A stretch of DNA of 64,000 nt from an uncultured Paracoccaceae bacterium. GTDB taxonomy: Bacteria > Pseudomonadota > Alphaproteobacteria > Rhodobacterales > Rhodobacteraceae. The stretch is from the NCBI GenBank assembly GCA_943787785.1, contig CALSNT010000005.1:1-64000 (forward strand), in the 5' to 3' direction. The notes under the pieces are model-generated. The model had not been told where the DNA came from. It saw nothing but the letters and a program-made list of their open reading frames with translations, and did not search any database. A program made the position numbers and the translations under genes. Shown in pieces: positions 1 to 64,000 of this stretch (its first letter is position 1; each line of letters starts with the position of its first letter).

Positions 1-91
1 CACCCGCAACGGCGTCGAGTGTAAGAGCCCGAATCGCCGCGGCGCGCATCCAGTGATCAGGGTGCGTCTTTCTGAGGGTTTGAATATCCAT
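1..91 (-). CDS. tkt: Transketolase, N-terminal fragment (runs off the window)
   Basis: The reverse strand starts ATG at 91 and reads MDIQTLRKTHPDHWMRAAA then IRALTLDAVAG, which matches the opening of Rhodobacteraceae transketolases (pentose phosphate/Calvin cycle, thiamine-diphosphate enzyme). An AAGGAAG ribosome binding site lies just upstream. Only 30 codons are inside the window, so no catalytic residues are visible. It is divergent from the coiled-coil/zapA pair, an arrangement common in this family. Confidence 0.85.
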   Translation of the reverse strand, partial: MDIQTLRKTHPDHWMRAAAIRALTLDAVAG

Positions 92-293
92 CGCGCGGCA
101 CTTCCTTTGATCAGCTGTGGTTCGGGCGCTTGATAGCAGGCCAATGGGTGAGATCAAGCGCGCCTCATAAGCCTTTGTTCGCCAACAGGGGCTGCAATCC
201 GGGCGCGTTTAGATAAAATCACCAAAACCCCGGTTGCACACGATTCGCAACTCGGTGCAAAAGCGGGGAAGCAAATACGTGGGGACAGCATAG

Positions 294-1331
294 ATGGATG
301 ACATCCTGGCGCTCGAGGGCCGCATCACGGCGGCACTGGATCGGATCAAGCAGGGCCTGCATACGGTCGATGGGTCGGCCATGCGCCAGCTCGAAGCGGC
401 GCTGGAAGGCGAACGCGCCGCAAAAGAAGAGCTGGAGAACCGCCTGCGCGACATGCGCGGTTCCCAAGACAGCCGCGTTGAAGACCTTCAAGAGGAGCTT
501 GAGCGTCAGCAGAAGTTGTTCGACGCCGAGGTCGAGCGCCTTAAAGGCGAAGTGTCCAAGCGTGACGAGGCGGTCGAAGCATCCAAGGCTGACATGTCCG
601 CCCTGCGCAATTCGGCCGCGCAGCAGGATGCTGGTTCGGGCGCGCTGCGCGAAGAATTGGTGACGATGCAGAAGGAACTGCAGCAGCAGGAAAACGCCGC
701 CGGAGAACTTCGCGCCGAGATCGACAACCGCGACAATCACCTCGCAAAGCTGCAAAAGCGTATTGATACGCGTGACCAGAAACTGATCGAAGCGCATGAT
801 GAGATTCAAAGCCGTGAAGAAATGATTGCGCATTTGCGTCAGGACCTCGAATCGCGCGAGGCTAGTGTCGCCTCATTGACCGAGTGGCTGGAAACCCGCG
901 ACGGAGAGTTGAAGCGCCTTACCGCAGAAGTTGAAGATAAGGATGGTAAAGGTGGGCAGTTGCAGAAAATTCTTGCAACGCGTGAGGCCGAGCTGGAGCA
1001 GGTTCGCGCCGAAAATGCCGAGCACAGCGATGAATTGGCCAACCTGAAAGGCAAGCTTGCCGCGCATGATCGCGAGAGCGGTCAAATGCGCGAGGCGCTG
1101 ATCGCACTTGATGGGGAACAGGAACGCCTGCGTGCCGTCATCGAGACCCGCGATGCCCAGATCGAGCACCTGCGCGATGGCAGCGGGGGGGGCGATGACG
1201 CAGCACTGCACGCTCAGCTTCGTGAGCGCGACGCAGAAATAGCCGAGCTCAAGAAAGCGCGTGAGGCGGATCGCCTGGAAATGGACGCGGTGATGGAAGA
1301 ACTGTCATCCCTGATCGGAGAATCCGCCTGA
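294..1331 (+). CDS. Long coiled-coil protein upstream of ZapA, unknown function
   Basis: A 345-residue protein made almost entirely of charged heptad-like sequence rich in Glu, Arg, Lys, Ala and Gln, with no signal peptide or membrane segment. It is therefore predicted to be a cytoplasmic coiled coil. Its stop overlaps the zapA start by one base, so the two are translationally coupled. In many alphaproteobacteria a coiled-coil gene sits between tkt and zapA. A role in division or nucleoid organisation is inferred from position only. No catalytic domain is recognised. Confidence 0.7.
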   Translation: MDDILALEGRITAALDRIKQGLHTVDGSAMRQLEAALEGERAAKEELENRLRDMRGSQDSRVEDLQEELERQQKLFDAEVERLKGEVSKRDEAVEASKADMSALRNSAAQQDAGSGALREELVTMQKELQQQENAAGELRAEIDNRDNHLAKLQKRIDTRDQKLIEAHDEIQSREEMIAHLRQDLESREASVASLTEWLETRDGELKRLTAEVEDKDGKGGQLQKILATREAELEQVRAENAEHSDELANLKGKLAAHDRESGQMREALIALDGEQERLRAVIETRDAQIEHLRDGSGGGDDAALHAQLRERDAEIAELKKAREADRLEMDAVMEELSSLIGESA

Positions 1332-1726
1332 TGCCCGAAATTCAGATCATCATCGGTGGCCGCGAATTTGAAGTGGCCTGCCAGGAGGGTGAGGAACATT
1401 ACCTCGAATCCGCTGCACAATTGCTGGACGGCGAAGCTTCGGTGCTTGCCAGCCAGATTGGGCGGATGCCCGAAAGCCGGATGCTGTTGATGGCCGGGCT
1501 GATGCTGGCCGACAAGACCGCCGGAATGGACGAGCAGTTGCGGCAAGCCGAGGCCCGTCTGGGCGAACAGGAAGCCGAGCTTGAAAACCTGCGAAATATG
1601 TCCGAACGAGAACCGGAGCAGATCGAGGTGCCGGTTGTCCCACCAGAGGTCGTGACCGGACTTTCCCAGATCGCTGCGCGGACTGAAGAGCTTGCCGACG
1701 CTGTTGAAGCGCGCGCTGCGAAATAG
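1331..1726 (+). CDS. zapA: Cell division protein ZapA
   Basis: A 131-residue protein that begins with the ZapA-type beta strand and GGREFEVAC motif, followed by an all-helical C-terminal half. ZapA binds FtsZ and cross-links protofilaments at the division ring. The length suits the alphaproteobacterial form. It is coupled to the preceding coiled-coil gene and followed by a structured non-coding stretch that fits 6S RNA, the usual neighbour of zapA. Confidence 0.85.
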   Translation: MPEIQIIIGGREFEVACQEGEEHYLESAAQLLDGEASVLASQIGRMPESRMLLMAGLMLADKTAGMDEQLRQAEARLGEQEAELENLRNMSEREPEQIEVPVVPPEVVTGLSQIAARTEELADAVEARAAK

Positions 1727-1754
1727 CGTCACGCAGTCGATCTTACCTGCTGAA

Positions 1755-1910
1755 GCTTTTCTTCCGCCTCGCGCGGACGTGCTATTTCTGCGCCAACACA
1801 CTTTCTTCGTGGCCCAGACCAATTGCTAACACGCGCGCCGTGAGCAATCGCCGCAATTGAACAGCGGTTGGGCGCCGTTCCAATGCCCGCGCAAGGCCAT
1901 ATGCGGCCAA
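1755..1910 (+). ncRNA. ssrS: Candidate 6S RNA (ssrS) downstream of zapA
   Basis: No gene fits between zapA (ends 1726) and grxD (ends 1934), but the stretch folds well by eye. Bases 1766–1780 pair with 1883–1897 (GCCT, then GCGCGG, with one C/A mismatch). An inner helix pairs CGCCAAC (1791) with GTTGGGCG (1867, one bulge). The apex ATTGCT-AA-CAC pairs with GTGAGCAAT. A long rod with an internal bubble downstream of zapA is the usual form and place of 6S RNA, which binds RNA polymerase holoenzyme. The ends are approximate and no covariance search was possible. Confidence 0.6.
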
Positions 1911-1933
1911 AACACTGAACCGAGAAATTCTGC

Positions 1934-2293
1934 TTAGCTGTTGCTTTCGCGGATCTTGTCAGCGGCGTCCTTGCTATAGGTGACGCCCTTGTCGTCGAAC
2001 ATCTGGTCCAGCTCACCGGACAGGGTCATTTCCGTGATGATATCGCAGCCACCTACAAATTCGCCTTTGACATATAGCTGCGGCACGGTAGGCCAGTCGG
2101 AATAGTCCTTGATGCCTTGGCGCAATGCCTCATCCGCCAGCACGTTCACGTCGGCGAATTCGACTTCCATATAGTTCAGCACGCCCGCCACGCGGGACGA
2201 AAATCCACACTGCGGCATCTCTTTGGTGCCCTTCATGAACAGGACAACGTCGTTGCTGGTCACAGTTTCTTTGATCTGGGTTTCGGTGGTCAT
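1934..2293 (-). CDS. grxD: Monothiol glutaredoxin (Grx4/GrxD type)
   Basis: A 119-residue protein with the monothiol active site CGFS at residues 29–32, preceded by KGTKEMPQ. It also has the [19 protein letters not shown] glutathione/Fe-S binding segment. Family members carry a glutathione-bound [2Fe-2S] cluster and pass it on together with BolA. The gene shares a four-base ATGA overlap with the membrane protein before it and lies two genes after bolA in the same operon, which fits a shared iron–sulfur job. Confidence 0.93.
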
Positions 2294-2580
2294 TTCGTCG
2301 ATCCTAGTTTCTTGGCGAAGTTGATTGCGCCCGTTGCGGCCGTTTTCCCGAGACGTGATACAGTGGTATTGAACAGCTCAATAACCTCATTCTGGTTATG
2401 CGCGCGCGCGATCACACTCATGTCAATGGCTTCTGTGCCCAAGGGCCTTTTCTTGCGTTCATCCTTGGCCCCTTTGATAGCGGAAAGGTTTCGTCGTCTG
2501 CCCTGCTTATACCATGCCTCGGCGATGGCCGCAGCGACGATGAGTCCAACGACGGCTATCGCAACCCAGCCCCAACTCAT
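2290..2580 (-). CDS. Small single-pass membrane protein, unknown function
   Basis: A 96-residue protein with one N-terminal membrane helix (residues 5–22, [19 protein letters not shown]) and a basic cytoplasmic remainder. It overlaps bolA upstream and grxD downstream by four bases each, so it is coupled to the BolA/Grx operon. No known domain is recognised. A link with Fe-S handling is inferred from position only. Confidence 0.7.
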
Positions 2581-2819
2581 TCCGGTACCTTCGTCGTCAG
2601 CGCCAGCGCGTGCAATTCTCCGTTTGATCCGTCCATCTTGCCTTTCAGCGCCGCATAAACCGCACGTTGCTGCTGGACCCGGTTCTGGCCGCGGAAACTT
2701 TCGTCAACGACTTCGGCGGCATAATGGTTCCCGTCGCCCGCCAGATCAGTGATGGTGATCGTGGCGTCGGGGAATGTCTGGCGCAGCAGGTCTTCGATGT
2801 CGCGGGCGGCCATGGCCAT
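2577..2819 (-). CDS. bolA: BolA family protein
   Basis: An 80-residue BolA-fold protein: it opens MAMAARDIEDLLRQTFPDA, contains GDGNHYAAEVVDESFRG with the conserved His, and ends with the helix RVQQQRAVYAALKGKM. BolA forms [2Fe-2S]-bridged heterodimers with monothiol glutaredoxins, and grxD is in the same operon. The start at 2819 is chosen over longer in-frame extensions because AAGGAG lies at the right spacing. A second ATG two codons in (2813) is possible. Confidence 0.9.
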   Translation of the reverse strand: MAMAARDIEDLLRQTFPDATITITDLAGDGNHYAAEVVDESFRGQNRVQQQRAVYAALKGKMDGSNGELHALALTTKVPE

Positions 2820-2845
2820 GGGGCGGGACTCCTTTGATGCTTGAT

Positions 2846-3336
2846 CTAAGCGGAGTGTTGGGCTTCGGCAAGGTTGCAGTCGCTGAACACACACCCCATT
2901 TGGACTAAATCAACCCGCTGGCCGTCGTGACTTCGTACGGCTTGGCGCAGGCAGCCTTCTTCGACAAACCCCAGCCGGGCATAGAATTCCAACGCGCGTG
3001 TGTTTCGAGAGTAAACTTGCGTTTCCACCCGGAACAGGCCGAATTTGTTGAACATTTCTGCAAGGATTGCCTGCGCGAAAGCGGCTCCGTGGCCTTGTCC
3101 CGTCGGGTAGGTTCCGAACTTGCGCAACTCGGCAAAGAAATGGCGTCTGGTTTCTAGCGCCAACATGGCAAGGCCGCAGACGGCGCCGGTGTCCCAGACG
3201 AAGACCTCGCGTTCACGGTGCGCGATCATTTTTGCATAGCTCTCGGCGCTTGCCGGATTGAAACCCTCGGATATTCCGGGCGCGTTTTGCAGGGCTAGAA
3301 TGGCCGGGATGTCGTCAGGAGATGCCCGGCGCAGCA

Positions 3337-3337
<1 letters not shown>
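2846..3337 (-). CDS. GNAT family N-acetyltransferase
   Basis: A 163-residue protein of the RimJ/RimL-like GNAT group. The acetyl-CoA loop region GTYPTGQGHGAAFAQAIL is followed by VETQVYSRNTRALEFYARLGF, the typical strand–helix with an Asn before the last domain half. The substrate cannot be told from sequence. Its start overlaps the purL stop, so it is translated from the purL message. Regulation with purine synthesis is likely, but a role there is not shown. Confidence 0.8.
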
Positions 3338-5496
<2,159 letters not shown>

Positions 5497-5886
5497 TGGC
5501 CCCCCGGTCCGTTGCGCACCTCATAGGTCAAGCAGGGCAACGGGAAAAGGGGCAACTGCGGGATTCGGCGGCCTCTGGGCGGACTCAGTTGAAAGCCATC
5601 ATGCTGGAAATCGTGCAGATGTTCGAAAAGTGAAACAAATACCCGCATAAGGCGAGTAATCTGATGGCTCATCTTTTGGTTCGTCCAACCCGCATCGGCG
5701 CGCAATTTCGAGCGGCCCAAAAAAAAGGCCGAGCACAAGGCGCGGCCGAAGTCCAACAGGGAGGTAGAAAGCAGGCAATGCCTGCCCTCTGGCTTAAGAA
5801 TTAGGCAGTCTGTGCAGAGCGATCAAGGGTAAACGGGGGTCAATCACGCATTTCGGATATGTCGCTGTCGCATATCTGCCGTAGCG
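5497..5886. other. Intergenic region between lysR and purL
   Basis: A 390-base gap with no convincing gene. It should hold the purL promoter. It contains the terminator for the lysR transcript (5719–5747) and a perfect inverted repeat, GCAGGCA/TGCCTGC, at 5771–5785 that could be an operator or a second hairpin. A 96-codon reverse frame across 5466–5756 overlaps the purL start and looks spurious. Confidence 0.5.
5719..5747 (-). terminator. Intrinsic terminator of the lysR transcript
   Basis: On the reverse strand the stem GGCCG, an 11-base loop and CGGCC are followed by eight T residues (T-run at 5719–5726). It lies 140 bases after the lysR stop and before the purL promoter. The stem is short but the T-tract is strong. 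Confidence 0.6.
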
Positions 5887-6792
5887 TCAGGCTTCTGCGT
5901 CGGCCTTCTGGCGCTTGCGATGGGCGACAATTTCTTCGGTCACGAAGTCCCGGAATGCGCCTATCCGCTTGGAATGTCTCAGTTCTTCCGGGAATGCGAG
6001 GAACACGGGAACCTCGGCACTTTCCAATTCGGGCAGGACACGCACCAGGTTCGGGACATCTTCGGAAACATAGTCGGGCAACACGCCGATGCCCAAATCA
6101 TTCAGCACTGCCTGAAGCACTCCGTAATAATTGTTCACGGTCAGGGTGGACGAGACGTTGTAAGTCAGGAGTTCCTGTACAAGCCGTGCTCCGGCACTGA
6201 CCTGCGCGGACGTGGTGTTCTGGCAGATCAGACGATGGTCGGCGAGGTCCTCCGGGCGCATCGGTGTTCCCTTGGCGGCCAGATAGTCCGGTGTTGCATA
6301 AAGGCGCATTCGCACCGTCATCAGTCGGCGGCGGATCAGGTCGGCCTGGCTGGGCTCTTTCATGCGGATTGCGACGTCGGCTTCGCGCATCGGCAGGTCC
6401 AGCACCCGTTCCTCCAACATCAGGTCAATGTTGAGGTCGGGATATTTTTCATAAAGCTTCGGCAATCGCGGTGCGAGCCAGATGGTGCCGAATCCGGTGG
6501 TGGTGGTGACGCGCAGCTCTCCGAATACCTCTTCCTCGCTGTCGCGGATCCGGGCTGAGGCTGTGTCGAGCCGCTTGTTCATCGCGGAGGTCGCGTCGAA
6601 TAGCAGCTCGCCTTGCTCGGTCAGGATCAGCCCGCGTGCATGGCGGTGGAACAGCGTCGTGTTGAGTGATTCTTCCAGCGCGCGAATCTGTCGGCTGACA
6701 GCGGATTGCGACAAGTGCAGCGTGTCGCCGGCATGAGTCAGGCTGCCGGCATCGGCGACGGCGTGAAAGATTCTGAGCTTATCCCAGTCCAT
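5887..6792 (-). CDS. LysR family transcriptional regulator
   Basis: A 301-residue LysR regulator. The N-terminal winged helix-turn-helix reads MDWDKLRIFHAVADAGSLT with LHLSQSAVSRQIRALEE, followed by a substrate-binding domain (GFGTIWLAPRLPKLYEKYP; GIGVLPDYVSED). The start at 6792 is chosen because MDWDKLRIFHA is the standard family opening; the in-frame extension upstream has no family features. It is divergent from the indolepyruvate ferredoxin oxidoreductase gene with 149 bases between, so control of that gene is the simplest guess. The effector is unknown. Confidence 0.88.
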   Translation of the reverse strand: MDWDKLRIFHAVADAGSLTHAGDTLHLSQSAVSRQIRALEESLNTTLFHRHARGLILTEQGELLFDATSAMNKRLDTASARIRDSEEEVFGELRVTTTTGFGTIWLAPRLPKLYEKYPDLNIDLMLEERVLDLPMREADVAIRMKEPSQADLIRRRLMTVRMRLYATPDYLAAKGTPMRPEDLADHRLICQNTTSAQVSAGARLVQELLTYNVSSTLTVNNYYGVLQAVLNDLGIGVLPDYVSEDVPNLVRVLPELESAEVPVFLAFPEELRHSKRIGAFRDFVTEEIVAHRKRQKADAEA

Positions 6793-6941
6793 TTTGACCA
6801 AATCCGAAAATGTGAGCGTATGACATTGATACGCTGCATAAGCGGTGTGTGGCGTAAAAAGCAAACAAACTCGTGACTGAAATTCGCTTTGTAGGTCAGA
6901 TTAGTTGACCTATAATGGCGCGATCCGAGGAGGGGTTCCCG

Positions 6942-9900
6942 ATGGCTCTGAACGATGTCTCGCTGCACGACCGTTTCGAATTGACCAAATCTCCGGTGCT
7001 ACTGAACGGCACCCAGGCGCTGGTGCGGCTGATGCTGATGCAGAAGGCGCGCGACCGGGCGGCGGGGTGGAATACCGGCGGATACGTTACGGGGTACCGA
7101 GGCTCCCCGCTGGGGGCAGTGGACCAGCAGATGACGCGGGCCGGTGCGGATATAAAAGCCGCCGATATCCACTTTAATCCGGGCCTGAACGAAGATCTCG
7201 CTGCAACGGCCCTGTGGGGCAGTCAGCAGGCCGAGTTGCGCGGTGAAGGGCGCTTCGATGGCGTCTTTGGCCTCTGGTATGGCAAGGGGCCGGGGGTGGA
7301 CCGGTCAGGTGACGTCATGCGCCACGCCAACATGGCCGGGACGTCCCCGTTGGGCGGCGTTCTGATGGCGATGGGGGATGACCACACAGGCGAGTCCTCG
7401 ACCACTCTGCACCAGTCCGACTGGGCCATGGTGGGCGCCTATATGCCTGTCCTGTCTCCGGCGGGCGTGCAGGAAATTCTGGATTATGGGCTGTACGGCT
7501 GGGCACTATCGCGCTTTGCCGGGGTCTGGGCGGGCCTGAAGCTGATGAAAGACACGGTCGAAGCAACGGCGGTGGTCGATGGACGCGTGGATCGGATGAG
7601 TTTCGTGACGCCGGACTTCGACATGCCCGAGGGCGGGCTGCACATCCGCATCCGCGACACTCCGGTCGATCAGGAAGCCCGGATGATTGACCACAAGCGC
7701 TTCGCCGCAGAAGCCTTTGCGCGGGCAAACAAAATTGACAATCGTGTTTGGGGAAAACCAGGCGCGAAAATCGGCTTTGTCGCTGCCGGGAAAAACTGGC
7801 TGGATCTGGTCCACGCGCTCGATCTACTGGGCATCGGCGCTGCCGAGGCAGACCGTCTGGGCCTGACAACTTACAAGGTCGGGCAGGTCTGGCCGTTGGA
7901 CATGGACAGCTTCCACGACTGGGCCGAGGGCCTCGATCTGATCGTTTGCGTCGAGGAAAAGCGCAAGCTGATCGAGGTTCAGGTGAAAGAGGCGATTTTT
8001 GATGATCGCGCGGGTCGCCGCGTCTATGGCTGGCGCAAGGTCGCCCACGGTCCCGAGCTGTTCCCGACCCGGATGTCACTGGACCCGGTGTTCATTGCCC
8101 GCCGTTTGGGCGAGGTGCTGATCGAGGAAGGGCGCGGCACCGACCACGTGAAAGCCGCCCTGCGATGCCTTGATGAAGCGGCCAAAGCCGACAACGCCCC
8201 CGACCTTGCCAAACGCACCCCGTATTTCTGTTCCGGCTGCCCGCACAACAGCTCGACCAAACTCCCCGAGGGATCGCGCGCTTATGCCGGGATCGGTTGC
8301 CATTATCTGGTGCAATGGATGGATCGCGATACGGTCGGCTTCACGCAGATGGGGGGTGAGGGTGCGAACTGGGTGGGTGAAGCGCCGTTTTCGACGCGTG
8401 ACCATATGTTCCAGAATATTGGCGACGGCACCTACAATCATTCCGGCGTGCAGGCAGTTCGCGCAGCTTTGGCGGCTGGCACGACGATGACCTATAAAAT
8501 CCTGTTCAACGACGCTGTCGCGATGACCGGCGGGCAGGGCAACGATGGCGGGTTGACGGCAGACCGGGTCGCGCGGGAACTGCTGGCGATGGGAGTGCGG
8601 AATCTCGCCGTGGTTTACGATGAGAAAGAGGAGCCTCGGCGTGCGGATTTCCCCGCTGGGATCGGCTGGCATGAACGCGCCGAGATGCCAGAAGTGCAGC
8701 GGGCATTTTCCAAATACAAAGGCGTCTCAGCTATCATCTATGTCCAGACCTGCGCCGCCGAAAAACGTCGCCGCCGCAAGCGCGGGCTGTTCCCCGACCC
8801 CGACAAGCGGGTCTTCATCAACACCGACGTCTGCGAAGGCTGCGGGGATTGCGGGGTCCAATCGAATTGCGTCTCGCTGGTTCCGGTCGAGACTGAACTT
8901 GGCCGTAAACGCGCCGTAGACCAGTCGTCCTGCAACAAGGATTATTCCTGCCTGAACGGCTTTTGCCCCTCATTCGTAACCGTCGAAGGCGGCACACCCA
9001 AGAAGGCGGCGGCCCGCGAACTGGACCTTACCGGCCTGCCGGACCCGGCGCTGCCCGTGATTGACGGCACCCACAACATGATCATCACCGGGGTCGGTGG
9101 TACCGGGGTCGTGACCATTGGTGCGACCCTCGCCATGGCCGCTCATCTGGAAGGCAAGGGCGTCGGCATGATGGAGATGGCGGGCTTGGCCCAGAAGGGG
9201 GGTGCTGTGCATATCCACTGCCGCATTGGTAAGACGCCGAACGATATCAACGCGATACGCGTGGCGCTTGGCGAATGTGATGCGCTGATCGGAGGTGATC
9301 TTGTGGTCTCGGCAGGGGCGTCGACGCTGAACCTGTTGCGGCCCGGCTCCGCTGGGGCGGTGGTAAACAGCCACGAGATCATGACAGGCGACTTTGCCCG
9401 TGATGAGAATTTTACGTTGCCGGGTGACAGGTTGAAGCTATCTCTTGAGGCGAAGCTTCAGGATAGGTTGCGCCTGTTGGATGCGACCAAGCTTGCCCGT
9501 GTGACTCTGGGCGATACGATCTATTCAAACATGATCGTTCTTGGCGCGGCATGGCAAAATGGCTTGGTTCCGCTGAGCCATGATGCAATCTACCGCGCGA
9601 TTGAGCTCAACGGGGCTGCCCCGAAACGTAACCAACAGGCGTTCGAAACCGGTCGTTGGGCAGCGTTGAACGTCGAGGCACTGGCCGACGTTCTGGCCCC
9701 GTCGGTGATTGCCCTGCCGAAAACGCTGGACGAGAAAATTGCATTCCGCGCCGACCATCTGACCGCCTATCAAAGTCCGAAACTCGCCGCGAAATATCGC
9801 ACGCGTCTGGATAAGATCAGTGACCTGCGACTGCGCGAAGCTGTGGCGCTCGGCTATCACAAGTTGCTGAGTTACAAGGATGAATATGAAGTCGCCCGCC

Positions 9901-10343
9901 TGTTGTCTGACACCCGCGAACAGGCGGCTGAGGCATTCGACGGCGACCTGAAGCTCTCCTACCACCTTGCCCCGCCAATCCTATCGAAGACCGGCGCAAA
10001 CGGGCGGCCCGTCAAGCGGCAGTTCGGGCAATGGACCGAGCGTCTGTGGCCCGTACTGGCCCGCTTCAAGCGCCTACGCGGCACATCGTTTGACCCTTTC
10101 GGGCGCAGCGAAGAACGGCGGATGGAACGTGCGTTGATTGCCGAGTACGAAGGCGATCTTGAGGAAATCCTCGCCGATCCGTCTCGAAATCTAGACGCTT
10201 CGGTGGCTCTTGCCGAACTGCCCCTGACGATCCGGGGATTTGGCCCGGTGAAGATGGAAAATGCGGCCAAGGCGGCGAAGCGGCGGGAAGAATTGCTGGC
10301 GGCCTTCCGTGCCGGGCTCGCCCCGGCGACGGCCGCTGAATAG
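6942..10343 (+). CDS. Indolepyruvate ferredoxin oxidoreductase, single-chain form
   Basis: A 1133-residue fused IOR that decarboxylates aryl-pyruvates from aromatic amino acids to aryl-acetyl-CoA using thiamine diphosphate and ferredoxin. The N-terminal pyrimidine-binding half has [22 protein letters not shown] lies near residue 430. Cysteine clusters [14 protein letters not shown] and [13 protein letters not shown] near 630–680 fit Fe-S binding. The gamma domain opens [14 protein letters not shown] near 713. The start at 6942 follows GGAGGGG; a longer start at 6915 lacks a good site. The divergent LysR gene is the likely regulator. Confidence 0.9.
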
Positions 10344-10411
10344 GCTCGCATGGACAATCCCGACGCCGCGCCCTATGCCCCTGCGACACGAGACATTTTG
10401 GCGGGCGAAAC

Positions 10412-11221
10412 ATGGCAGTCGGCGTATTCGATTCAGGGCTGGGCGGGCTGACCGTCCTTGACGCTGTGGCCGCCCGGCTGCCCGAAGTTCCCTTCGTCTA
10501 TTTTGGCGACAACGCCCACGCGCCCTATGGCGTGCGGGACGCGGACGATGTGTATAATCTGACCTGCGCCGCCTGTGAGCGTTTGTTCGATGCCGGCTGC
10601 AATTTGATTATCCTGGCCTGCAACACCGCCAGCGCGGTTGCTTTGCGGCGAATGCAGGAATCCTGGGTGCCCGAAGGCAAGCGCGTCCTCGGTGTATTCG
10701 TGCCACTGATCGAGGCTTTGACCGAACGCCAATGGGGTGACAATTCGCCGCCGCGCGAGGTGGCCGTGAAACACGTCGCCCTGTTCGCCACGCCGGCCAC
10801 CGTTGCCAGCCGGGCGTTCCAGCGCGAACTGGCGTTCCGTGCCATCGGCGTTGATGTCGAGGCGCAGGCCTGTGGGGGCGTTGTTGACGCGATTGAAGAG
10901 GGTGACATGATCCTGGCCGAAGCACTGGTGCGCAGCCATGTGGAGGCGCTGAAACGCAAAATGCCGACACCGGACGCAGCGATGCTGGGCTGCACCCATT
11001 ATCCGCTGGTCAAGCAGGTGTTCCAGGATGCGCTGGGCCCGGACGTGAAAGTCTATTCTCAAGCCAGTCTGGTGGCCGAAAGCCTGTCAGATTACCTGAC
11101 CCGGCACCCGGACATGCTCGGCACCGGGGAGGCCGCGTTCCTGACCACCGGCGATCCGGGCCGCGTGTCGGACCGCGCCACCCAGTTCCTGCGACGACGG
11201 ATCGAATTTACAGCGGCGTGA
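10412..11221 (+). CDS. murI: Glutamate racemase
   Basis: A 269-residue MurI that makes D-glutamate for peptidoglycan. Seen are [13 protein letters not shown] at the start, [11 protein letters not shown], and the two catalytic cysteines in ACNTAS (about residue 72) and LGCTHYP (about residue 195). The length is normal. It lies 68 bases after the IOR gene and 57 bases before argC on the same strand. A shared transcript is possible but not shown. Confidence 0.93.
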
Positions 11222-11278
11222 TTTGCGTCACGCGCCATTCGTCATTACATCGCAGACCAAGGAACAAAGGGGCCTGAT

Positions 11279-12307
11279 ATGACCCAAAAAATCGCCATTC
11301 TGGGCGCGTCCGGTTACACCGGCGCCGAACTGATCCGGCTGATCGCGACCCATCCGACGTTGGAAATTGCCGCGCTCAGCGGCGACCGCAAGGCCGGGCA
11401 GCCGATGTCCTCGGTCTATCCGCATCTGCGGCATCTCGATCTGCCGGTCTTGGTACGGATCGAGGATATTCGTTTTACGAATATTGACATGGTGTTCTGC
11501 GCGCTTCCTCATGCGACGTCTCAATCCGTGATCCGCGAATTGCCGGGACATCTCAAAGTCGTAGATCTGTCCGCAGATTTCCGGCTGCGTGACCCGGAAG
11601 AGTACGAAAAATGGTACGGAAAGCCGCACGGTGCACCAGAGCAACAGCTCGAAGCGGTCTATGGTCTGACGGAATTTTACCGCGACGAAATCCGAAACGC
11701 TCGGCTGGTCGCCGGGACAGGCTGCAATGCTGCGACCGGGCAATTTGCGCTGCGCCCGCTGATCGAGGCTGGGGTGATCGACCTCGATGACATCGTGATG
11801 GACCTGAAGGCGGCGACCAGCGGCGCGGGCCGGTCGCTGAAGGAACATTTGCTGCTGTCCGAGCTTTATGAGAACGTGAAGCCCTATTCAGTTGGTGGGA
11901 CGCACCGGCATCTGGGCGAGTTTGATCAGGAATTCTCGAAGATCGCTGGCCGTCCGGTGCAGGTGCAGCTGACGCCACATCTGATCCCCGCCTCGCGCGG
12001 CATTGTCATGACGTGTTACCTGAAGGGTGATGCACAAGAAGTTCATAAGACGTTGGAAAAGGCGTACTCGAACGAAACATTCCTACAGGTTCTGCCATTC
12101 GGTGAGGTTCCACAGATGAAAGATACACGCGCCAGCAACTTCTGCCATATCGGTGTCGCCGGAGATCGTATTCCGGGTCGCACCACCGTGGTGGCGGTGC
12201 TGGACAATCTGACCAAAGGGTCCTCAGGTCAGGCGATCCAGAACGCCAACCTGATGCTTGGACTTGATGAGACGACGGGGCTGATGGCCCCGCCGGTCTA
12301 TCCGTGA
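11279..12307 (+). CDS. argC: N-acetyl-gamma-glutamyl-phosphate reductase
   Basis: A 342-residue ArgC of arginine synthesis, reducing N-acetylglutamyl phosphate with NADPH. The nucleotide-binding loop is [23 protein letters not shown] follows, the catalytic cysteine lies in [13 protein letters not shown], and the conserved [10 protein letters not shown] and [11 protein letters not shown] segments are present. It ends four bases before ccmE, so it is probably co-transcribed with the cytochrome c maturation genes. Confidence 0.94.
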
Positions 12308-12311
12308 CGCC

Positions 12312-12770
12312 ATGAAGGGATTGAAGAAAAAACGTCGCATCCAGGTCATCGCCGTTGCGGCGGTGGCATTGGCCCTGTCCACGGCGCTGATCGGATACGC
12401 GCTGCGCGACGGCATCAACTTCTTCCGCGCGCCTGCACAGGTCGCCGAAGCGCCGCCGCCGCCATCGGAGGTATTCCGTCTTGGTGGCCTCGTGACTGAA
12501 GGCAGTCTGCAGCGCGGTCAAGGCGAGGAAATTACCTTCTCCGTGACAGACGGCGCGGCGACGATCCCGGTCAGCTACACCGGTATCCTCCCCGATCTGT
12601 TCGGCGAAGGCGAAGGCATGGTTGGCACCGGGCGGCTGATCGACGGCACCTTTCAGGCCACTGAAATCCTTGCCAAACACGACGAGACCTACATGCCCAA
12701 AGAAGTCATCGACGCGCTGAAAGAACAGGGCGTGTACGTCGAGCCGGACGCCACACCAGCACAAAATTAA
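12312..12770 (+). CDS. ccmE: Cytochrome c maturation heme chaperone CcmE
   Basis: A 152-residue protein with a basic N-terminus (MKGLKKKRRIQ), one membrane anchor (about 11–29) and a periplasmic OB-fold. The heme-binding motif AKHDETYMP carries the His that forms the covalent heme bond and the nearby Tyr. CcmE takes heme from CcmC and passes it to CcmF/CcmH, both encoded just downstream. The lysis-type gene pair between ccmE and ccmF breaks up the run. Confidence 0.93.
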   Translation: MKGLKKKRRIQVIAVAAVALALSTALIGYALRDGINFFRAPAQVAEAPPPPSEVFRLGGLVTEGSLQRGQGEEITFSVTDGAATIPVSYTGILPDLFGEGEGMVGTGRLIDGTFQATEILAKHDETYMPKEVIDALKEQGVYVEPDATPAQN

Positions 12771-12787
12771 CCACTTCTAATCAGTTA

Positions 12788-12812
12788 GCGCCCCCTTCGC
12801 TTATGGGGGTGC
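12788..12812 (+). promoter_or_regulatory. Hairpin covering the endolysin ribosome binding site
   Basis: GCGCCCCC (12788–12795) pairs with GGGGGTGC (12805–12812) over all eight positions, with one G·U, around a nine-base loop. The ATG of the next gene is at 12817, so the only purine-rich Shine-Dalgarno candidate, GGGGG, is inside the stem. There is no T-tract, so it is not a standard terminator. A role in damping endolysin translation is inferred. Confidence 0.5.
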
Positions 12813-12816
12813 ACTC

Positions 12817-13428
12817 ATGCAATCTGTCAACGACATCGCGCAGGCCATTGTTTTGCGGGAGGGTGGTTATGTGAACGACCCGGATGATCCGGGTGGGGCA
12901 ACCAAACATGGGGTGACCATCGGCACCATGCGCGCGCTGGGTCTGGACCTGACCGGCGACGGACGGGTGACAACGGCAGACGTGAAACGCCTGACCGTCG
13001 ATCAGGCACGCGATATCTACGTAAGACACTATTTCAACCGTCCTCGGATCGCGGAACTTCCCGCGCAGCTCCACGCGAGTGTCTTTGACATGCAGGTCAA
13101 CGCGGGGTCGAACGCTGTGAAGATTCTCCAGCGATTGCTGAACTCGATGGGCCAGAAAATCTCGGTCGACGGCGCGATTGGGCCGCAGACGATTGGCGCG
13201 GCCAGGGCGGCTGCCGAGGAATCGCCGGATCTGATCGCCGACGCCTATGGGATCGCGCGGCGGAATTATTACTACGCGCTGGCGGACCGGCGGGCGAAGT
13301 CGCGTAAATACGCGCGCCGTCGTGATGGCGGCAAAGGCGGTTGGATCAAACGTGCTGAGGAGTTCATTTCGCCGCGCTTCCATCTCACCGATGCCGAACA
13401 CCGGGCGAGGTGTGCCAAATGGGGCTGA
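12817..13428 (+). CDS. Holin-associated N-acetylmuramidase (GH108 endolysin)
   Basis: A 203-residue protein with the GH108 lysozyme-like domain (REGGYVNDPDDPGGATKHGV, with the catalytic Glu in EGGY) and a C-terminal peptidoglycan-binding type-3 region (VDGAIGPQTIGAA). There is no signal peptide, so export needs the holin encoded next, whose start overlaps this stop by ten bases. In Rhodobacter capsulatus an endolysin/holin pair away from the GTA cluster releases GTA particles. The same role is inferred here from family and pairing. Confidence 0.85.
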   Translation: MQSVNDIAQAIVLREGGYVNDPDDPGGATKHGVTIGTMRALGLDLTGDGRVTTADVKRLTVDQARDIYVRHYFNRPRIAELPAQLHASVFDMQVNAGSNAVKILQRLLNSMGQKISVDGAIGPQTIGAARAAAEESPDLIADAYGIARRNYYYALADRRAKSRKYARRRDGGKGGWIKRAEEFISPRFHLTDAEHRARCAKWG

Positions 13429-13937
13429 TCGTCCAGCTGATGTCGCTGCTGTTTGGTGGCGGCAAGAACCTGGTGCGCGAAACGGCCGAGGTGTTCACCA
13501 CAAATGCCGAGGCGCAGGCGGTGCGGGACCTGGCAATGTCGGATGCCGCGCTTGAGCAGTTTTCTAAGGAATTTCAGTCACCTAAGAGTGGACGTTTTGA
13601 TCGCTTCATGGATGCGATCAACCGCGTTCCGCGTCCGGCCATGGCACTGGGGACACTTGGCCTGTTTGCTGCGGCGATGATCGACCCGATCTGGTTTGCC
13701 GAGCGGATGCAGGGCATCGCATTGGTGCCTGAACCGCTGTGGTGGCTGCTGGGCGCGATCGTCAGCTTCTATTTTGGGGCGCGACACCAGACCAAGGGGC
13801 AGGAATTCCAGCGTTCGATGGCGGCCACCTTGGCGCGGGCCGAGCAGGTGACCGACAATTTGGCCGCGCTAAAGGCCTTGGACGACGGTGCCGAAGTCGG
13901 CGACAACCCAGCGTTGGCCGAAATGATCCGCCGCTGA
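13419..13937 (+). CDS. Holin family protein
   Basis: A 172-residue protein with two membrane helices in the middle (about 70–90, PAMALGTLGLFAAAMIDPIW, and 101–120, EPLWWLLGAIVSFYFGARHQ) and charged ends, as in the 3TM-type phage holin family. The ATG at 13419 with GCGAGG eight bases upstream is preferred to the GTG at 13410. It is coupled to the endolysin gene. The pair would form a two-component lysis cassette. Confidence 0.8.
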   Translation: MGLIVQLMSLLFGGGKNLVRETAEVFTTNAEAQAVRDLAMSDAALEQFSKEFQSPKSGRFDRFMDAINRVPRPAMALGTLGLFAAAMIDPIWFAERMQGIALVPEPLWWLLGAIVSFYFGARHQTKGQEFQRSMAATLARAEQVTDNLAALKALDDGAEVGDNPALAEMIRR

Positions 13938-14013
13938 CACCATCGCGTGAGGCGGCGTTTCGTCGCCCTGCGCCCCATTGGAAGTGGCGCGCGGCGCGGG
14001 TAGGCTACGGAGC

Positions 14014-15987
14014 ATGTATACCGAGCTTGGCCACTTCTGTCTGATCCTCGCCTTCTGCATCGCATGCGTGCAGGCGGTCATTCCACTGGTCGGCGCGCAA
14101 AAGGGCTGGCCGGTCTGGATGCGGATCGGTGAGCCGGCGGCCAGCATGCAATTCATCCTGATCGCTGCTAGTTTCGCGGCCCTGACCCACGCCTTCGTGA
14201 CGTCGGATTTCTCGCTGGCGATTGTCGCTGCAAACTCGCACACCGCCAAACCGATGCTGTACAAAGTCACCGGCGTCTGGGGCAATCACGAAGGCTCACT
14301 CCTGCTCTGGGTGCTGATCCTTGCGCTTTTCGGAGCCTCGGCAGCGTGGTTCGGAGGTGGACTGCCGGATCGCCTGCGCGCGCGGGTGCTCAGCGTTCAG
14401 GGGGCAATCGGCGTGGCCTTCCTTGCCTTCATTCTTTGGACGTCGAACCCGTTTGAGCGCCTTGAAATTCCTCCATTTAATGGACAGGACTTGAACCCGC
14501 TGCTGCAGGATGTCGGCCTCGCCTTCCACCCGCCGTTCCTCTACCTCGGCTATGTCGGCCTTTCGATGAGCTTCTCTTTCGCCGTCGCCGCCCTGATCGA
14601 GGGGCGCGTTGATGCGGCGTGGGGGCGCTGGGTACGCCCCTGGACCCTTGCCGCCTGGCTGTTTCTGACTGTGGGTATCGCGCTGGGGTCGTGGTGGGCC
14701 TATTATGAACTCGGCTGGGGCGGGTTCTGGTTCTGGGATCCGGTCGAAAACGCCAGCTTCATGCCTTGGTTGATCTCGGCCGCTTTGCTGCATTCGGCCA
14801 TCGTGGTGGAAAAGCGCGAGGCACTGAAAAGCTGGACGGTGCTGCTGGCGATTCTGGCGTTCGGGTTCTCTCTGATCGGGACGTTCATCGTGCGATCCGG
14901 CGTGCTGACCAGCGTGCATGCCTTCGCCAACGACCCGGAGCGTGGGATGTTCATCCTTGCGATTCTCGTGGTGTTCACCGGTGGGGCGCTGGTGCTCTAC
15001 GCCTTGCGCGCCCATGCCTTGCAAGCCAAGGGGGTCTTTGCACTGGCCAGTCGGGAAACTGCACTGATCGCCAACAATGTGTTGCTGGCGGTGGCCGGGT
15101 TCGTCGTTTTCATCGGCACGGTCTGGCCGCTGGTGGCCGAGCTGGCTTGGGATCAGAAACTTTCGGTCGGACCGCCGTTTTTTGATGCCGCCTTCACGCC
15201 CTTCATGGTCGCGCTGGCGCTGATCCTGCCCGTCGGGGCGCTGATCCCTTGGAAGCGGGCGCGATTGGGCCGGGCCGGGCGCAGCTTGTTGCCTGCTCTC
15301 ATCGCAGCCATTGCAATCGGAGCTTTGGTCTGGACGATGCAGTCGGGCCGCTCGATTCTCGCGCCAGTTGCTGCAGCGCTGGCTGTCTGGACTATCGGTG
15401 GGACGTTGGTGGAACTCTGGATCCGTGCGGGCAAAGGAGTGGCCGCGACGAAGCTTCGCCGGCTCGCCGGTTTGCCACGCGCCGACTGGGGCAAAGCCGT
15501 GGCGCATTCGGGCTTTGCGATTACGCTGTTTGGGGTTGCCGCGCTGACAGCTTGGCAGACCGAGGATATTCGGGTGGCTCAGGTCGGCGACAGTTTCGAG
15601 GTCGGAGCCTATCAGGTCACTCTGGACGCGGTGCGCGAGGATGTGCGCGGCCCGAACTGGACGGCGACCGAGGCGGATGTGACGCTGAGGCGCGGCGAAA
15701 GGGTCGTCGCGCAACTCTCACCCGAGAAACGGTTCTATCCTGTCGCCGGGATGCCAACGACCGAGGCGGCGATTGCGAACGGCGTGTTCCGCGACCTCTA
15801 TGTCGTGGTGGGTGATCCGCAGGAGGGCGGCGGCTTCGCGCTTAGGACCCATATCAAACCATTCGCCAACTGGATCTGGGCCGGGGCAATTATCATGGCG
15901 CTTGGTGGCGCGCTGTCGCTGAGCGACCGGCGTCACCGTATCGCCGCCGGGGCGCGCAAAACGCAGCGTGCGGTGCCTGCGGAATGA
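14014..15987 (+). CDS. ccmF: Heme lyase subunit CcmF
   Basis: A 657-residue polytopic membrane protein of cytochrome c maturation system I. It carries the tryptophan-rich WWD heme-handling motif (GWGGFWFWDPVENASFMPWL), periplasmic histidines (HPPFLYLGYVG) and roughly 14–15 helices. With CcmH it attaches heme to apocytochromes. The start at 14014 (MYTELGHF) follows GGAG and matches the family; a 12-codon extension is unlikely. It overlaps ccmH by four bases. Confidence 0.94.
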   Translation: MYTELGHFCLILAFCIACVQAVIPLVGAQKGWPVWMRIGEPAASMQFILIAASFAALTHAFVTSDFSLAIVAANSHTAKPMLYKVTGVWGNHEGSLLLWVLILALFGASAAWFGGGLPDRLRARVLSVQGAIGVAFLAFILWTSNPFERLEIPPFNGQDLNPLLQDVGLAFHPPFLYLGYVGLSMSFSFAVAALIEGRVDAAWGRWVRPWTLAAWLFLTVGIALGSWWAYYELGWGGFWFWDPVENASFMPWLISAALLHSAIVVEKREALKSWTVLLAILAFGFSLIGTFIVRSGVLTSVHAFANDPERGMFILAILVVFTGGALVLYALRAHALQAKGVFALASRETALIANNVLLAVAGFVVFIGTVWPLVAELAWDQKLSVGPPFFDAAFTPFMVALALILPVGALIPWKRARLGRAGRSLLPALIAAIAIGALVWTMQSGRSILAPVAAALAVWTIGGTLVELWIRAGKGVAATKLRRLAGLPRADWGKAVAHSGFAITLFGVAALTAWQTEDIRVAQVGDSFEVGAYQVTLDAVREDVRGPNWTATEADVTLRRGERVVAQLSPEKRFYPVAGMPTTEAAIANGVFRDLYVVVGDPQEGGGFALRTHIKPFANWIWAGAIIMALGGALSLSDRRHRIAAGARKTQRAVPAE

Positions 15988-16430
15988 AGCGCCTCGCCCT
16001 GATTCTGTGCCTTCTGGCTGCGCCGGTTCTGGCCGTAGAACCGTCCGAGATGCTGGCGGATCCGGTGCTGGAAGCACGGGCGCAGGCGCTCGACCAAGAG
16101 CTGCGCTGTGTGAAATGCCAATCCGAGGCCATTGCGTCGTCTAACGCTGCCTGGGCCGCCGATGCTCGGGTACTTGTGCGCGAGCTGATCGCAGACGGCA
16201 AATCCGACGCCGAGGTGATGGACTTTTTCGTGGATCGTTATGGCGAGTACGTTCGCATGCGCCCGGCAGCGCGCGGCGCAGGGCTGGTGCTGTGGATCGC
16301 CGCCCCGCTGATGCTGCTTGGCGGCATCGGTATTGCAGCACTGACCTTGCGGCGTCGGCGCGCAGCGCCTGAGGTTGCGGCGCTGAGTGCTGACGAGCAG
16401 GCCCATCTGGACGAGCTTCTGGACAGCTGA
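15984..16430 (+). CDS. ccmH: Cytochrome c-type biogenesis protein CcmH (CycL)
   Basis: A 148-residue protein with a signal peptide (about 1–17), the redox motif LRCVKCQ, and one membrane helix near residues 100–122. The LRCxxCQ pair reduces apocytochrome cysteines before heme attachment. It overlaps ccmF by four bases. No ccmI-type TPR gene follows in the window; the next gene is an enoyl-CoA hydratase. Confidence 0.93.
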   Translation: MKRLALILCLLAAPVLAVEPSEMLADPVLEARAQALDQELRCVKCQSEAIASSNAAWAADARVLVRELIADGKSDAEVMDFFVDRYGEYVRMRPAARGAGLVLWIAAPLMLLGGIGIAALTLRRRRAAPEVAALSADEQAHLDELLDS

Positions 16431-16517
16431 TCTCCGGTGCTCCCCGGTCGGGTCTGTTGCTGAACTGATCGGTTCACTATGGTGCATCCGAATGTGCTCC
16501 GCAGGAAAGACCGACCG

Positions 16518-17294
16518 ATGAATTATGATGCAATCACCCTGACCGAAGCGGATGGAATCGCAGAAATCGGGCTGGCGCGCCCGGACGTGATGAATGCCCT
16601 CAACAGCCAAATGCGGGCCGAATTGACGCACGCGCTGAAAGCGACTGCCAAGCGCAATCGAGTCATTGTGCTGACCGGGAACGGGCGGGCGTTTTGTTCC
16701 GGGCAGGATCTGGGGGATCGCGCGAATGTCGCCAACCTCGATCTGGAACGCACCCTGCGGGACGAATACGTTCCAATGCTCAAGGCAATCTTTGACTGCC
16801 CGGTGCCGACCATTGCTGCCGTCAACGGACCTGCCGCCGGGGCTGGGGCCAATCTGGCATTGGCTTGCGACGTGGTCATTGCCACTGAAAGTGCGGTGTT
16901 CCTTCAAGCCTTCACCCGGATCGGGCTGATCCCGGATGCGGGCGGCACTTATTGGCTGCCCCGCCAGATGGGCTTTGCCAAGGCGATGGGCGCGGCACTG
17001 TTTGCCGACAAGATCACCGCGCGGCAAGCCAGCGACTGGGGCATGATCTGGGAAGCCGTGCCAGACGGTGACTTCGATACCCACTGGCGCGAGCGCGCCG
17101 CCCATCTGGCGAATGGCCCGACGCAAACCTATGCGCGCGTCAGGCAGGCACTGCGAGAAAGCTATGACAACTCGCTGGACGATCAACTGGCGTTAGAAGC
17201 GCGCTTGCAAGGGGAATGTGGCAAGACCCGCGATTTCCGCGAAGGGGTGCTGGCGTTCACCGAAAAACGGGCGCCGAACTACGAAGGACGATGA
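16518..17294 (+). CDS. Enoyl-CoA hydratase/isomerase family protein (PaaG-like)
   Basis: A 258-residue crotonase-fold protein. The oxyanion-hole segments are GRAFCSGQDLGDR and NGPAAGAGANLALACD, and the Asp in LIPDAGGTYWLPR sits where PaaG isomerases of phenylacetate breakdown have their acid/base. PaaG-type isomerase is therefore favoured over simple hydratase, but there are no other paa genes nearby. ATG 16518 follows AGGAAAG and is preferred to 16479. Its 3' end overlaps the convergent GT11 gene by 16 bases. Confidence 0.82.
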   Translation: MNYDAITLTEADGIAEIGLARPDVMNALNSQMRAELTHALKATAKRNRVIVLTGNGRAFCSGQDLGDRANVANLDLERTLRDEYVPMLKAIFDCPVPTIAAVNGPAAGAGANLALACDVVIATESAVFLQAFTRIGLIPDAGGTYWLPRQMGFAKAMGAALFADKITARQASDWGMIWEAVPDGDFDTHWRERAAHLANGPTQTYARVRQALRESYDNSLDDQLALEARLQGECGKTRDFREGVLAFTEKRAPNYEGR

Positions 17295-18175
17295 GGGCCC
17301 GCACGGTAGGGATCCGACACCGGTAGCTTGATCCAGCTTTCCGGAACAATCCAGTCCGACGCGCCGCCGGATTTGTACCGCCAACGATCCGGCGCAACGA
17401 TCTGTTTGTCACTGTGTGGATTGAGCCAGGCCCCCCACCACGAGAACGTCGAATTGGCGATGACGTTGTGTCGACACGCCGCCATCAGTCGCATGTCTTC
17501 GTCCGGTCGATTGCCGCTGACAAATTCTGTCGGGTGTGCGAATTTCAGGTTTTCGCGCACCCACGAGGTATCGTCCGAAAATACAAAAACGGCCAAATCT
17601 GGTGCCGTCTCGGCAAGCCGCACAACTGCCGCCTGGAAGTAACCGACGCCGCAGGTCGCAATGGACCGATTCTCATTGAAGCCGGGCAAGTAATCACCGC
17701 GGCGCACATGCACAGAAACCGAATTTCGTTTTTCGCCGATGCGGGCCAACCAGTGGTCAACGGCCTTGGAATGCTCGTCCTTGAACCGGAACTCGCGACG
17801 AATTTGGTCGCTGTGTTTGGCGAAATAAACCTCGGACTGGAAGTATCCCTGTAGCCAAGTATTGCGGCACTGAACCAACTGCGAAGGATCCAGTCTTGAT
17901 CCAAAATCCTGCAACCGGTGATACCGTCGCAGGAATTTGGGCATTCTCAGCGTTGATCGGGCATCAATGCCGTCATTTGGCAACCGCCACTTTGGACACA
18001 TCGGTGCTTCAATCCGGAATGCATCCAAACCGTAAAATTCATGTCCGCGCTGGCCATACAAAGCGCGCAAGTCCAGTTCGAGGTGCCCATCGGACTCCAA
18101 TGCAATGGCACGCCCGGTGGCGTACTGAAACATCTGATTGCCCAAGCCGCCACGCAAGCGGACCAGAACGCGCAT
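17279..18175 (-). CDS. Glycosyltransferase family 11 (alpha-1,2-fucosyltransferase-like)
   Basis: A 298-residue GT11 protein. It opens MRVLVRLRGGLGNQMFQYAT, the family signature, and carries the nucleotide-sugar binding HVRRGDY near the middle and VIANSTFSWWGAWLN near the end. GT11 enzymes add alpha-1,2-linked fucose (from GDP-fucose) to surface glycans; the true sugar here is unknown. It directly follows the remains of a GT25 gene, so it probably belonged to a larger glycan locus now cut by the IS256 copy. The start at 18175 is set by the signature. Confidence 0.85.
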   Translation of the reverse strand: MRVLVRLRGGLGNQMFQYATGRAIALESDGHLELDLRALYGQRGHEFYGLDAFRIEAPMCPKWRLPNDGIDARSTLRMPKFLRRYHRLQDFGSRLDPSQLVQCRNTWLQGYFQSEVYFAKHSDQIRREFRFKDEHSKAVDHWLARIGEKRNSVSVHVRRGDYLPGFNENRSIATCGVGYFQAAVVRLAETAPDLAVFVFSDDTSWVRENLKFAHPTEFVSGNRPDEDMRLMAACRHNVIANSTFSWWGAWLNPHSDKQIVAPDRWRYKSGGASDWIVPESWIKLPVSDPYRAGPHRPS

Positions 18176-18645
18176 TAGGGCAGGGCCCACTGCCTGTGCA
18201 GTTGGCTGAGCGTCCTGACGCGACGGCGGTATGCGGCGATCGGCCCAGCCAATGCCAACCGTTCGCGCAGAATGCACATTGCGACTGGCAAGCGTCGTAG
18301 AAAACGTCGCCGTGCCGACCGAATGCCGCTACCCAGTATGACATGCGGGAAAACCCCGGTTTCCCAGAACAGCGCAAGCGTGTCCTCCAGAGGTCGGTCC
18401 AAAGCATCCGTCGCGTTCAACAACCGACGCGCCGCCGAATTGCTTACCATCTGCGCGCCAACGCTGGTTTGAACCGACTTCGGGCAAAACAGTTTCACGG
18501 CACCCTGAGAGGCAATCAGATCACCTGGCCTTTGCATTCTCTTGTCAGAAATCTGGATTACGCCAAGTGCGTCGATATGGTCTGCGGCAAGTCGTTCCGC
18601 AAAAGCAAAGCCGGGGCGGTTAATGTCCATGTAGTCCTCGATCGG
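18175..18645 (-). pseudogene. Glycosyltransferase family 25 fragment, 5' end lost to IS256
   Basis: The reverse frame from the IS boundary (18645) to the GT11 start reads PIEDYMDINRPG, then VGAQMVSNSAARRLLNATD and RPLEDTLALFW. This resembles the C-terminal half of GT25 lipopolysaccharide glycosyltransferases. The N-terminal catalytic half is missing: across the IS lies an IS3 remnant instead. The frame can open inside the IS (ATG at 18720) but would then start with IS-derived residues. The family call is moderate. Confidence 0.6.
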
Positions 18646-20030
18646 AGATATGCCCAAAAGTTGGTGACGGCCGTCATCAGGCGGCGGCTTGAAGTTGCTT
18701 GATGCCGTCTTTGAAGACAACCCCCTGAATGACCTCGGGCAGACGGTTTGGACCGGAGATCTTCCGCCACTTCTTCTTGGCTGACATCATCAACCGGAAG
18801 ACCATGGCAAGGGCGGTTTTGCGGTTTAGGCAGCCCTTGGTTTTTCTGGTGCGATTGCGGACCGTGGCGAAGACACTCTCGATCGGGTTCGTGGTCCGGA
18901 TGTGCTTCCAGTGCTCGGCCGGGTACTCGTAGAAGGCCAGGAGCTCGTCGCGGTCCTTGGCCAGCTTGCCCACGGCCTTCTCGTATTTCACCCCGTAGGT
19001 TTCGACGAAGAGATCGAAGGCGGCAGTGGCCTCCTTCTTGGTCTCGGCCATCCAGATGTCCTGCAGATCCGCCTTCGCCTTTTCGTGCAGAGATTTGGGC
19101 ATGGCGCCCAGCACGTTCGCCGTCTTGTGGACCCAACATCTCTGCTCGCGCGTGTCGGGAAAGACCTCGCGCAGCGCTGTCCAGAACCCGAGCGCGCCGT
19201 CGCCGATGGCCAGCTCGGGCGGCACCGTCAGGCCGCGTTTCTTCAGCCCCTTCAGCAGGTCGCGCCAGCTGTCGGCGTTCTCCCGGAACCCGTCCATGAT
19301 CGCCAGCACGTCCTTCTCGCCGTATTCATCGGCGCCGATAATCACCAACATACATTGACGATCGCCGTCCAGGCGCGGCGTGAAGTAGACCCCATCCGCC
19401 CAGATGTAGACGTAGCGCTTGGCCTTCAGATCGCGCTTGCGCCAGACCTCATACTCCTCCCACCAGGTCGCCTTCAGGCGGGTGATGGTTGAGGATGACA
19501 GCCCCTCGGCCTCCGGCCCCAGCAGCGCGGCCAACGCTTCGCTGAAGTCGCCTGTCGAGATACCCTTCAGATATAGCCAGGGCAGCAGCTCTGCGACCGA
19601 CTTGGCCTTGCGCAGATAGGGCGGGACCAGCGACGAGCGGAACCTGATCTTGCTGCCATCTGCATTGCTGCCGCGATCGCGGACACGCGGAACCTGAACA
19701 GGCACCGTTCCAATCCCGGTCATCATCTCTCGCTCGGGCAAGAACCCGTGGCGGACAAGTCGCTGGCGCCCTTCCTCGTCCAGAAGATGCGCATGCTCGG
19801 CGATGAACGCCGACACCTCGGCTTGTACCGCCGTGCGAAGCAGTTCCCTGGCTCCGGCCTGGATCACCTCGGTCAGCGGATCAGGCGAAAATTCCGATGG
19901 CAGTTCGAACGGGACAACGGTAGATTTGGCCATGGCGGCATATCCTTTCTCTCTGAGATCGACGGCGTCTTTCAACACCGCCATGATATGCCGCCTACTT
20001 CAGGCCATCACCAACTTTCGGGCATAACTC
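18646..20030 (-). mobile_element. IS256 family insertion sequence, copy 1
   Basis: About 1385 bases with one transposase gene. The ends are inverted repeats: left TATGCCCAAAAGTTGGTGAC, right (reverse complement) TATGCCCGAAAGTTGGTGAT. Boundaries are set by comparison with copy 2 (37095–38477). The 9-base flanks (CTCGATCGG, TCCGAGCGC) do not match, so there is no target duplication. The left neighbour is a cut GT25 gene and the right a cut IS3 gene, so one or both flanks were rearranged after insertion. Confidence 0.85.
18677..19933 (-). CDS. IS256 family transposase (copy 1)
   Basis: A 418-residue mutator-type DDE transposase. The first Asp is in YVYIWADGVYFTPRLDGD, the second in LAIGDGALGFWTALREVF, with the CWVHKTANVL helix typical of IS256 between that and the Glu region. 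The start MAKSTVVPFELPSE (19933) is shared with copy 2. The gene looks intact. Protein identity to copy 2 is high but clearly not complete (for example DVYPETREQ versus EVFPDTREQ), so the two are not a very recent duplicate pair. Confidence 0.93.
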   Translation of the reverse strand: MAKSTVVPFELPSEFSPDPLTEVIQAGARELLRTAVQAEVSAFIAEHAHLLDEEGRQRLVRHGFLPEREMMTGIGTVPVQVPRVRDRGSNADGSKIRFRSSLVPPYLRKAKSVAELLPWLYLKGISTGDFSEALAALLGPEAEGLSSSTITRLKATWWEEYEVWRKRDLKAKRYVYIWADGVYFTPRLDGDRQCMLVIIGADEYGEKDVLAIMDGFRENADSWRDLLKGLKKRGLTVPPELAIGDGALGFWTALREVFPDTREQRCWVHKTANVLGAMPKSLHEKAKADLQDIWMAETKKEATAAFDLFVETYGVKYEKAVGKLAKDRDELLAFYEYPAEHWKHIRTTNPIESVFATVRNRTRKTKGCLNRKTALAMVFRLMMSAKKKWRKISGPNRLPEVIQGVVFKDGIKQLQAAA

Positions 20031-20770
20031 TCCGAGCGCCGGGCCTGCCGCACACTTGGGCAGCATCGATCCACACAGCGCAAAGCTCCGCAAGGGACGT
20101 GTCGACGAAAACCGGCTGACCGACGATATCATCGAGCTGGCAGATCAATATGGCCGCTACGGATATCGGATGGTCACAGGTTTGCTCAACAATGCGGGCT
20201 GGCACGTGAACCACAAGCGGGTCGAACGTATCTGGCGGCGCGAAGGGCTGAAGGTTCCTCAGAAGCAGAAGAAAAAGGGGCGGCTCTGGCTGAACGATGG
20301 GTCGTGCGTGCGTCTCAGACCAGAGCGCCCCAACCATGTCTGGTCCTATGACTTCGTCCAGGATCGCACCGCAGATGGGCAAGTCTATCGGACGCTCAAC
20401 ATCATTGATGAATACACCAGGGAGGCGTTGATGATCCGCGTTGATCGCAAGCTCAACTCGACGGACGTGCTGGACGCACTGACGGACCAGTTCATCCTGC
20501 GTGGCCCGCCGAAATACATAAGGTCGGACAATGGCCCGGAATTTATTGCTCAGAAAGTGCGGGACTGGATCGCCGCCGTGGGCGCGAAGACCACTTACAT
20601 TGAGCCAGGGTCACCTTGGGAAAACGGATACTGCGAAAGCTTCAACGCCAGGTTCCGCGATGAGTTGTTGAATGGCGAGCTATTTTACAGCCTCCGCGAA
20701 GCTCAAATCCTGATCGAACAATGGCGCGTTCACTACAACACCGTTAGGCCGCACAGCGCCTTGGGCTATC
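20031..20770 (+). pseudogene. IS3 family transposase OrfB remnant
   Basis: The stretch reads SERRACRTLGQHRSTQRK in one frame, then from about 20095 continues in another frame with DQYGRYGYRMVTGLLNNAGW and RIWRREGLKVPQKQKKKGRL. The DDE core is seen in VWSYDFVQD, YIRSDNGPEF and CESFNARFRDELLNGE. The 5' part is cut by IS256 and there is a frameshift near 20090–20101. The 3' end stops at RPHSALGYR, where the sequence switches to a resolvase tail. It cannot be active alone. Confidence 0.8.
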
Positions 20771-20932
20771 GCCAAGGCCAAGGCTGCTGGCAAATACAAG
20801 GGCAGGAAGCCTACTGCTATGGCCAAGAGTGACGATGTTCGAGCCTTAAGAGCCAAGGGTATGAAGCCTAACGACATTGCCAAGGAAGTCGGGATTGGCA
20901 GGGCTTCCGTCTACCGGATATTGGCAAGTTGA
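20771..20932 (+). pseudogene. Serine recombinase (resolvase/invertase) C-terminal fragment
   Basis: A frame different from the IS3 gene reads AKAAGKYKGRKPTAMAKSDD then RAKGMKPNDIAKEVGIGRAS and VYRILAS before a stop at 20930. This is the helix-turn-helix tail of Tn3-type resolvases and invertases. The catalytic serine domain is absent. The join with the IS3 sequence at about 20770 marks a recombination or deletion scar. Confidence 0.75.
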
Positions 20933-21145
20933 CGTGATACGTTAAGTATCGAATGCACCATCCACCACCGCAAAAAACATAACCTGTTGATATTGTTGAG
21001 TATGTTATCGTACTACCACTATATCTTGTGTCGTCGGAATATATCGGTACTACATGTGGAAGCTACTACTTTGGAACATACGGATGGAACATACGACTGT
21101 AAAATATCTGTTTAATATCAATGGTTTCAGGAAAATTTCTTGAGT
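20933..21145. other. AT-rich non-coding stretch in the island
   Basis: About 210 bases with clearly lower GC than the rest of the window and many short ATA/TAT runs. No gene, tRNA or clear hairpin was found. It lies between the resolvase fragment and the stop of the ATP-grasp gene and probably arrived with the island. Confidence 0.5.
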
Positions 21146-22084
21146 TCAATCCTCCCTCACAGCACCATCCTGCTTCTCGTCCGGCGGAACCCACCAATCG
21201 CCAATGATCCGGTCGTATTCGACGGGTGTAATCGGGCCATAGCCACTGATGTGAACGGCCGACATTTCGTTGAGCACTACCTGGTCACCCGCCATCATGA
21301 AATCGACCCGCACATGGTCAAATCCAGCGCCAACGAGTCGTGCTATCCGGCACAGGTCATCCCAGTATTCCGGGACCGGCGGGGCGACCTCCATCGGAGG
21401 CATGTGAATTGCGAAGGGCAGGATTTGCCAATTTTCATCAAACACTCCGACACTCAGAAGATTCGGACCTGCCTCGGTGTATGTCACGAAGCGTATTTCA
21501 CCATGAAACAGATGGAATTTCACTTCAGCGGGACGCGAACCCTTGGGGCCAGGCATCAATGTTTCTACAAGGATCGCCCGTTTGGCGGGCCAGTAGAATT
21601 GCTCGTTCAAATCCAATGCCGTTCCGAAGCGGCGATCCAGCCATCGGCGAAGCGTATTTCGGATCGCCGCAATATCGCGGGGTTCCTCTGCGTGAAGCAG
21701 CAATCGCCAGCCAGAGCCGTGTGCGGGTTTCAGGATCACGTCGTCGGGCAGGGCGGCGATATCGATCTGGTCGACCCTGGTTGCGACTTGCAGGAACGGC
21801 GGAACCACCCAGTGGTCGGATGGTTCCAAGCGAGACCGGGCGAACTCTCGCGTGGCGACCTTATCCGATATGATCGGTAGCAGCGGGTTTCGATCATAGA
21901 GCTTGCGCCACTGCATCTTCTCGTTCCAGGTACGCGGCGTCCTCAGGTTGAGCGGGTAACCGTGACTTTCGAGAAAGCGTCGTTTGATTGCCGGAGCGCC
22001 GCGCCAGGCATCAATGCGGGCGCGGAGCATCCGCAGTTGATCCTTGATCCGCCGGTCAAGCCGGGTTCCGTTGGGGTTTGACAT
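21146..22084 (-). CDS. ATP-grasp family protein (TupA-like)
   Basis: A 312-residue protein like the TupA-type ATP-grasp family often found in polysaccharide loci. Seen are GYPLNLRTPRTWNEKMQWRK (family N-terminal motif), DDVILKPAHGSGW (ATP-grasp lysine region), and FDHVRVDFMMAGDQVVLNEM near the C-terminus with metal-binding Asp and Glu. Such enzymes are thought to modify glycans by amide-type ligation, but the substrate is unknown. It is alone on its strand within the island. Confidence 0.78.
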   Translation of the reverse strand: MSNPNGTRLDRRIKDQLRMLRARIDAWRGAPAIKRRFLESHGYPLNLRTPRTWNEKMQWRKLYDRNPLLPIISDKVATREFARSRLEPSDHWVVPPFLQVATRVDQIDIAALPDDVILKPAHGSGWRLLLHAEEPRDIAAIRNTLRRWLDRRFGTALDLNEQFYWPAKRAILVETLMPGPKGSRPAEVKFHLFHGEIRFVTYTEAGPNLLSVGVFDENWQILPFAIHMPPMEVAPPVPEYWDDLCRIARLVGAGFDHVRVDFMMAGDQVVLNEMSAVHISGYGPITPVEYDRIIGDWWVPPDEKQDGAVRED

Positions 22085-22549
22085 ATCGCGTTGGCCTGAG
22101 TGCTCTGGTTAGAGGCGTGATGACAGTCCGCAGTCCGCAACTCAAGCGGGTCGATAGATGCGGCGCAGGGGGCGTCATTGAAATCGAAGCCCTCATGACA
22201 TTTGCGTCATTGTCGCGTCCACGCAGCAATGGGTCATGTTCCGCACGCAATTCGCGATTCCCAACATGTAAAGACGTAGTCCGGAAAGTCTCGAGCAAGT
22301 GCTGTTTTGTATCGATTGCATCTGGCGAACAAGATTCTGTCGTATGGTTTGAATACATCGCCGGGACCCGAGCATTTTCGGCATCGCGCTGATGCTTCAC
22401 ATTCGATTGAGCGGGGAATGGCGGGTAGTCAAAGCTCTCTGCACAAAAACTGCACACAAGAACACCGACGCCTGCACGACTCCGCCGGATCGTTTGCACA
22501 TCGGGTGCCGATACTCCTTCCAGCGAAACGAAAATCCATGGAGGGATAG
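22085..22549. other. Intergenic region between the ATP-grasp and DUF4173 genes
   Basis: A 465-base divergent gap that should carry both promoters. Short frames on both strands lack ribosome binding sites and family features. Two GCGTCATTG words about 35 bases apart (near 22170 and 22205) might be regulator sites, but this is weak. Confidence 0.35.
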
Positions 22550-24115
22550 ATGCGCAGGCAGCTCGTGATTGATGGAATTCCAGACAGTCTTCGGCTGGAC
22601 GGCTGGTGGCTGGCTAGTGACAGCGCCGATATGACAGACGGCATCAATGATCGGGGCAGCACCAAACCAATGGTGACATTCGCCGAGTTTCCCATGCCCT
22701 TGATTGCTTTGCTGATCTTGGTCGCACTGGCGGATTGGCTGTTCTGGGAGCACGGCGCTGGGGTTTCCATTGCAGTTTTTGCTTTGGTTTTAACAGTTTG
22801 CCTTTTGTGGTTGAGGCCCGGTGGAACGACTCGCCGCGAATGGTTGATCGGAACCGGCTTCGAGGTGATTTGCAATCTACCGGTTGTGGAACAGCTTCAA
22901 CCGATTTCTTTGATGTTCTCCGTCTTCGGTATTACCGCGTTGGTGGGCTGGGTGAGTTACGGAAGGATTCTAGAATGGTGGCAAGCCCTGTGGATGATGG
23001 TCCGGTTGTCCTCCATCGGGGCGGTATTGCTGCCTGCTGTGATTGTGAGCGAGATTAAGGGTGCCAGGCCTGCATCGAGCCTGAAACATCACCTGAAATC
23101 GCTCGTCCTGCCCCTGGGTGTGGGTTTGGTGTTCCTACTCTTGCTGACAACGGCCAATCCGATCCTTGAGCAGTTCCTCGACCAGTTGACCAGATTTCAG
23201 TTTCTGACGCCGGAACTAATCTTGCGAGTCATCTTCTGGTTCATGGTCGCGACGCTTGTCTGGCCGTATCTGAATCTGAGGCCAACATGGCTCGGCCCGG
23301 TGATGAGGGCCCCGACCGTTGGGTCGGTTCGGGTCCCGTTGATCGCGAATTTGGTTACAGCGGACTCAGTTCGCAATTCACTGGTTTTGTTCAACACGTT
23401 ATTCCTGGTTCAGTCCATCATGGACCTCGGCATCCTTTCGGGGGGAATGGCGCTTCCAGATGGAATGACCTACGCCCGTTACGCCCATCGTGGGGCCTAT
23501 CCCTTGGTGGCCACGGCCCTTCTGGCTGGGCTGTTTGCCATCTCAACACACAGAATGATCAAGGACAGCCGGTTCTTGCGGAACCTGCTGTTCCTGTGGC
23601 TCGGACAGAATCTTTTCCTGGTGGTAACGGCTGCGTTCCGGCTGAGCCTGTATGTCGAAGTTTACTCTCTCACCTATCTGCGCGTTGCGGCCTTCATCTG
23701 GATGGGTCTGGTGTTTGTCGGGCTGGTCCTCACCATTTTCCACATCACCCGGTCGCACAACGTTGCCTGGCTTGTGCGTTCCAATTTGTTGGTATTGATG
23801 GCAACTCTCTACGTTTGCGGCTTCGTCAACTTTGCCTATGTGATCGCGGATTATAATCTGCGCCATACGACTGACCTTATTCGTCTCGATTCCGGATACA
23901 TATGTCGCCTGGGTGAGCAGGTTTTGCCATTAATCCTGGAACGCGAAGAAGAAAGCGGACGTCGGTTTTGCTCCCGATATAGCGCCTCCCAGATTAAGCA
24001 TGATCCCATAGACAACTGGCGGGAATGGGGCTTTCGCCGATGGCGGCTACAGGTCTATCTTGAACGGCAGATGCAAAGGAACGCCGGTGATGCCCAGCCA
24101 CATTCTTATCGTTGA
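22550..24115 (+). CDS. DUF4173 family polytopic membrane protein
   Basis: A 521-residue integral membrane protein with about 11–12 hydrophobic helices from residue 48 to 430, and a soluble Arg-rich tail. Typical segments are LNLRPTWLGP, LFLVQSIMDLGILSGGMALP and MTYARYAHRGAYPLVATALL, as in the DUF4173/DUF4153 family of unknown role. GGAGGGA precedes the start. Its 3' end overlaps the response regulator start by 26 bases, so it forms an operon with the two-component genes and may be part of the signalling module. Confidence 0.8.
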   Translation: MRRQLVIDGIPDSLRLDGWWLASDSADMTDGINDRGSTKPMVTFAEFPMPLIALLILVALADWLFWEHGAGVSIAVFALVLTVCLLWLRPGGTTRREWLIGTGFEVICNLPVVEQLQPISLMFSVFGITALVGWVSYGRILEWWQALWMMVRLSSIGAVLLPAVIVSEIKGARPASSLKHHLKSLVLPLGVGLVFLLLLTTANPILEQFLDQLTRFQFLTPELILRVIFWFMVATLVWPYLNLRPTWLGPVMRAPTVGSVRVPLIANLVTADSVRNSLVLFNTLFLVQSIMDLGILSGGMALPDGMTYARYAHRGAYPLVATALLAGLFAISTHRMIKDSRFLRNLLFLWLGQNLFLVVTAAFRLSLYVEVYSLTYLRVAAFIWMGLVFVGLVLTIFHITRSHNVAWLVRSNLLVLMATLYVCGFVNFAYVIADYNLRHTTDLIRLDSGYICRLGEQVLPLILEREEESGRRFCSRYSASQIKHDPIDNWREWGFRRWRLQVYLERQMQRNAGDAQPHSYR

Positions 24116-24782
24116 TGACGATCCGAATATTCGCGAGGTGATCGGATTTGCTGTTGAGAGTGCCGGGTTTGCCACGACCTATGCGGAGGATGGCCTGACG
24201 GCATTGACCGTCGCCCGGATAAGCAAGCCCGATTTGATGGTGCTGGATATCGGATTGCCCGAGATGGACGGACTGGAGGTCTGCCGGGAACTCCGAAAAT
24301 CCTCGGACCTACCAATCCTTTTCCTTACTGCGCGGGACGAAGAGATCGACAGGATACTCGGGTTGGAGATTGGTGGGGACGATTATGTCACGAAACCCTT
24401 TTCGCCCCGGGAATTGGTGGCCCGGATCAAAGCGGTCCTAAAACGGATCAGGCCGGTTTCAGAAGCACCTGGCACCGTGCTTACCTGTGGCGATCTGAAG
24501 ATCGACACTGACAAACATCTCTGCGTGCTGGCCGGAACCAATGTCCCACTGACCGCTTCCGAGTTCTCTTTGCTTGAAGCTCTGTTAATGAAGCCCGCGA
24601 ATGTCTTACCGCGTCAGAAGCTTGTAGACGCGATGTACGGCCCGAATATACACGTGTCGGACCGGACGATTGACAGCCACATCCGAAACATCAGGGGCAA
24701 ACTGGGCCGGGCGGGCTGTTCGGATAGTATCGTCACAGTGCATGGTGTCGGCCTTAGGATGGGATCGTGCCGGACAGAGTGA
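24090..24782 (+). CDS. OmpR-family response regulator
   Basis: A 230-residue regulator. The receiver domain has ILIVDDDPN, phospho-Asp in LMVLDIGLPEMDG (about residue 52), LTARDEE and VTKPFSPREL. The C-terminal winged helix has LTASEFSLLEALLMKPANVL and DRTIDSHIRNIRGKLG. The start at 24090 follows AAAGGA and MPSHILIVDDD. It overlaps both neighbours. Its partner kinase is broken, so unless another kinase serves it, phosphorylation control is lost. Confidence 0.92.
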   Translation: MPSHILIVDDDPNIREVIGFAVESAGFATTYAEDGLTALTVARISKPDLMVLDIGLPEMDGLEVCRELRKSSDLPILFLTARDEEIDRILGLEIGGDDYVTKPFSPRELVARIKAVLKRIRPVSEAPGTVLTCGDLKIDTDKHLCVLAGTNVPLTASEFSLLEALLMKPANVLPRQKLVDAMYGPNIHVSDRTIDSHIRNIRGKLGRAGCSDSIVTVHGVGLRMGSCRTE

Positions 24783-25594
24783 AACGCAAATGGCGTCCCC
24801 GTCTATCGACTGTACTTCTGTTGGTCCTCGCAATTGTCTTGTGCTTGCCGTTTGCCGGGCTTTTCCTGTTCAAATTCTATGCAAACCAACTTGTACAACA
24901 GACCGAGGAAAGCCTTCTGGGACAGGCATCTGTGCTGGCCGCCACCTACGCTGAACTTTACCAGGCCGAAACGGCTAACGACAATCGTTATGCGGTGGGG
25001 CCGGGAGAGTTCGATCCGGTCTTCCCCTCTCTTTCAATGCAAGCAGAGAGCATTCTTCCGCCTCGTCCAGACCCGACTCCGATCACCGTTGAAATCGCCA
25101 ATGTCTATCGTGAGATAGGGCCAGAGCTATCCCGAATTTCCAGAGCGTCGCAGGTCAACACCCTTGTCGGGTACAGGTTGCTCGATAACCAGGGGAACGT
25201 CATCGGGGGCAGTGCCGAAACCGGGCAATCTCTGGCCCACGTAGAGGAGGTTGCCGACGCCCTGAATGGCCAAATGGTATCGGTCGCCCGAGTACGCATT
25301 CGCGACGACCCGGAACCGATCCTTTACAATTTCAGTCGCGGAACCCGAGTCCGAGTATTCGTCGCCATGCCCGTTACCGTCGATGGTCAAATAGTCGGTG
25401 CGGTTTATCTTAGCCGCACCCCCAACCACATTTTCCAGTTTCTTTATGGTGAGCGATTCAATCTGGCCAAAGCAGGACTGTTCATCATCACATCTACCGG
25501 ATTGATCGGTTTCGTATTCTGGCGCTTCATCACGCGCCCGATCACCAAGCTCATTGAACAGACCCGATTCACCGGAAGTCATGGGCACCGATGA
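24767..25594 (+). pseudogene. Sensor histidine kinase, N-terminal part (disrupted)
   Basis: 275 codons from a GTG start: a first membrane helix (about 15–36), a periplasmic sensing region (37–235), a second helix (about 237–257) and the start of a HAMP-like segment RFITRPITKLIEQ. The frame then stops at the edge of IS3 debris. The dimerisation/His box and N-box are absent; a piece of the ATPase domain reappears at about 26380. It overlaps the response regulator gene by 16 bases, confirming the original operon. Confidence 0.85.
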
Positions 25595-25609
25595 GAGGTG
25601 GCCCTAGTT

Positions 25610-26380
25610 ATTCGACCAGTTTTCAGCCTTGTTAAGATGGATCAGGGTTTCCTTTAGGCTGCTAATCTCATGGGTTCTGTTTTGCTGACATAGGCCTCAT
25701 CGGGGGTCAATATGCCGTGGGTCGAATGCGGGCGCTCCGAGTTGTAGTAGATCAGCCATTTGCCGATCCCAGTACGCATTTCTGAACCTGTCTCAAAGGC
25801 GTTCAAATAAACGCATTCATACTTCAGGGATCTCCACAGTCGCTCGATCATGCGATTGTCGCGCCAGCGCCTTGACCATCCATGCTGATTTTGATTGCAT
25901 CCGCTCAACACGTCGATCCAATCGCCACTGGTAAATTGGCTGCCCTGATCTGTGTTGAATATCTCCGGCGCGCCGTAGTTGGCCAAGCCATCTTTCAGGC
26001 CTCAACACAGAACTCCGCGTCCATACTGTTGGAAGCCGCCAGGCCAAGACCTTGCGAGCTGTGCCAATCCATGATGGCCACGAGTACAGGAAGCCACGCC
26101 GCATCGGAATATAGGTAATATCCTGCGCACCAGACTTGGTTGGGCGGTCGATCACAGATTCCTCAGCAGAGTACGGCCAGATCTTGTGCTGCGGATGCTT
26201 CTTGCTGGTGTTGGGTTCCTGATAAATCGGAACCAGACGCATAAGGCGCATCAAACGGCGGACACGATGGACGACCGCATTGATGATCATTGCGCTTCAT
26301 GTGACGGGCCATCTGTCGCGACCCGTACCACGGCGTCTCCAAGGAACTGCTTGTCGATTATCTCGGCATCGAGCGAAGAT
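25610..26380 (-). mobile_element. Degenerate IS3 family element inside the kinase gene
   Basis: Reverse-strand frames together spell an IS3 OrfB, in pieces: IDKQFLGD and PWYGSRQMARHMKRN; RRLMRLMRLVPIYQEPNTSK; DITYIPMRRGFLYS; NTDQGSQFTSGDW; RLWRSLKYECVYLNAFETGS; YYNSERPHSTHGILTP. At least two frameshifts separate them and OrfA is not seen. The exact ends and any target duplication cannot be placed. It belongs to a different IS3 branch from the remnant at 20031. Confidence 0.75.
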
Positions 26381-26590
26381 GGCATGCGCTGCCTTACCAT
26401 CACCGATGACGGTTCTGGAATCAGCGACGGAAACCGCGATAAGATTCTGAACCCATTCTTCACTACACGGCGTGACGATGGAGGCACCGGGATGGGCCTG
26501 AACATCGTAAAGTCAGTGATCAGGGCTGTGGGTGGTGACCTGGCTCATGAATCTTGCCATTCGGGAGCACGGTTTCGGATCAAATTTTGA
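26381..26590 (+). pseudogene. Sensor histidine kinase, C-terminal ATPase fragment
   Basis: The frame ending at 26590 reads CLTITDDGSGISDGNRDKIL, then NPFFTTRRDDGGTGMGLNIV and SVIRAVGGDLAHE. These are the G1, F and G2 boxes of a HATPase_c domain. It is the remaining 3' end of the kinase that begins at 24767. The dimerisation domain and N-box between the two parts are missing, so IS3 arrival was accompanied by deletion and excision would not restore the gene. Confidence 0.8.
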
Positions 26591-26859
26591 GGCTCTAAGA
26601 TGGGCCAGCCGAGCTTGAAAAGGCAGTTACACAGGTCTCAGCAAATGTTTCCGCTACTGAATCGCACGGGTAAAGACAGCCCTACGACAAATAGGAGGCG
26701 AATGAAGTGCAAATGCTGGTTCCGCCGGGGTGATACCTGCTCAGACGTAAGGGGCTGAAATATTGTATTTCTTTTGAGTTACCGGGCCTGGCGTTCGGTG
26801 GTCTCGGCAAGTTATCAAAAGTTGGCCGGAATACCAAATTTCAAACAATGACATAAGAA

Positions 26860-26946
26860 TGGTGGGCGACCCTGGAATCGAACCAGGCGTGCGTCTCCGC
26901 GAGGGAGTTACAGTCCCCTGCCACACCTTGCGGCCTGTCGCCCACC
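26860..26946 (-). tRNA. tRNA-Tyr (GTA)
   Basis: On the reverse strand GGTGGGC (from 26946) pairs with GCCCACC (ending 26861). The anticodon arm is GGGGA-CTGTAAC-TCCCT with GTA in the loop, followed by a long variable arm as in bacterial tRNA-Tyr, and a GGTTCGATTCC T-arm. CCA is not encoded. It marks the right border of the accessory island, and its 3' end faces the island. Confidence 0.95.
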
Positions 26947-27097
26947 GGGGTCAGCGGGGCAAGCCCCTTGCTGACGTCGGGCCGGGATAATCTTACGCCC
27001 CGGACCCGTCAACCGGAATTTCAAGCGGCGCGGGGTTGAACTTGGGCACGCTTGGGCGCACCAGCGGATGTAGGGGCAGGCCATTGGAACCGATGCG

Positions 27098-27880
27098 ATG
27101 AAAAAACCGACTTGGGTGATCGATAAGGAACGGGCGCGGCGGGCCTCGGCGGCACAGACGTTCTGGCTGTTCGGCATTCATGCGGTCGCCGATGCGCTGG
27201 CCAATCCCGCGCGCGCCAAGCTGCGGCTGGTGGTGACGCAAAACGCTCTCGACCGGTTAGGCGACGCGGTGGCGGCCAGCGGGCTGACGCCCGAAATTGC
27301 GGATCCGCGCAAGTTCCCCGCACCACTGGATCCGGGGTCAGTGCATCAGGGCGCAGCGCTCGAAGTTCGCCCGCTGGCCTGGGGCGCGGTTGCGGATCAC
27401 ATCGCCGGACCGGACGCGGGGCAGGGGCCGTTCGTGATGCTGGACCGGGTGAGTGATCCGCATAACGTGGGGGCGATCCTGCGCTCTGCCGAAGTGTTCG
27501 GTGCCCGCGCGGTCGTAGCCCCGGCGCGCCATTCGGCACCTGAAACTGGGGCGCTGGCGAAATCGGCGTCGGGCGCGTTGGAAAGGCGACCTTATTTGCG
27601 GATCGGGAATCTGAGCAACGCAATGCGCGAGGTTCAAAATGCCGGGATCACCTGCATCGGGCTCGCAGGCGAGGGCGAGGCGACGCTGGCCGAAGCGCTG
27701 GATGGGTTGGGCGGCCGGCCCGTTGCGTTGGTGCTGGGGGCCGAAGGACCGGGACTGCGCGAGAAGACTCGCGAAACCTGTGACGTGATCGCGCGAATCC
27801 CGTTTGCTTCGGATTTCGGGTCGCTGAACGTGTCAAACGCGGCGGCTGTGGCTCTGTATGAGGTGGCGCGGCGCGGGTAG
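27098..27880 (+). CDS. rlmB: 23S rRNA 2'-O-methyltransferase RlmB (SpoU family)
   Basis: A 260-residue TrmH/SpoU protein. The N-terminal substrate-binding part contains FWLFGIHAVADALANPAR. The knotted SAM-binding domain has MLDRVSDPHNVGAILRSAE, LVLGAEGPGLREKTRE and the final IPFASDFGSLNVSNAAAVAL. It would methylate G2251 (E. coli numbering) of 23S rRNA; other SpoU members have other targets, but this length and order suit RlmB. It lies beside tRNA-Tyr, in core sequence. Confidence 0.9.
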   Translation: MKKPTWVIDKERARRASAAQTFWLFGIHAVADALANPARAKLRLVVTQNALDRLGDAVAASGLTPEIADPRKFPAPLDPGSVHQGAALEVRPLAWGAVADHIAGPDAGQGPFVMLDRVSDPHNVGAILRSAEVFGARAVVAPARHSAPETGALAKSASGALERRPYLRIGNLSNAMREVQNAGITCIGLAGEGEATLAEALDGLGGRPVALVLGAEGPGLREKTRETCDVIARIPFASDFGSLNVSNAAAVALYEVARRG

Positions 27881-27921
27881 AGACCGTTTTTGGCCTGGAA
27901 CGGACATTTGACCCTTGCCCT

Positions 27922-28112
27922 CTTTGTGCACGGAATCGAGCCGAAGGCGCCTTGCACTCGCCAGCCCGTCCGGGCGGGTTGGCGACTGGTGAAGGCAGCG
28001 TAACTCTGTGAGTTGACGGGCGAACCTCACCATCAATTGGCACGAATGGCCGATGCATCACCAACCCACGGGCTGACAAGTGCAAGGCTTGTGTTGCGTG
28101 AAAACCAATGGC
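27922..28112 (+). repeat. 191-bp dispersed intergenic repeat, copy A
   Basis: This block matches 35848–36038 over 191 bases without gaps, with about 17 differences counted by eye. It contains a strong hairpin CGCCAGCCCG/CGGGTTGGCG and a second hairpin ACAAGT-gcaag-GCTTGT near the 3' end. It lies between rlmB and the YHS gene, and 218 further bases up to 28331 hold nothing recognisable except the YHS ribosome binding site. Confidence 0.85.
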
Positions 28113-28330
28113 CGCTACTGGCAAGCTTTAGCCATTGCCTGGCCACTGCTTTCAGGCACGAATTGAAACAACTCGATCCGCACAGAGGTCTTATGGCCGC
28201 TGATTCTGTCATATTTGGCCCCGGGCGCACACGGGCCATCACGGCTTCGCCAGCCCACTTTCCTGGAACCGAAACCTTACGCATGTTCTTTGCAGACTTA
28301 CCCGATGCCATTCCCAAGGAGGATCCCCCG

Positions 28331-28789
28331 ATGACCACCCGCCGCGCCGTACTTGCCCTGTTCGCCACTCTTCCCGCCGTTGCTTTGACCATGCAGACTG
28401 CGAACGCCGCTGAACCCATGGTGTTCTCGGACGATGGCGCGGCCATCCGTGGCACCGACCCAGTTGCCTATTTCACCGAGGGCGGCCCGGTGCAGGGCAG
28501 CCCCGACTTCACCAGCGAATATGAAGGCGCGACCTGGTACTTCGCCAGTGCAGAGAATAAATCGTTGTTTGACGCCGATCCGGCGAAATATGCACCCCAG
28601 TATGGCGGCTATTGCGCCTATGCCGTCAGTCAAGGCTACACCGCGTCTACCGACCCGGACGCCTGGAGTATCGAAGGCGGCAAGCTTTACCTCAACTTCT
28701 CACAATCCGTCCGCCGACGCTGGTTACGCGACGTGCCGGGCCACATCGCCTCGGGTGATGCAAACTGGCCATCGGTTCTTGGTGGCTGA
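28331..28789 (+). CDS. Exported YHS-domain protein
   Basis: A 152-residue protein with a signal peptide (MTTRRAVLALFATLPAVALT, cleavage after about residue 27, NAA) and a YHS domain: GTDPVAYFTEGGPVQG, YFASAENKSLFDADPAKYAP and YGGYCAYAVSQGY. YHS domains are linked with metal or heme proteins; the function is unknown. AAGGAGG lies nine bases before the ATG, which fixes the start against longer in-frame readings. Confidence 0.85.
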   Translation: MTTRRAVLALFATLPAVALTMQTANAAEPMVFSDDGAAIRGTDPVAYFTEGGPVQGSPDFTSEYEGATWYFASAENKSLFDADPAKYAPQYGGYCAYAVSQGYTASTDPDAWSIEGGKLYLNFSQSVRRRWLRDVPGHIASGDANWPSVLGG

Positions 28790-28938
28790 TGGGGCTGGAC
28801 GCGCATGCCCTACCGTGGCACCGATCACATATGTTTGAGCGTCCCTTTAACCCGGCGGTTCCCCGCCTAGATATGAATGGTGAGGCCGTAGAACGGAACT
28901 CTGCAGCCTCCCTTCACTGTCCCTCGTTCCGACACTGG

Positions 28939-28968
28939 CGCCCGGAGCTTGCTTCGGGCGTCTTTTTC
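28939..28968 (+). terminator. Intrinsic terminator after the YHS gene
   Basis: CGCCCGGAGC and GCTTCGGGCG form a 10-bp stem with one G·U, a TT turn, then TCTTTTTCTTTT. The T-tract ends only a few bases before the ATG of the next gene at 28974. Confidence 0.75.
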
Positions 28969-28973
28969 TTTTG

Positions 28974-29447
28974 ATGGCGGATTACTCCGATAGCCTGCTG
29001 CGCAGCGTGCTGACCCGTGTAAAGTCCACCGCGGTCGTTGGCGTGTCGCCAAACTCGGTGCGACCCAGCCACTATGTGGCGCGCTATCTGTCGGTGCGCG
29101 GATATAAGGTCGTTCCGGTCAATCCTGGCCATGCTGGCAAAGTGCTGTTCGGGCAGACAATTGTCGGAAGTCTGAAGGACATTCCGGAACCCGTTGATAT
29201 GGTCGATATTTTTCGGAGATCCGAGGCGGTGACTGCGATTGTTGATGAAGCCCTTGAGATGTTTCCGAGCCTCGACGTGATCTGGATGCAGATCGGTGTG
29301 GAACATGCTGAGGCCACGGCGAAGGCCGAAGCGCGCGGCGTGACGGTAATCCAGAACCGCTGTCCCAAGATCGAACACCAGCGCCTGTTCGGAGAATTGC
29401 GCAAGGGCGGATTTGCGACAGGCGTGATCTCGTCAAGACTCCGGTGA
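28974..29447 (+). CDS. CoA-binding domain protein
   Basis: A 157-residue single Rossmann-type CoA_binding domain (succinyl-CoA synthetase alpha-like). Seen are STAVVGVSPNSVRPSHYVAR (nucleotide loop), RGYKVVPVNPGHAG, VDMVDIFRRSEAV and IWMQIGVEHAEA. Catalytic ligase parts are absent, as usual for this stand-alone family; the function is not known. The start lies right after a terminator T-tract with no Shine-Dalgarno sequence, so expression is puzzling unless a promoter lies inside that region. Confidence 0.85.
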   Translation: MADYSDSLLRSVLTRVKSTAVVGVSPNSVRPSHYVARYLSVRGYKVVPVNPGHAGKVLFGQTIVGSLKDIPEPVDMVDIFRRSEAVTAIVDEALEMFPSLDVIWMQIGVEHAEATAKAEARGVTVIQNRCPKIEHQRLFGELRKGGFATGVISSRLR

Positions 29448-29507
29448 GACTGGCAGTTGTTGGAGCATCTGGCGCGGATGGTTTTAGAAAAGATGATCTT
29501 AGATCAG

Positions 29508-29819
29508 CTAGTTGCGGGACGCTTTTTCTGCGATGCCTGAAGAATTCGTGCGCCGGTCGAGTTCTTCCAGAACATCCGATAGCGGTACATCGCGTGACGT
29601 CAGCATGACCAGAAGGTGGTAAAGGACATCGGCAGCTTCGGCCGTCAGCGCGGCGCGGTCGCCCTTGACGGCCTCGATGATCGCCTCGACGGATTCTTCG
29701 CCGAACTTCTCGGCGCATTTTTCGGGGCCTTTGGCCAGCAGGGCGGCGGTCCAACTCGACGTCGGATCGGCGGACTTGCGTGCCTCGATGGTAGCAGCGA
29801 GGGTTTCCAAAGTTTTCAT
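29508..29819 (-). CDS. hisE: Phosphoribosyl-ATP pyrophosphatase
   Basis: A 103-residue HisE, the second step of histidine synthesis (PR-ATP to PR-AMP). The MazG-like fold shows [20 protein letters not shown] with metal-binding Glu residues, and [15 protein letters not shown]. Its start overlaps the hisF stop (ATGA), so it is coupled. Confidence 0.93.
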
Positions 29820-30577
29820 ACCAACCTCATCGGGATACCGGCGGCGGCCATGTGGGCCTTGGCCTGTCGAATCGTAAATTCACCGAAGTGGAAGATTGAC
29901 GCGGCGAGCACGGCGCTGGCGTGGCCTTCTGTGACGCCCTCGACAAGGTGATCCAGCGTTCCCACGCCACCCGACGCGATGACGGGCACGCCGACTGCAT
30001 CGGAAATCGCGCGGGTCAGAGGCAGGTTGAAACCGCTGCGGGTGCCGTCGCGATCCATCGATGTCAGCAGGATTTCACCGGCCCCTTTGGCGGCGACGGT
30101 GCGGGCGAATTCGACCGCGTCGATGCCGGTTTCGCGCCGTCCCCCGTGGGTGAAAATCTCCCACTTTCCGAGGCTTGTCGTTTTTGCATCGATGGCGACG
30201 ACGATGCATTGGCTGCCAAAACGTTCGGCGGATTTTGCCACCACCTCGGGGTCGGCGACGGCGGCCGAATTGAAGCTGACCTTGTCGGCCCCGGCCAACA
30301 GCAGGGCGCGTACGTCATCAGGGGTGCGGACGCCGCCACCGACGGTCAGCGGCATGAAGCAATGTTCCGCCGTCCGGCGCGCCAAATCGAATAAAGTGCC
30401 GCGATTTTCGTGGGTTGCGTTAATGTCGAGGAAGCACAGCTCGTCCGCGCCCGCCGCGTCATAAGCGATAGCGGCCTCTACCGGGTCGCCCGCGTCGATC
30501 AGATCGACGAAGTTCACGCCTTTGACAACGCGGCCGTTGGCGACGTCAAGGCAGGGGATGATCCGGGTCTTTAGCAT
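29816..30577 (-). CDS. hisF: Imidazole glycerol phosphate synthase subunit HisF
   Basis: A 253-residue TIM-barrel cyclase with catalytic Asp in [15 protein letters not shown] and the second Asp in [14 protein letters not shown]. Phosphate-binding loops are [11 protein letters not shown] and [11 protein letters not shown]. It uses ammonia from HisH, which is not in this window, to make IGP and AICAR. The start at 30577 ([12 protein letters not shown]) is fixed by the family; a 41-codon upstream extension is rejected. It is followed by hisE. Confidence 0.95.
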
Positions 30578-30660
30578 CGGGGCGGACCTAGCCCTGATCG
30601 GGGCGCGAAAGCAAGTCGACGGTGTGTTGAGAATTTGGGAACAAGTGAAAGGATCAGATG

Positions 30661-31116
30661 ATGGATATTCGGAAATTGATGGCCGGGGCTGCGATTGCAC
30701 TGTGCCTGGGCCTGCCCACTGGGGCGACCGCGCTGGAGGTGAAACAGTCCGGCAAGTCGGTGACCGAAACGATGGACGCGTTGGTCGCGGCGGTGGAAGG
30801 CGCAGGCGCGAAGGTCGTGGCGCGGATCGACCACGCGTCGAATGCAGAAGGGGCCGGGCTGGAGCTTAGGCCCACGCAGAAGCTGATTTTTGGCAACCCC
30901 GCACTTGGCAGTCAGGCAATGCTGGCCGACCAGCGGGCCGGGCTGAAGCTGCCGATGATGGTCCTGGTCTACGAAGACGAAGCCGGTGACGTCTGGGTGA
31001 CCTACGAGGCACCCGCCGACCTGTTTGAGGGCATGGAGGCCATCGACCCGGAGGCTGAATTCGCAATGAAAATGACAGGTGCGCTGGATATGCTGACGGC
31101 CAAGGCCATCGAATAG
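30661..31116 (+). CDS. Exported DUF302 protein
   Basis: A 151-residue protein with a signal peptide ([20 protein letters not shown], cleavage near ATA-LE) and a DUF302 domain: [51 protein letters not shown] and [10 protein letters not shown]. The function is unknown; DUF302 proteins are periplasmic. AAGGA precedes two adjacent ATGs (30658, 30661), and the second has the better spacing. Confidence 0.8.
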
Positions 31117-31119
31117 CGC

Positions 31120-31367
31120 GGGTCATAGTAGCTGACCGTCTTCCAGGTTTGGATCGCCCGATCCAGTGCGGCCCAGGCCCAGTTGGACCGGTCCGGAATC
31201 GCCGCAAGATCGGCGCAGACCAGGGTCAGGTTTCCCGCCGCCACATGGGGACCTGCCCGCGACAGCTGCGGGCCAGAATGTTGCCGGGGTTCGGGGCCGT
31301 CACTGCCCAAGGCAAAGGCCGCGCCAGACAGGTCCAGCGCGGCGGCTATCAGAAATGCTTCATGGGA
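31120..31367 (-). pseudogene. Possible small exported protein with a frameshift
   Basis: Reading the reverse strand after the 56-residue gene, ATG AAG CAT is followed by a frame that gives FLIAAALDLSGAAFALG, like a signal peptide, then GNLTLVCADLAAIPDRSNWA and [15 protein letters not shown]. One missing base near 31355 would join start and body. The frame has no stop before it enters the antisense of the DUF302 gene. It has protein-like character but no known family. Weak call. Confidence 0.3.
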
Positions 31368-31538
31368 TCAGCCGGTTACGACCGGCATGCAGGCTTCGAG
31401 CGCTGCGTCCCACTTGGTGCCATCAATGCAGGCCGACGCAGTGTCCGCTTTGTGGTCAGCCCCGCGGCAGCCCATTGCAGCGGCCATCGACGGTGCCAGG
31501 ATGACGGCCACGACCGCCAGAAAAGTTGCGCGTTTCAT
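31368..31538 (-). CDS. Small exported cysteine-containing protein
   Basis: A 56-residue protein: signal peptide MKRATFLAVVAVILAPSMAA, then a short mature part with three cysteines and the pattern CIDGTKWDAALEACMPV. AGGAGGG lies at ideal distance before the ATG, which supports it as a real gene despite its size. Similar tiny proteins occur beside purB in other Rhodobacteraceae (from memory, unchecked). It lies 66 bases after the purB stop on the same strand. Function unknown. Confidence 0.6.
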   Translation of the reverse strand: MKRATFLAVVAVILAPSMAAAMGCRGADHKADTASACIDGTKWDAALEACMPVVTG

Positions 31539-31604
31539 TGGGGCGAGCCCTCCTGTACCAAAACGACTGGCCTTAGCCTATCACAAGTGGGCAGAAATTC
31601 CCTG

Positions 31605-32921
31605 TCACGCATCCGTGAGGTCACCAAACACCCGGGCAAAGATCGTATCGACGTGTTTGGTGTGGTAGCCGAGGTCGAAGTGGGCGGCGATTCCGTCTGC
31701 GCCGAGGGCGGCGACAACCTCATCATCGCCCTCTAATTCAGTCATGAAATCAGCGCCTTGCTCCCAGACCTTCATCGCGTTTCTCTGGACCAACTTGTAA
31801 CTGTCTTCGCGGCTGACTCCGGCTTGTGTGAGCGCCAGAAGCACACGTTGTGAATGAACAAGTCCCCGGAACTGGTTGAGATTGCGCATCATGTTGTCGG
31901 GATAGATCACCAGCTTGTCGATCAGCCCGGTCAGGCGTCCCAACGCGAAATCCAGTGTGATGGTCGCGTCAGGGCCGATGTTTCGCTCGACTGAGGAGTG
32001 AGAGATGTCGCGTTCGTGCCAGAGCGCCACGTTTTCCATCGCCGGCACCACGGCCATACGGACCAATCGGGCGAGGCCAGTCAGATTCTCACTCAGCACC
32101 GGGTTGCGCTTGTGGGGCATGGCCGAAGACCCCTTTTGACCCTTGGAGAAAAACTCTTCGGCTTCAAGGACTTCGGTGCGCTGAAGATGGCGGATCTCGG
32201 TCGCGATGTTCTCGATCGAACTGGCGATAACGCCGAGGGTGGCGAAGAACGCGGCGTGGCGGTCGCGGGGGATGACTTGTGTGCTGATCGGCTCGGGCGT
32301 CAGGCCCAATTTCTCGCAGACGTGTTCTTCTACCGCCGGGTCGATGTTGGCGAAGGTTCCGACCGCACCGGAAACGGCTCCGGTGGCGATTTCGGCGCGG
32401 GCCGTTTGCAGCCGGGTGCGGCCGCGATCCATCTCGGCATAGAATCGTGCGAATTTCAGGCCCATGGTCACCGGTTCGGCGTGGATACCGTGGCTGCGCC
32501 CGATGCAGACGTCCATCTTGTGTTCCAGCGCGCGGCGTTTCAGGGCCGCCAGAAGCGCGTCCATATCCGCTAGAAGCAGGTCGGTGGCGCGCACCAGTTG
32601 CACGTTGAAACAGGTATCGAGCACGTCCGAAGACGTCATGCCCTGATGCACGAACCGCGCCTCATCCGCGCCGACGTGTTCGGCCAGATGTGTCAGGAAG
32701 GCGATGACGTCGTGTTTGGTGACGGCCTCGATCTCGTCAATACGGGCGACGTCGAATTCCACGTCTTTGGCCTTCCACACGGCCTCGGCATTCTCGCGCG
32801 GGATTACACCCAGATTGGCCTGCGCATCGCAGGCGTGGGCCTCAATCTCGTACCAGATGCGGAACTTGGTTTCGGGGGACCAGATCGCCACCATGTCGGG
32901 GCGGGAATAGCGCGGGATCAT
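31605..32921 (-). CDS. purB: Adenylosuccinate lyase
   Basis: A 438-residue PurB that splits SAICAR and adenylosuccinate in purine synthesis. Seen are IPRYSRPDMVAIWS at the start, GMTSSDVLDTC, the catalytic His in IGRSHGIHAEPVT, and the signature loop GSSAMPHKRNPVLSENLTGL. It is a full-length fumarase/aspartase-superfamily member. The start at 32921 is normal for the family. The gene stands apart from purL in this window. Confidence 0.95.
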   Translation of the reverse strand: MIPRYSRPDMVAIWSPETKFRIWYEIEAHACDAQANLGVIPRENAEAVWKAKDVEFDVARIDEIEAVTKHDVIAFLTHLAEHVGADEARFVHQGMTSSDVLDTCFNVQLVRATDLLLADMDALLAALKRRALEHKMDVCIGRSHGIHAEPVTMGLKFARFYAEMDRGRTRLQTARAEIATGAVSGAVGTFANIDPAVEEHVCEKLGLTPEPISTQVIPRDRHAAFFATLGVIASSIENIATEIRHLQRTEVLEAEEFFSKGQKGSSAMPHKRNPVLSENLTGLARLVRMAVVPAMENVALWHERDISHSSVERNIGPDATITLDFALGRLTGLIDKLVIYPDNMMRNLNQFRGLVHSQRVLLALTQAGVSREDSYKLVQRNAMKVWEQGADFMTELEGDDEVVAALGADGIAAHFDLGYHTKHVDTIFARVFGDLTDA

Positions 32922-32999
32922 GTCGCGGCCTTTTGAATTGAGGGCGGTTCGGCGCGGTCATAGACTGCGCGGAACGGGGCGACAAGTTGAGGCGGGCAG

Positions 33000-33326
33000 A
33001 TGCGAGCGATTGTTTTGGCGGTGGTGCTTGCGGGTCCGGTTTCGGCGCAGGATTGGACTCCAATGGACGGTGCGAAGATTCAGACGGCGCTGGAGGATCG
33101 CACGCTGTATTACGAAGGTGCTGAGCAGGAGTTCTATTCCTCGGGGCAGACATCCTACACGGCCGGCCGACCTAGTCTGGGGAGTTGGGCGGTGCGCGGC
33201 GATCGGTATTGCAGTCAGTGGCCGCCGAACGATCAATGGGAGTGCTATGACATGGAGGCGGCTGACGGCGCAGTGCGGTTCCTCGACGCCTACGGCAATG
33301 TAACTGAGGGGCGTTACGAGAAGTGA
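33000..33326 (+). CDS. Small exported protein, unknown function
   Basis: A 108-residue protein with a signal peptide (MRAIVLAVVLAGPVSA, then QDW) and a compact mature domain with two cysteines (YCSQWPPNDQWECYDME) and an aromatic FYSSGQTSYTAGR. The pattern is conserved in Rhodobacteraceae by recollection, but no named domain is certain. Its stop overlaps the GTG start of the next gene, so they are coupled. Confidence 0.72.
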   Translation: MRAIVLAVVLAGPVSAQDWTPMDGAKIQTALEDRTLYYEGAEQEFYSSGQTSYTAGRPSLGSWAVRGDRYCSQWPPNDQWECYDMEAADGAVRFLDAYGNVTEGRYEK

Positions 33327-33727
33327 GGCGGTTAGCGGACTTTGCCGGTGGCTGGTTGCTTGAGCGGCAGATCGAGGATCGGCGCGCGGGAGAGTCAGGC
33401 GTGTTTGAGGGTCACGCAACGCTGACCGAGACGCCCGATGGCTGGGTCTGGTCCGAGCACGGTCAACTCGGCATGGCCGGACGTGAGCCTGTCACCGCGA
33501 CCCGGCGCTATCTCTGGGCCGAGCCGAAACCGGGGCAGATCGAGATCAGCTTTGAGGACGGCAGGCCGTTTCACAAACTCGGGGTGACGGCGCGCCATGA
33601 TTGCGCGCCCGACACATATGACGTGACTTATGATTTCACGGATTGGCCGGTCTGGCAGGCGGTTTGGCGGGTCACCGGTCCGCGCAAGGACTATAGGATG
33701 ACAACCCTGCATCGCCGACCCGGCTGA
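33323..33727 (+). CDS. DUF6314 family protein
   Basis: A 134-residue protein from a GTG start. It opens LADFAGGWLLERQIEDRRAG with FEGHATL, and ends YDVTYDFTDWPVWQAVWRVT and GPRKDYRMTTLHR. This pattern fits DUF6314, a lipocalin-like barrel of unknown function. It overlaps the preceding exported protein by four bases and is followed by bioY after 72 bases. Confidence 0.75.
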   Translation: MRRLADFAGGWLLERQIEDRRAGESGVFEGHATLTETPDGWVWSEHGQLGMAGREPVTATRRYLWAEPKPGQIEISFEDGRPFHKLGVTARHDCAPDTYDVTYDFTDWPVWQAVWRVTGPRKDYRMTTLHRRPG

Positions 33728-33799
33728 GGCTTTCCCTTGCGCGCGCTGCCCCGCTGCGGCAAAACCGACCTCAACCTTCGATAATGAAAGGCAAGGGGC

Positions 33800-34387
33800 A
33801 TGAACGACAGAGTTTTGGCCGAGGCGATTGGCCCGGCGAGCGGCACGCAACTGCGGATCAAACAGGCAGTTCTGGTGGTGTTGGGGATTGCCGCGCTGGC
33901 GATTGCGGCGAAAATCAAGGTTCCGATGTGGCCGGTGCCGATCACCATGGGCACATTCGCGGTGCTGACTGTCGGCGCGGCCTATGGCGCGCGCCTCGGT
34001 CTGGTGACGATCCTAGGCTACATGATTATCGGCGCATTGGGATTTGACGTGTTCGCCGGGTCTTCGGCCGAGAAATTCGGACTGACCTACATGATGGGCG
34101 GCACGGGCGGCTATCTTGTCGGCTATGTGCTCGCGGTACTGGCGCTTGGTGCGCTGGCGCGGGCCGGCTGGGACCGTTCCGTCGGCAAAATGGCTGTGGC
34201 ACTACTGATCGGCAACGTGCTGATCTATGTGCCTGGTCTGCTGTGGCTGGGTCAGCTGTTCGGATGGGATCAACCGATCCTTGCCTGGGGCCTGTGGCCG
34301 TTCCTGGTCGGTGACGCGGTGAAATTGGCGCTGGTAGCCTTGCTGGTTCCGGGGCTGTGGAAGCTAATCGGCAACGCGCGCGGCTAA
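33800..34387 (+). CDS. bioY: Biotin transporter BioY (S component)
   Basis: A 195-residue membrane protein with about six helices. The family motifs KVPMWPVPITMGTFAVLTVG and MGGTGGYLVGYVLA are clear. BioY binds biotin in the membrane and works alone or with an ECF module (BioMN), which is not seen here. It ends at a strong bidirectional terminator. Confidence 0.92.
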   Translation: MNDRVLAEAIGPASGTQLRIKQAVLVVLGIAALAIAAKIKVPMWPVPITMGTFAVLTVGAAYGARLGLVTILGYMIIGALGFDVFAGSSAEKFGLTYMMGGTGGYLVGYVLAVLALGALARAGWDRSVGKMAVALLIGNVLIYVPGLLWLGQLFGWDQPILAWGLWPFLVGDAVKLALVALLVPGLWKLIGNARG

Positions 34388-34413
34388 ACCGCTGCAATGC
34401 TTCTGCAAATAGA

Positions 34414-34436
34414 AAGGCGCGCCAGTGGCGCGCCTT
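34414..34436. terminator. Bidirectional terminator between bioY and the hydrolase/OsmC gene
   Basis: AAGGCGCGCC-AGT-GGCGCGCCTT is a perfect 10-bp inverted repeat with a 3-base loop between two convergent genes. The T-tracts are short on both sides, so strength is uncertain. Confidence 0.7.
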
Positions 34437-34461
34437 ATACATTTCAGTGGTCCATGTCAGC

Positions 34462-35670
34462 TTAAGCCAGCGAAGTGTCGACCCGACTGGACTGCTCCAG
34501 CGTACGGTGGACGGGGCATTTTTCGGCGATTTCCAGCAGCTTCTGACGCTGATCATCTGATAAATCACCTTCCAGCGAAATCCTCCGTCTAAAGGTGTCG
34601 ACTTTGGTACCGCCTGCCTCGGCGTCCTGCGCATGCACCTTGTCATGGGTCACATCAACGCTGACGTGGGTAAGCGGCCATTTCTTGCGTCGGGCGTACA
34701 TGCGGATGGTCATTGAGGTGCAGGCGCCCAGTCCAGCCGTCAGGAAGCCGTAGGGCGTCATGCCGCGATTGGTCCCGCCGTACGCCTCGGGCTCGTCTGC
34801 CAGCGCGTGATGTGTCGGCCCTGCATTCACGTCCTGCAGAAAGCCGTTCGGGTCTGCTTCGGACACGCGCACCACCCCTTCCGGCGCGCCAGGAGGGGGG
34901 GCCGGGGGCGTTAGTTTCAGATAGCGACTGGCCCAGGCGGCGATAACCTCGGCGGCGTATTCGGCATCCTCTGGGCGGGTGATCAGGTGATCGGCTTCGT
35001 CCAGAGTGACAAAGCTTTTCGGGTGTTTCGCGGCGAGGAATATGTTCGAGGCGTTCTCGATCCCGACAATCCGGTCCTGCGGGGCATGCAACACCAGCAG
35101 GGCGCGACGGAGCGAGGCGATCGCCGGGCCGAGTTTCTCGGCGCTGACGTCGTCGACGAAATCTTCGCTGATGGTGATCGGGCGGCCGCCCAGATTGACC
35201 TCGGCTTGTCCGTCGCGGCGGATCTGCTCCAGCGCATGGCCGAAGTTGTGGGTGACGTGGGCGGGCTCGAACGGCGCGCCGATGGTGGCGACGGCTTTGA
35301 CGGATGCGATGTCTCCGGCGGCTTTGAGGACCGCCGCGCCGCCCAGCGAGTGGCCGATCAGAAGGGCGGGCGCGTGCCCCATTCCGGCGAGGTGGTCGGC
35401 GGCAGCATGCAGGTCGCCGACGTTGCTGGTGAAGGTCGTGTTGCCGAATTCACCGCCTGAATGCCCCAGACCGGTGAAGTCGAATCGCAGAACGGCGATG
35501 CCCATCCCGGCGAGGCGTGCGGAGATGCGGCGCGCGGCGGGGATGTCCTTGGAGCAGGTGAAGCAATGCGCGAACAATGCGGTGGCCAGATGCGGCCCGT
35601 CAGGAAAATCAAGCCGCGCCGCGAGGTCGGCTCCATTGTGCCCGGTGAATGTTATGCGTTCGGTGGTCAT
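34462..35670 (-). CDS. Bifunctional alpha/beta hydrolase–OsmC family protein
   Basis: A 402-residue fusion. Residues 1–250 are an alpha/beta hydrolase: oxyanion region FAHCFTCSKD, nucleophile elbow LIGHSLGGAA, acid in LHAPQDRIVG, and His in DEADHLITR. Residues 270–400 are an OsmC/Ohr-like domain with the redox cysteines in GLGACTSMTIRMYA and AEKCPVHRTLE. The OsmC half would reduce organic peroxides; the hydrolase substrate is unknown. This fused form is widespread in Rhodobacteraceae. It is convergent with bioY. Confidence 0.88.
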   Translation of the reverse strand: MTTERITFTGHNGADLAARLDFPDGPHLATALFAHCFTCSKDIPAARRISARLAGMGIAVLRFDFTGLGHSGGEFGNTTFTSNVGDLHAAADHLAGMGHAPALLIGHSLGGAAVLKAAGDIASVKAVATIGAPFEPAHVTHNFGHALEQIRRDGQAEVNLGGRPITISEDFVDDVSAEKLGPAIASLRRALLVLHAPQDRIVGIENASNIFLAAKHPKSFVTLDEADHLITRPEDAEYAAEVIAAWASRYLKLTPPAPPPGAPEGVVRVSEADPNGFLQDVNAGPTHHALADEPEAYGGTNRGMTPYGFLTAGLGACTSMTIRMYARRKKWPLTHVSVDVTHDKVHAQDAEAGGTKVDTFRRRISLEGDLSDDQRQKLLEIAEKCPVHRTLEQSSRVDTSLA

Positions 35671-35847
35671 GCTGTCCCCTTAATCTACCGCGCTGGCAAC
35701 AGTGGGGGCAGGGCGCAAGCCGAGCAAGGGTTGGACCTGTCCTGTCACGTCATGGTGACGGGACGAGAGGTCACGGTCCTTTCGCCAGGATTCTATGGAA
35801 GGAGTAGGGGGGGCTTTACGGCCCTGGGCGGACGTTCGCACAGGTTC

Positions 35848-36038
35848 CTTTGTGCACGGAATCGAGCCGAAGGCGCCGTGCACTCGCCAGCCCGTCCGGG
35901 CGGGTTGGCGACTGGTGAGGGCAGCGTAACTCTGTGAATTGACGGGCGAACCTCACGATTAAGTGGCACGAATACCCGTCTCATCACCAACCCATGGGCT
36001 GACAAGCGCAAAGCTTGTGTTGCGAGAAAACCAAAGCC
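35848..36038 (+). repeat. 191-bp dispersed intergenic repeat, copy B
   Basis: The same 191-base block as at 27922–28112, in the same orientation and without gaps. It lies between the start of the hydrolase/OsmC gene and the DUF3445 gene. The hairpin CGCCAGCCCG/CGGGTTGGCG is unchanged, and the 3' hairpin is ACAAGC-gcaaa-GCTTGT, where the changed base keeps pairing (C–G here, U·G in copy A). Confidence 0.85.
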
Positions 36039-36102
36039 CCCTCAAGGTCAAAATCGGCAATCCCGGTTTCGCTTTCACCTCGTTGCGACTAGCTTGCCGC
36101 GC

Positions 36103-36843
36103 ATGCCTGCTCTCCAAACCAAATTTGCCGCAGCTCCCTGGACATCTCCTGCCGGTCAGCGCCTGCCGGGGTTGCAGCCAATGAAGATGGGTGACTGGTT
36201 GCGGGTGGACGAAGCGTATGGTGGTCAGATGGTCGAGCGGGATCGCCTGATCGCCACCAGGGCCAATGCTGTTCATGCCCTGATGCCGGATGCGTGGGCC
36301 GCAGCGGTGGAACTATATATGATGGCTCTGGCGCATCTGCGCTCGTTGCCGGGTTTCACGGTCGCATCTGACCGTGTGCAACGTCCGGACGGCGTCATTG
36401 TGCCGCTGAACTCTAACCAGCCATTGCTGACGCTTGGACGGCTTGTGGCAGAAGACCTGTGCCTGATGCAAAAGCAGCGCGACGAACATGTCCTGACCGG
36501 AGCGATTCTGTGTTTTCCGGCGCACTGGACGCTGGCCGAGAAAATCGGCCGCCCGATGATCCGCATTCACCAGCCCGTGGAAAGTTACGACGATGATATC
36601 GCCAAGCGGGTCCAACGCATCTTCGACAATTTGCGCGTCGACCAGCCGGTCTGTCGTGGCAATCTCCACCGTTGGCACGAGGCTGACCTTTTCGCCCCGC
36701 GGTCCGAAAAAGATGCACCTTATGAGCGCGATGATACCGCCCCTTATCTTCGCAGTGAGCGTCAGAGCCTGATCAGATTGCCCGAAACAGACGCAATCCT
36801 GTTCACGATCCACACATCGATTATCCGTGCGAGAACCGATTGA
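36103..36843 (+). CDS. DUF3445 family protein (heme-dependent oxidative N-demethylase-like)
   Basis: A 246-residue protein matching the DUF3445 family. Seen are RLPGLQPMKMGDWLRVDEAY, DLCLMQKQRDEHVLTGAILC, FPAHWTLAEKIGRPMIRIHQ and PVESYDDDIAKRVQRIFDNL, then RSERQSLIRLPETDAILFTI. Family members bind heme and demethylate amines, but direct proof exists for few. ATG 36103 is preferred to a TTG nine bases earlier. Confidence 0.82.
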   Translation: MPALQTKFAAAPWTSPAGQRLPGLQPMKMGDWLRVDEAYGGQMVERDRLIATRANAVHALMPDAWAAAVELYMMALAHLRSLPGFTVASDRVQRPDGVIVPLNSNQPLLTLGRLVAEDLCLMQKQRDEHVLTGAILCFPAHWTLAEKIGRPMIRIHQPVESYDDDIAKRVQRIFDNLRVDQPVCRGNLHRWHEADLFAPRSEKDAPYERDDTAPYLRSERQSLIRLPETDAILFTIHTSIIRARTD

Positions 36844-36980
36844 ACCGCGCCAAACTGCCGCTTGCGCGCCCGCGAAAGCAGGCATAATGCACCGATCAAA
36901 CGCGACCCGATCGAGTCGCGCCCGGCCAGCCCAATCTGCTGACGCAACGCTGGGACAGACGGCGCAATAAGGAACACATG

Positions 36981-37094
36981 ATGTTGAATCAGGAAATCTC
37001 GAAGCGACGTGATGCCGCGATCTCGAACGGGGTCGGGATGATGACGCAGATTTACGTGGACCGGGCGCTGAACTCGGAAGTCTGGGACGTGGAG
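36981..37094 (+). pseudogene. gabT: 4-aminobutyrate aminotransferase, 5' part (split by IS256)
   Basis: 38 codons from ATG 36981 (AAGGAA upstream; an ATG three bases earlier is possible): MLNQEISKRRDAAISNGVGM then MTQIYVDRALNSEVWDVE. The frame runs into the IS at the 9-bp target duplication GACGTGGAG (37086–37094). It continues in the same frame after the IS at 38478 with DVEGKRYIDFAAGIAVV, so removing the IS and one duplicate restores the gene. Confidence 0.9.
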
Positions 37095-38477
37095 AGCTAT
37101 GCCCAAAAGTTGGTGACGGCCGTCATCAGGCGGCGGTTTGAAGTTGCTTGATGCCGTCTTTGAACTCAACCCCCTGAATGATCTCGGGCAGACGGTTTGG
37201 CCCGGAGATCTTCCGCCACTTCTTCTTGGCTGACATCATCAGCCTGAAGACCATGGCGAGGGCGGTCTTGCGGTTGAGGCAGCCCTTGGTCTTCCGGGTG
37301 CGGTTCCGGACCGTGGCGAAGACGCTTTCGATCGGGTTCGTGGTCCGGATGTGTTTCCAATGCTCGGCCGGGAAGTCATAGAAGGCCAGGAGCTCATCAC
37401 GATCCTTGACCAGTTTGGCCACGGCCTTCTCGTATTTCACGCCGTAGGTGTCCACGAAGAGATCGAAGGCGGCGTTTGCCTCCTTTTTCGTCTCGGCCAT
37501 CCAGATGTCCTGCAGATCAGCCTTGGCTTTTTCGTGCAGGGATTTGGGCATCGCGCCCAACACGTTTGACGTCTTGTGAACCCAACACCGCTGCTCACGG
37601 GTCTCGGGATAGACATCTCTCAGGGCGGTCCAGAAGCCGAGTGCACCATCGCCGGTGGCCAGTTCGGGCGGAACAGTCAGTCCGCGCTTTTTCAGCCCTT
37701 TCAGCAGGTCGCGCCAGCTATCGGCGTTCTCGCGGAACCCGTCCATGATGGCGAGAACGTCCTTCTCGCCGTATTCGTCTGCACCGATAATCACCAGCAT
37801 ACATTGACGGTCGCCGCCCAACCGGGGCGTGAAGTAAACCCCATCCGCCCAGATGTAGACATAGCGCTTGCCCGTGAGGTCGCGTTTGCGCCAGGTCTCA
37901 TATTCTTCCCACCAGTTGGCCTTCAGGCGCGTGATAGTTGAGGACGACAGCCCCTCGGCATCCGGCCCCAGAAGCGCGGACAGCGCCTCGCTGAAGTCGC
38001 CGGTCGAGATGCCTTTCAGATAAAGCCAGGGCAGAAGTTCCTCCACCGACTTCGTCTTGCGCAGATACGGCGGCACCAGCGAAGAGCGGAACTTGATCTT
38101 GCTCCCATCAGCGTTGCCGCCGCGGTCTCGAACACGCGGAACCTGCACTGGTACCGTCCCGATCCCGGTCATCATTTCTCGCTCGGGCAGAAATCCGTGG
38201 CGCACCAAACGCTGGCGACCGTCCTCGTCCAGAAGATGTGCGTGTTCGGCGATAAAGGCGGAAACCTCGGCTTGAACCGCCGTGCGCAGCAACTCCTTCG
38301 CCCCGGCCTGGATCACCGCGGTCAACGGATCAGGCGAAATTTCCGATGGCAGTTCGAACGGGACAACAGTAGATTTGGCCATGGTGGCATATCCTTTCTC
38401 TTTGAGAATGACGGCGCTTCAACACCGCCATGATATGCCGCCTACTTCAGGCCATCACCAACTTTCGGGCATAACTC
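37095..38477 (-). mobile_element. IS256 family insertion sequence, copy 2
   Basis: 1383 bases, flanked by perfect 9-bp direct repeats GACGTGGAG (37086–37094 and 38478–38486). The inverted ends are TATGCCC(A/G)AAAGTTGGTGA. One transposase gene lies on the reverse strand, as in copy 1. The clean target duplication and unbroken gabT halves indicate recent insertion. Confidence 0.95.
37126..38382 (-). CDS. IS256 family transposase (copy 2)
   Basis: A 418-residue DDE transposase of the mutator type with YVYIWADGVYFTPRLGGD, LATGDGALGFWTALRDVYPE and CWVHKTSNVLGAMPKSLHEK. It is collinear with copy 1 with scattered substitutions, including LATGDG for LAIGDG next to the second catalytic Asp. No frameshift is seen, so the element may be active. 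Confidence 0.93.
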   Translation of the reverse strand: MAKSTVVPFELPSEISPDPLTAVIQAGAKELLRTAVQAEVSAFIAEHAHLLDEDGRQRLVRHGFLPEREMMTGIGTVPVQVPRVRDRGGNADGSKIKFRSSLVPPYLRKTKSVEELLPWLYLKGISTGDFSEALSALLGPDAEGLSSSTITRLKANWWEEYETWRKRDLTGKRYVYIWADGVYFTPRLGGDRQCMLVIIGADEYGEKDVLAIMDGFRENADSWRDLLKGLKKRGLTVPPELATGDGALGFWTALRDVYPETREQRCWVHKTSNVLGAMPKSLHEKAKADLQDIWMAETKKEANAAFDLFVDTYGVKYEKAVAKLVKDRDELLAFYDFPAEHWKHIRTTNPIESVFATVRNRTRKTKGCLNRKTALAMVFRLMMSAKKKWRKISGPNRLPEIIQGVEFKDGIKQLQTAA

Positions 38478-39650
38478 GACGTGGAGGGTAAGCGCTATAT
38501 CGACTTTGCTGCCGGGATTGCGGTGGTTAACACCGGACATTGCCACCCCAAAGTGATGCAGGCGGTGACCGAGCAGGCGGCGAGTTTCACCCACACCTGC
38601 CATCAGGTGTTGCCGTATGAGAACTACATTCGTCTGGCCGAGCGGCTGAATGATAAAGTCCCCGGCGACTTTGAAAAGAAAACCGTGTTCGTGACCACGG
38701 GTGCCGAGGCAGTCGAGAATGCGATCAAAGTGGCGCGGGCTGCGACGGGCCGCCCGGCGGTCATCGCTTTTGGCGGCGCGTTTCATGGTCGGACCTTCAT
38801 GGGCATGTCGCTAACCGGCAAGGTCGCACCTTATAAGAAGGGGTTCGGCGCGATGATGCCGGACATTTTCCATGTGCCGTTCCCGATTGATCTTCATGGC
38901 GTTCCGGTCGCAGACGCGCTGGACGCCATCACCAAGCTGTTCAAGACTGATCTGGACCCGGATCGCGTGGCGGCCATCATCATCGAGCCGGTGCAGGGCG
39001 AGGGCGGTTTTTACCCTGCTCCTGCCGAGTTGATGCGTGGCCTGCGCAAGCTCTGTGATGACCACGGCATCGTGCTGATCGCGGACGAGGTTCAGACCGG
39101 GTTCGCCCGTACTGGCACAATGTTCGCGATGGAGGCCTATGACGTCGCCGCCGATATAACCACCATGACCAAGGGTCTGGCAGGCGGCATGCCTCTGGCG
39201 GCGCTGACCGGTCGGGCCGAGTTGATGGATGCGGTGCAACCGGGCGGGCTTGGTGGCACCTATGGTGGCAACCCGCTGGGGATTGCTGCGTCTCATGCGG
39301 TGCTGGATGTGATCGAAGAAGAAGACCTGTGCGCACGTGCCAACGAGCTTGGGTCGCGGCTGAAACAGCGGTTGGAATCCATCCGGTCGCGGGTGCCTGA
39401 GATTGTCGATGTGCGTGGGCCCGGTTTTATGGTCGCGGCAGAGTTCAACACCGCCGACGGAAGTGCGCCGAACCCCGACATGGCCAACGCCATTCGCCTG
39501 GAAGCGCTTGAGCGCGGCCTCGTGCTGCTGACCTGCGGCGTCTATGGCAACGTAATCCGGTTCCTCGCACCGCTGACGGTGCCGGATGAAATCCTCGCCG
39601 AGGGGATGGACATTCTGGAGGCGTCGATCGACGCCGTAAAAGCGCGCTGA
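38478..39650 (+). pseudogene. gabT: 4-aminobutyrate aminotransferase, 3' part (split by IS256)
   Basis: The remaining 390 codons of a class III PLP aminotransferase: FVTTGAEAVENAIKVARAAT, FGGAFHGRTFMGMSLTGK, DDHGIVLIADEVQTGFARTG (Asp for the PLP ring) and TTMTKGLAGGMPLAALTGRA with the PLP lysine. It would move the amino group of GABA to 2-oxoglutarate. An internal start could give a protein lacking the first 40 residues, probably inactive. No gabD is nearby. Confidence 0.9.
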
Positions 39651-39663
39651 TCCAACAGAAGGA

Positions 39664-39695
39664 AAAGCCGTCGCGGTGAAACGACGGCTTTATTT
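39664..39695 (+). terminator. Intrinsic terminator after gabT
   Basis: AAAGCCGTCG, an 8-base loop, CGACGGCTTT, then ATTT. The 10-bp stem starts 13 bases after the gabT stop. Confidence 0.8.
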
Positions 39696-39729
39696 CGCTT
39701 CGACGTGCCACCCCGAATGGGGTCGGGCG

Positions 39730-40704
39730 CTAGATCATCGACAGAAATGGTAACTGGACGTTCGCGGCGGCCAGTGCCGTACCCATTCCGGTCAGTGCCA
39801 TGACGTGGGCCGTTGTGCGCAGGTTCTCTCCGCCAAGGATGTTGAAGATCAACATCCCGAAGCCGACCGGGAAGGCCACCACCAGAAGGATGGTGTTCAA
39901 AACATAAACCGTCAGGCGCGCCATGATGTCGTCGGCTTCACGACGCTCGGTTGGATTCGTCGTTTCGTGCTGAGCCGACCTTTGCGTCAATGCGATGGTG
40001 TCGCTTGGGAACAGTGCACGGCGCTCTTCGCGCAGCGCCAGTTCGACAGGCATCAAATCGGGAAACCGACTTGCTTCGGCTGCTGTGAGACGTGTGCGGG
40101 GTTGACCGTATCCCAAATCAGCGAGGTCTGATTGATCTCCGACTTCGCTGGTTTGTTCGGATTGCACAGCCTCGAATGATCTGTCCAAACGTTTATGGGT
40201 TTGCGCCACCGCCAGGGTTGAGCAATCGAACTGCGATCCTTCGCCTTCGACGGTACCGAAATTGCGGTTCATCCGTTCTTTCGGCGACAGACCTCCAGGT
40301 GCCTGGCACTGCTTCTTCAGATGTTGCCGGCGCGATGTCGCGTCTGCGCTTGCCAGATCGGCGTCCGACCAGCTGACTGAGCGCGGTGCAAGCCGTGTCT
40401 GAAGCGTACGCACAACATTGTAACACGCCGCCCGTTGCGCCCGATCCCTTTTCGCACAAGGCGCATCGTCATCTGCACAGGGTGAGCGGCCAACGGATAC
40501 CGTCAATGCAGCGTCGCCGGGGGAGACTTCGACCCGCATATTCGGACCAACGAATTCCAGATTTCCGTCAACCGATTTGGCTGCGGCCAGGTCGATATCA
40601 ACATCGTGGAACATACCGCTCAGCTCTGCACTCAGCGCAGCAACGTCGAAGACGGGAGCGTCTTCGAAATTCAACGTCGCAACGATGTTTGTTTGCGTGT
40701 TCAT
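39730..40704 (-). CDS. Hypothetical protein with a C-terminal membrane segment, under a CtrA-type site
   Basis: A 324-residue protein starting MNTQTNIVATLNFEDAPVFD with AGAGGG upstream (a longer 370-residue reading begins without a site). The N-terminal 130 residues form a soluble domain (LSGMFHDVDIDLAAAKSVDG, MRVEVSPGDAALTVSVG). The middle is polar and low in complexity. Two hydrophobic stretches near the C-terminus (YVLNTILLVVAFPVGFGMLI and THVMALTGMGTALAA-like) suggest membrane anchoring. No family is recognised. A full TTAA-N7-TTAA motif lies 172 bases upstream. Confidence 0.6.
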   Translation of the reverse strand: MNTQTNIVATLNFEDAPVFDVAALSAELSGMFHDVDIDLAAAKSVDGNLEFVGPNMRVEVSPGDAALTVSVGRSPCADDDAPCAKRDRAQRAACYNVVRTLQTRLAPRSVSWSDADLASADATSRRQHLKKQCQAPGGLSPKERMNRNFGTVEGEGSQFDCSTLAVAQTHKRLDRSFEAVQSEQTSEVGDQSDLADLGYGQPRTRLTAAEASRFPDLMPVELALREERRALFPSDTIALTQRSAQHETTNPTERREADDIMARLTVYVLNTILLVVAFPVGFGMLIFNILGGENLRTTAHVMALTGMGTALAAANVQLPFLSMI

Positions 40705-40875
40705 TTGTATTCCCTCTGACGCCCAAAAGCGCGCCGCCGTATATTTTTTACGTCGGTTTTTCCGACTTTCGAGCAAACAATCGCCTTTGAATGTGGAGGA
40801 AGTGAGGCACAGGGAAGGAAATCCGGCGCTGAATCGAGGCAATAGTCGCCCAAAGGATGCGATCCGGTCGAGACT

Positions 40876-40890
40876 TTAACTAACTGTTAA
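40876..40890. promoter_or_regulatory. CtrA-type binding site TTAA-N7-TTAA
   Basis: TTAACTAACTGTTAA matches the full CtrA consensus of alphaproteobacteria. It lies upstream of the reverse-strand hypothetical gene starting at 40704 and 69 bases beyond the glnA terminator, so the hypothetical gene is the likely target. Confidence 0.6.
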
Positions 40891-40958
40891 TAAAGGTAAA
40901 GAGTTTGCAAGTCGTGGTCTGATCCGACCGGCTTGTTAACGCTAACGTCAAACGAAGT

Positions 40959-40980
40959 GGGGCGCTCAGATGAGCGCCCC
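40959..40980 (-). terminator. Hairpin terminator after glnA
   Basis: GGGGCGCTCA-GA-TGAGCGCCCC is a perfect 10-bp inverted repeat 26 bases after the glnA stop. On the reverse strand it is followed by a T-containing but not pure T stretch. Confidence 0.65.
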
Positions 40981-41005
40981 AGGTGTTCGGCAAGACAGAC
41001 TGAAA

Positions 41006-42412
41006 TCAGCAACTGTAGTACATCTTGAATTCCATCGGGTGTGGCGTGTGTTCGTAGGCGTAGATCTCTTCCCACTTGAGATCCATGTAGCCTTCGACCT
41101 GACTGCGGGTGAAGACGTCTCCGGCCAGCAGGAAGTCCATGTCGGCCTCCAGCTCGTCCATGGCTTCGCGCAGCGAGGCACAAACAGTTGGGATGCCTGC
41201 CAACTCTTCCGGCGGCAGGTCATAGAGATCCTTGTCCATCGCCTCACCGGGGTGGATCTTGTTCTTGATGCCGTCCAGACCGGCCATCAGCAGGGCTGAG
41301 AAGCACAGGTAGGGGTTGGCGGCGGGGTCGGGGAAGCGGGCCTCGACACGCTTGGCCTTGGGCGACTCGGCCCACGGAATACGGACACAGCCGGACCGGT
41401 TGCGGGCGGAATAGGCGCGCAAGACGGGTGCTTCAAAACCGGGGATCAGACGCTTGTAGCTGTTGGTGGCCGGGTTGGTGAAGGCATTCAGCGCTTTGGC
41501 GTGCTTGAGAATGCCGCCGATGTAGAACAGCGCGTCGTCGCTGAGGTCGGCGTATTTGTCACCTGCGAACAGCGGCTTGCCATTTTTCCAGATCGACATG
41601 TTCACGTGCATGCCCGTGCCGTTGTCGCCGGCGATTGGCTTGGGCATGAACGTCGCCGATTTGCCATAGGCGTGGGCGACATTGTGGATGACGTATTTGT
41701 ACTTTTGCAGATGGTCGGCCTGCTCAGTCAACGATCCGAAGACCAGCCCCAGTTCGTGCTGGCAGGAGGCGACTTCGTGGTGGTGCTTGTCGACCTTCAT
41801 ACCCATACGTTTCATGGTCGAGAGCATTTCAGAGCGGATGTCCTGCCCCTCGTCAATCGGGTTCACCGGGAAATAGCCGCCTTTGACGCCTGGGCGGTGG
41901 CCCATGTTGCCCATTTCATAGTCGGTGTCGGTATTCCAGGACGCGTCGGTGGCATCGATCTGATAGCTGACCTTGTTGATATCGACCGAATAACGCACAT
42001 CGTCGAACAGGAAGAATTCAGCTTCCGGGCCCCAGTACGACGTGTCGCCGATGCCCGAGGACTTCAGGTAAGCCTCGGCCTTCTCGGCCGTGCCGCGGGG
42101 GTCGCGGTCGTATGCTTCGCCGGTATCGGGTTCAACGACCGAGCAATGTACGGCCAGTGTCTTCTCGGCATAAAACGGGTCCAGATAGGCGCTTTTGGTG
42201 TCCGGCATTAGCTTCATGTCGGACTGATCGATCGACTTCCAGCCGGCGATCGAACTGCCGTCGAACATGAAACCGTCTTCCAGGAAGTCTTCGTCAACCT
42301 GATCGGACATGACTGTGACGTGCTGCAGCTTGCCGCGTGGGTCGGTGAAACGGATGTCGACGTATTCGACGTCATCATCGCGGATCGTTTTCAGGAAGTC
42401 TTTGTTGCTCAT
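41006..42412 (-). CDS. glnA: Glutamine synthetase type I
   Basis: A 468-residue GSI. Seen are [18 protein letters not shown], the ATP/metal motif [29 protein letters not shown], and the adenylylation loop [20 protein letters not shown] with the target Tyr (DLYDLPPEE). It assimilates ammonium and is controlled by adenylylation through GlnE and PII. It follows glnB by 30 bases, the usual alphaproteobacterial glnBA operon. Confidence 0.97.
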
Positions 42413-42442
42413 TGGTCGGAACCCCGTTGTCTCAGTGGTGTA

Positions 42443-42817
<375 letters not shown>

Positions 42818-42947
42818 TCACGTGCGCGTGGAGGCGGCAATTCGGGGTGCACTTGGCGCAACCAACCAGGGACCGAATGATTACTGAATGCACAAAAATT
42901 AGGCAAATTGCTTGTCTTTTGATCGATTTGAAAACATGAGGTCGCGG

Positions 42948-43655
42948 ATGACTGAAACAATAACCTCAGCCCAGATGCGCGCGCTTGAACAAGCGGCCAT
43001 CGAAAGTGGGCAAGTCACAGGCCTCGAGTTGATGGAGCGCGCAGGGCAGGGCGTCGTCGAGGCAGTGTTTGAGGAATGGCCAGAGTTGGCAATGGGTGAG
43101 GGCCGGGCCGTGGTGCTGTGCGGCCCAGGCAACAACGGCGGCGACGGGTTCGTGGTAGCGCGGTTGTTGCGGGAAAAGGGGTGGGAGGTTGAGGTGTTCC
43201 TGTACGGCGATGCCGATAAGCTGCCACCGGATGCGCGGGTGAATTATGAGCGGTGGTGTGAGGGCGGCGATGTTTCAGCTCTTTCGTGTCGCGAATTCTG
43301 GCTCGATCCCGACTCGTATTCGTCCAGTACTGTCTTGGTTGATGCGGTCTTCGGAACAGGGTTGCGGCGCGCCTTTGATTGCAACGCAGTTGTTTGGGCA
43401 CTCTTGACTTGCGCGCTGAACAGTCGACGAGAACCAAACGAACATTGGCCTGCCGCGCGCGTTGTTGCAATTGATGTTCCATCTGGCATGGACGCAGACA
43501 CAGGAATGTTCCCAAAGCCAGATCCAATTCCTTTTGATTTTGAAACTGCAAAGGCCAACCTCACGGTCACCTTCCACAGCCTAAAACGCGGTCATGTGCT
43601 TGCCGATGGCCCTGCGGCATGCGGTAAGATTGTCGTTAAAGACATTGGCCTCTGA
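42948..43655 (+). CDS. nnrE: NAD(P)H-hydrate epimerase (stand-alone)
   Basis: A 235-residue YjeF N-terminal domain protein that equilibrates the R and S forms of hydrated NAD(P)H. Seen are VVLCGPGNNGGDGFVVARLL, VLVDAVFGTGLRRAF, VVAIDVPSGMDADTG and ANLTVTFHSLKRGH. The start at 42948 (MTETITSAQMRALEQAAI) matches the family; earlier ATGs lack support. The partner dehydratase is encoded 46 bases downstream as a separate gene. Confidence 0.85.
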   Translation: MTETITSAQMRALEQAAIESGQVTGLELMERAGQGVVEAVFEEWPELAMGEGRAVVLCGPGNNGGDGFVVARLLREKGWEVEVFLYGDADKLPPDARVNYERWCEGGDVSALSCREFWLDPDSYSSSTVLVDAVFGTGLRRAFDCNAVVWALLTCALNSRREPNEHWPAARVVAIDVPSGMDADTGMFPKPDPIPFDFETAKANLTVTFHSLKRGHVLADGPAACGKIVVKDIGL

Positions 43656-43701
43656 CCCTATCATTGGTTCTCAAATATCCCCGCCGGAGGCATAGAATCT
43701 C

Positions 43702-44568
43702 TTGTCCAACCCTCATCCAATAGCCCTGACCGACGCCATGAAATCCGCGCTTTCCAAGCGCCCTGATCAACATAAATACGACCACGGGCACGCGCTGATC
43801 CTGACCGGCGGCGTTGGGCATGGCGGTGCTGCTCGGTTGGCGGCGCGGGGGGCGCTGCGGGTCGGGGCGGGGTTGGTGACGGTTGCGTGCCCACCGGCGG
43901 CGCTGATCGAAAATGCGGCGCAATTGAATGCCATCATGGTTCGCAGCCTTAAAGATGCGGATGCCCTGAATGCGCTTCTGGAAGACGAACGTCTGAATGC
44001 GCTTTGCCTAGGGCCCGGATTGGGGAAGGAACGGGCGCGCGATCTTGTTCCGCCGGCGCTTGCCGCCAGGCGGGCAACCTTGCTTGATGCCGACGCGCTG
44101 AGTGCGTTTTCGGATGAGCCAAATGTGTTACTCGACAAATTGCACGACGGCTGTGTTCTGACACCTCACATTGGCGAATTCGCGCGGCTGTTCCCGGATA
44201 TTTCACGCCGGATTGCGGCAAAAGGCACGGGCTATTCCAAGTCCGATGCAGCGCGAGATGCAGCAGCGCGTGCGGGATGTGTAGTTGTATTGAAGGGGGC
44301 GGAAACGGTGATCGCCGCGCCGGATGCGGGCGCGGCGATCCATTTGGCGCTAGGGGAAAGCGCCGTGCCGTGGCTCGCCACCGCAGGGACAGGTGACGTG
44401 CTGGCGGGGTTCATTGCGGGGCTTCTTGCCCGCGGTTTCATGCCAATGGCCGCCGCCGAGACAGCCACGTGGCTGCATGCGGAAGCCGCCAGATTATTTG
44501 GCCCAGGGCTTATTGCAGAGGATCTACCCGAAACCCTGCCGGAGGTTTTCCGAAGCCTGGACCTCTAG
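43702..44568 (+). CDS. nnrD: ADP-dependent NAD(P)H-hydrate dehydratase (stand-alone)
   Basis: A 288-residue YjeF C-terminal, ribokinase-like domain. Seen are HGHALILTGGVGHGGAARLA, GPGLGKERARDLV, LTPHIGEFARLFP, VVLKGAETVI and the catalytic-region TAGTGDVLAGFIAGLLA. It starts at TTG 43702, 11 bases after GGAGG. In many relatives NnrE and NnrD are one chain; here a stop and 46 bases separate them. It converges with the Hint gene, overlapping by four bases. Confidence 0.87.
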   Translation: MSNPHPIALTDAMKSALSKRPDQHKYDHGHALILTGGVGHGGAARLAARGALRVGAGLVTVACPPAALIENAAQLNAIMVRSLKDADALNALLEDERLNALCLGPGLGKERARDLVPPALAARRATLLDADALSAFSDEPNVLLDKLHDGCVLTPHIGEFARLFPDISRRIAAKGTGYSKSDAARDAAARAGCVVVLKGAETVIAAPDAGAAIHLALGESAVPWLATAGTGDVLAGFIAGLLARGFMPMAAAETATWLHAEAARLFGPGLIAEDLPETLPEVFRSLDL

Positions 44569-45233
44569 GCACACTTGGTCATCTCGGCCGGTACATCACG
44601 CGATTTAGGAATGATGCGGCGCGCGCAGACCGGTGCTGGCTCGTCCGGGACGACGCCAGCACGCTGCAAGGGCTCCTGACGCAAGGCGACCGGCGTCAAA
44701 TTGAGACCCGGCCGGTTGGTTCCTTCGACGCTTGGTGTGCAGGCAACTTCGACTCCGTCGGCATAGATGATGTGCTCGGCATCAAATTCCAGCAGGAAGA
44801 TACGCAGTTTCATCGGCTGAGCGGCTTGCTGCATCGTTTCGCCGTCACACAGATCGACAACTTTTACGATTACTTCATCACGTCCGAACCGATCCATCGC
44901 CTCCGCGCCGCGTAACATGACACGCTGACCCGGTGCCATGATGATTTCCTCATCAGGGTTTCCGTGACCCAAAGCACCAACGGCCACCATGACAGGGCGA
45001 ACTGACTGCAGCATACGCGACCGGATATTTCTCAATTCCACCGGACCGGCATCACGGGTAATAATCCGATCGCCGTCTTGCAGATGCTCGACGGGAATTG
45101 GGCCATCAAGTGTCAGTACCATCGCCCCTTCGCGCAGTCCTTCAGGTAGAAAGGCTCTGGCGGGTTTTACCCGGGCCGGCTTAACCATTGTCGTGCCCTG
45201 ATCGTCGTTCTTGATGGCAGCCAGGTTGGTCAT
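44565..45233 (-). CDS. Hint domain-containing protein
   Basis: A 222-residue protein whose middle is a Hedgehog/intein-like Hint domain: GLREGAMVLTLDGPIPVEHL, QDGDRIITRDAGPVELRNIR and MAPGQRVMLRGAEAMDRFG. The usual N-terminal Cys or Ser nucleophile at the domain start is not evident, so self-splicing is unlikely. Proteins of this sort are common and unstudied in Rhodobacteraceae. The start at 45233 (MTNLAAIKNDD) is chosen over a longer frame. Confidence 0.75.
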   Translation of the reverse strand: MTNLAAIKNDDQGTTMVKPARVKPARAFLPEGLREGAMVLTLDGPIPVEHLQDGDRIITRDAGPVELRNIRSRMLQSVRPVMVAVGALGHGNPDEEIIMAPGQRVMLRGAEAMDRFGRDEVIVKVVDLCDGETMQQAAQPMKLRIFLLEFDAEHIIYADGVEVACTPSVEGTNRPGLNLTPVALRQEPLQRAGVVPDEPAPVCARRIIPKSRDVPAEMTKCA

Positions 45234-45406
45234 TGTCGTTACCCCGCGTTGAATGTTAGCGCACGCAAGACAACTTAAAGTTGCAAATGTGGCAAAAAAA
45301 CGACCATAAGGCGAGATTGCCTTATTTTTTGTACTCGCATCCGGTTTCACCCTTTGCTAGAAAGCCGCGACTTTGGGGCGGCCATGCGGCTGCCCTTCGG
45401 ATTTCA

Positions 45407-45491
45407 GCGGGTGTGGCGGAACTGGTAGACGCACCAGATTTAGGTTCTGGCGCCGCAAGGCGTGGGGGTTCGAGTCCCTTCACCCGCACCA
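45407..45491 (+). tRNA. tRNA-Leu (TAG)
   Basis: GCGGGTG pairs with CACCCGC; the anticodon loop TTTAGGT has TAG; a variable arm GGCGCCGCAAGGCGT and the T-arm GGGGGTTCGAGTCCC are present, with A and CCA encoded at the 3' end (45489–45491). It lies 26 bases before tig. Confidence 0.97.
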
Positions 45492-45517
45492 AACTGACTG
45501 GATAAGGACGCGACAAG

Positions 45518-46849
45518 ATGCAGGTCACCGAGACCGTGAACGAAGGCCTCAAGCGCGGATACGCCATCCGCATTCCCGCCGCCGAGCTGGACGCGAAGGT
45601 TCAGGAAAAATTGGCCGAGGCGCAGCCCGACGTCGAAATGAAAGGGTTTCGCAAGGGCAAAGTCCCTATGGCGTTGCTGAAAAAGCAGTTCGGCCCGCGG
45701 ATCATGGGCGAGGCTATGCAGGAAACCGTCGATGGGGCGATGTCGTCGCATTTTGAGGAAACCGGTGATCGCCCTGCGATGCAGCCTGACGTCAAGATGA
45801 CCAACGAAGAGTGGAAAGAAGGCGACGATGTCGAGGTCGAGATGACCTATGAAGCGCTGCCGGACATCCCGGAATTCGATGCCAAGAAGCTCAAGATCGA
45901 ACGCCTGAAAGTCAAAGCGGACGACGCGTCGGTTGATGAGGCATTGGGCAATCTTGCGGAAAGCGCGCAGAATTTCGAAGATCGCAAGAAGGGTTCGAAG
46001 GCCAAAGACGGCGATCAGGTTGTGATCGACTTCAAAGGTTCGATCGATGGCGACGAATTCGAGGGAGGCTCGGCCGAGGATTATCCGCTGGTGCTGGGAT
46101 CAAACTCGTTCATCCCTGGGTTTGAGGAGCAACTGGTCGGCGCAAAGGAAGGCGACGAGACTGAAATTAAGGTCGATTTCCCCGCCGATTATCAGGCCGA
46201 GAACCTTGCCGGTAAGACGGCCGTGTTCGCGTGTTCAGTGAAAGCGGTCAAAGCGCCGGCGAAGGCCGAGATCGACGATGAGTTGGCCAAAAAATTCGGG
46301 GCCGAAGATCTGGCCGCGTTGAAGACGCAAATCAGTGAGCGGTTGGAAGCGGAATACACCGGGGCCAGCCGGTCGATCATGAAGCGGTCGCTGCTGGACC
46401 AGCTCGACAAGCTGGTAAAGTTCGATCTGCCGCCGTCGCTTGTTGAAGCTGAAGCCAAGCAGATTGCGCATCAGCTGTGGCATGAAGAGAATCCTGAGGT
46501 CGAGGGTCACGATCATCCGGAAATCGAGACGACCAAAGAGCATGATGAACTGGCCGAGCGTCGCGTTCGTCTGGGTCTGCTGTTGGCCGAGTTGGGCCGC
46601 AAGAATGAAATTGAGGTTTCGGACGCTGAAATGACGCAAGCGGTGATGAACCAGGCGCGTCAGTATCCGGGTCAGGAACGTCAGTTCTTCGAATTCGTGC
46701 AGAACAATCCGCAGATGCGTCAGCAGCTTCAAGCGCCGATTTTCGAGGACAAAGTCGTCGATTATATTTTCGAGCTTGCCAAGGTGACGGATAAGGACGT
46801 TTCGAAGGACGATCTTCAAAAGGCCGTCGAGGCGCTGGAAGACGAGTAG
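45518..46849 (+). CDS. tig: Trigger factor
   Basis: A 443-residue ribosome-bound chaperone and prolyl isomerase. The ribosome-binding loop [17 protein letters not shown] is near residues 44–60. The FKBP domain (about 160–245) has [20 protein letters not shown] and [20 protein letters not shown]. The remainder is the helical C-terminal arm region. The length and order are normal. It ends at a strong terminator. Confidence 0.96.
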
Positions 46850-46872
46850 GATACGCTTCGATCAAGCAATTT

Positions 46873-46899
46873 GGGCCGCCTTTGGGCGGCCCTTTTTTT
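46873..46899 (+). terminator. Intrinsic terminator after tig
   Basis: GGGCCGCC-TTTG-GGCGGCCC followed by seven T residues, 24 bases after the tig stop. A textbook structure. Confidence 0.92.
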
Positions 46900-46955
46900 G
46901 TTTGCAGATTATGGTGCCGAATCTCTCGCCGGAATTTGCGGCAGCAGTGAATGGC

Positions 46956-48137
46956 TTAGCGTGATAGCCTCAGCAATCCACCGTTCGGAGCATCAATAGC
47001 CAGCAAGACCGAGCCGTCGGCCATCACCTCGACATCGCGGATGCGTCCGATGCCTCGTAAAATGCGTTCTTCTCCGACGACTTTTCCATCCGCGAGCCGA
47101 AGACGAACCAGTTCGCCGGGATTGAGCGAGCCAATCAGCAGGTCGCCGTTCCAGTCTGGAAACATGGCGCTGGAATAAAATGCCATGCCGCCCGGCGCGA
47201 TGACTGGGTCCCAATAATAGACCGGCTGTTCCATGCCGTCACGAACGGTCAGGCCATCGCCCATCGGCAGGCCGCTGTAGTCTTCGCCGTAACCGATTAC
47301 CGGCCAGCCATAGTTCTTCCCCGGCTCGGGGCGGTTCAGTTCATCGCCGCCCTTCGGGCCATGCTCAATGGTCCAGAGAGCTCCATCGGGTCCGATGGTC
47401 GCACCCTGCACGTTGCGGTGGCCGTAGCTCCAGATCTCTGATTGCGGAGCGGGCTGGTTGGCGAACGGGTTGTCCGGCGGGACTTTGCCATCCAGAGTAA
47501 CGCGGATCACCTTGCCAATGGTTCGCGACAAATCCTGCGCCTGATCGCCGTCACCGCGGTCTCCGGTTGTGATGAAGGTGTGACCGGCGTCGTCAAATAC
47601 AATCCGACTGCCGAAATGCGCGCCACTTCGGCTGGCGGGGGTTTGGACGAATATGTCCTGGACATCAGTTAACTGGCCCAGGTCTTCGGACAGGCGGCCC
47701 CGGGCGGCTGCAGTTGTGCCCATGTTGTCGGGCGTCGCCTTGGCATATGTCCAGTAGATCAATCGGTCGTCGGCAAACGTCGGACCGATGGCGACGTCGA
47801 GCATGCCACCCTGGCCGCCCGCCCAGATATTGGGCAGGCCCTTGATCGGTTCCGACAGAGCGCCGTCGGCGCTGACGTGGCGCAGGCGACCGGCGCGTTC
47901 GGTGACCAGCAATCCGCCCCCAGGCAGTTCGGCCATGCCCCAAGGGTGTTCCAGTTTGTCTACGAAGATTGCAATTTCCGGCGCAGAGGATTGCATCGCC
48001 GGGGCACGTGTCTGTTCAGGAAAGGCGGGCGCGAATTCGGGGACGTTTGGCGGACCCTGCGGAGCTGGCGTATCCGATTGGGCAAGTGCAACAGAGGTGA
48101 ATGCCGTGAATATCAGCAACAGTGTGGGGCGAAACAT
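46956..48137 (-). CDS. PQQ-dependent aldose sugar dehydrogenase family protein
   Basis: A 393-residue exported protein (signal peptide about 1–19, VALAQ) with a six-bladed beta-propeller of the soluble glucose dehydrogenase/YliI family. Seen are LEHPWGMAELPGGGLLVTER, AGRLRHVS, GGQGGMLDVAIGPTF with Gln/Asp of the active site, GDRGDGDQAQDLS, YGHRNVQGATIGPDGALWTI, EHGPKGGDELN and YYWDPVIAPGGMAFY. It oxidises sugars with PQQ in the periplasm; the real substrate is unknown. No PQQ synthesis genes are in the window. Confidence 0.88.
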   Translation of the reverse strand: MFRPTLLLIFTAFTSVALAQSDTPAPQGPPNVPEFAPAFPEQTRAPAMQSSAPEIAIFVDKLEHPWGMAELPGGGLLVTERAGRLRHVSADGALSEPIKGLPNIWAGGQGGMLDVAIGPTFADDRLIYWTYAKATPDNMGTTAAARGRLSEDLGQLTDVQDIFVQTPASRSGAHFGSRIVFDDAGHTFITTGDRGDGDQAQDLSRTIGKVIRVTLDGKVPPDNPFANQPAPQSEIWSYGHRNVQGATIGPDGALWTIEHGPKGGDELNRPEPGKNYGWPVIGYGEDYSGLPMGDGLTVRDGMEQPVYYWDPVIAPGGMAFYSSAMFPDWNGDLLIGSLNPGELVRLRLADGKVVGEERILRGIGRIRDVEVMADGSVLLAIDAPNGGLLRLSR

Positions 48138-48192
48138 TTGCGAACTCCTCTAGGGCGTGGGCCCCATAAGGATGGCGCATTTGGCGCAAAAG

Positions 48193-48224
48193 AAAAGGGC
48201 CGCACCCTGCGGCGCGGCCCTTTT
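48193..48224 (-). terminator. Terminator after rplI
   Basis: AAAAGGGCCGC and GCGGCCCTTTT form an 11-bp inverted repeat 22 bases after the rplI stop. Read on the reverse strand it ends in TTTT. It separates the ribosomal operon from the sugar dehydrogenase gene. Confidence 0.8.
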
Positions 48225-48245
48225 GCAATAATCGGTCGCTTAGGA

Positions 48246-48899
48246 CTATTTGTCGTCGTCGTCCGAAGCGTCAGCCACATCGTCGGCTGCGTCTTCGGCA
48301 ACCTTGACCGGACCAGCGTCGTCGTCGCCGAAGTCTTCCACACCGGCAGCACCGATGTCGTCGAACAGCTCGGCAATTTCGAATTCAGCGGCGGCTTCTT
48401 CTTCCGCAGCCAGATCCTGGATTGACTTGCCGGCAGCCTGCAATTCCGCCTCTTCGGTCGAGCGTGCAACGTTGAGTTCAATCGACGCTTCAACTTCGGG
48501 GTGCAAGGTCACGAGAACCGTGTGCAAACCAAGTTCCTTGATTGGCGCAGTCAGGGCGACCTGCTTGCGATCAACCGAGAAACCTTCCGCGGTTGCCGCG
48601 TCGGCAGCGTCACGGGTCGAGACCGAGCCGTAAAGTGAGCCCGAATCAGACGCGGACCGGATCACAATGAACTGCTGCCCATCGAGTTTCTCGGCCAGCG
48701 ATTCGGCTTCTTTCTTGGTGTCCAGATTGCGCGCTTCCAGCTGCGCTTTCTGAGTTTCGAATTTGGCAACGTTCGCAGGCGACGCCCAAAGCGCTTTGCC
48801 CTGAGGCAACAGGAAGTTACGGGCATAGCCCTGTTTGACGCTGACGACTTCGCCCATCTGGCCCAGCTTGGACACGCGTTCTAGAAGGATCACATCCAT
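48246..48899 (-). CDS. rplI: 50S ribosomal protein L9 with acidic C-terminal extension
   Basis: A 217-residue L9. The N-terminal rRNA-binding domain [20 protein letters not shown] with [13 protein letters not shown] is followed by the long helix and the C-terminal domain to about residue 150. A further 65 residues are rich in Glu, Asp and Ala ([29 protein letters not shown], ending DDDDK). L9 is usually about 150 residues; acidic tails occur in alphaproteobacteria. It is the last gene of rpsF–rpsR–rplI. Confidence 0.95.
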
Positions 48900-48911
48900 G
48901 ACGAAGTCTCC

Positions 48912-49139
48912 TTATTTGACGGCATAGGGCAGCAGCGCCAGAAACCGTGCGCGCTTGATCGCCCGGGCGAGGGCACGCTGGTTCTTGGCACCGACAGCGG
49001 TGATGCGGGAGGGGACGATCTTGCCACGCTCTGAGATGTAGCGCTGCAAAAGACGGGTGTCTTTGTAGTCGATCGTCGGTGCGTTATCGCCGGCAAACGG
49101 GTCGGTTTTGCGACGACGGAAAAACGGTTTTGAAGCCAT
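48912..49139 (-). CDS. rpsR: 30S ribosomal protein S18
   Basis: A 75-residue S18: [52 protein letters not shown] and [13 protein letters not shown] are all family-typical. It binds the platform of the 30S subunit together with S6, encoded just upstream. Confidence 0.97.
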
Positions 49140-49179
49140 TGGTTATTGTCCTTTATTCATGTGTCAGATCAACAAGAGA

Positions 49180-49536
49180 TCAGCGGCGACGATCGCCGCG
49201 GTCGCCGCGCTCTTCACGCTTCTGCATCTGTGCGGATGGACCTTCTTCGTGCTTGTCGACCTTGATGGTCAGCACGCGCATGACATCTTCATGCAGGCGC
49301 ATCAGGCGCTCCATCTCCTGCACCGCCGGTGCCGGAGCATCGGTGCGCAGATAGGCATAGTGCCCCTTGCGGTTCTTGTTGATCTTGTAGGCCATCGTTT
49401 TGACGCCCCAATACTCCTGCTCGACGATGCTGCCGCCGTTGTCAGAAAGCACTGTGCCAAAATGTTCGATGAGTCCCTCGGCCTGGGTATTGGACAAATC
49501 CTGGCGCGAGATAAAAACATGCTCGTAAAGCGGCAT
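49180..49536 (-). CDS. rpsF: 30S ribosomal protein S6
   Basis: A 118-residue S6: MPLYEHVFISRQDLSNTQAE, the WGVKTMAYKINKNRKGHYAY strand pair, and an Arg/Asp/Glu-rich tail KREERGDRGDRRR. The start at 49536 is fixed by the MPLYEHV opening; an in-frame extension upstream is rejected. It is the first gene of the operon. The promoter should lie in 49537–49776, the gap to the divergent membrane protein gene. Confidence 0.96.
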   Translation of the reverse strand: MPLYEHVFISRQDLSNTQAEGLIEHFGTVLSDNGGSIVEQEYWGVKTMAYKINKNRKGHYAYLRTDAPAPAVQEMERLMRLHEDVMRVLTIKVDKHEEGPSAQMQKREERGDRGDRRR

Positions 49537-49776
49537 GGGTTCTCCGTTCACTGTTCGAGCGCACTTCAAAGGGGGGTCAAACCTTCCACGACCCGACCCA
49601 CGAGAGGCTGCGCTGTTCATATCCGTGTGGAAGGACGCGCGCTTATAGGCGGGGCGCGGAAATTCTGCAAGCGCGTCTGAATAATACACGCAAATTACAT
49701 GCAAGTGTCCAAATTTGAACAACTTTAACGCGCATAGCTGTATCGTTGTGAGAGTAAATCGGAGTATGCCGTCACG

Positions 49777-50397
49777 ATGACACGCGCATTGGAACAATAC
49801 GGCGCAGCGCCAGGTAAGGCGTCAAAGTCGATAAAAATCCGCGAAACCGCAAATGGTTACGCGGTTCACGAGGTATCCAGGCAGTTTGATCTGGATGCCA
49901 CTTTGGAGACCGTGCTGAGGTACTCCGGACTGGCGATCCTGTTGGCAGCGGGTGCGCTTTGGGTCATCCCAAGTAACATATTGGGCACTGACTTGATGCA
50001 GGCAAAACTCGGCCTGTCGATAGCGCTGATTTTGACCGGTTTTGTATTCTACTGGCTGGCGGCGCGTGGACTCAAAACGCAGATGTGCGTTGATTCAAAA
50101 AACCGCCGGATCGTGTTGGCTTATCTCAACAATCGCGGCCGCACACGGCATCAGAAAACTTTCACAATGCGTGATCTGGAAAGTTTCTACATCAAGCGTA
50201 CGAAAAACCCACTGGAGCCAGCGTCGCTCCATTTGCGGCTTCGGGGCGTCGGTGAGATCAAGGTGGCGAGTGGTTCCGAAGAAGAATTGAATGCATTGCA
50301 CGAAAGAATGTGCGCGGATCTGCAACCAGCCCGTCGTCGACTTGCCGAACGTCAGGAGCAAGACGAGAAACAGGCGCGGCTGTTGTCTGTCGCCTAA
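49777..50397 (+). CDS. Hypothetical membrane protein with two helices
   Basis: A 206-residue protein with two membrane helices (about 48–67, LRYSGLAILLAAGALWVIPS, and 75–95, LGLSIALILTGFVFYWLAAR) and a basic soluble C-terminal half (KNRRIVLAYLNNRGRTRHQK; FTMRDLESFYIKR). No family is recognised. Similar Gly- and Arg-flanked two-helix proteins occur in Roseobacters. It is divergent from rpsF and 99 bases before fabD. Confidence 0.65.
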   Translation: MTRALEQYGAAPGKASKSIKIRETANGYAVHEVSRQFDLDATLETVLRYSGLAILLAAGALWVIPSNILGTDLMQAKLGLSIALILTGFVFYWLAARGLKTQMCVDSKNRRIVLAYLNNRGRTRHQKTFTMRDLESFYIKRTKNPLEPASLHLRLRGVGEIKVASGSEEELNALHERMCADLQPARRRLAERQEQDEKQARLLSVA

Positions 50398-50496
50398 AAC
50401 GGAAGATCATTGATATTGATATAGACGACCCACCTGCATTGCTTGGCGTGCGGTGGCACGGTATGCGACCCTTGGTTCAGCGCAACGGAGGGGCTT

Positions 50497-51432
50497 ATGA
50501 AACGCGCATTTATTTTTCCCGGACAGGGGGCGCAGGCTGTTGGCATGGGGCGGGAGTTGGCCGATGCCTATCCTGAATCTCGAGCGGTTTTCCAGCAAGT
50601 GGACGACGCGCTAGGAGAGCCGCTGAGCAAGTTGATCTGGGAAGGCGATGCCGAAACTCTGACCCTGACCGCGAACGCTCAGCCCGCTTTGATGGCGACT
50701 TCAATGGCTGTGATGGCCGCGTTGGAGGCCGAGGGAGTGGGGGTGGAAAAAGCGTCCTTCGTGGCGGGGCATTCACTGGGAGAATATTCCGCATTGGCGG
50801 CCTCGGGTGCGCTTGGGGTTGGCGATGCGGCACGCTTGTTGCGGGTTCGCGGCGAGGCAATGCAAAAGGCAGTGCCTGTCGGTGTCGGCGCCATGGCAGC
50901 AGTTTTGGGGTTGGATATCAATGCCGTGCAGGCGGTCGCGGCAGAAGCCGCCGGCGACGAAGTCTGTCAGGCGGCCAATGACAATGATCCGGCGCAGGTG
51001 GTTGTGTCCGGTCATAAGGCGGCGGTCGAGCGGGCGTGTGAGATTGCTAAAGCCAAAGGCGCAAAGCGCGCAATCCTGTTGCCGGTGTCAGCGCCTTTCC
51101 ATTGTGAACTGATGCAACCCGCAGCGGATGCAATGTACGATGCACTGCAAGACGTGACGATCGCTGCGCCGAAAGTGCCTTTGGTCGCCAATGTGATTGC
51201 CGCAACTGCCGAGCCAGATCAAATCAAATCCGTGCTGGTTCAACAGGTTACCGGAGCTGTGCGCTGGCGGGACTCGGTGGAATTCATGGTCCAGAATGGC
51301 GTCACGGAATTCTGGGAAATCGGTGCGGGCAAGGCACTGAGCGGGATGGTGAGGCGGATCGCCAAGGAGGCCGAAACGCGTGCGGTGTCCTCGCCTGACG
51401 ATGTCAAAGCAGCGGCTGAAGCCGCTGGTTAG
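50497..51432 (+). CDS. fabD: Malonyl-CoA:ACP transacylase
   Basis: A 311-residue FabD that loads malonate on ACP. It opens MKRAFIFPGQGAQAVGMG and has the catalytic Ser in VAGHSLGEYSALAASGA and the catalytic His in LPVSAPFHCELMQPAA. GGAGGGG precedes the ATG at 50497; the longer frame from 50443 is rejected. It is the first gene of the fabD–(membrane protein)–fabG–acpP run. Confidence 0.95.
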   Translation: MKRAFIFPGQGAQAVGMGRELADAYPESRAVFQQVDDALGEPLSKLIWEGDAETLTLTANAQPALMATSMAVMAALEAEGVGVEKASFVAGHSLGEYSALAASGALGVGDAARLLRVRGEAMQKAVPVGVGAMAAVLGLDINAVQAVAAEAAGDEVCQAANDNDPAQVVVSGHKAAVERACEIAKAKGAKRAILLPVSAPFHCELMQPAADAMYDALQDVTIAAPKVPLVANVIAATAEPDQIKSVLVQQVTGAVRWRDSVEFMVQNGVTEFWEIGAGKALSGMVRRIAKEAETRAVSSPDDVKAAAEAAG

Positions 51433-51441
51433 GAGGGCGCT

Positions 51442-51846
51442 GTGACATTTGAAGAGGCAGTTGCAATGCAGCCGCAATGGGTCGGCTGGTGGCTGTACTG
51501 GTTGATGTTCGGCACGTTGGTGTTGCCGCTCGCGCTCTTGATCTGGCGACCGACGCGAGTGGCGGGGCTGTTGACGGTTTTGGCGACCGTGGCTGGTGGG
51601 TTTGGCGTGACGTCAATGTTCAACAGCATGGGGTACGTCAAATTGCTGGGCCTGCCCCATGTGGTCATCTGGACGCCGCTGGTTATCTGGTTGATCGTAT
51701 TGCTACGCGGACGGGATATGCCGGTGTGGCCTCGGCGGATTCTGAGTTTGGTGATCCTGACGATCCTGGTCTCGCTGGCGTTCGACTATGTGGACGTCAT
51801 CAGGTACTTGCTGGGCGAACGCGCGCCGCTGGTTGAGGCGGTCTGA
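51442..51846 (+). CDS. Hypothetical membrane protein between fabD and fabG
   Basis: A 134-residue protein from a GTG start with four hydrophobic segments (about 14–36, 42–60, 72–90, 96–118): WVGWWLYWLMFGTLVLPLAL, VAGLLTVLATVAGGFGVTSM, HVVIWTPLVIWLIVLLRG and ILSLVILTILVSLAFDYVDV. Gaps of 9 and 24 bases to its neighbours place it in the fatty-acid operon. No known domain is recognised. A role in lipid metabolism is inferred from position only. Confidence 0.7.
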   Translation: MTFEEAVAMQPQWVGWWLYWLMFGTLVLPLALLIWRPTRVAGLLTVLATVAGGFGVTSMFNSMGYVKLLGLPHVVIWTPLVIWLIVLLRGRDMPVWPRRILSLVILTILVSLAFDYVDVIRYLLGERAPLVEAV

Positions 51847-51870
51847 ACTTTTGAAAAATGGAAGCTGACT

Positions 51871-52608
51871 ATGTTTGATCTGACGGGAAAATCGGCGCTG
51901 GTGACCGGCGCGTCCGGGGGTATTGGCGGAGCGATAGCCACGGCTCTGCACGGGGCCGGGGCGACGGTTGGTCTGTCTGGCACGCGAGAGGGGCCGCTGA
52001 ATGATCTGGCTGGGCAGTTGGGCGATCGTGCTCATGTGCTTCCCTGCAACCTGTCGGACATGGAGGCAGTTGCTGACCTGCCGAAGACGGCAGCAGAGGC
52101 GATGGGTAGCCTCGATATCCTCGTGAACAATGCCGGGATCACGCGGGACAATATCTTCATGCGGATGTCTGATGAAGAATGGGATCAAGTGATTTCTGTG
52201 AACCTCACGGCCTCGATGAAGCTGTGCAAATCGGCGATCCGGGGGATGATGAAGGCGCGATGGGGGCGGATTGTGAACATCACCTCGGTCGTCGGGGCGA
52301 CGGGAAATCCGGGACAGGCGAACTATGCCGCTGCCAAGGCCGGGCTGACGGGGATGAGCAAATCGTTGGCCTATGAGGTCGCAAGCCGGGGGATCACGGT
52401 GAACTGCATCGCACCGGGGTTCATTACAACTGCGATGACCGACAAATTGAGTGACGATCAGAAGGCAAGTATCCTGACGCAGGTGCCTGCAGGGCGGATG
52501 GGTGACGCAACGGAAATTGGAGCTGCCGCACTGTATCTGGCAAGTGACGAAGCGGCATATGTCACCGGTGCGACCTTGCATGTTAACGGAGGCATGGCCA
52601 TGTTCTGA
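51871..52608 (+). CDS. fabG: 3-oxoacyl-ACP reductase
   Basis: A 245-residue short-chain dehydrogenase. The NADPH loop is TGASGGIGGAIATAL, then DILVNNAGITRDNIFMRMSD, catalytic Ser in VNITSVVGATGNPGQ, and the YxxxK in NYAAAKAGLTGMSKSLAYE. The C-terminal GFITTAMTDKLSDDQK is typical of FabG. It reduces beta-ketoacyl-ACP in elongation. It lies between fabD and acpP, as in many bacteria. Confidence 0.96.
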   Translation: MFDLTGKSALVTGASGGIGGAIATALHGAGATVGLSGTREGPLNDLAGQLGDRAHVLPCNLSDMEAVADLPKTAAEAMGSLDILVNNAGITRDNIFMRMSDEEWDQVISVNLTASMKLCKSAIRGMMKARWGRIVNITSVVGATGNPGQANYAAAKAGLTGMSKSLAYEVASRGITVNCIAPGFITTAMTDKLSDDQKASILTQVPAGRMGDATEIGAAALYLASDEAAYVTGATLHVNGGMAMF

Positions 52609-52695
52609 GCGCGTCAATGATCGTTTGCGTTCGAGGAACCTTGTGATAGAAGCGGCGCAGATTGTCACTGATCCGTGATCGGACCTGACATTTTT

Positions 52696-52754
52696 CCCGT
52701 GATTTCACGGGGTTAGAACGATCCTTCGGGGTCAGAAAGTGATCTTTCGGGATC
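52696..52754 (+). promoter_or_regulatory. Three small hairpins in the acpP leader, two with UUCG loops
   Basis: CCCGTGA-TT-TCACGGG (52696–52711) is followed by GATCC-TTCG-GGGTC (52720–52733) and GATCT-TTCG-GGATC (52741–52754). The last two are tandem near-copies whose differences keep the stems paired. They lie 50 bases before the acpP start. A role in RNA stability or regulation is inferred; the first could also be a weak terminator for fabG. Confidence 0.5.
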
Positions 52755-52804
52755 AAAGACAATGGCGGGTTGCGACCCCCATAAGGAACGTGAGGATATA
52801 TCAT

Positions 52805-53038
52805 ATGAGCGACATTGAAGATCGCGTACGCAAGATCGTCGTCGAGCATCTGGGCGTCGAAGAGGCAAAAGTAACCGAGAATGCGTCGTTCATCGACGAC
52901 CTGGGTGCGGACAGCCTGGACACCGTTGAACTGGTGATGGCGTTCGAAGAAGAATTCGGGATTGAGATCCCTGACGATGCGGCAGAAACGATCCAGTCGT
53001 TCGGCGACGCGGTCGGTTTCATCAAGAAAGCGCAGTAA
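52805..53038 (+). CDS. acpP: Acyl carrier protein
   Basis: A 77-residue acidic four-helix ACP. Ser in [20 protein letters not shown] carries the phosphopantetheine arm. The start [20 protein letters not shown] at 52805 is preferred to an earlier in-frame GTG because of AAGGAACGTGAGG upstream. It carries the growing chain for FabD, FabG and FabF. A strong terminator follows. Confidence 0.97.
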
Positions 53039-53067
53039 GCGCCTCAGTTCCAAGCGGAATTTTCTGA

Positions 53068-53099
53068 AATGCGGTGCGCCAACGCGCGCCGCATTTTTT
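53068..53099 (+). terminator. Intrinsic terminator after acpP
   Basis: AATGCGGTGCGC-CAAC-GCGCGCCGCATT (12-bp stem with one G·U) is followed by TTTTT, 29 bases after the acpP stop. It ends the fabD–acpP message just before the convergent sulfotransferase gene. Confidence 0.9.
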
Positions 53100-53116
53100 A
53101 TTATTTCGTCGCGAAT

Positions 53117-53968
53117 TCACTGATCATGTGGTCGACCAAAAAGCCGATGCCTCAGCCGTTTCAACGGGCTGCGATACGGGCGCGGGTATTTTGCGTGCCG
53201 ATATGTGTCTTGGTGGAATGCTATCGGGCTGAGCACCCGTTCTGCTTCGGCGGATATCTGTGCTTTCTCTTGCGCCAGCGCAGTATATCGCCCGCTGTCA
53301 GACGCAATTCTGTAGTTTAATCGTTCGTCATCGACCTCGCGACCGAGTGCGCAGGCAATTTGGTGAATCACACCGCGCATGTCGGATAGCATCATCTTTT
53401 CGGCTACTAAGATTGGCGTAACTCCACTGAAGGCAAAGAAGGCCTGCCAGCCAGCCTCATTCACTAGCATCGCGTTGAGCCCTGCGCGTATGCTCGGATA
53501 GAAAAATGACGCCCTGTCAGTGGTCGGTCGGTTTGGAAAATCGTTTGACCAGTGATGGTAGCATCTGGCAGCTGCGTCCGACACCACCTGCGCGCGCACA
53601 TCCGATCGGACCAATTTTACCACTACCGCATCGTCAAACAGATTTTGTCCGACGGGGTTTGTGAGCGAAGCTAAGAATTGGCCGAATTGGAGTTTTGTTG
53701 CGAACAACCCATCGCGTGAGCGCGCGTTGTAAAGCAAATCCACGTAACTCTGGACGGACCAATCTTCCACTATTCCGCTGTCTTTGGTCCTTTGCATCTC
53801 TTCTCGGCCGAAATATTCATCGGGGGCGGCCATTCCAGCGGCGGTGAGGTGGGAGCAAAAAGTCGTGCTCATGGTACGTGGTGCTGAGCAGATTATCAGC
53901 TTTTGACGAACTGGAGGCGCGTTGGCCTGCATTGACTGCGTAAGTGGAAGATCACGGAATGGGAGCAT
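53117..53968 (-). CDS. Stf0-like sulfotransferase, inserted in the fatty-acid cluster
   Basis: About 283 residues. The 5'-PAPS binding region is KLIICSAPRTMSTTFCSHLT, followed by TAAGMAAPDEYFGREEMQR, DGLFATKLQFGQFLASL and VVVKLVRSDVRAQVVSDAAA with the 3'-phosphate Arg/Ser. This fits Stf0-type sulfotransferases that sulfate small molecules or sugars (trehalose in mycobacteria); the acceptor here is unknown. The start is uncertain (53968, or 53930 at MQANAPP). It lies reversed between acpP and fabF with lower GC than its neighbours, which suggests transfer. Confidence 0.72.
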   Translation of the reverse strand: MLPFRDLPLTQSMQANAPPVRQKLIICSAPRTMSTTFCSHLTAAGMAAPDEYFGREEMQRTKDSGIVEDWSVQSYVDLLYNARSRDGLFATKLQFGQFLASLTNPVGQNLFDDAVVVKLVRSDVRAQVVSDAAARCYHHWSNDFPNRPTTDRASFFYPSIRAGLNAMLVNEAGWQAFFAFSGVTPILVAEKMMLSDMRGVIHQIACALGREVDDERLNYRIASDSGRYTALAQEKAQISAEAERVLSPIAFHQDTYRHAKYPRPYRSPLKRLRHRLFGRPHDQ

Positions 53969-54233
53969 TGGGTAATTACCTCGACTACGCGTGCGGCAAA
54001 TCTGCAATGAACCGCGAACATAAACCCGGTAGCATGGTCATACGCGGCAAGAAATGCCTTGGTATGGTGGCGCTTTGCCGATCTTTGGAAACGACAAATG
54101 CAATCAAACGCGCCACTGCGCGGCGGTCAAATTGGTAAGCGACGAATTGCCGGACGCTGCCCTTGCCCCTGTTCACAGATGACGTGTAAAACCGCGGGAA
54201 CGAATTTCGTGCGGAAAATCAGGGGCGAAGCCA

Positions 54234-55496
54234 ATGCGTCGAGTGGTTGTGACCGGGCTGGGGATGGTGTCGCCGCTGGCATCGGGGGTCGATGAAAGCT
54301 GGAAGCGTCTGCTGGCGGGCGAGTCCGGGGCTGATACGATTTCGCTTTTTGATGCCAGCCATCTTGCCACGACCTATGCCTGTGAGGTCCCGCGTGGCGA
54401 TGGGACAGCCGGGACATTCAATGCTGATGACTGGATGGAACCGAAGGATCAGCGCAAGGTTGATCCGTTCATTATCTTCGCGGTTGCGGCGGCGGATATG
54501 GCACTTGCGGATGCTGGCTGGGCACCGGAATCGGATGAGGACCAGTTTCGCAGTGGGGTTCTGATTGGGTCCGGGATCGGGGGTCTTACCTCGATTGCCG
54601 AGACGGCGGTGCTGATCAAGGAAAAGGGTCCGCGGCGGGTGTCGCCGTTCTTTATTCCGTCGTCGCTAATAAATCTGGCGTCGGGACAGGTCAGCATCAA
54701 GCACGGGCTCAAGGGGCCGAACCATGCGGTGGTGACGGCCTGTTCAACGGGCGCGCATGCGATCGGTGATGCAGCGCGGTTGATTATGCTGGGTGATGCG
54801 GATGTGATGGTTGCGGGCGGGGCTGAAGCGCCGATTTCCGAGATTGGGGTGGCCGGGTTCAACGCATGTAAGGCGCTGAGCACGAAGCGTGGGGATGCTC
54901 CGAAAGAAGCGTCGCGGCCCTTTGACGAGGATCGAGACGGGTTCGTAATGGGCGAGGGCGCAGGGATTGTGGTTCTGGAAGAGCGTGAGCATGCGATTGC
55001 GCGCGGTGCGACGATCCACGCCGAGGTACTGGGCTACGGGCTGTCGGGTGATGCTTATCATATCACCGCGCCGGCGGCGGATGGCGATGGCGGCTTCCGG
55101 TCGATGTCGGCGGCGTTGAAAAACGCCGGTTTGAAGCCTGGGGATCTGGATTACATCAACGCACATGGGACGTCGACAATGGCGGATGTGATTGAGCTTG
55201 GCGCGGTTGAACGCTTGTTGGGGGATGCGGCGGATGGGGTGACGATGTCGTCGACCAAATCGGCGACGGGGCATCTTCTGGGGGCTGCTGGTTCGGTCGA
55301 GGCGATCTTCTCGATCCTGGCAATCCGCGATCAGCTGGCTCCGCCGACGATCAATCTTGAGAACCCGGCGGTTGAAACCAAACTGGACCTGGCGCCGCGT
55401 GAGGCGCGCAGCCGTAAGATCGACTATGCGTTGTCGAATTCATTTGGGTTCGGGGGCACCAATGCCTCGGTCATTTTCGGGCAGGGGGATCGCTGA
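54234..55496 (+). CDS. fabF: 3-oxoacyl-ACP synthase II
   Basis: A 420-residue condensing enzyme with MRRVVVTGLGMVSPLASGVD, the catalytic Cys in VVTACSTGAHAIGDAARLIM, His in YINAHGTSTMADVIEL and SATGHLLGAAGSVEAIFS, and the ending NSFGFGGTNASVIF. It elongates acyl-ACP with malonyl-ACP. It overlaps mltG by one base. A 265-base gap without a gene separates it from the sulfotransferase and should hold its own promoter. Confidence 0.97.
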   Translation: MRRVVVTGLGMVSPLASGVDESWKRLLAGESGADTISLFDASHLATTYACEVPRGDGTAGTFNADDWMEPKDQRKVDPFIIFAVAAADMALADAGWAPESDEDQFRSGVLIGSGIGGLTSIAETAVLIKEKGPRRVSPFFIPSSLINLASGQVSIKHGLKGPNHAVVTACSTGAHAIGDAARLIMLGDADVMVAGGAEAPISEIGVAGFNACKALSTKRGDAPKEASRPFDEDRDGFVMGEGAGIVVLEEREHAIARGATIHAEVLGYGLSGDAYHITAPAADGDGGFRSMSAALKNAGLKPGDLDYINAHGTSTMADVIELGAVERLLGDAADGVTMSSTKSATGHLLGAAGSVEAIFSILAIRDQLAPPTINLENPAVETKLDLAPREARSRKIDYALSNSFGFGGTNASVIFGQGDR

Positions 55497-56653
55497 TGTG
55501 GCGTCACATTGCGTCTAATGGGCTGACGATCCTACTGGTCGGGCTGGTGGCGGCAGCAGGGGCGGTGGCCTGGGCGAAGGTTGAGTATGTCGCGCAGGGG
55601 CCGCTGGAACGGGCAGTCTGTTTGAAGGTCGAGCCGGGGTCGCGGATGCGGGGGATTTCCGAACGATTGGCAGACATGGGCGCTGTGCGTTCGGCTGGGC
55701 TGTTCCGGATGGGCGCGGATTACACGGATCGCACGAAGCTGCTGAAGGCGGGGAGTTTTCTGTTGCCGCCGGGGGCGTCGATGGATGAGATCACGGATCT
55801 GATTACCAAGGGCGGAGCAAGTAGTTGCGGCGTGGAGTTAGTGTATCGGATTAAAGTTAACGGATTGCAGGCTCAGGTGCGCGAATTGGATCCGGAAACG
55901 GATAAATTCGAGGTAAAGGCGGAGTTTGAGCCGGGTGTTGATGAAGCTCCGGCGGAATATATCGCGGCGCGGGATGATGCGGACACGCGGATTAGTGTTG
56001 TGCTGGTTGAAGGCACGACTGTCTGGCAGGCTGTCGAAGGGTTGAAAGCTGCCGATTTCTTGAGTGGTGACCTTGGTGACGGATTGCCGGACGAGGGCTC
56101 ATTAGCGCCTGACAGCTACGAGGTGCGTTCGGGTGCGGACCGGGCCGAGTTAGTGGCCAAGATGGAAGCGGCGCAGGCGGCACGACTGGAGCGGGTCTGG
56201 AAGGATCGTGCCGATGAATTGCCAGTGGCAACACCGGCTGAGGCATTGGTGCTGGCCTCAATCATCGAGAAAGAAACAGGCCTGCCGGAAGAGCGGGGGC
56301 AAGTCGCCTCGGTTTTCGTTAACCGGCTCAATCAGGGAATCCGGCTGCAGACGGATCCGGCGGTGATCTATGGGGTCACCGGCGGCGAGGGCGTTCTGGG
56401 GCGCGGGCTGCGACGCTCGGAATTGGACCGTGAGACGCCGTATAATACCTATACGGTGGCCGGGTTGCCGCCGACGCCGATTGCTAATCCGGGGCTGGCG
56501 GCGCTTGAGGCGGCGGTGAATCCCGATAGCTCTCCGTTCATATACTTTGTGGCGGACGGGACCGGCGGGCATGCGTTTGCGGAGACTCTGGCGGAGCATA
56601 ACAAGAATGTTGCGGCCTGGAGGCGGATCGAGAGGGATCGCGCCAATCAATAA
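55496..56653 (+). CDS. mltG: Endolytic murein transglycosylase MltG
   Basis: A 385-residue protein with one N-terminal membrane helix (about 10–28) and a YceG-like domain. Seen are LVEGTTVWQAVEGLKAADFL, PDEGSLAPDSYEVRSG, VLASIIEKETGLPEERGQVA with the catalytic Glu, and TPYNTYTVAGLPPTPIANPG. It cuts nascent glycan strands in the periplasm. It is coupled to fabF. The GTA cluster starts 174 bases downstream. Confidence 0.93.
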   Translation: MWRHIASNGLTILLVGLVAAAGAVAWAKVEYVAQGPLERAVCLKVEPGSRMRGISERLADMGAVRSAGLFRMGADYTDRTKLLKAGSFLLPPGASMDEITDLITKGGASSCGVELVYRIKVNGLQAQVRELDPETDKFEVKAEFEPGVDEAPAEYIAARDDADTRISVVLVEGTTVWQAVEGLKAADFLSGDLGDGLPDEGSLAPDSYEVRSGADRAELVAKMEAAQAARLERVWKDRADELPVATPAEALVLASIIEKETGLPEERGQVASVFVNRLNQGIRLQTDPAVIYGVTGGEGVLGRGLRRSELDRETPYNTYTVAGLPPTPIANPGLAALEAAVNPDSSPFIYFVADGTGGHAFAETLAEHNKNVAAWRRIERDRANQ

Positions 56654-56750
56654 GTTTTACAATGAGTTGCGGGCGGCGCGTTAACCCCTTGTTGGTTGAC
56701 GCATCGACCTCTCCGACCTAGGAGTCGGGACAGGCTAGAAGAAGTGGGCG

Positions 56751-56782
56751 GGCGGTTTCGAGGATACTCGGGGCCGCCTTTT
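56751..56782 (+). promoter_or_regulatory. Two-part hairpin in the GTA leader
   Basis: GGCGG (56751) pairs with CCGCC (56774–56778) around an inner stem CGAG-GATA-CTCG, followed by TTTTCC. It may be a weak terminator (end of mltG transcription) or an attenuator before the GTA genes. Upstream, at about 56690, GTTAACC is a CtrA-like half-site. Confidence 0.4.
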
Positions 56783-56827
56783 CCGTTTCTCTCGTACGGA
56801 ACCCGTATGAGAGGCAATTCAAGACAT

Positions 56828-57151
56828 ATGGAACCAATGGACCCGAATGGGGACGACGATCGGCTGGCGCGGCTGCAGGGGGACGCGTTGGCAATTTTGG
56901 AGCGAATGACAGCGGCTTTGGCATCGATCACCGATGATCTGGAAGCCGGTAACACGGCCCCTGCGGCGGAAGTTCGCAAGACAATCACACTATTCAGTCA
57001 GGCCGAAATGACGGTTCTGGAGAAGAGGAAACAACTTGAAAACGTCCTTGGAAATCAAAACGGCGCTGGCGCGGAACTTGACCTTGGCGTGGCCCGACGG
57101 GAAATCATCGGCCGCCTGGATCGCCTGCGCGGAACCGGAGATTCAGGCTGA
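56828..57151 (+). CDS. GTA small terminase-like protein (gene g1)
   Basis: A 107-residue protein, largely helical: RLARLQGDALAILERMTAAL, KTITLFSQAEMTVLEKRKQ and GVARREIIGRLDRLRGTG. This fits the first gene of the Rhodobacter capsulatus-type gene transfer agent cluster, proposed to be the small terminase. ATG 56828 is chosen by the family opening (MEPMDPNGDDD); 56807 is an alternative. It overlaps the next frame by 116 bases, similar to the g1/g2 overlap in GTA clusters. Confidence 0.75.
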   Translation: MEPMDPNGDDDRLARLQGDALAILERMTAALASITDDLEAGNTAPAAEVRKTITLFSQAEMTVLEKRKQLENVLGNQNGAGAELDLGVARREIIGRLDRLRGTGDSG

Positions 57152-59528
57152 GTTTCTCGATGGGCTGAGCAATGAGGCGCTGCTGGCGCTGCCCTATCTG
57201 TTCGACTTCTGGGCGATGGAGCATCAAGTGCCGCCGGCTGGCGACTGGCGGACATGGGTGGCTCTGGGGGGGCGCGGAGCGGGGAAGACTCGTGCCGGGG
57301 CCGAATGGGTGCGGGTGCAGGTTGAGGGGGACCGGCCCGGTGATCCTGGCCGGGCATCGCGAGTCGCATTGGTGGGCGAGACCATCGAGCAGGTGCGCGA
57401 AGTGATGGTGTTCGGGGACAGCGGGATCATGGCGATCTCACCCCCTGACCGGCGACCGAAGTGGGAGTCTGTGCGCAAGCGGCTGGTTTGGCCGAACAGG
57501 GCGATGGCGCAGGTGTTCTCGGCATTTCAACCGGAGAGTCTGCGGGGACCTCAGTTTGATGCGGCCTGGGTCGATGAGTATGGTTGCGCGGCGGTTGATA
57601 AGGGAACCAACCAGCCGAACAAGTTTCTGGACCCGAAATCCTCGGAAAGTTCACTGCCAAAGTACTCGGACGGGCGGCGTGATGATCTGATCCAGATGCA
57701 GTACATCCGGGCGATTGGCGATTATTGGGACGATCCGGCAAAGAACCCGGTTTCGGGCGTCTACGGCGGGCCGATGATCGACATGTCGCGGGCGCATGTC
57801 TGGGCCTGGGATGCACGACCCTATCCGGCTTTCCCAGCGAATACGGCGCTTTGGAGTGATGGTGGCAACTACGCCAAGGGTCACTGGCTGACCGGCCGGG
57901 TAACGGCGCGGGCGTTGGCTTCGGTCGTGGCTGAGGTGTGTCAGGCAGCAGGCGTGGCCGCCTATGACGTTTCGGGCCTTTACGATATCGTGCGGGGTTA
58001 TGTGGTCGAGGATGTCTCGACCGGGCGAGCGGCGTTGCAGCCGTTGATGCTGGCCCACGGGTTTGATGCGATCGAGCGCGACGGCGTGTTGCGATTTGCG
58101 AACCGGGATGGCCGGGTTGATGGCGCCGTAGATCCCGCGCGGCTTGCGGTTTCGGATGAGTTGGGTTCGGCGCGGGATCATAGGCGCAGCGCCGCACCGG
58201 AAACGGCGGGGCGGTTGCGGTTGAGCTATGTCGCCTCGGACGGCAGCTTCGAGACGCGGACCGCTGAGGCGATCTTTCCTGATGAGGCAACGACCAGTGT
58301 GGCGCAGTCGGAATTGCCGTTGGCGCTAACCCATGTCGAGGCGCGCGCAATTGTGGAGCGCTGGCTGGCGGAGGCGCGGATTGCGCGGGACACGGTGCGG
58401 TTTGTGCTACCGCCCAGTGGCCTGGGCCACGGCGCCGGGGATGTGGTTTCGTTTGAGGACGGTGATCTTTGGCGCATTGATCGGGTGCAAGATGTCGGTG
58501 CGCGTCTGGTTGAAGCGACGCGGGTGGAGCCGGGGCTCTATCAGCCCAGCGACAGCGTGGAACCGGCGGCGCGTTTGACCCAGTTCGTGCCTGCAGTTCC
58601 GGTGTTTCCAATTTCTCTGGACCTGCCTTTACTTACCGGCAGCGAAGCTGAACACGCGCCGCATCTGGCGGTAACGGCAACGCCATGGCCGGGATCGGTT
58701 TCGGCCTACTCCTCCAGCGCGGGCGGAGCGTTTGCGTTGAACCGGATACTGCCGGTGGCAGCGGTGATCGGAGTGACCGAGACTGTTCTGCCTGCAGGGA
58801 CGGCCGGTGTTTTGGATCGCGGGGCCGCGTTGCGGATCAAGGTCTATGGCGGCGGACTGGCCTCGGTCACGGAAGCACAATTGCTGGCGGGGGCGAATGC
58901 GTTGGCGATCGGGGACGGGACTTCGGACGTTTGGGAGGTCTTGCAGTTTCGTGATGCGGTGCTGGTGGCCGAGGATGTCTGGGAGGTTAGCGCCCGCCTG
59001 CGTGGGCAACTGGGGACAGATGCGTTGATCCCGGCCGCGTGGCCGATTGGCAGCGTTGTCGTGCTGCTGAACGGGGCGCTGGGGCAGCTGGACCTGCCGG
59101 CCTCGTCACGGGGGCTGGCGCGGACCTGGCGGGTGGGACCGGCGGCGCGACCGGTGGATGACGCGAGCTATGTTGAGGAAGTGCGCGCGTTTGACGGGGT
59201 TGGCCTGCGGCCATACGCGCCCGCGCATTTGCGGGCTGTGGAAAACGGCGGCGACCTAGATGTCAGCTGGGTGCGTCGGACGCGCATCGACGGTGACCTT
59301 TGGGGCGCCGGGGATGTGCCGCTGGGCGAGGCATCCGAGGCCTATCTGCTGCGCGTCACCGATGGCACTTCGGTTGTGCGCGAAGTTTCGTTGAGTGCGC
59401 CTGCCTGGACCTATTCCGCTGCGATGCAGGCGGCAGATGCAATTTCCGGCAATTTTTCGGTCGAGGTCGCGCAGGTCTCTGACCGCTTTGGGCCCGGCTT
59501 ATTCAGGAGGATCGAAATCAATGGCTGA
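57036..59528 (+). CDS. In-frame fusion: GTA large terminase ATPase half + GTA tail protein (g2::g15)
   Basis: A single 830-residue frame from TTG 57036. Residues 1–180 are the GTA large terminase ATPase: DFWAMEHQVPPAGDWRTWVA, Walker A GGRGAGKT (78–85), VALVGETIEQVREVMVFGDS and Walker B FDAAWVDE (174–181). From about 182 the sequence is the GTA TIM-barrel-like tail protein: YGCAAVDKGTNQPNKFLDPK, AHVWAWDARPYPAFPANTAL, WLTGRVTARALASVVAEVC, then the putative tail domain and Rcc01698-like C-terminus. The terminase nuclease, portal, protease, capsid, tail and tape-measure genes and the first part of g15 are missing. No stop or frameshift lies at the join (about 57570–57585). Confidence 0.85.
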   Translation: MKTSLEIKTALARNLTLAWPDGKSSAAWIACAEPEIQAEFLDGLSNEALLALPYLFDFWAMEHQVPPAGDWRTWVALGGRGAGKTRAGAEWVRVQVEGDRPGDPGRASRVALVGETIEQVREVMVFGDSGIMAISPPDRRPKWESVRKRLVWPNRAMAQVFSAFQPESLRGPQFDAAWVDEYGCAAVDKGTNQPNKFLDPKSSESSLPKYSDGRRDDLIQMQYIRAIGDYWDDPAKNPVSGVYGGPMIDMSRAHVWAWDARPYPAFPANTALWSDGGNYAKGHWLTGRVTARALASVVAEVCQAAGVAAYDVSGLYDIVRGYVVEDVSTGRAALQPLMLAHGFDAIERDGVLRFANRDGRVDGAVDPARLAVSDELGSARDHRRSAAPETAGRLRLSYVASDGSFETRTAEAIFPDEATTSVAQSELPLALTHVEARAIVERWLAEARIARDTVRFVLPPSGLGHGAGDVVSFEDGDLWRIDRVQDVGARLVEATRVEPGLYQPSDSVEPAARLTQFVPAVPVFPISLDLPLLTGSEAEHAPHLAVTATPWPGSVSAYSSSAGGAFALNRILPVAAVIGVTETVLPAGTAGVLDRGAALRIKVYGGGLASVTEAQLLAGANALAIGDGTSDVWEVLQFRDAVLVAEDVWEVSARLRGQLGTDALIPAAWPIGSVVVLLNGALGQLDLPASSRGLARTWRVGPAARPVDDASYVEEVRAFDGVGLRPYAPAHLRAVENGGDLDVSWVRRTRIDGDLWGAGDVPLGEASEAYLLRVTDGTSVVREVSLSAPAWTYSAAMQAADAISGNFSVEVAQVSDRFGPGLFRRIEING

Positions 59529-60235
59529 AACTGCAAAACTGATGTTGCCGCTGCTGGAAGCGGCGCAGGCGCAGAAACATGTGACGGTGAACGAGGCGCT
59601 GGTGCGTCTGGACGCGGCAGCGCATTTGAGCCTGCTGTCGATCAGTACCGCGACGCCGCCGGGGTTCGCGGCTGAGGGTGACGTCTATGGCGTTCCGACT
59701 GGTGCGGTGAATGACTGGGCCGGGCAGGCGGGGCGGCTTGCGGTCTACTCCAACGGCGGTTGGCAATTTATGGACGCCGCGACCGGCTGGCGAGCCTGGG
59801 TGGTCGACGAGGCCGCAGCGGCGTTGTTCGACGATGGCGATTGGCTGGTTGGGGGCGTTAGCATTTCTTCTAATGGTGCCGGCCAGTTGGCGAGGGTTAT
59901 TGAAGTAGACCATGCGATACTCGCCGGGGCGACGTCGGCGACGGCAGCGATCATACCTTCCGGGGCGATTGTGCTGGGGGTGACCGGACGCGTCCTTACC
60001 TCGATCACCGGCGCCGCGACCAGCTGGCGGTTGGGAATCGCGGGGGGGGTCGGATGACAGATACGGGTCTGGTATCGGGCTCAGCGCCGGGTCCTGGATG
60101 CGCGGTGTGACGGGAACGCCACAGGCGTACTATGCCGAAACTGCGCTGACACTGACCGGCGAGGGTGGCGATTTCGCAGGCGGCGCTGTGCGCCTGGCGG
60201 TGCATCTGACCGAGTTGAGCCTGCCGCGCGCGTGA
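59521..60235 (+). pseudogene. DUF2793 protein of the GTA cluster, frameshifted at a G run
   Basis: The frame opens MAETAKLMLPLLEAAQAQKH with VTVNEALVRLDAAAHLSLL, the DUF2793 signature. It stops at 60055 just after eight G residues (60042–60049). Dropping one G continues the family sequence in phase: DRYGSGIGLSAGSWMRGVTG, then PQAYYAETALTLTGEGGDFA and VRLAVHLTELSLPRA up to the stop at 60233. It follows the tail gene by overlap, as in other GTA clusters. Real pseudogene or base-call error cannot be separated here. Confidence 0.8.
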
Positions 60236-60521
60236 TACCGCCAACGCTGGGCGACGCCTCGGCGGTAGCGCGGGGTGTTGATTTCGCGTTGCGCCAGAGG
60301 CGCAGTTTGGCTTGGCGCGACAGATGCTGGTCGAAGCGGAAGAGGCGGATGCCTGGCGGCGAGAGCGTGGTCAGTTCCATCCGACTTACGGGGATGGCTC
60401 GCTGATGGCTGTGGCAATGCGCCGTCAGCCTTTGGGCGAGCGATTTCTTACTGATGCAACTTATATCAATGCATTAAAGATCATACTTACGGTGTTGCAA
60501 CCAAGTTTCTATTCAACCTGA
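60232..60521 (+). pseudogene. DUF7742-like small protein at the GTA end, frameshifted
   Basis: GTG at 60232 overlaps the stop of the DUF2793 frame and reads IPPTLGDASAVARG. The rest is in another frame: ARQMLVEAEEADAWRRERGQ then FHPTYGDGSLMAVAMRRQPL. The HPxxGDGSLM pattern is like the small DUF7742 proteins found after GTA clusters in this family (from memory). At least one indel lies between about 60270 and 60310. It converges with the DksA-like gene. Confidence 0.6.
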
Positions 60522-60851
60522 TGCGCAGGAAATACAGAGTGTCGCTGCGGGGTCCAACTCTAACCTGCCCAGGGGAAGCGGTTCGGCGCAATCGACGCAG
60601 TCGCCGTATTCACCCGCCTCGATTCGCTCCAGCGCAGCCTCCAACCGCTGACGCTGACCCGAGCGTCGTCGAGCGGTTGCTTGCGCCATAGCTTGTTGTT
60701 GCATGGCGTCCATCCGTGACAGTCGACCAACGGATTGCTGATCGAGCGCCACCGTTTGCTGTGCGTCCTGCCCCAGATCATCCTGCGCCGTCAGCGCAGA
60801 AATTTCGGCCAATATCCGCGCCTTTGAGGCCGCGCGTTCACTTTCTGTCAT
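60513..60851 (-). CDS. TraR/DksA family zinc-finger protein
   Basis: A 112-residue protein: N-terminal helices (ERAASKARILAEISALTAQD), then QRLEAALERIEAGEYGDCVD and CAEPLPLGRLELDPAATLCI with a CxxC…CxxC-type zinc site (CVDC…CISC). It is shorter than DksA (about 150 residues) and lacks the coiled-coil tip acidic pair of classical DksA, so a DksA-like protein acting on RNA polymerase is probable but not certain. The neighbourhood is conserved beside GTA clusters. Confidence 0.8.
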   Translation of the reverse strand: MTESERAASKARILAEISALTAQDDLGQDAQQTVALDQQSVGRLSRMDAMQQQAMAQATARRRSGQRQRLEAALERIEAGEYGDCVDCAEPLPLGRLELDPAATLCISCASG

Positions 60852-60929
60852 TGCGCACCCCCCTCGGACTGGACTTTTTGCGCCACGTGCTCAACTGGTG
60901 TAAGACGCCGCTGTAACGGAGGGCAAGTC

Positions 60930-61758
60930 ATGGCCGAAACCCCGCAAGAAACTCAGCACCCTGGATCCGGTGTAGGCAGCGCATCACGGACGAGGCGCGC
61001 ACCGCAATTGACGCTGAAGCGCGTTTGGGGCGGATTGATGCACGCCAGCGTGCTCAGCCACGAGTGCCTTGAGACGGCGCTGGCCTATCGCATGGCGATC
61101 AAGCTGGCCTCACGCGAACTGTCGGAACAGTCAATTCGTGCGATTGCGGATGAGGCTTATGCCAGCGATCCAGACCTTGCTGCGGCCGCGCGGGCCGACA
61201 TTGTGGCGGTGTTTGATCGTGATCCGGCTTGCACGCGTTTTCTGCAACCGTTGCTGTTTTTCAAGGGATATCAAGCGGTTCAGGCCTATCGTGTGTGTCA
61301 TTGGCTTTGGCAGCAGGGGCGCACCGATCTGGCATATTTCATCCAGATGCGCATCAGCGAAGCCTACGGCGTCGACATTCATCCGGCCGCGCGGATCGGG
61401 CGCGGGATCATGATCGACCATGCGCATTCTATTGTCATTGGCGAAACGGCAGTGGTCGGTGACAACGTCTCAATGTTGCACTCGGTGACGCTGGGCGGGA
61501 CCGGCAAAGAGCATGACGACCGGCATCCCAAGATTGGCGATGGCGTGCTGATCGGGGCCGGGGCGAAGGTATTAGGCAACATTCGCGTCGGGAATTGCAG
61601 CCGGATCGCTGCCGGATCGGTGGTGCTGGAAGAGGTGCCGCCATGCAAGACGGTTGCAGGTGTTTCCGGCGAAGATCGTGGGCGAGGCCGGATGTGATCA
61701 GCCGGCACTCACAATGGATCAGATCCTGAACGCCGCGGGCGGTGAGGCAGACGGTTGA
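60930..61758 (+). pseudogene. cysE: Serine O-acetyltransferase, with four single-base insertions
   Basis: CysE makes O-acetylserine for cysteine synthesis. The core is intact: GLMHASVLSHECLETALAYR, FLQPLLFFKGYQAVQAYRVC, DIHPAARIGRGIMIDHAHSI and the hexapeptide repeats LGGTGKEHDDRHPKIGDGVL. Near the start the expected frame is met only by dropping one base at about 60960 (CACCCTG), one at about 60974 (GTGTAGG) and one at about 61027 (GGGG); together these restore phase. A fourth, at about 61661 (GTTTCC), shifts the end; without it PAKIVGEAGCDQPALTMDQI continues to the stop at 61756. As read, a 255-residue protein with wrong ends would result. Confidence 0.85.
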
Positions 61759-61837
61759 TCCACGCCTGACGGCGCGGATCGGGGCCGCCTCGCGGCGACG
61801 GATGCCTCGGGCGGGGATATGCCCAAACCGATGATGG

Positions 61838-63163
61838 TCACGCGAGCATTGTGATCGGGGCTTCCAAATTTCGTTTGATTGCACTCAAGAATTCAGCCCC
61901 CAGGGCGCCGTCGATAACCCGGTGATCGACGCTGAGTGTTACAGACATCACCGTGGCAGCGACGATATTGCCCTCGGCATCGACGACTGGTTTCTTCGCG
62001 CCGGCACCGACAGCCAGGATCGACCCGTGCGGCGGGTTGATGACCGCGTCGAAGTTGTCAATTCCGAACATTCCCAGGTTCGAGATCGCGAAGCTGCCGC
62101 CCTGGTATTCGTGCGGGGCCAGCTTCTTGTCCTTGGCGCGTGTGGCAAGGTCCTTCATTTCTGCCGAGAGCATGCTGAGCGTTTTCTGGTGCGCATCGCG
62201 AAGCACCGGAGTGAACAGTCCCCCTTCGATGGCGACGGCAACGGCGACATCGCTGGGCTTCAGTTTCAGCAGTCGGTCGCCCGCCCAGACGGCGTTGGCG
62301 TCTGGCACCTCTTGTAGGGCCAGCGCGCAAGCCTTGATGATGAAATCATTGACGGAAAGCTTGATCCCGCGTGGCTCAAGATCATTGTTCAGTTGGCCGC
62401 GGAACTTGAGCAGGGCGTCCAGATCGATGTCGCGACGCAGGTAAAAATGCGGGATCGTCGCTTTGGCTTTGCTCAGGCGCGCGGCGATTGTTTTGCGCAT
62501 GCCGTTGAGCGTGACCTCTTCGAACTCGCGATCCTGGTACATTGCCAGAACCTGATCGGTGCCGGGCCCCGATGGTGCGGGTGCTGCCGGGGGTTCCGTC
62601 TGCGCGGCCGCAGGTTTCGCCGCCCCGGCTTGCAGATTTTCAACATCTGCCTTCACGATGCGACCGTGCGGGCCAGACCCGGTAACGCTCGCCAGATCAA
62701 GACCCTTGTCCGCAGCGATGCGCCGCGCAAGTGGGCTGGCGAAGATGCGGTCACCGTTGGCTTTTGTGGACCCGCCGGATGTGCCGCCAACGCCATCATG
62801 ACCATTTGGCTTGATAATCTCAGGTTCCTCCGATTTCGTCGGTTCCTCTTTTTTCTCAGAAGGTTCCGCAACGATCTTCGTAGATTTCTTTGGCGAAGTG
62901 GCAGTATCGCCAGCACTCTCGCCATCGGCGAGCAACACCGCAATCGGCGTATTCACTTTCACCGCCTCGGTGCCTTCGGCGACCAAGAGTTTGCCGACGA
63001 CACCCTCATCGACGGCTTCGAACTCCATGGTCGCCTTGTCGGTTTCGATCTCGGCGAGAAGGTCGCCCGACGCAACGTGTCGCCCTTCCTTGACCAGCCA
63101 TTTGGCGAGCGTGCCTTCCTCCATCGTCGGGGACAGCGCGGGCATCAGTATTTCTGATGGCAT
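61838..63163 (-). CDS. pdhC: Pyruvate dehydrogenase E2 (dihydrolipoamide acetyltransferase)
   Basis: A 441-residue E2. The lipoyl domain has the lipoylated Lys in [18 protein letters not shown] (about residue 43). A Glu/Lys/Pro-rich linker follows, then the subunit-binding domain [20 protein letters not shown] with [13 protein letters not shown] (about 140–178). The catalytic domain ends with [20 protein letters not shown] carrying the His/Asp pair. It has one lipoyl domain. No frameshifts are seen, unlike its neighbours. It follows pdhB by 28 bases. Confidence 0.95.
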
Positions 63164-63191
63164 GTCGCGGTCCCTCAGCGGTAGTCACTGT

Positions 63192-64000
63192 TTACGGCGC
63201 TGCGATCACCTCGTCGGTGGTCACCAGCGCCAGTTTTTCAAGGTTCGCGGCGTAGGGCATGGGTACGTCCTTACCGGTGCACGTGATCACGGAGCGTCGA
63301 GGTAATCGAACGCCTCCTGCATCAGCACGGCGAATGTGGTTGCCGATGGAGCAACCGGGCCAGCCTTCTTCAACGTGACGCAGCGGTTGGTTTTCTTCAC
63401 GACTCGATCGACCGTGCGGTGTCCATCGGGCGCAAGGTGCGCAGGTCAATCACCTCAGCGCTAATCCCTCTTCGGCCAGCTTCTCAGCGGCTTCCAGTGC
63501 ATATGTCATCCCAATTCCGAAGCTGACGATCGTGACGTCGACCCTTCACGCCAATCCGGGCCTTGCCGAATGGCACGTGAAATCGTCCAGCTTCGGGCAC
63601 ATCGAAGGACTTGCCATAGAGGATTTCGTTTTCAAGGAAGATCACCGGGTTCGGATCGCGGATTGCCGATCTTCAAAAGGCCCTTTGCGTCAGCGGCGGA
63701 GTAGGGCATGCCACCTTCAGCCCTGGGATCTGGCGATACCAGGCGGCGTAGTCCTGGATGTGCTGCGCGCCGACACGTGCGGCGGCGCCATTTGGGCCAC
63801 GGAACACGATGGGGCAGCCCATCTGACCGCCAGACATATAGAGCGTCTTGGCGGCAGAGTTGATGATGTGGTCAATCGCTTGCATAGCGAAGTTGAACGT
63901 CATGAACTCGACAATCGGGCGCAGACCACCAAAGGCCGCGCCGACGCCGATACCAGCAAAGCCGATGCTCGGTGATCGGGGTGTCGATGACGCGGCTTGC
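63192..64000 (-). pseudogene. pdhB: Pyruvate dehydrogenase E1 beta, C-terminal part with many indels (runs off the window)
   Basis: Pieces in different reverse frames are clearly E1 beta: [60 protein letters not shown], then [29 protein letters not shown] and GKDVPMPYAANLEKLAL. At least seven single-base insertions or losses separate them (near 63964, 63712, 63665, 63596, 63574, 63551 and 63540; more downstream). E1 is needed for the pdhC product to act, so a truly dead gene would be surprising. Base-calling error is the likelier cause. Confidence 0.85.

Follow-up and report, generated by a model that had tools for sequence, protein, structure and literature searches.

A probable mobile palindromic repeat of Rhodobacteraceae, similar in kind to ERIC and REPIN elements, in gaps between genes of an uncultured Paracoccaceae bacterium

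In the window, the stretch of 64,000 nucleotides from an uncultured Paracoccaceae bacterium analysed here, two similar intergenic sequences raise the question of whether they are a mobile short element, a structured RNA or DNA site, or the remains of coding sequence. Copy A (27922-28112) and copy B (35848-36038) align with 0 indels and exactly 17 differences over 191 positions, in agreement with the gap-free pair with about 17 changes described in the earlier note, and the pair is also recovered as a 195-nt repeat at 91%. Copy A matches B with E=4e-73 and further copies elsewhere in the genome with E from 1e-83 to 1e-70, a resemblance far beyond chance. According to gene names read off ORF translations, copy A lies between rlmB (27098-27880) and a gene encoding a YHS-domain protein, and copy B is flanked by two divergent genes, so that the intergenic placement claimed for both holds on this reading. 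The description as two copies 7.9 kb apart does not hold, since the same genome carries far more of them. Likewise, the ends first proposed for copy A, 27922-28112, enclose its best-conserved inner part, but the young unit is longer, at about 27891-28125: upon BLAST comparison of A and its flanks with other young copies the matches end at 27886-27923 and at 28114-28125, the longest being 27891-28125. The features of the two copies are the following.

27891-28125, plus strand: copy A, whole young unit of about 235 bp, weak outer inverted repeats and structured core (BLAST against young copies)
27891-27910, plus strand: copy A, left outer inverted repeat TGGCCTGGAACGGACATTTG
27924-28089, plus strand: copy A, structured core (covariance model, 164.8 bits)
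27926-27957, plus strand: copy A, hairpin H1, GUGCACGG..CCUUGCAC around an inner GCC-GAA-GGC, one outer pair broken
27958-27985, plus strand: copy A, local hairpin H2, a = CGCCAGCCCG, a' = CGGGUUGGCG
28056-28089, plus strand: copy A, 3' arm b5' + b3', long-range partner of the 5' arm
28108-28127, minus strand: copy A, right outer inverted repeat, degraded, reverse complement AGCTTGCCAGTAGCGGCCAT
35818-36050, plus strand: copy B, whole unit, approximate, outer edges placed by eye from the flanks
35850-36015, plus strand: copy B, structured core (covariance model, 165.3 bits)
35852-35883, plus strand: copy B, hairpin H1, intact GUGCACGG/CCGUGCAC
35884-35911, plus strand: copy B, local hairpin H2

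The unit forms an imperfect palindrome, with two additional small hairpins, H1 and H2, in its 5' arm. Its core measures about 165 bp, and young copies add weak terminal inverted repeats of about 20 bp, reaching about 235 bp in total. On the plus strand the order is an outer repeat, H1, H2, about 80 variable bases in which an ATAAA-type motif is common, a CGTY motif, and the 3' arm b5'-b3'. H1 consists of an outer stem, a conserved internal loop GGAATCAAG and a small inner hairpin, GCC-GAA-GGC or GGC-GAA-GCC, while H2 is formed by a, a loop and a'. The 3' arm is an inverted H2 with a shortened loop running into an inverted copy of the H1 3' strand, and in copy A it accordingly repeats H2 and the 3' strand of H1 in inverted, shortened form. 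Several subfamilies of the window's genome (G000) and of a congener (G001) share the terminal inverted repeats of about 20 bp (GGCCTGAAGCGG..) and an outer repeat similar to GGCCTGAAGCGGACGTTCG, whereas other genera have different flanks; across genera the core is better conserved than the ends, and with flanks so variable the mobile boundary is uncertain outside these two genomes. The flank repeat GTTTTTCAACACAATC, considered as a longer inverted repeat of the unit, belongs to a separate MITE.

Other mobile DNA is found in the same genomes. In the congener, loci L152-L231 correspond to a separate 218-bp MITE with ends GATTGTGTTGAAAAACTCC..GGAGTTTTTCAACACAATC, present in 80 copies in 1.6 Mb, 80/80 of them letter-identical and with 4-bp duplications at most listed sites; it is nearly absent from the window's genome, and unless the assembly misleads it represents a very recent burst. 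The window itself contains two related insertion-sequence regions (18645-20030 and 37094-38477; 300 nt at 92%, 60 nt identical), and judging from translations 37126-38382 looks like an IS256-type transposase and 25654-26290 holds pieces similar to an IS3-type transposase, spread across two frames.

Comparison of A with B alone gives almost no support for a structure, because H2 is invariant and the one change in H1 breaks a pair. The earlier note had reported that two hairpins are kept and that a change inside the second one preserves pairing. In fact, H2 (GCCAGCCCG-UCCGGG-CGGGUUGGC) does not differ between the two copies and holds no such change, while the single difference in H1 leaves C-U at 27931/27952 in A, a broken outer pair, against C-G in B. 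The long-range pair 27968/28069 changes from G-C to G-U between the two copies. Structural support derives only from the wider family, for which a covariance model (R1, 35 copies) was built. Covariation was assessed in 112 aligned copies for a long-range fold in which a pairs with b3' and a' with b5', and the alignment is not tilted towards these pairs because the guiding model held H1 and H2 only. In this fold 89.8% of the cells are paired and 22 of the 33 pairs are changed on both sides, such cells numbering 366, as opposed to 118 after shuffling, and the covariation score of 0.257 exceeds both the 0.073 obtained by shuffling and the slid controls, none of which is above 0.043. The discriminating column 42 forms T-A in 49, G-C in 30 and A-T in 24 copies with its long-range partner 162, whereas with the rival local partner 59 the combinations T.T (31) and G.T (18) are seen. 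The fold is under selection and is kept by compensatory change across genera, and the key pairing is the long-range one between the arms, not the two local hairpins alone. H1 and H2 covary too (the H1 inner stem pair 19-92 shows two-sided change in 30 of 106 family cells), and therefore both the local and the long-range folds seem to matter; a single strand is predicted to be capable of forming the local hairpins or, alternatively, one long hairpin. As a caution, if the two hairpins were copies that a single factor recognizes, this would by itself produce mutual complementarity without any need for the long hairpin.

A single acting strand was considered, as suggested by 73 A.C against 9 G.U in the long-range pairs; counted once per locus, wobble in these pairs (26 vs 8) favors the minus strand, but in H2 (15 G.U on the plus strand vs 1) it favors the plus strand. 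Since the H2 bias is opposite and fold energies favor different strands in different genomes, no acting strand is claimed.

The family is large. In the genome of the window, BLAST with copy A retrieves at least 15 near-complete copies (E 1e-95 to 3.5e-17) plus fragments, and eight young copies share 90-100% identity; the congener yields about a dozen matches, most at 73-79% identity, and in other genera the search reaches the first 60 bases only, although by inspection the entire architecture is kept there with different stem sequences. With the covariance model, 11 places were found in 400 kb of G000 and about 48 in 1.6 Mb of G001 (E<=1.3e-7, leaving out reverse-strand shadows of the same palindromes), a density of about 30/Mb that by extrapolation would amount to about 110-120 per genome if the copies were evenly spread. 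The family was detected in 166 of 394 Rhodobacteraceae genomes (42%), a sample with mostly one genome per genus, and the 58% without a match at the threshold used make an essential role unlikely; among 385 genomes drawn from the class, matches occurred only within Rhodobacteraceae. Its distribution within Rhodobacteraceae is thus patchy, and named carriers include Pseudoroseicyclus tamaricis, Alloyangia, Salipiger, Seohaeicola, Defluviimonas and Roseovarius, together with a few roseobacter plasmids. The closest relative of a copy lies in its own genome in 43/43 cases in G001, 10/10 in G019 and 11/19 in G000. Close direct repeats, with 2-3 elements about 170-285 bp apart, occur at L100:1327-1835, L076, L079 and L139. 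A phage origin was also considered and set aside, with 0 matches in INPHARED and IMG/VR.

Evidence of insertion comes from orthologous sites. In Alloyangia pacifica DSM 26894 and KcN7-14 an element stands exactly between two adjoining ABC-transporter genes, which look like sugar-transporter permeases, while in 30/30 other genera read the same genes abut or overlap and carry no insert; by the same measure the gap is 36-153 in other genera vs 340 and 313 in the two strains, and the covariance model finds no element in the gaps of those other genera. The insert preserves the start and the stop codon and has CAT (3 bp) or GCTCAT (6 bp) on both sides, which is the only possible target-site duplication at a filled/empty site, no clear one having been found and the flanks of G000 and G001 being too diverged. 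The two strains carry different copies in this gap, in opposite orientation: the flanks are about 92% identical, but the element is 76% identical and inverted, whereas another element, 3 kb away, is common to both strains without inversion and with much higher similarity. Between G000 and G001, over 400 kb of the former, an element is present in just one of the genomes at five orthologous gaps and in both genomes at three, and two of these three hold reversed copies (copy A and G000 C11:167394). The gap of copy A holds another, reversed subfamily in the congener, that of copy L009 a different subfamily in the same orientation, and one locus of the congener shows what appears to be a degraded remnant. 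Near rlmB, 28 other genera yielded no element, and beyond the genus the gene order after rlmB is not kept. Judged from these insertion patterns, the element inserts; the different copies at the few shared sites may stem either from renewed insertion into a favored gap or from gene conversion that replaced the earlier occupant.

As to the genes around the copies, 44 of the 48 copies in G001 overlap no called gene, and, in figures that are approximate owing to the use of our own ORF caller, convergent gaps hold 18 copies (37.5%) vs 126 of 638 gaps of at least 100 bp (20%), and divergent gaps 7 copies (15% vs 23% of gaps). Some copies lie within operons. This placement fits insertion tolerated near gene ends, where REPs have likewise been reported (PMC3733652). 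An orientation bias relative to genes was also looked for and gave no clear preference, the plus strand being sense in 16 copies and the minus strand in 7 within co-directional gaps.

We consider it probable that A and B belong to a non-coding, non-autonomous, structure-dependent mobile repeat that is specific to Rhodobacteraceae and ERIC/REPIN-like in kind. Both halves of the proposal of a mobile short element or a structured RNA/DNA site apply, with filled and empty orthologous sites on one side and compensatory change on the other, and what was found is a large family with compensatory stem changes, not two copies with random ones. We hypothesize that an enzyme acting in trans would recognize the folded strand and copy or move the unit into gaps between genes, where insertions near gene ends would be tolerated and persist; once transcribed, copies may, like ERIC, fold into a large hairpin at the 3' end of the mRNA or in an intercistronic stretch, with an effect on the mRNA that would be mild at most. 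Among ~2 Mb of G000 and G001 a search that was not exhaustive found no transposase with these ends and no autonomous partner among the copies. In a variant to which we assign a low probability, the palindromic repeat would spread without a transposase of known type, through host recombination or an unknown structure-specific enzyme, re-entering or overwriting occupied sites; either orientation would then be expected at such sites, because, owing to the two arms, the copying machinery would treat both alike.

It is unlikely that the repeat is a cis-acting RNA element of the host, with a conserved hairpin in 3'-UTRs or between cistrons that is maintained for stabilizing, processing or terminating transcripts and was multiplied secondarily, but this is an explanation that the strong fold (z=-4.5 for the minus strand of copy A) and the covariation would suit, as would the excess between convergent genes and the copies inside operons; conservation of the fold in many genera could also reflect a host function. 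Nevertheless, the genes next to the copies are unrelated, close relatives differ by gains and losses of sites, both orientations are used, even to the point that the copy at a shared site may be reversed, and no U run follows the hairpins in the copies read. It is improbable that the repeat is a DNA site for chromosome function, such as a cruciform or a nucleoid-protein site, with copies kept by ectopic gene conversion and not by transposition: the nearest relatives are usually in the same genome and different copies occupy the same site, as conversion could give, but clean new insertions exist, and the distribution described above speaks against an essential role.

A REPIN proper, with REP doublets mobilized by a RAYT transposase that has since disappeared from these genomes or diverged beyond recognition, appears quite improbable. 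REPINs are inverted hairpin units with a local or a single long fold, compensatory changes, tandem clusters and within-genome amplification (PMC3116915), and the present family resembles them in its two inverted palindromic units pairing into one long hairpin, as indicated by the long-range covariation, in its compensatory changes, tandem clusters and amplification within genomes and in its excess near gene ends. In contrast, the family is much longer and lacks the GTAG tag (GTAG/CTAC occurs anywhere in only 32 of 112 copies), and the Y1 transposase/RAYT (PF01797) is absent from six of the seven carrier genomes tested, namely G000, despite its eight young copies, G001, G002, G003, G012 and G019; it is present in carrier G016. 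ERIC, or RU-1 (127 bp), and RU-2 (168 bp; YPAL in Yersinia) are small enterobacterial non-coding intergenic imperfect palindromes with a long hairpin and MITE-like mobility (PMC2759123), and in Yersinia ERIC modulates neighboring genes via RNA hairpins (PMC2267715). The family is likewise small, non-coding, intergenic and imperfectly palindromic and folds into a long hairpin, but differs in taxon, in its longer unit, in the two extra hairpins of one arm and in its rapidly changing stems, and no sequence match to it was found in E. coli (20,395 records, 5,426 genomes; distant mode, E<=0.01). Being alike in kind to ERIC and REPINs but, by these comparisons, belonging to neither, it is therefore called a new family of a known kind.

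The CGTC-REPs occur mainly in Alphaproteobacteria, between convergent or unidirectional genes, often as inverted dimers and without a dedicated transposase, and are short, 20-40 bp, with stems of 8-9 bp beginning with two A-T pairs (PMC3733652). Placement, taxon, the CGTY motif and the lack of a known transposase are common to both, and 69 of 112 copies have a CGTY/TGTY motif (CGTC/TGTC 30, CGTT/TGTT 39) ahead of the 3' hairpin, standing a few bases off the stem and not adjoining it; in contrast to CGTC-REPs, the unit is at least 165 bp and GC-rich, the stem is mostly of G-C pairs and the motif is more often CGTT. MITEs such as Correia, which alters neighboring transcripts (PMC2649163), and NEMIS share with the family a non-coding nature, many copies and intergenic placement, and their inverted-repeat ends have a possible counterpart in the weak outer repeats of several G000/G001 subfamilies; here, neither a parent insertion sequence nor a firm target duplication was found, and the core is better conserved across genera than the ends. 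No named Rhodobacteraceae repeat of this kind was found in literature searches, and the family is apparently undescribed.

Among known Rfam RNAs there is no match to the core, only sub-threshold or chance ones; beside an element in G000, L110:459-619 (minus strand) gives a sub-threshold match to PrrB/RsmZ, at 30.1 bits against a gathering score of 44. In agreement with the earlier view that this is not leftover coding sequence, no frame is open in all copies, none is conserved, and copy length is not confined to one class modulo 3 but occurs in all three. Thus independent multi-copy small-RNA genes, or leftover coding or insertion-sequence DNA, are very improbable, for the structure and the several subfamilies would suit them but there is no conserved upstream flank that could be a promoter, no common open frame and no Rfam match to the core.

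The family adds an alphaproteobacterial case to the palindromic repeats without a known mobilizer, a question posed for the CGTC-REPs, and its structural covariation is unusually clear. The two closely related A. pacifica strains offer filled/empty and reversed sites that are testable, and, if left unrecognized, the family could mislead the annotation of genes and small RNAs, as well as assembly, in these genomes.
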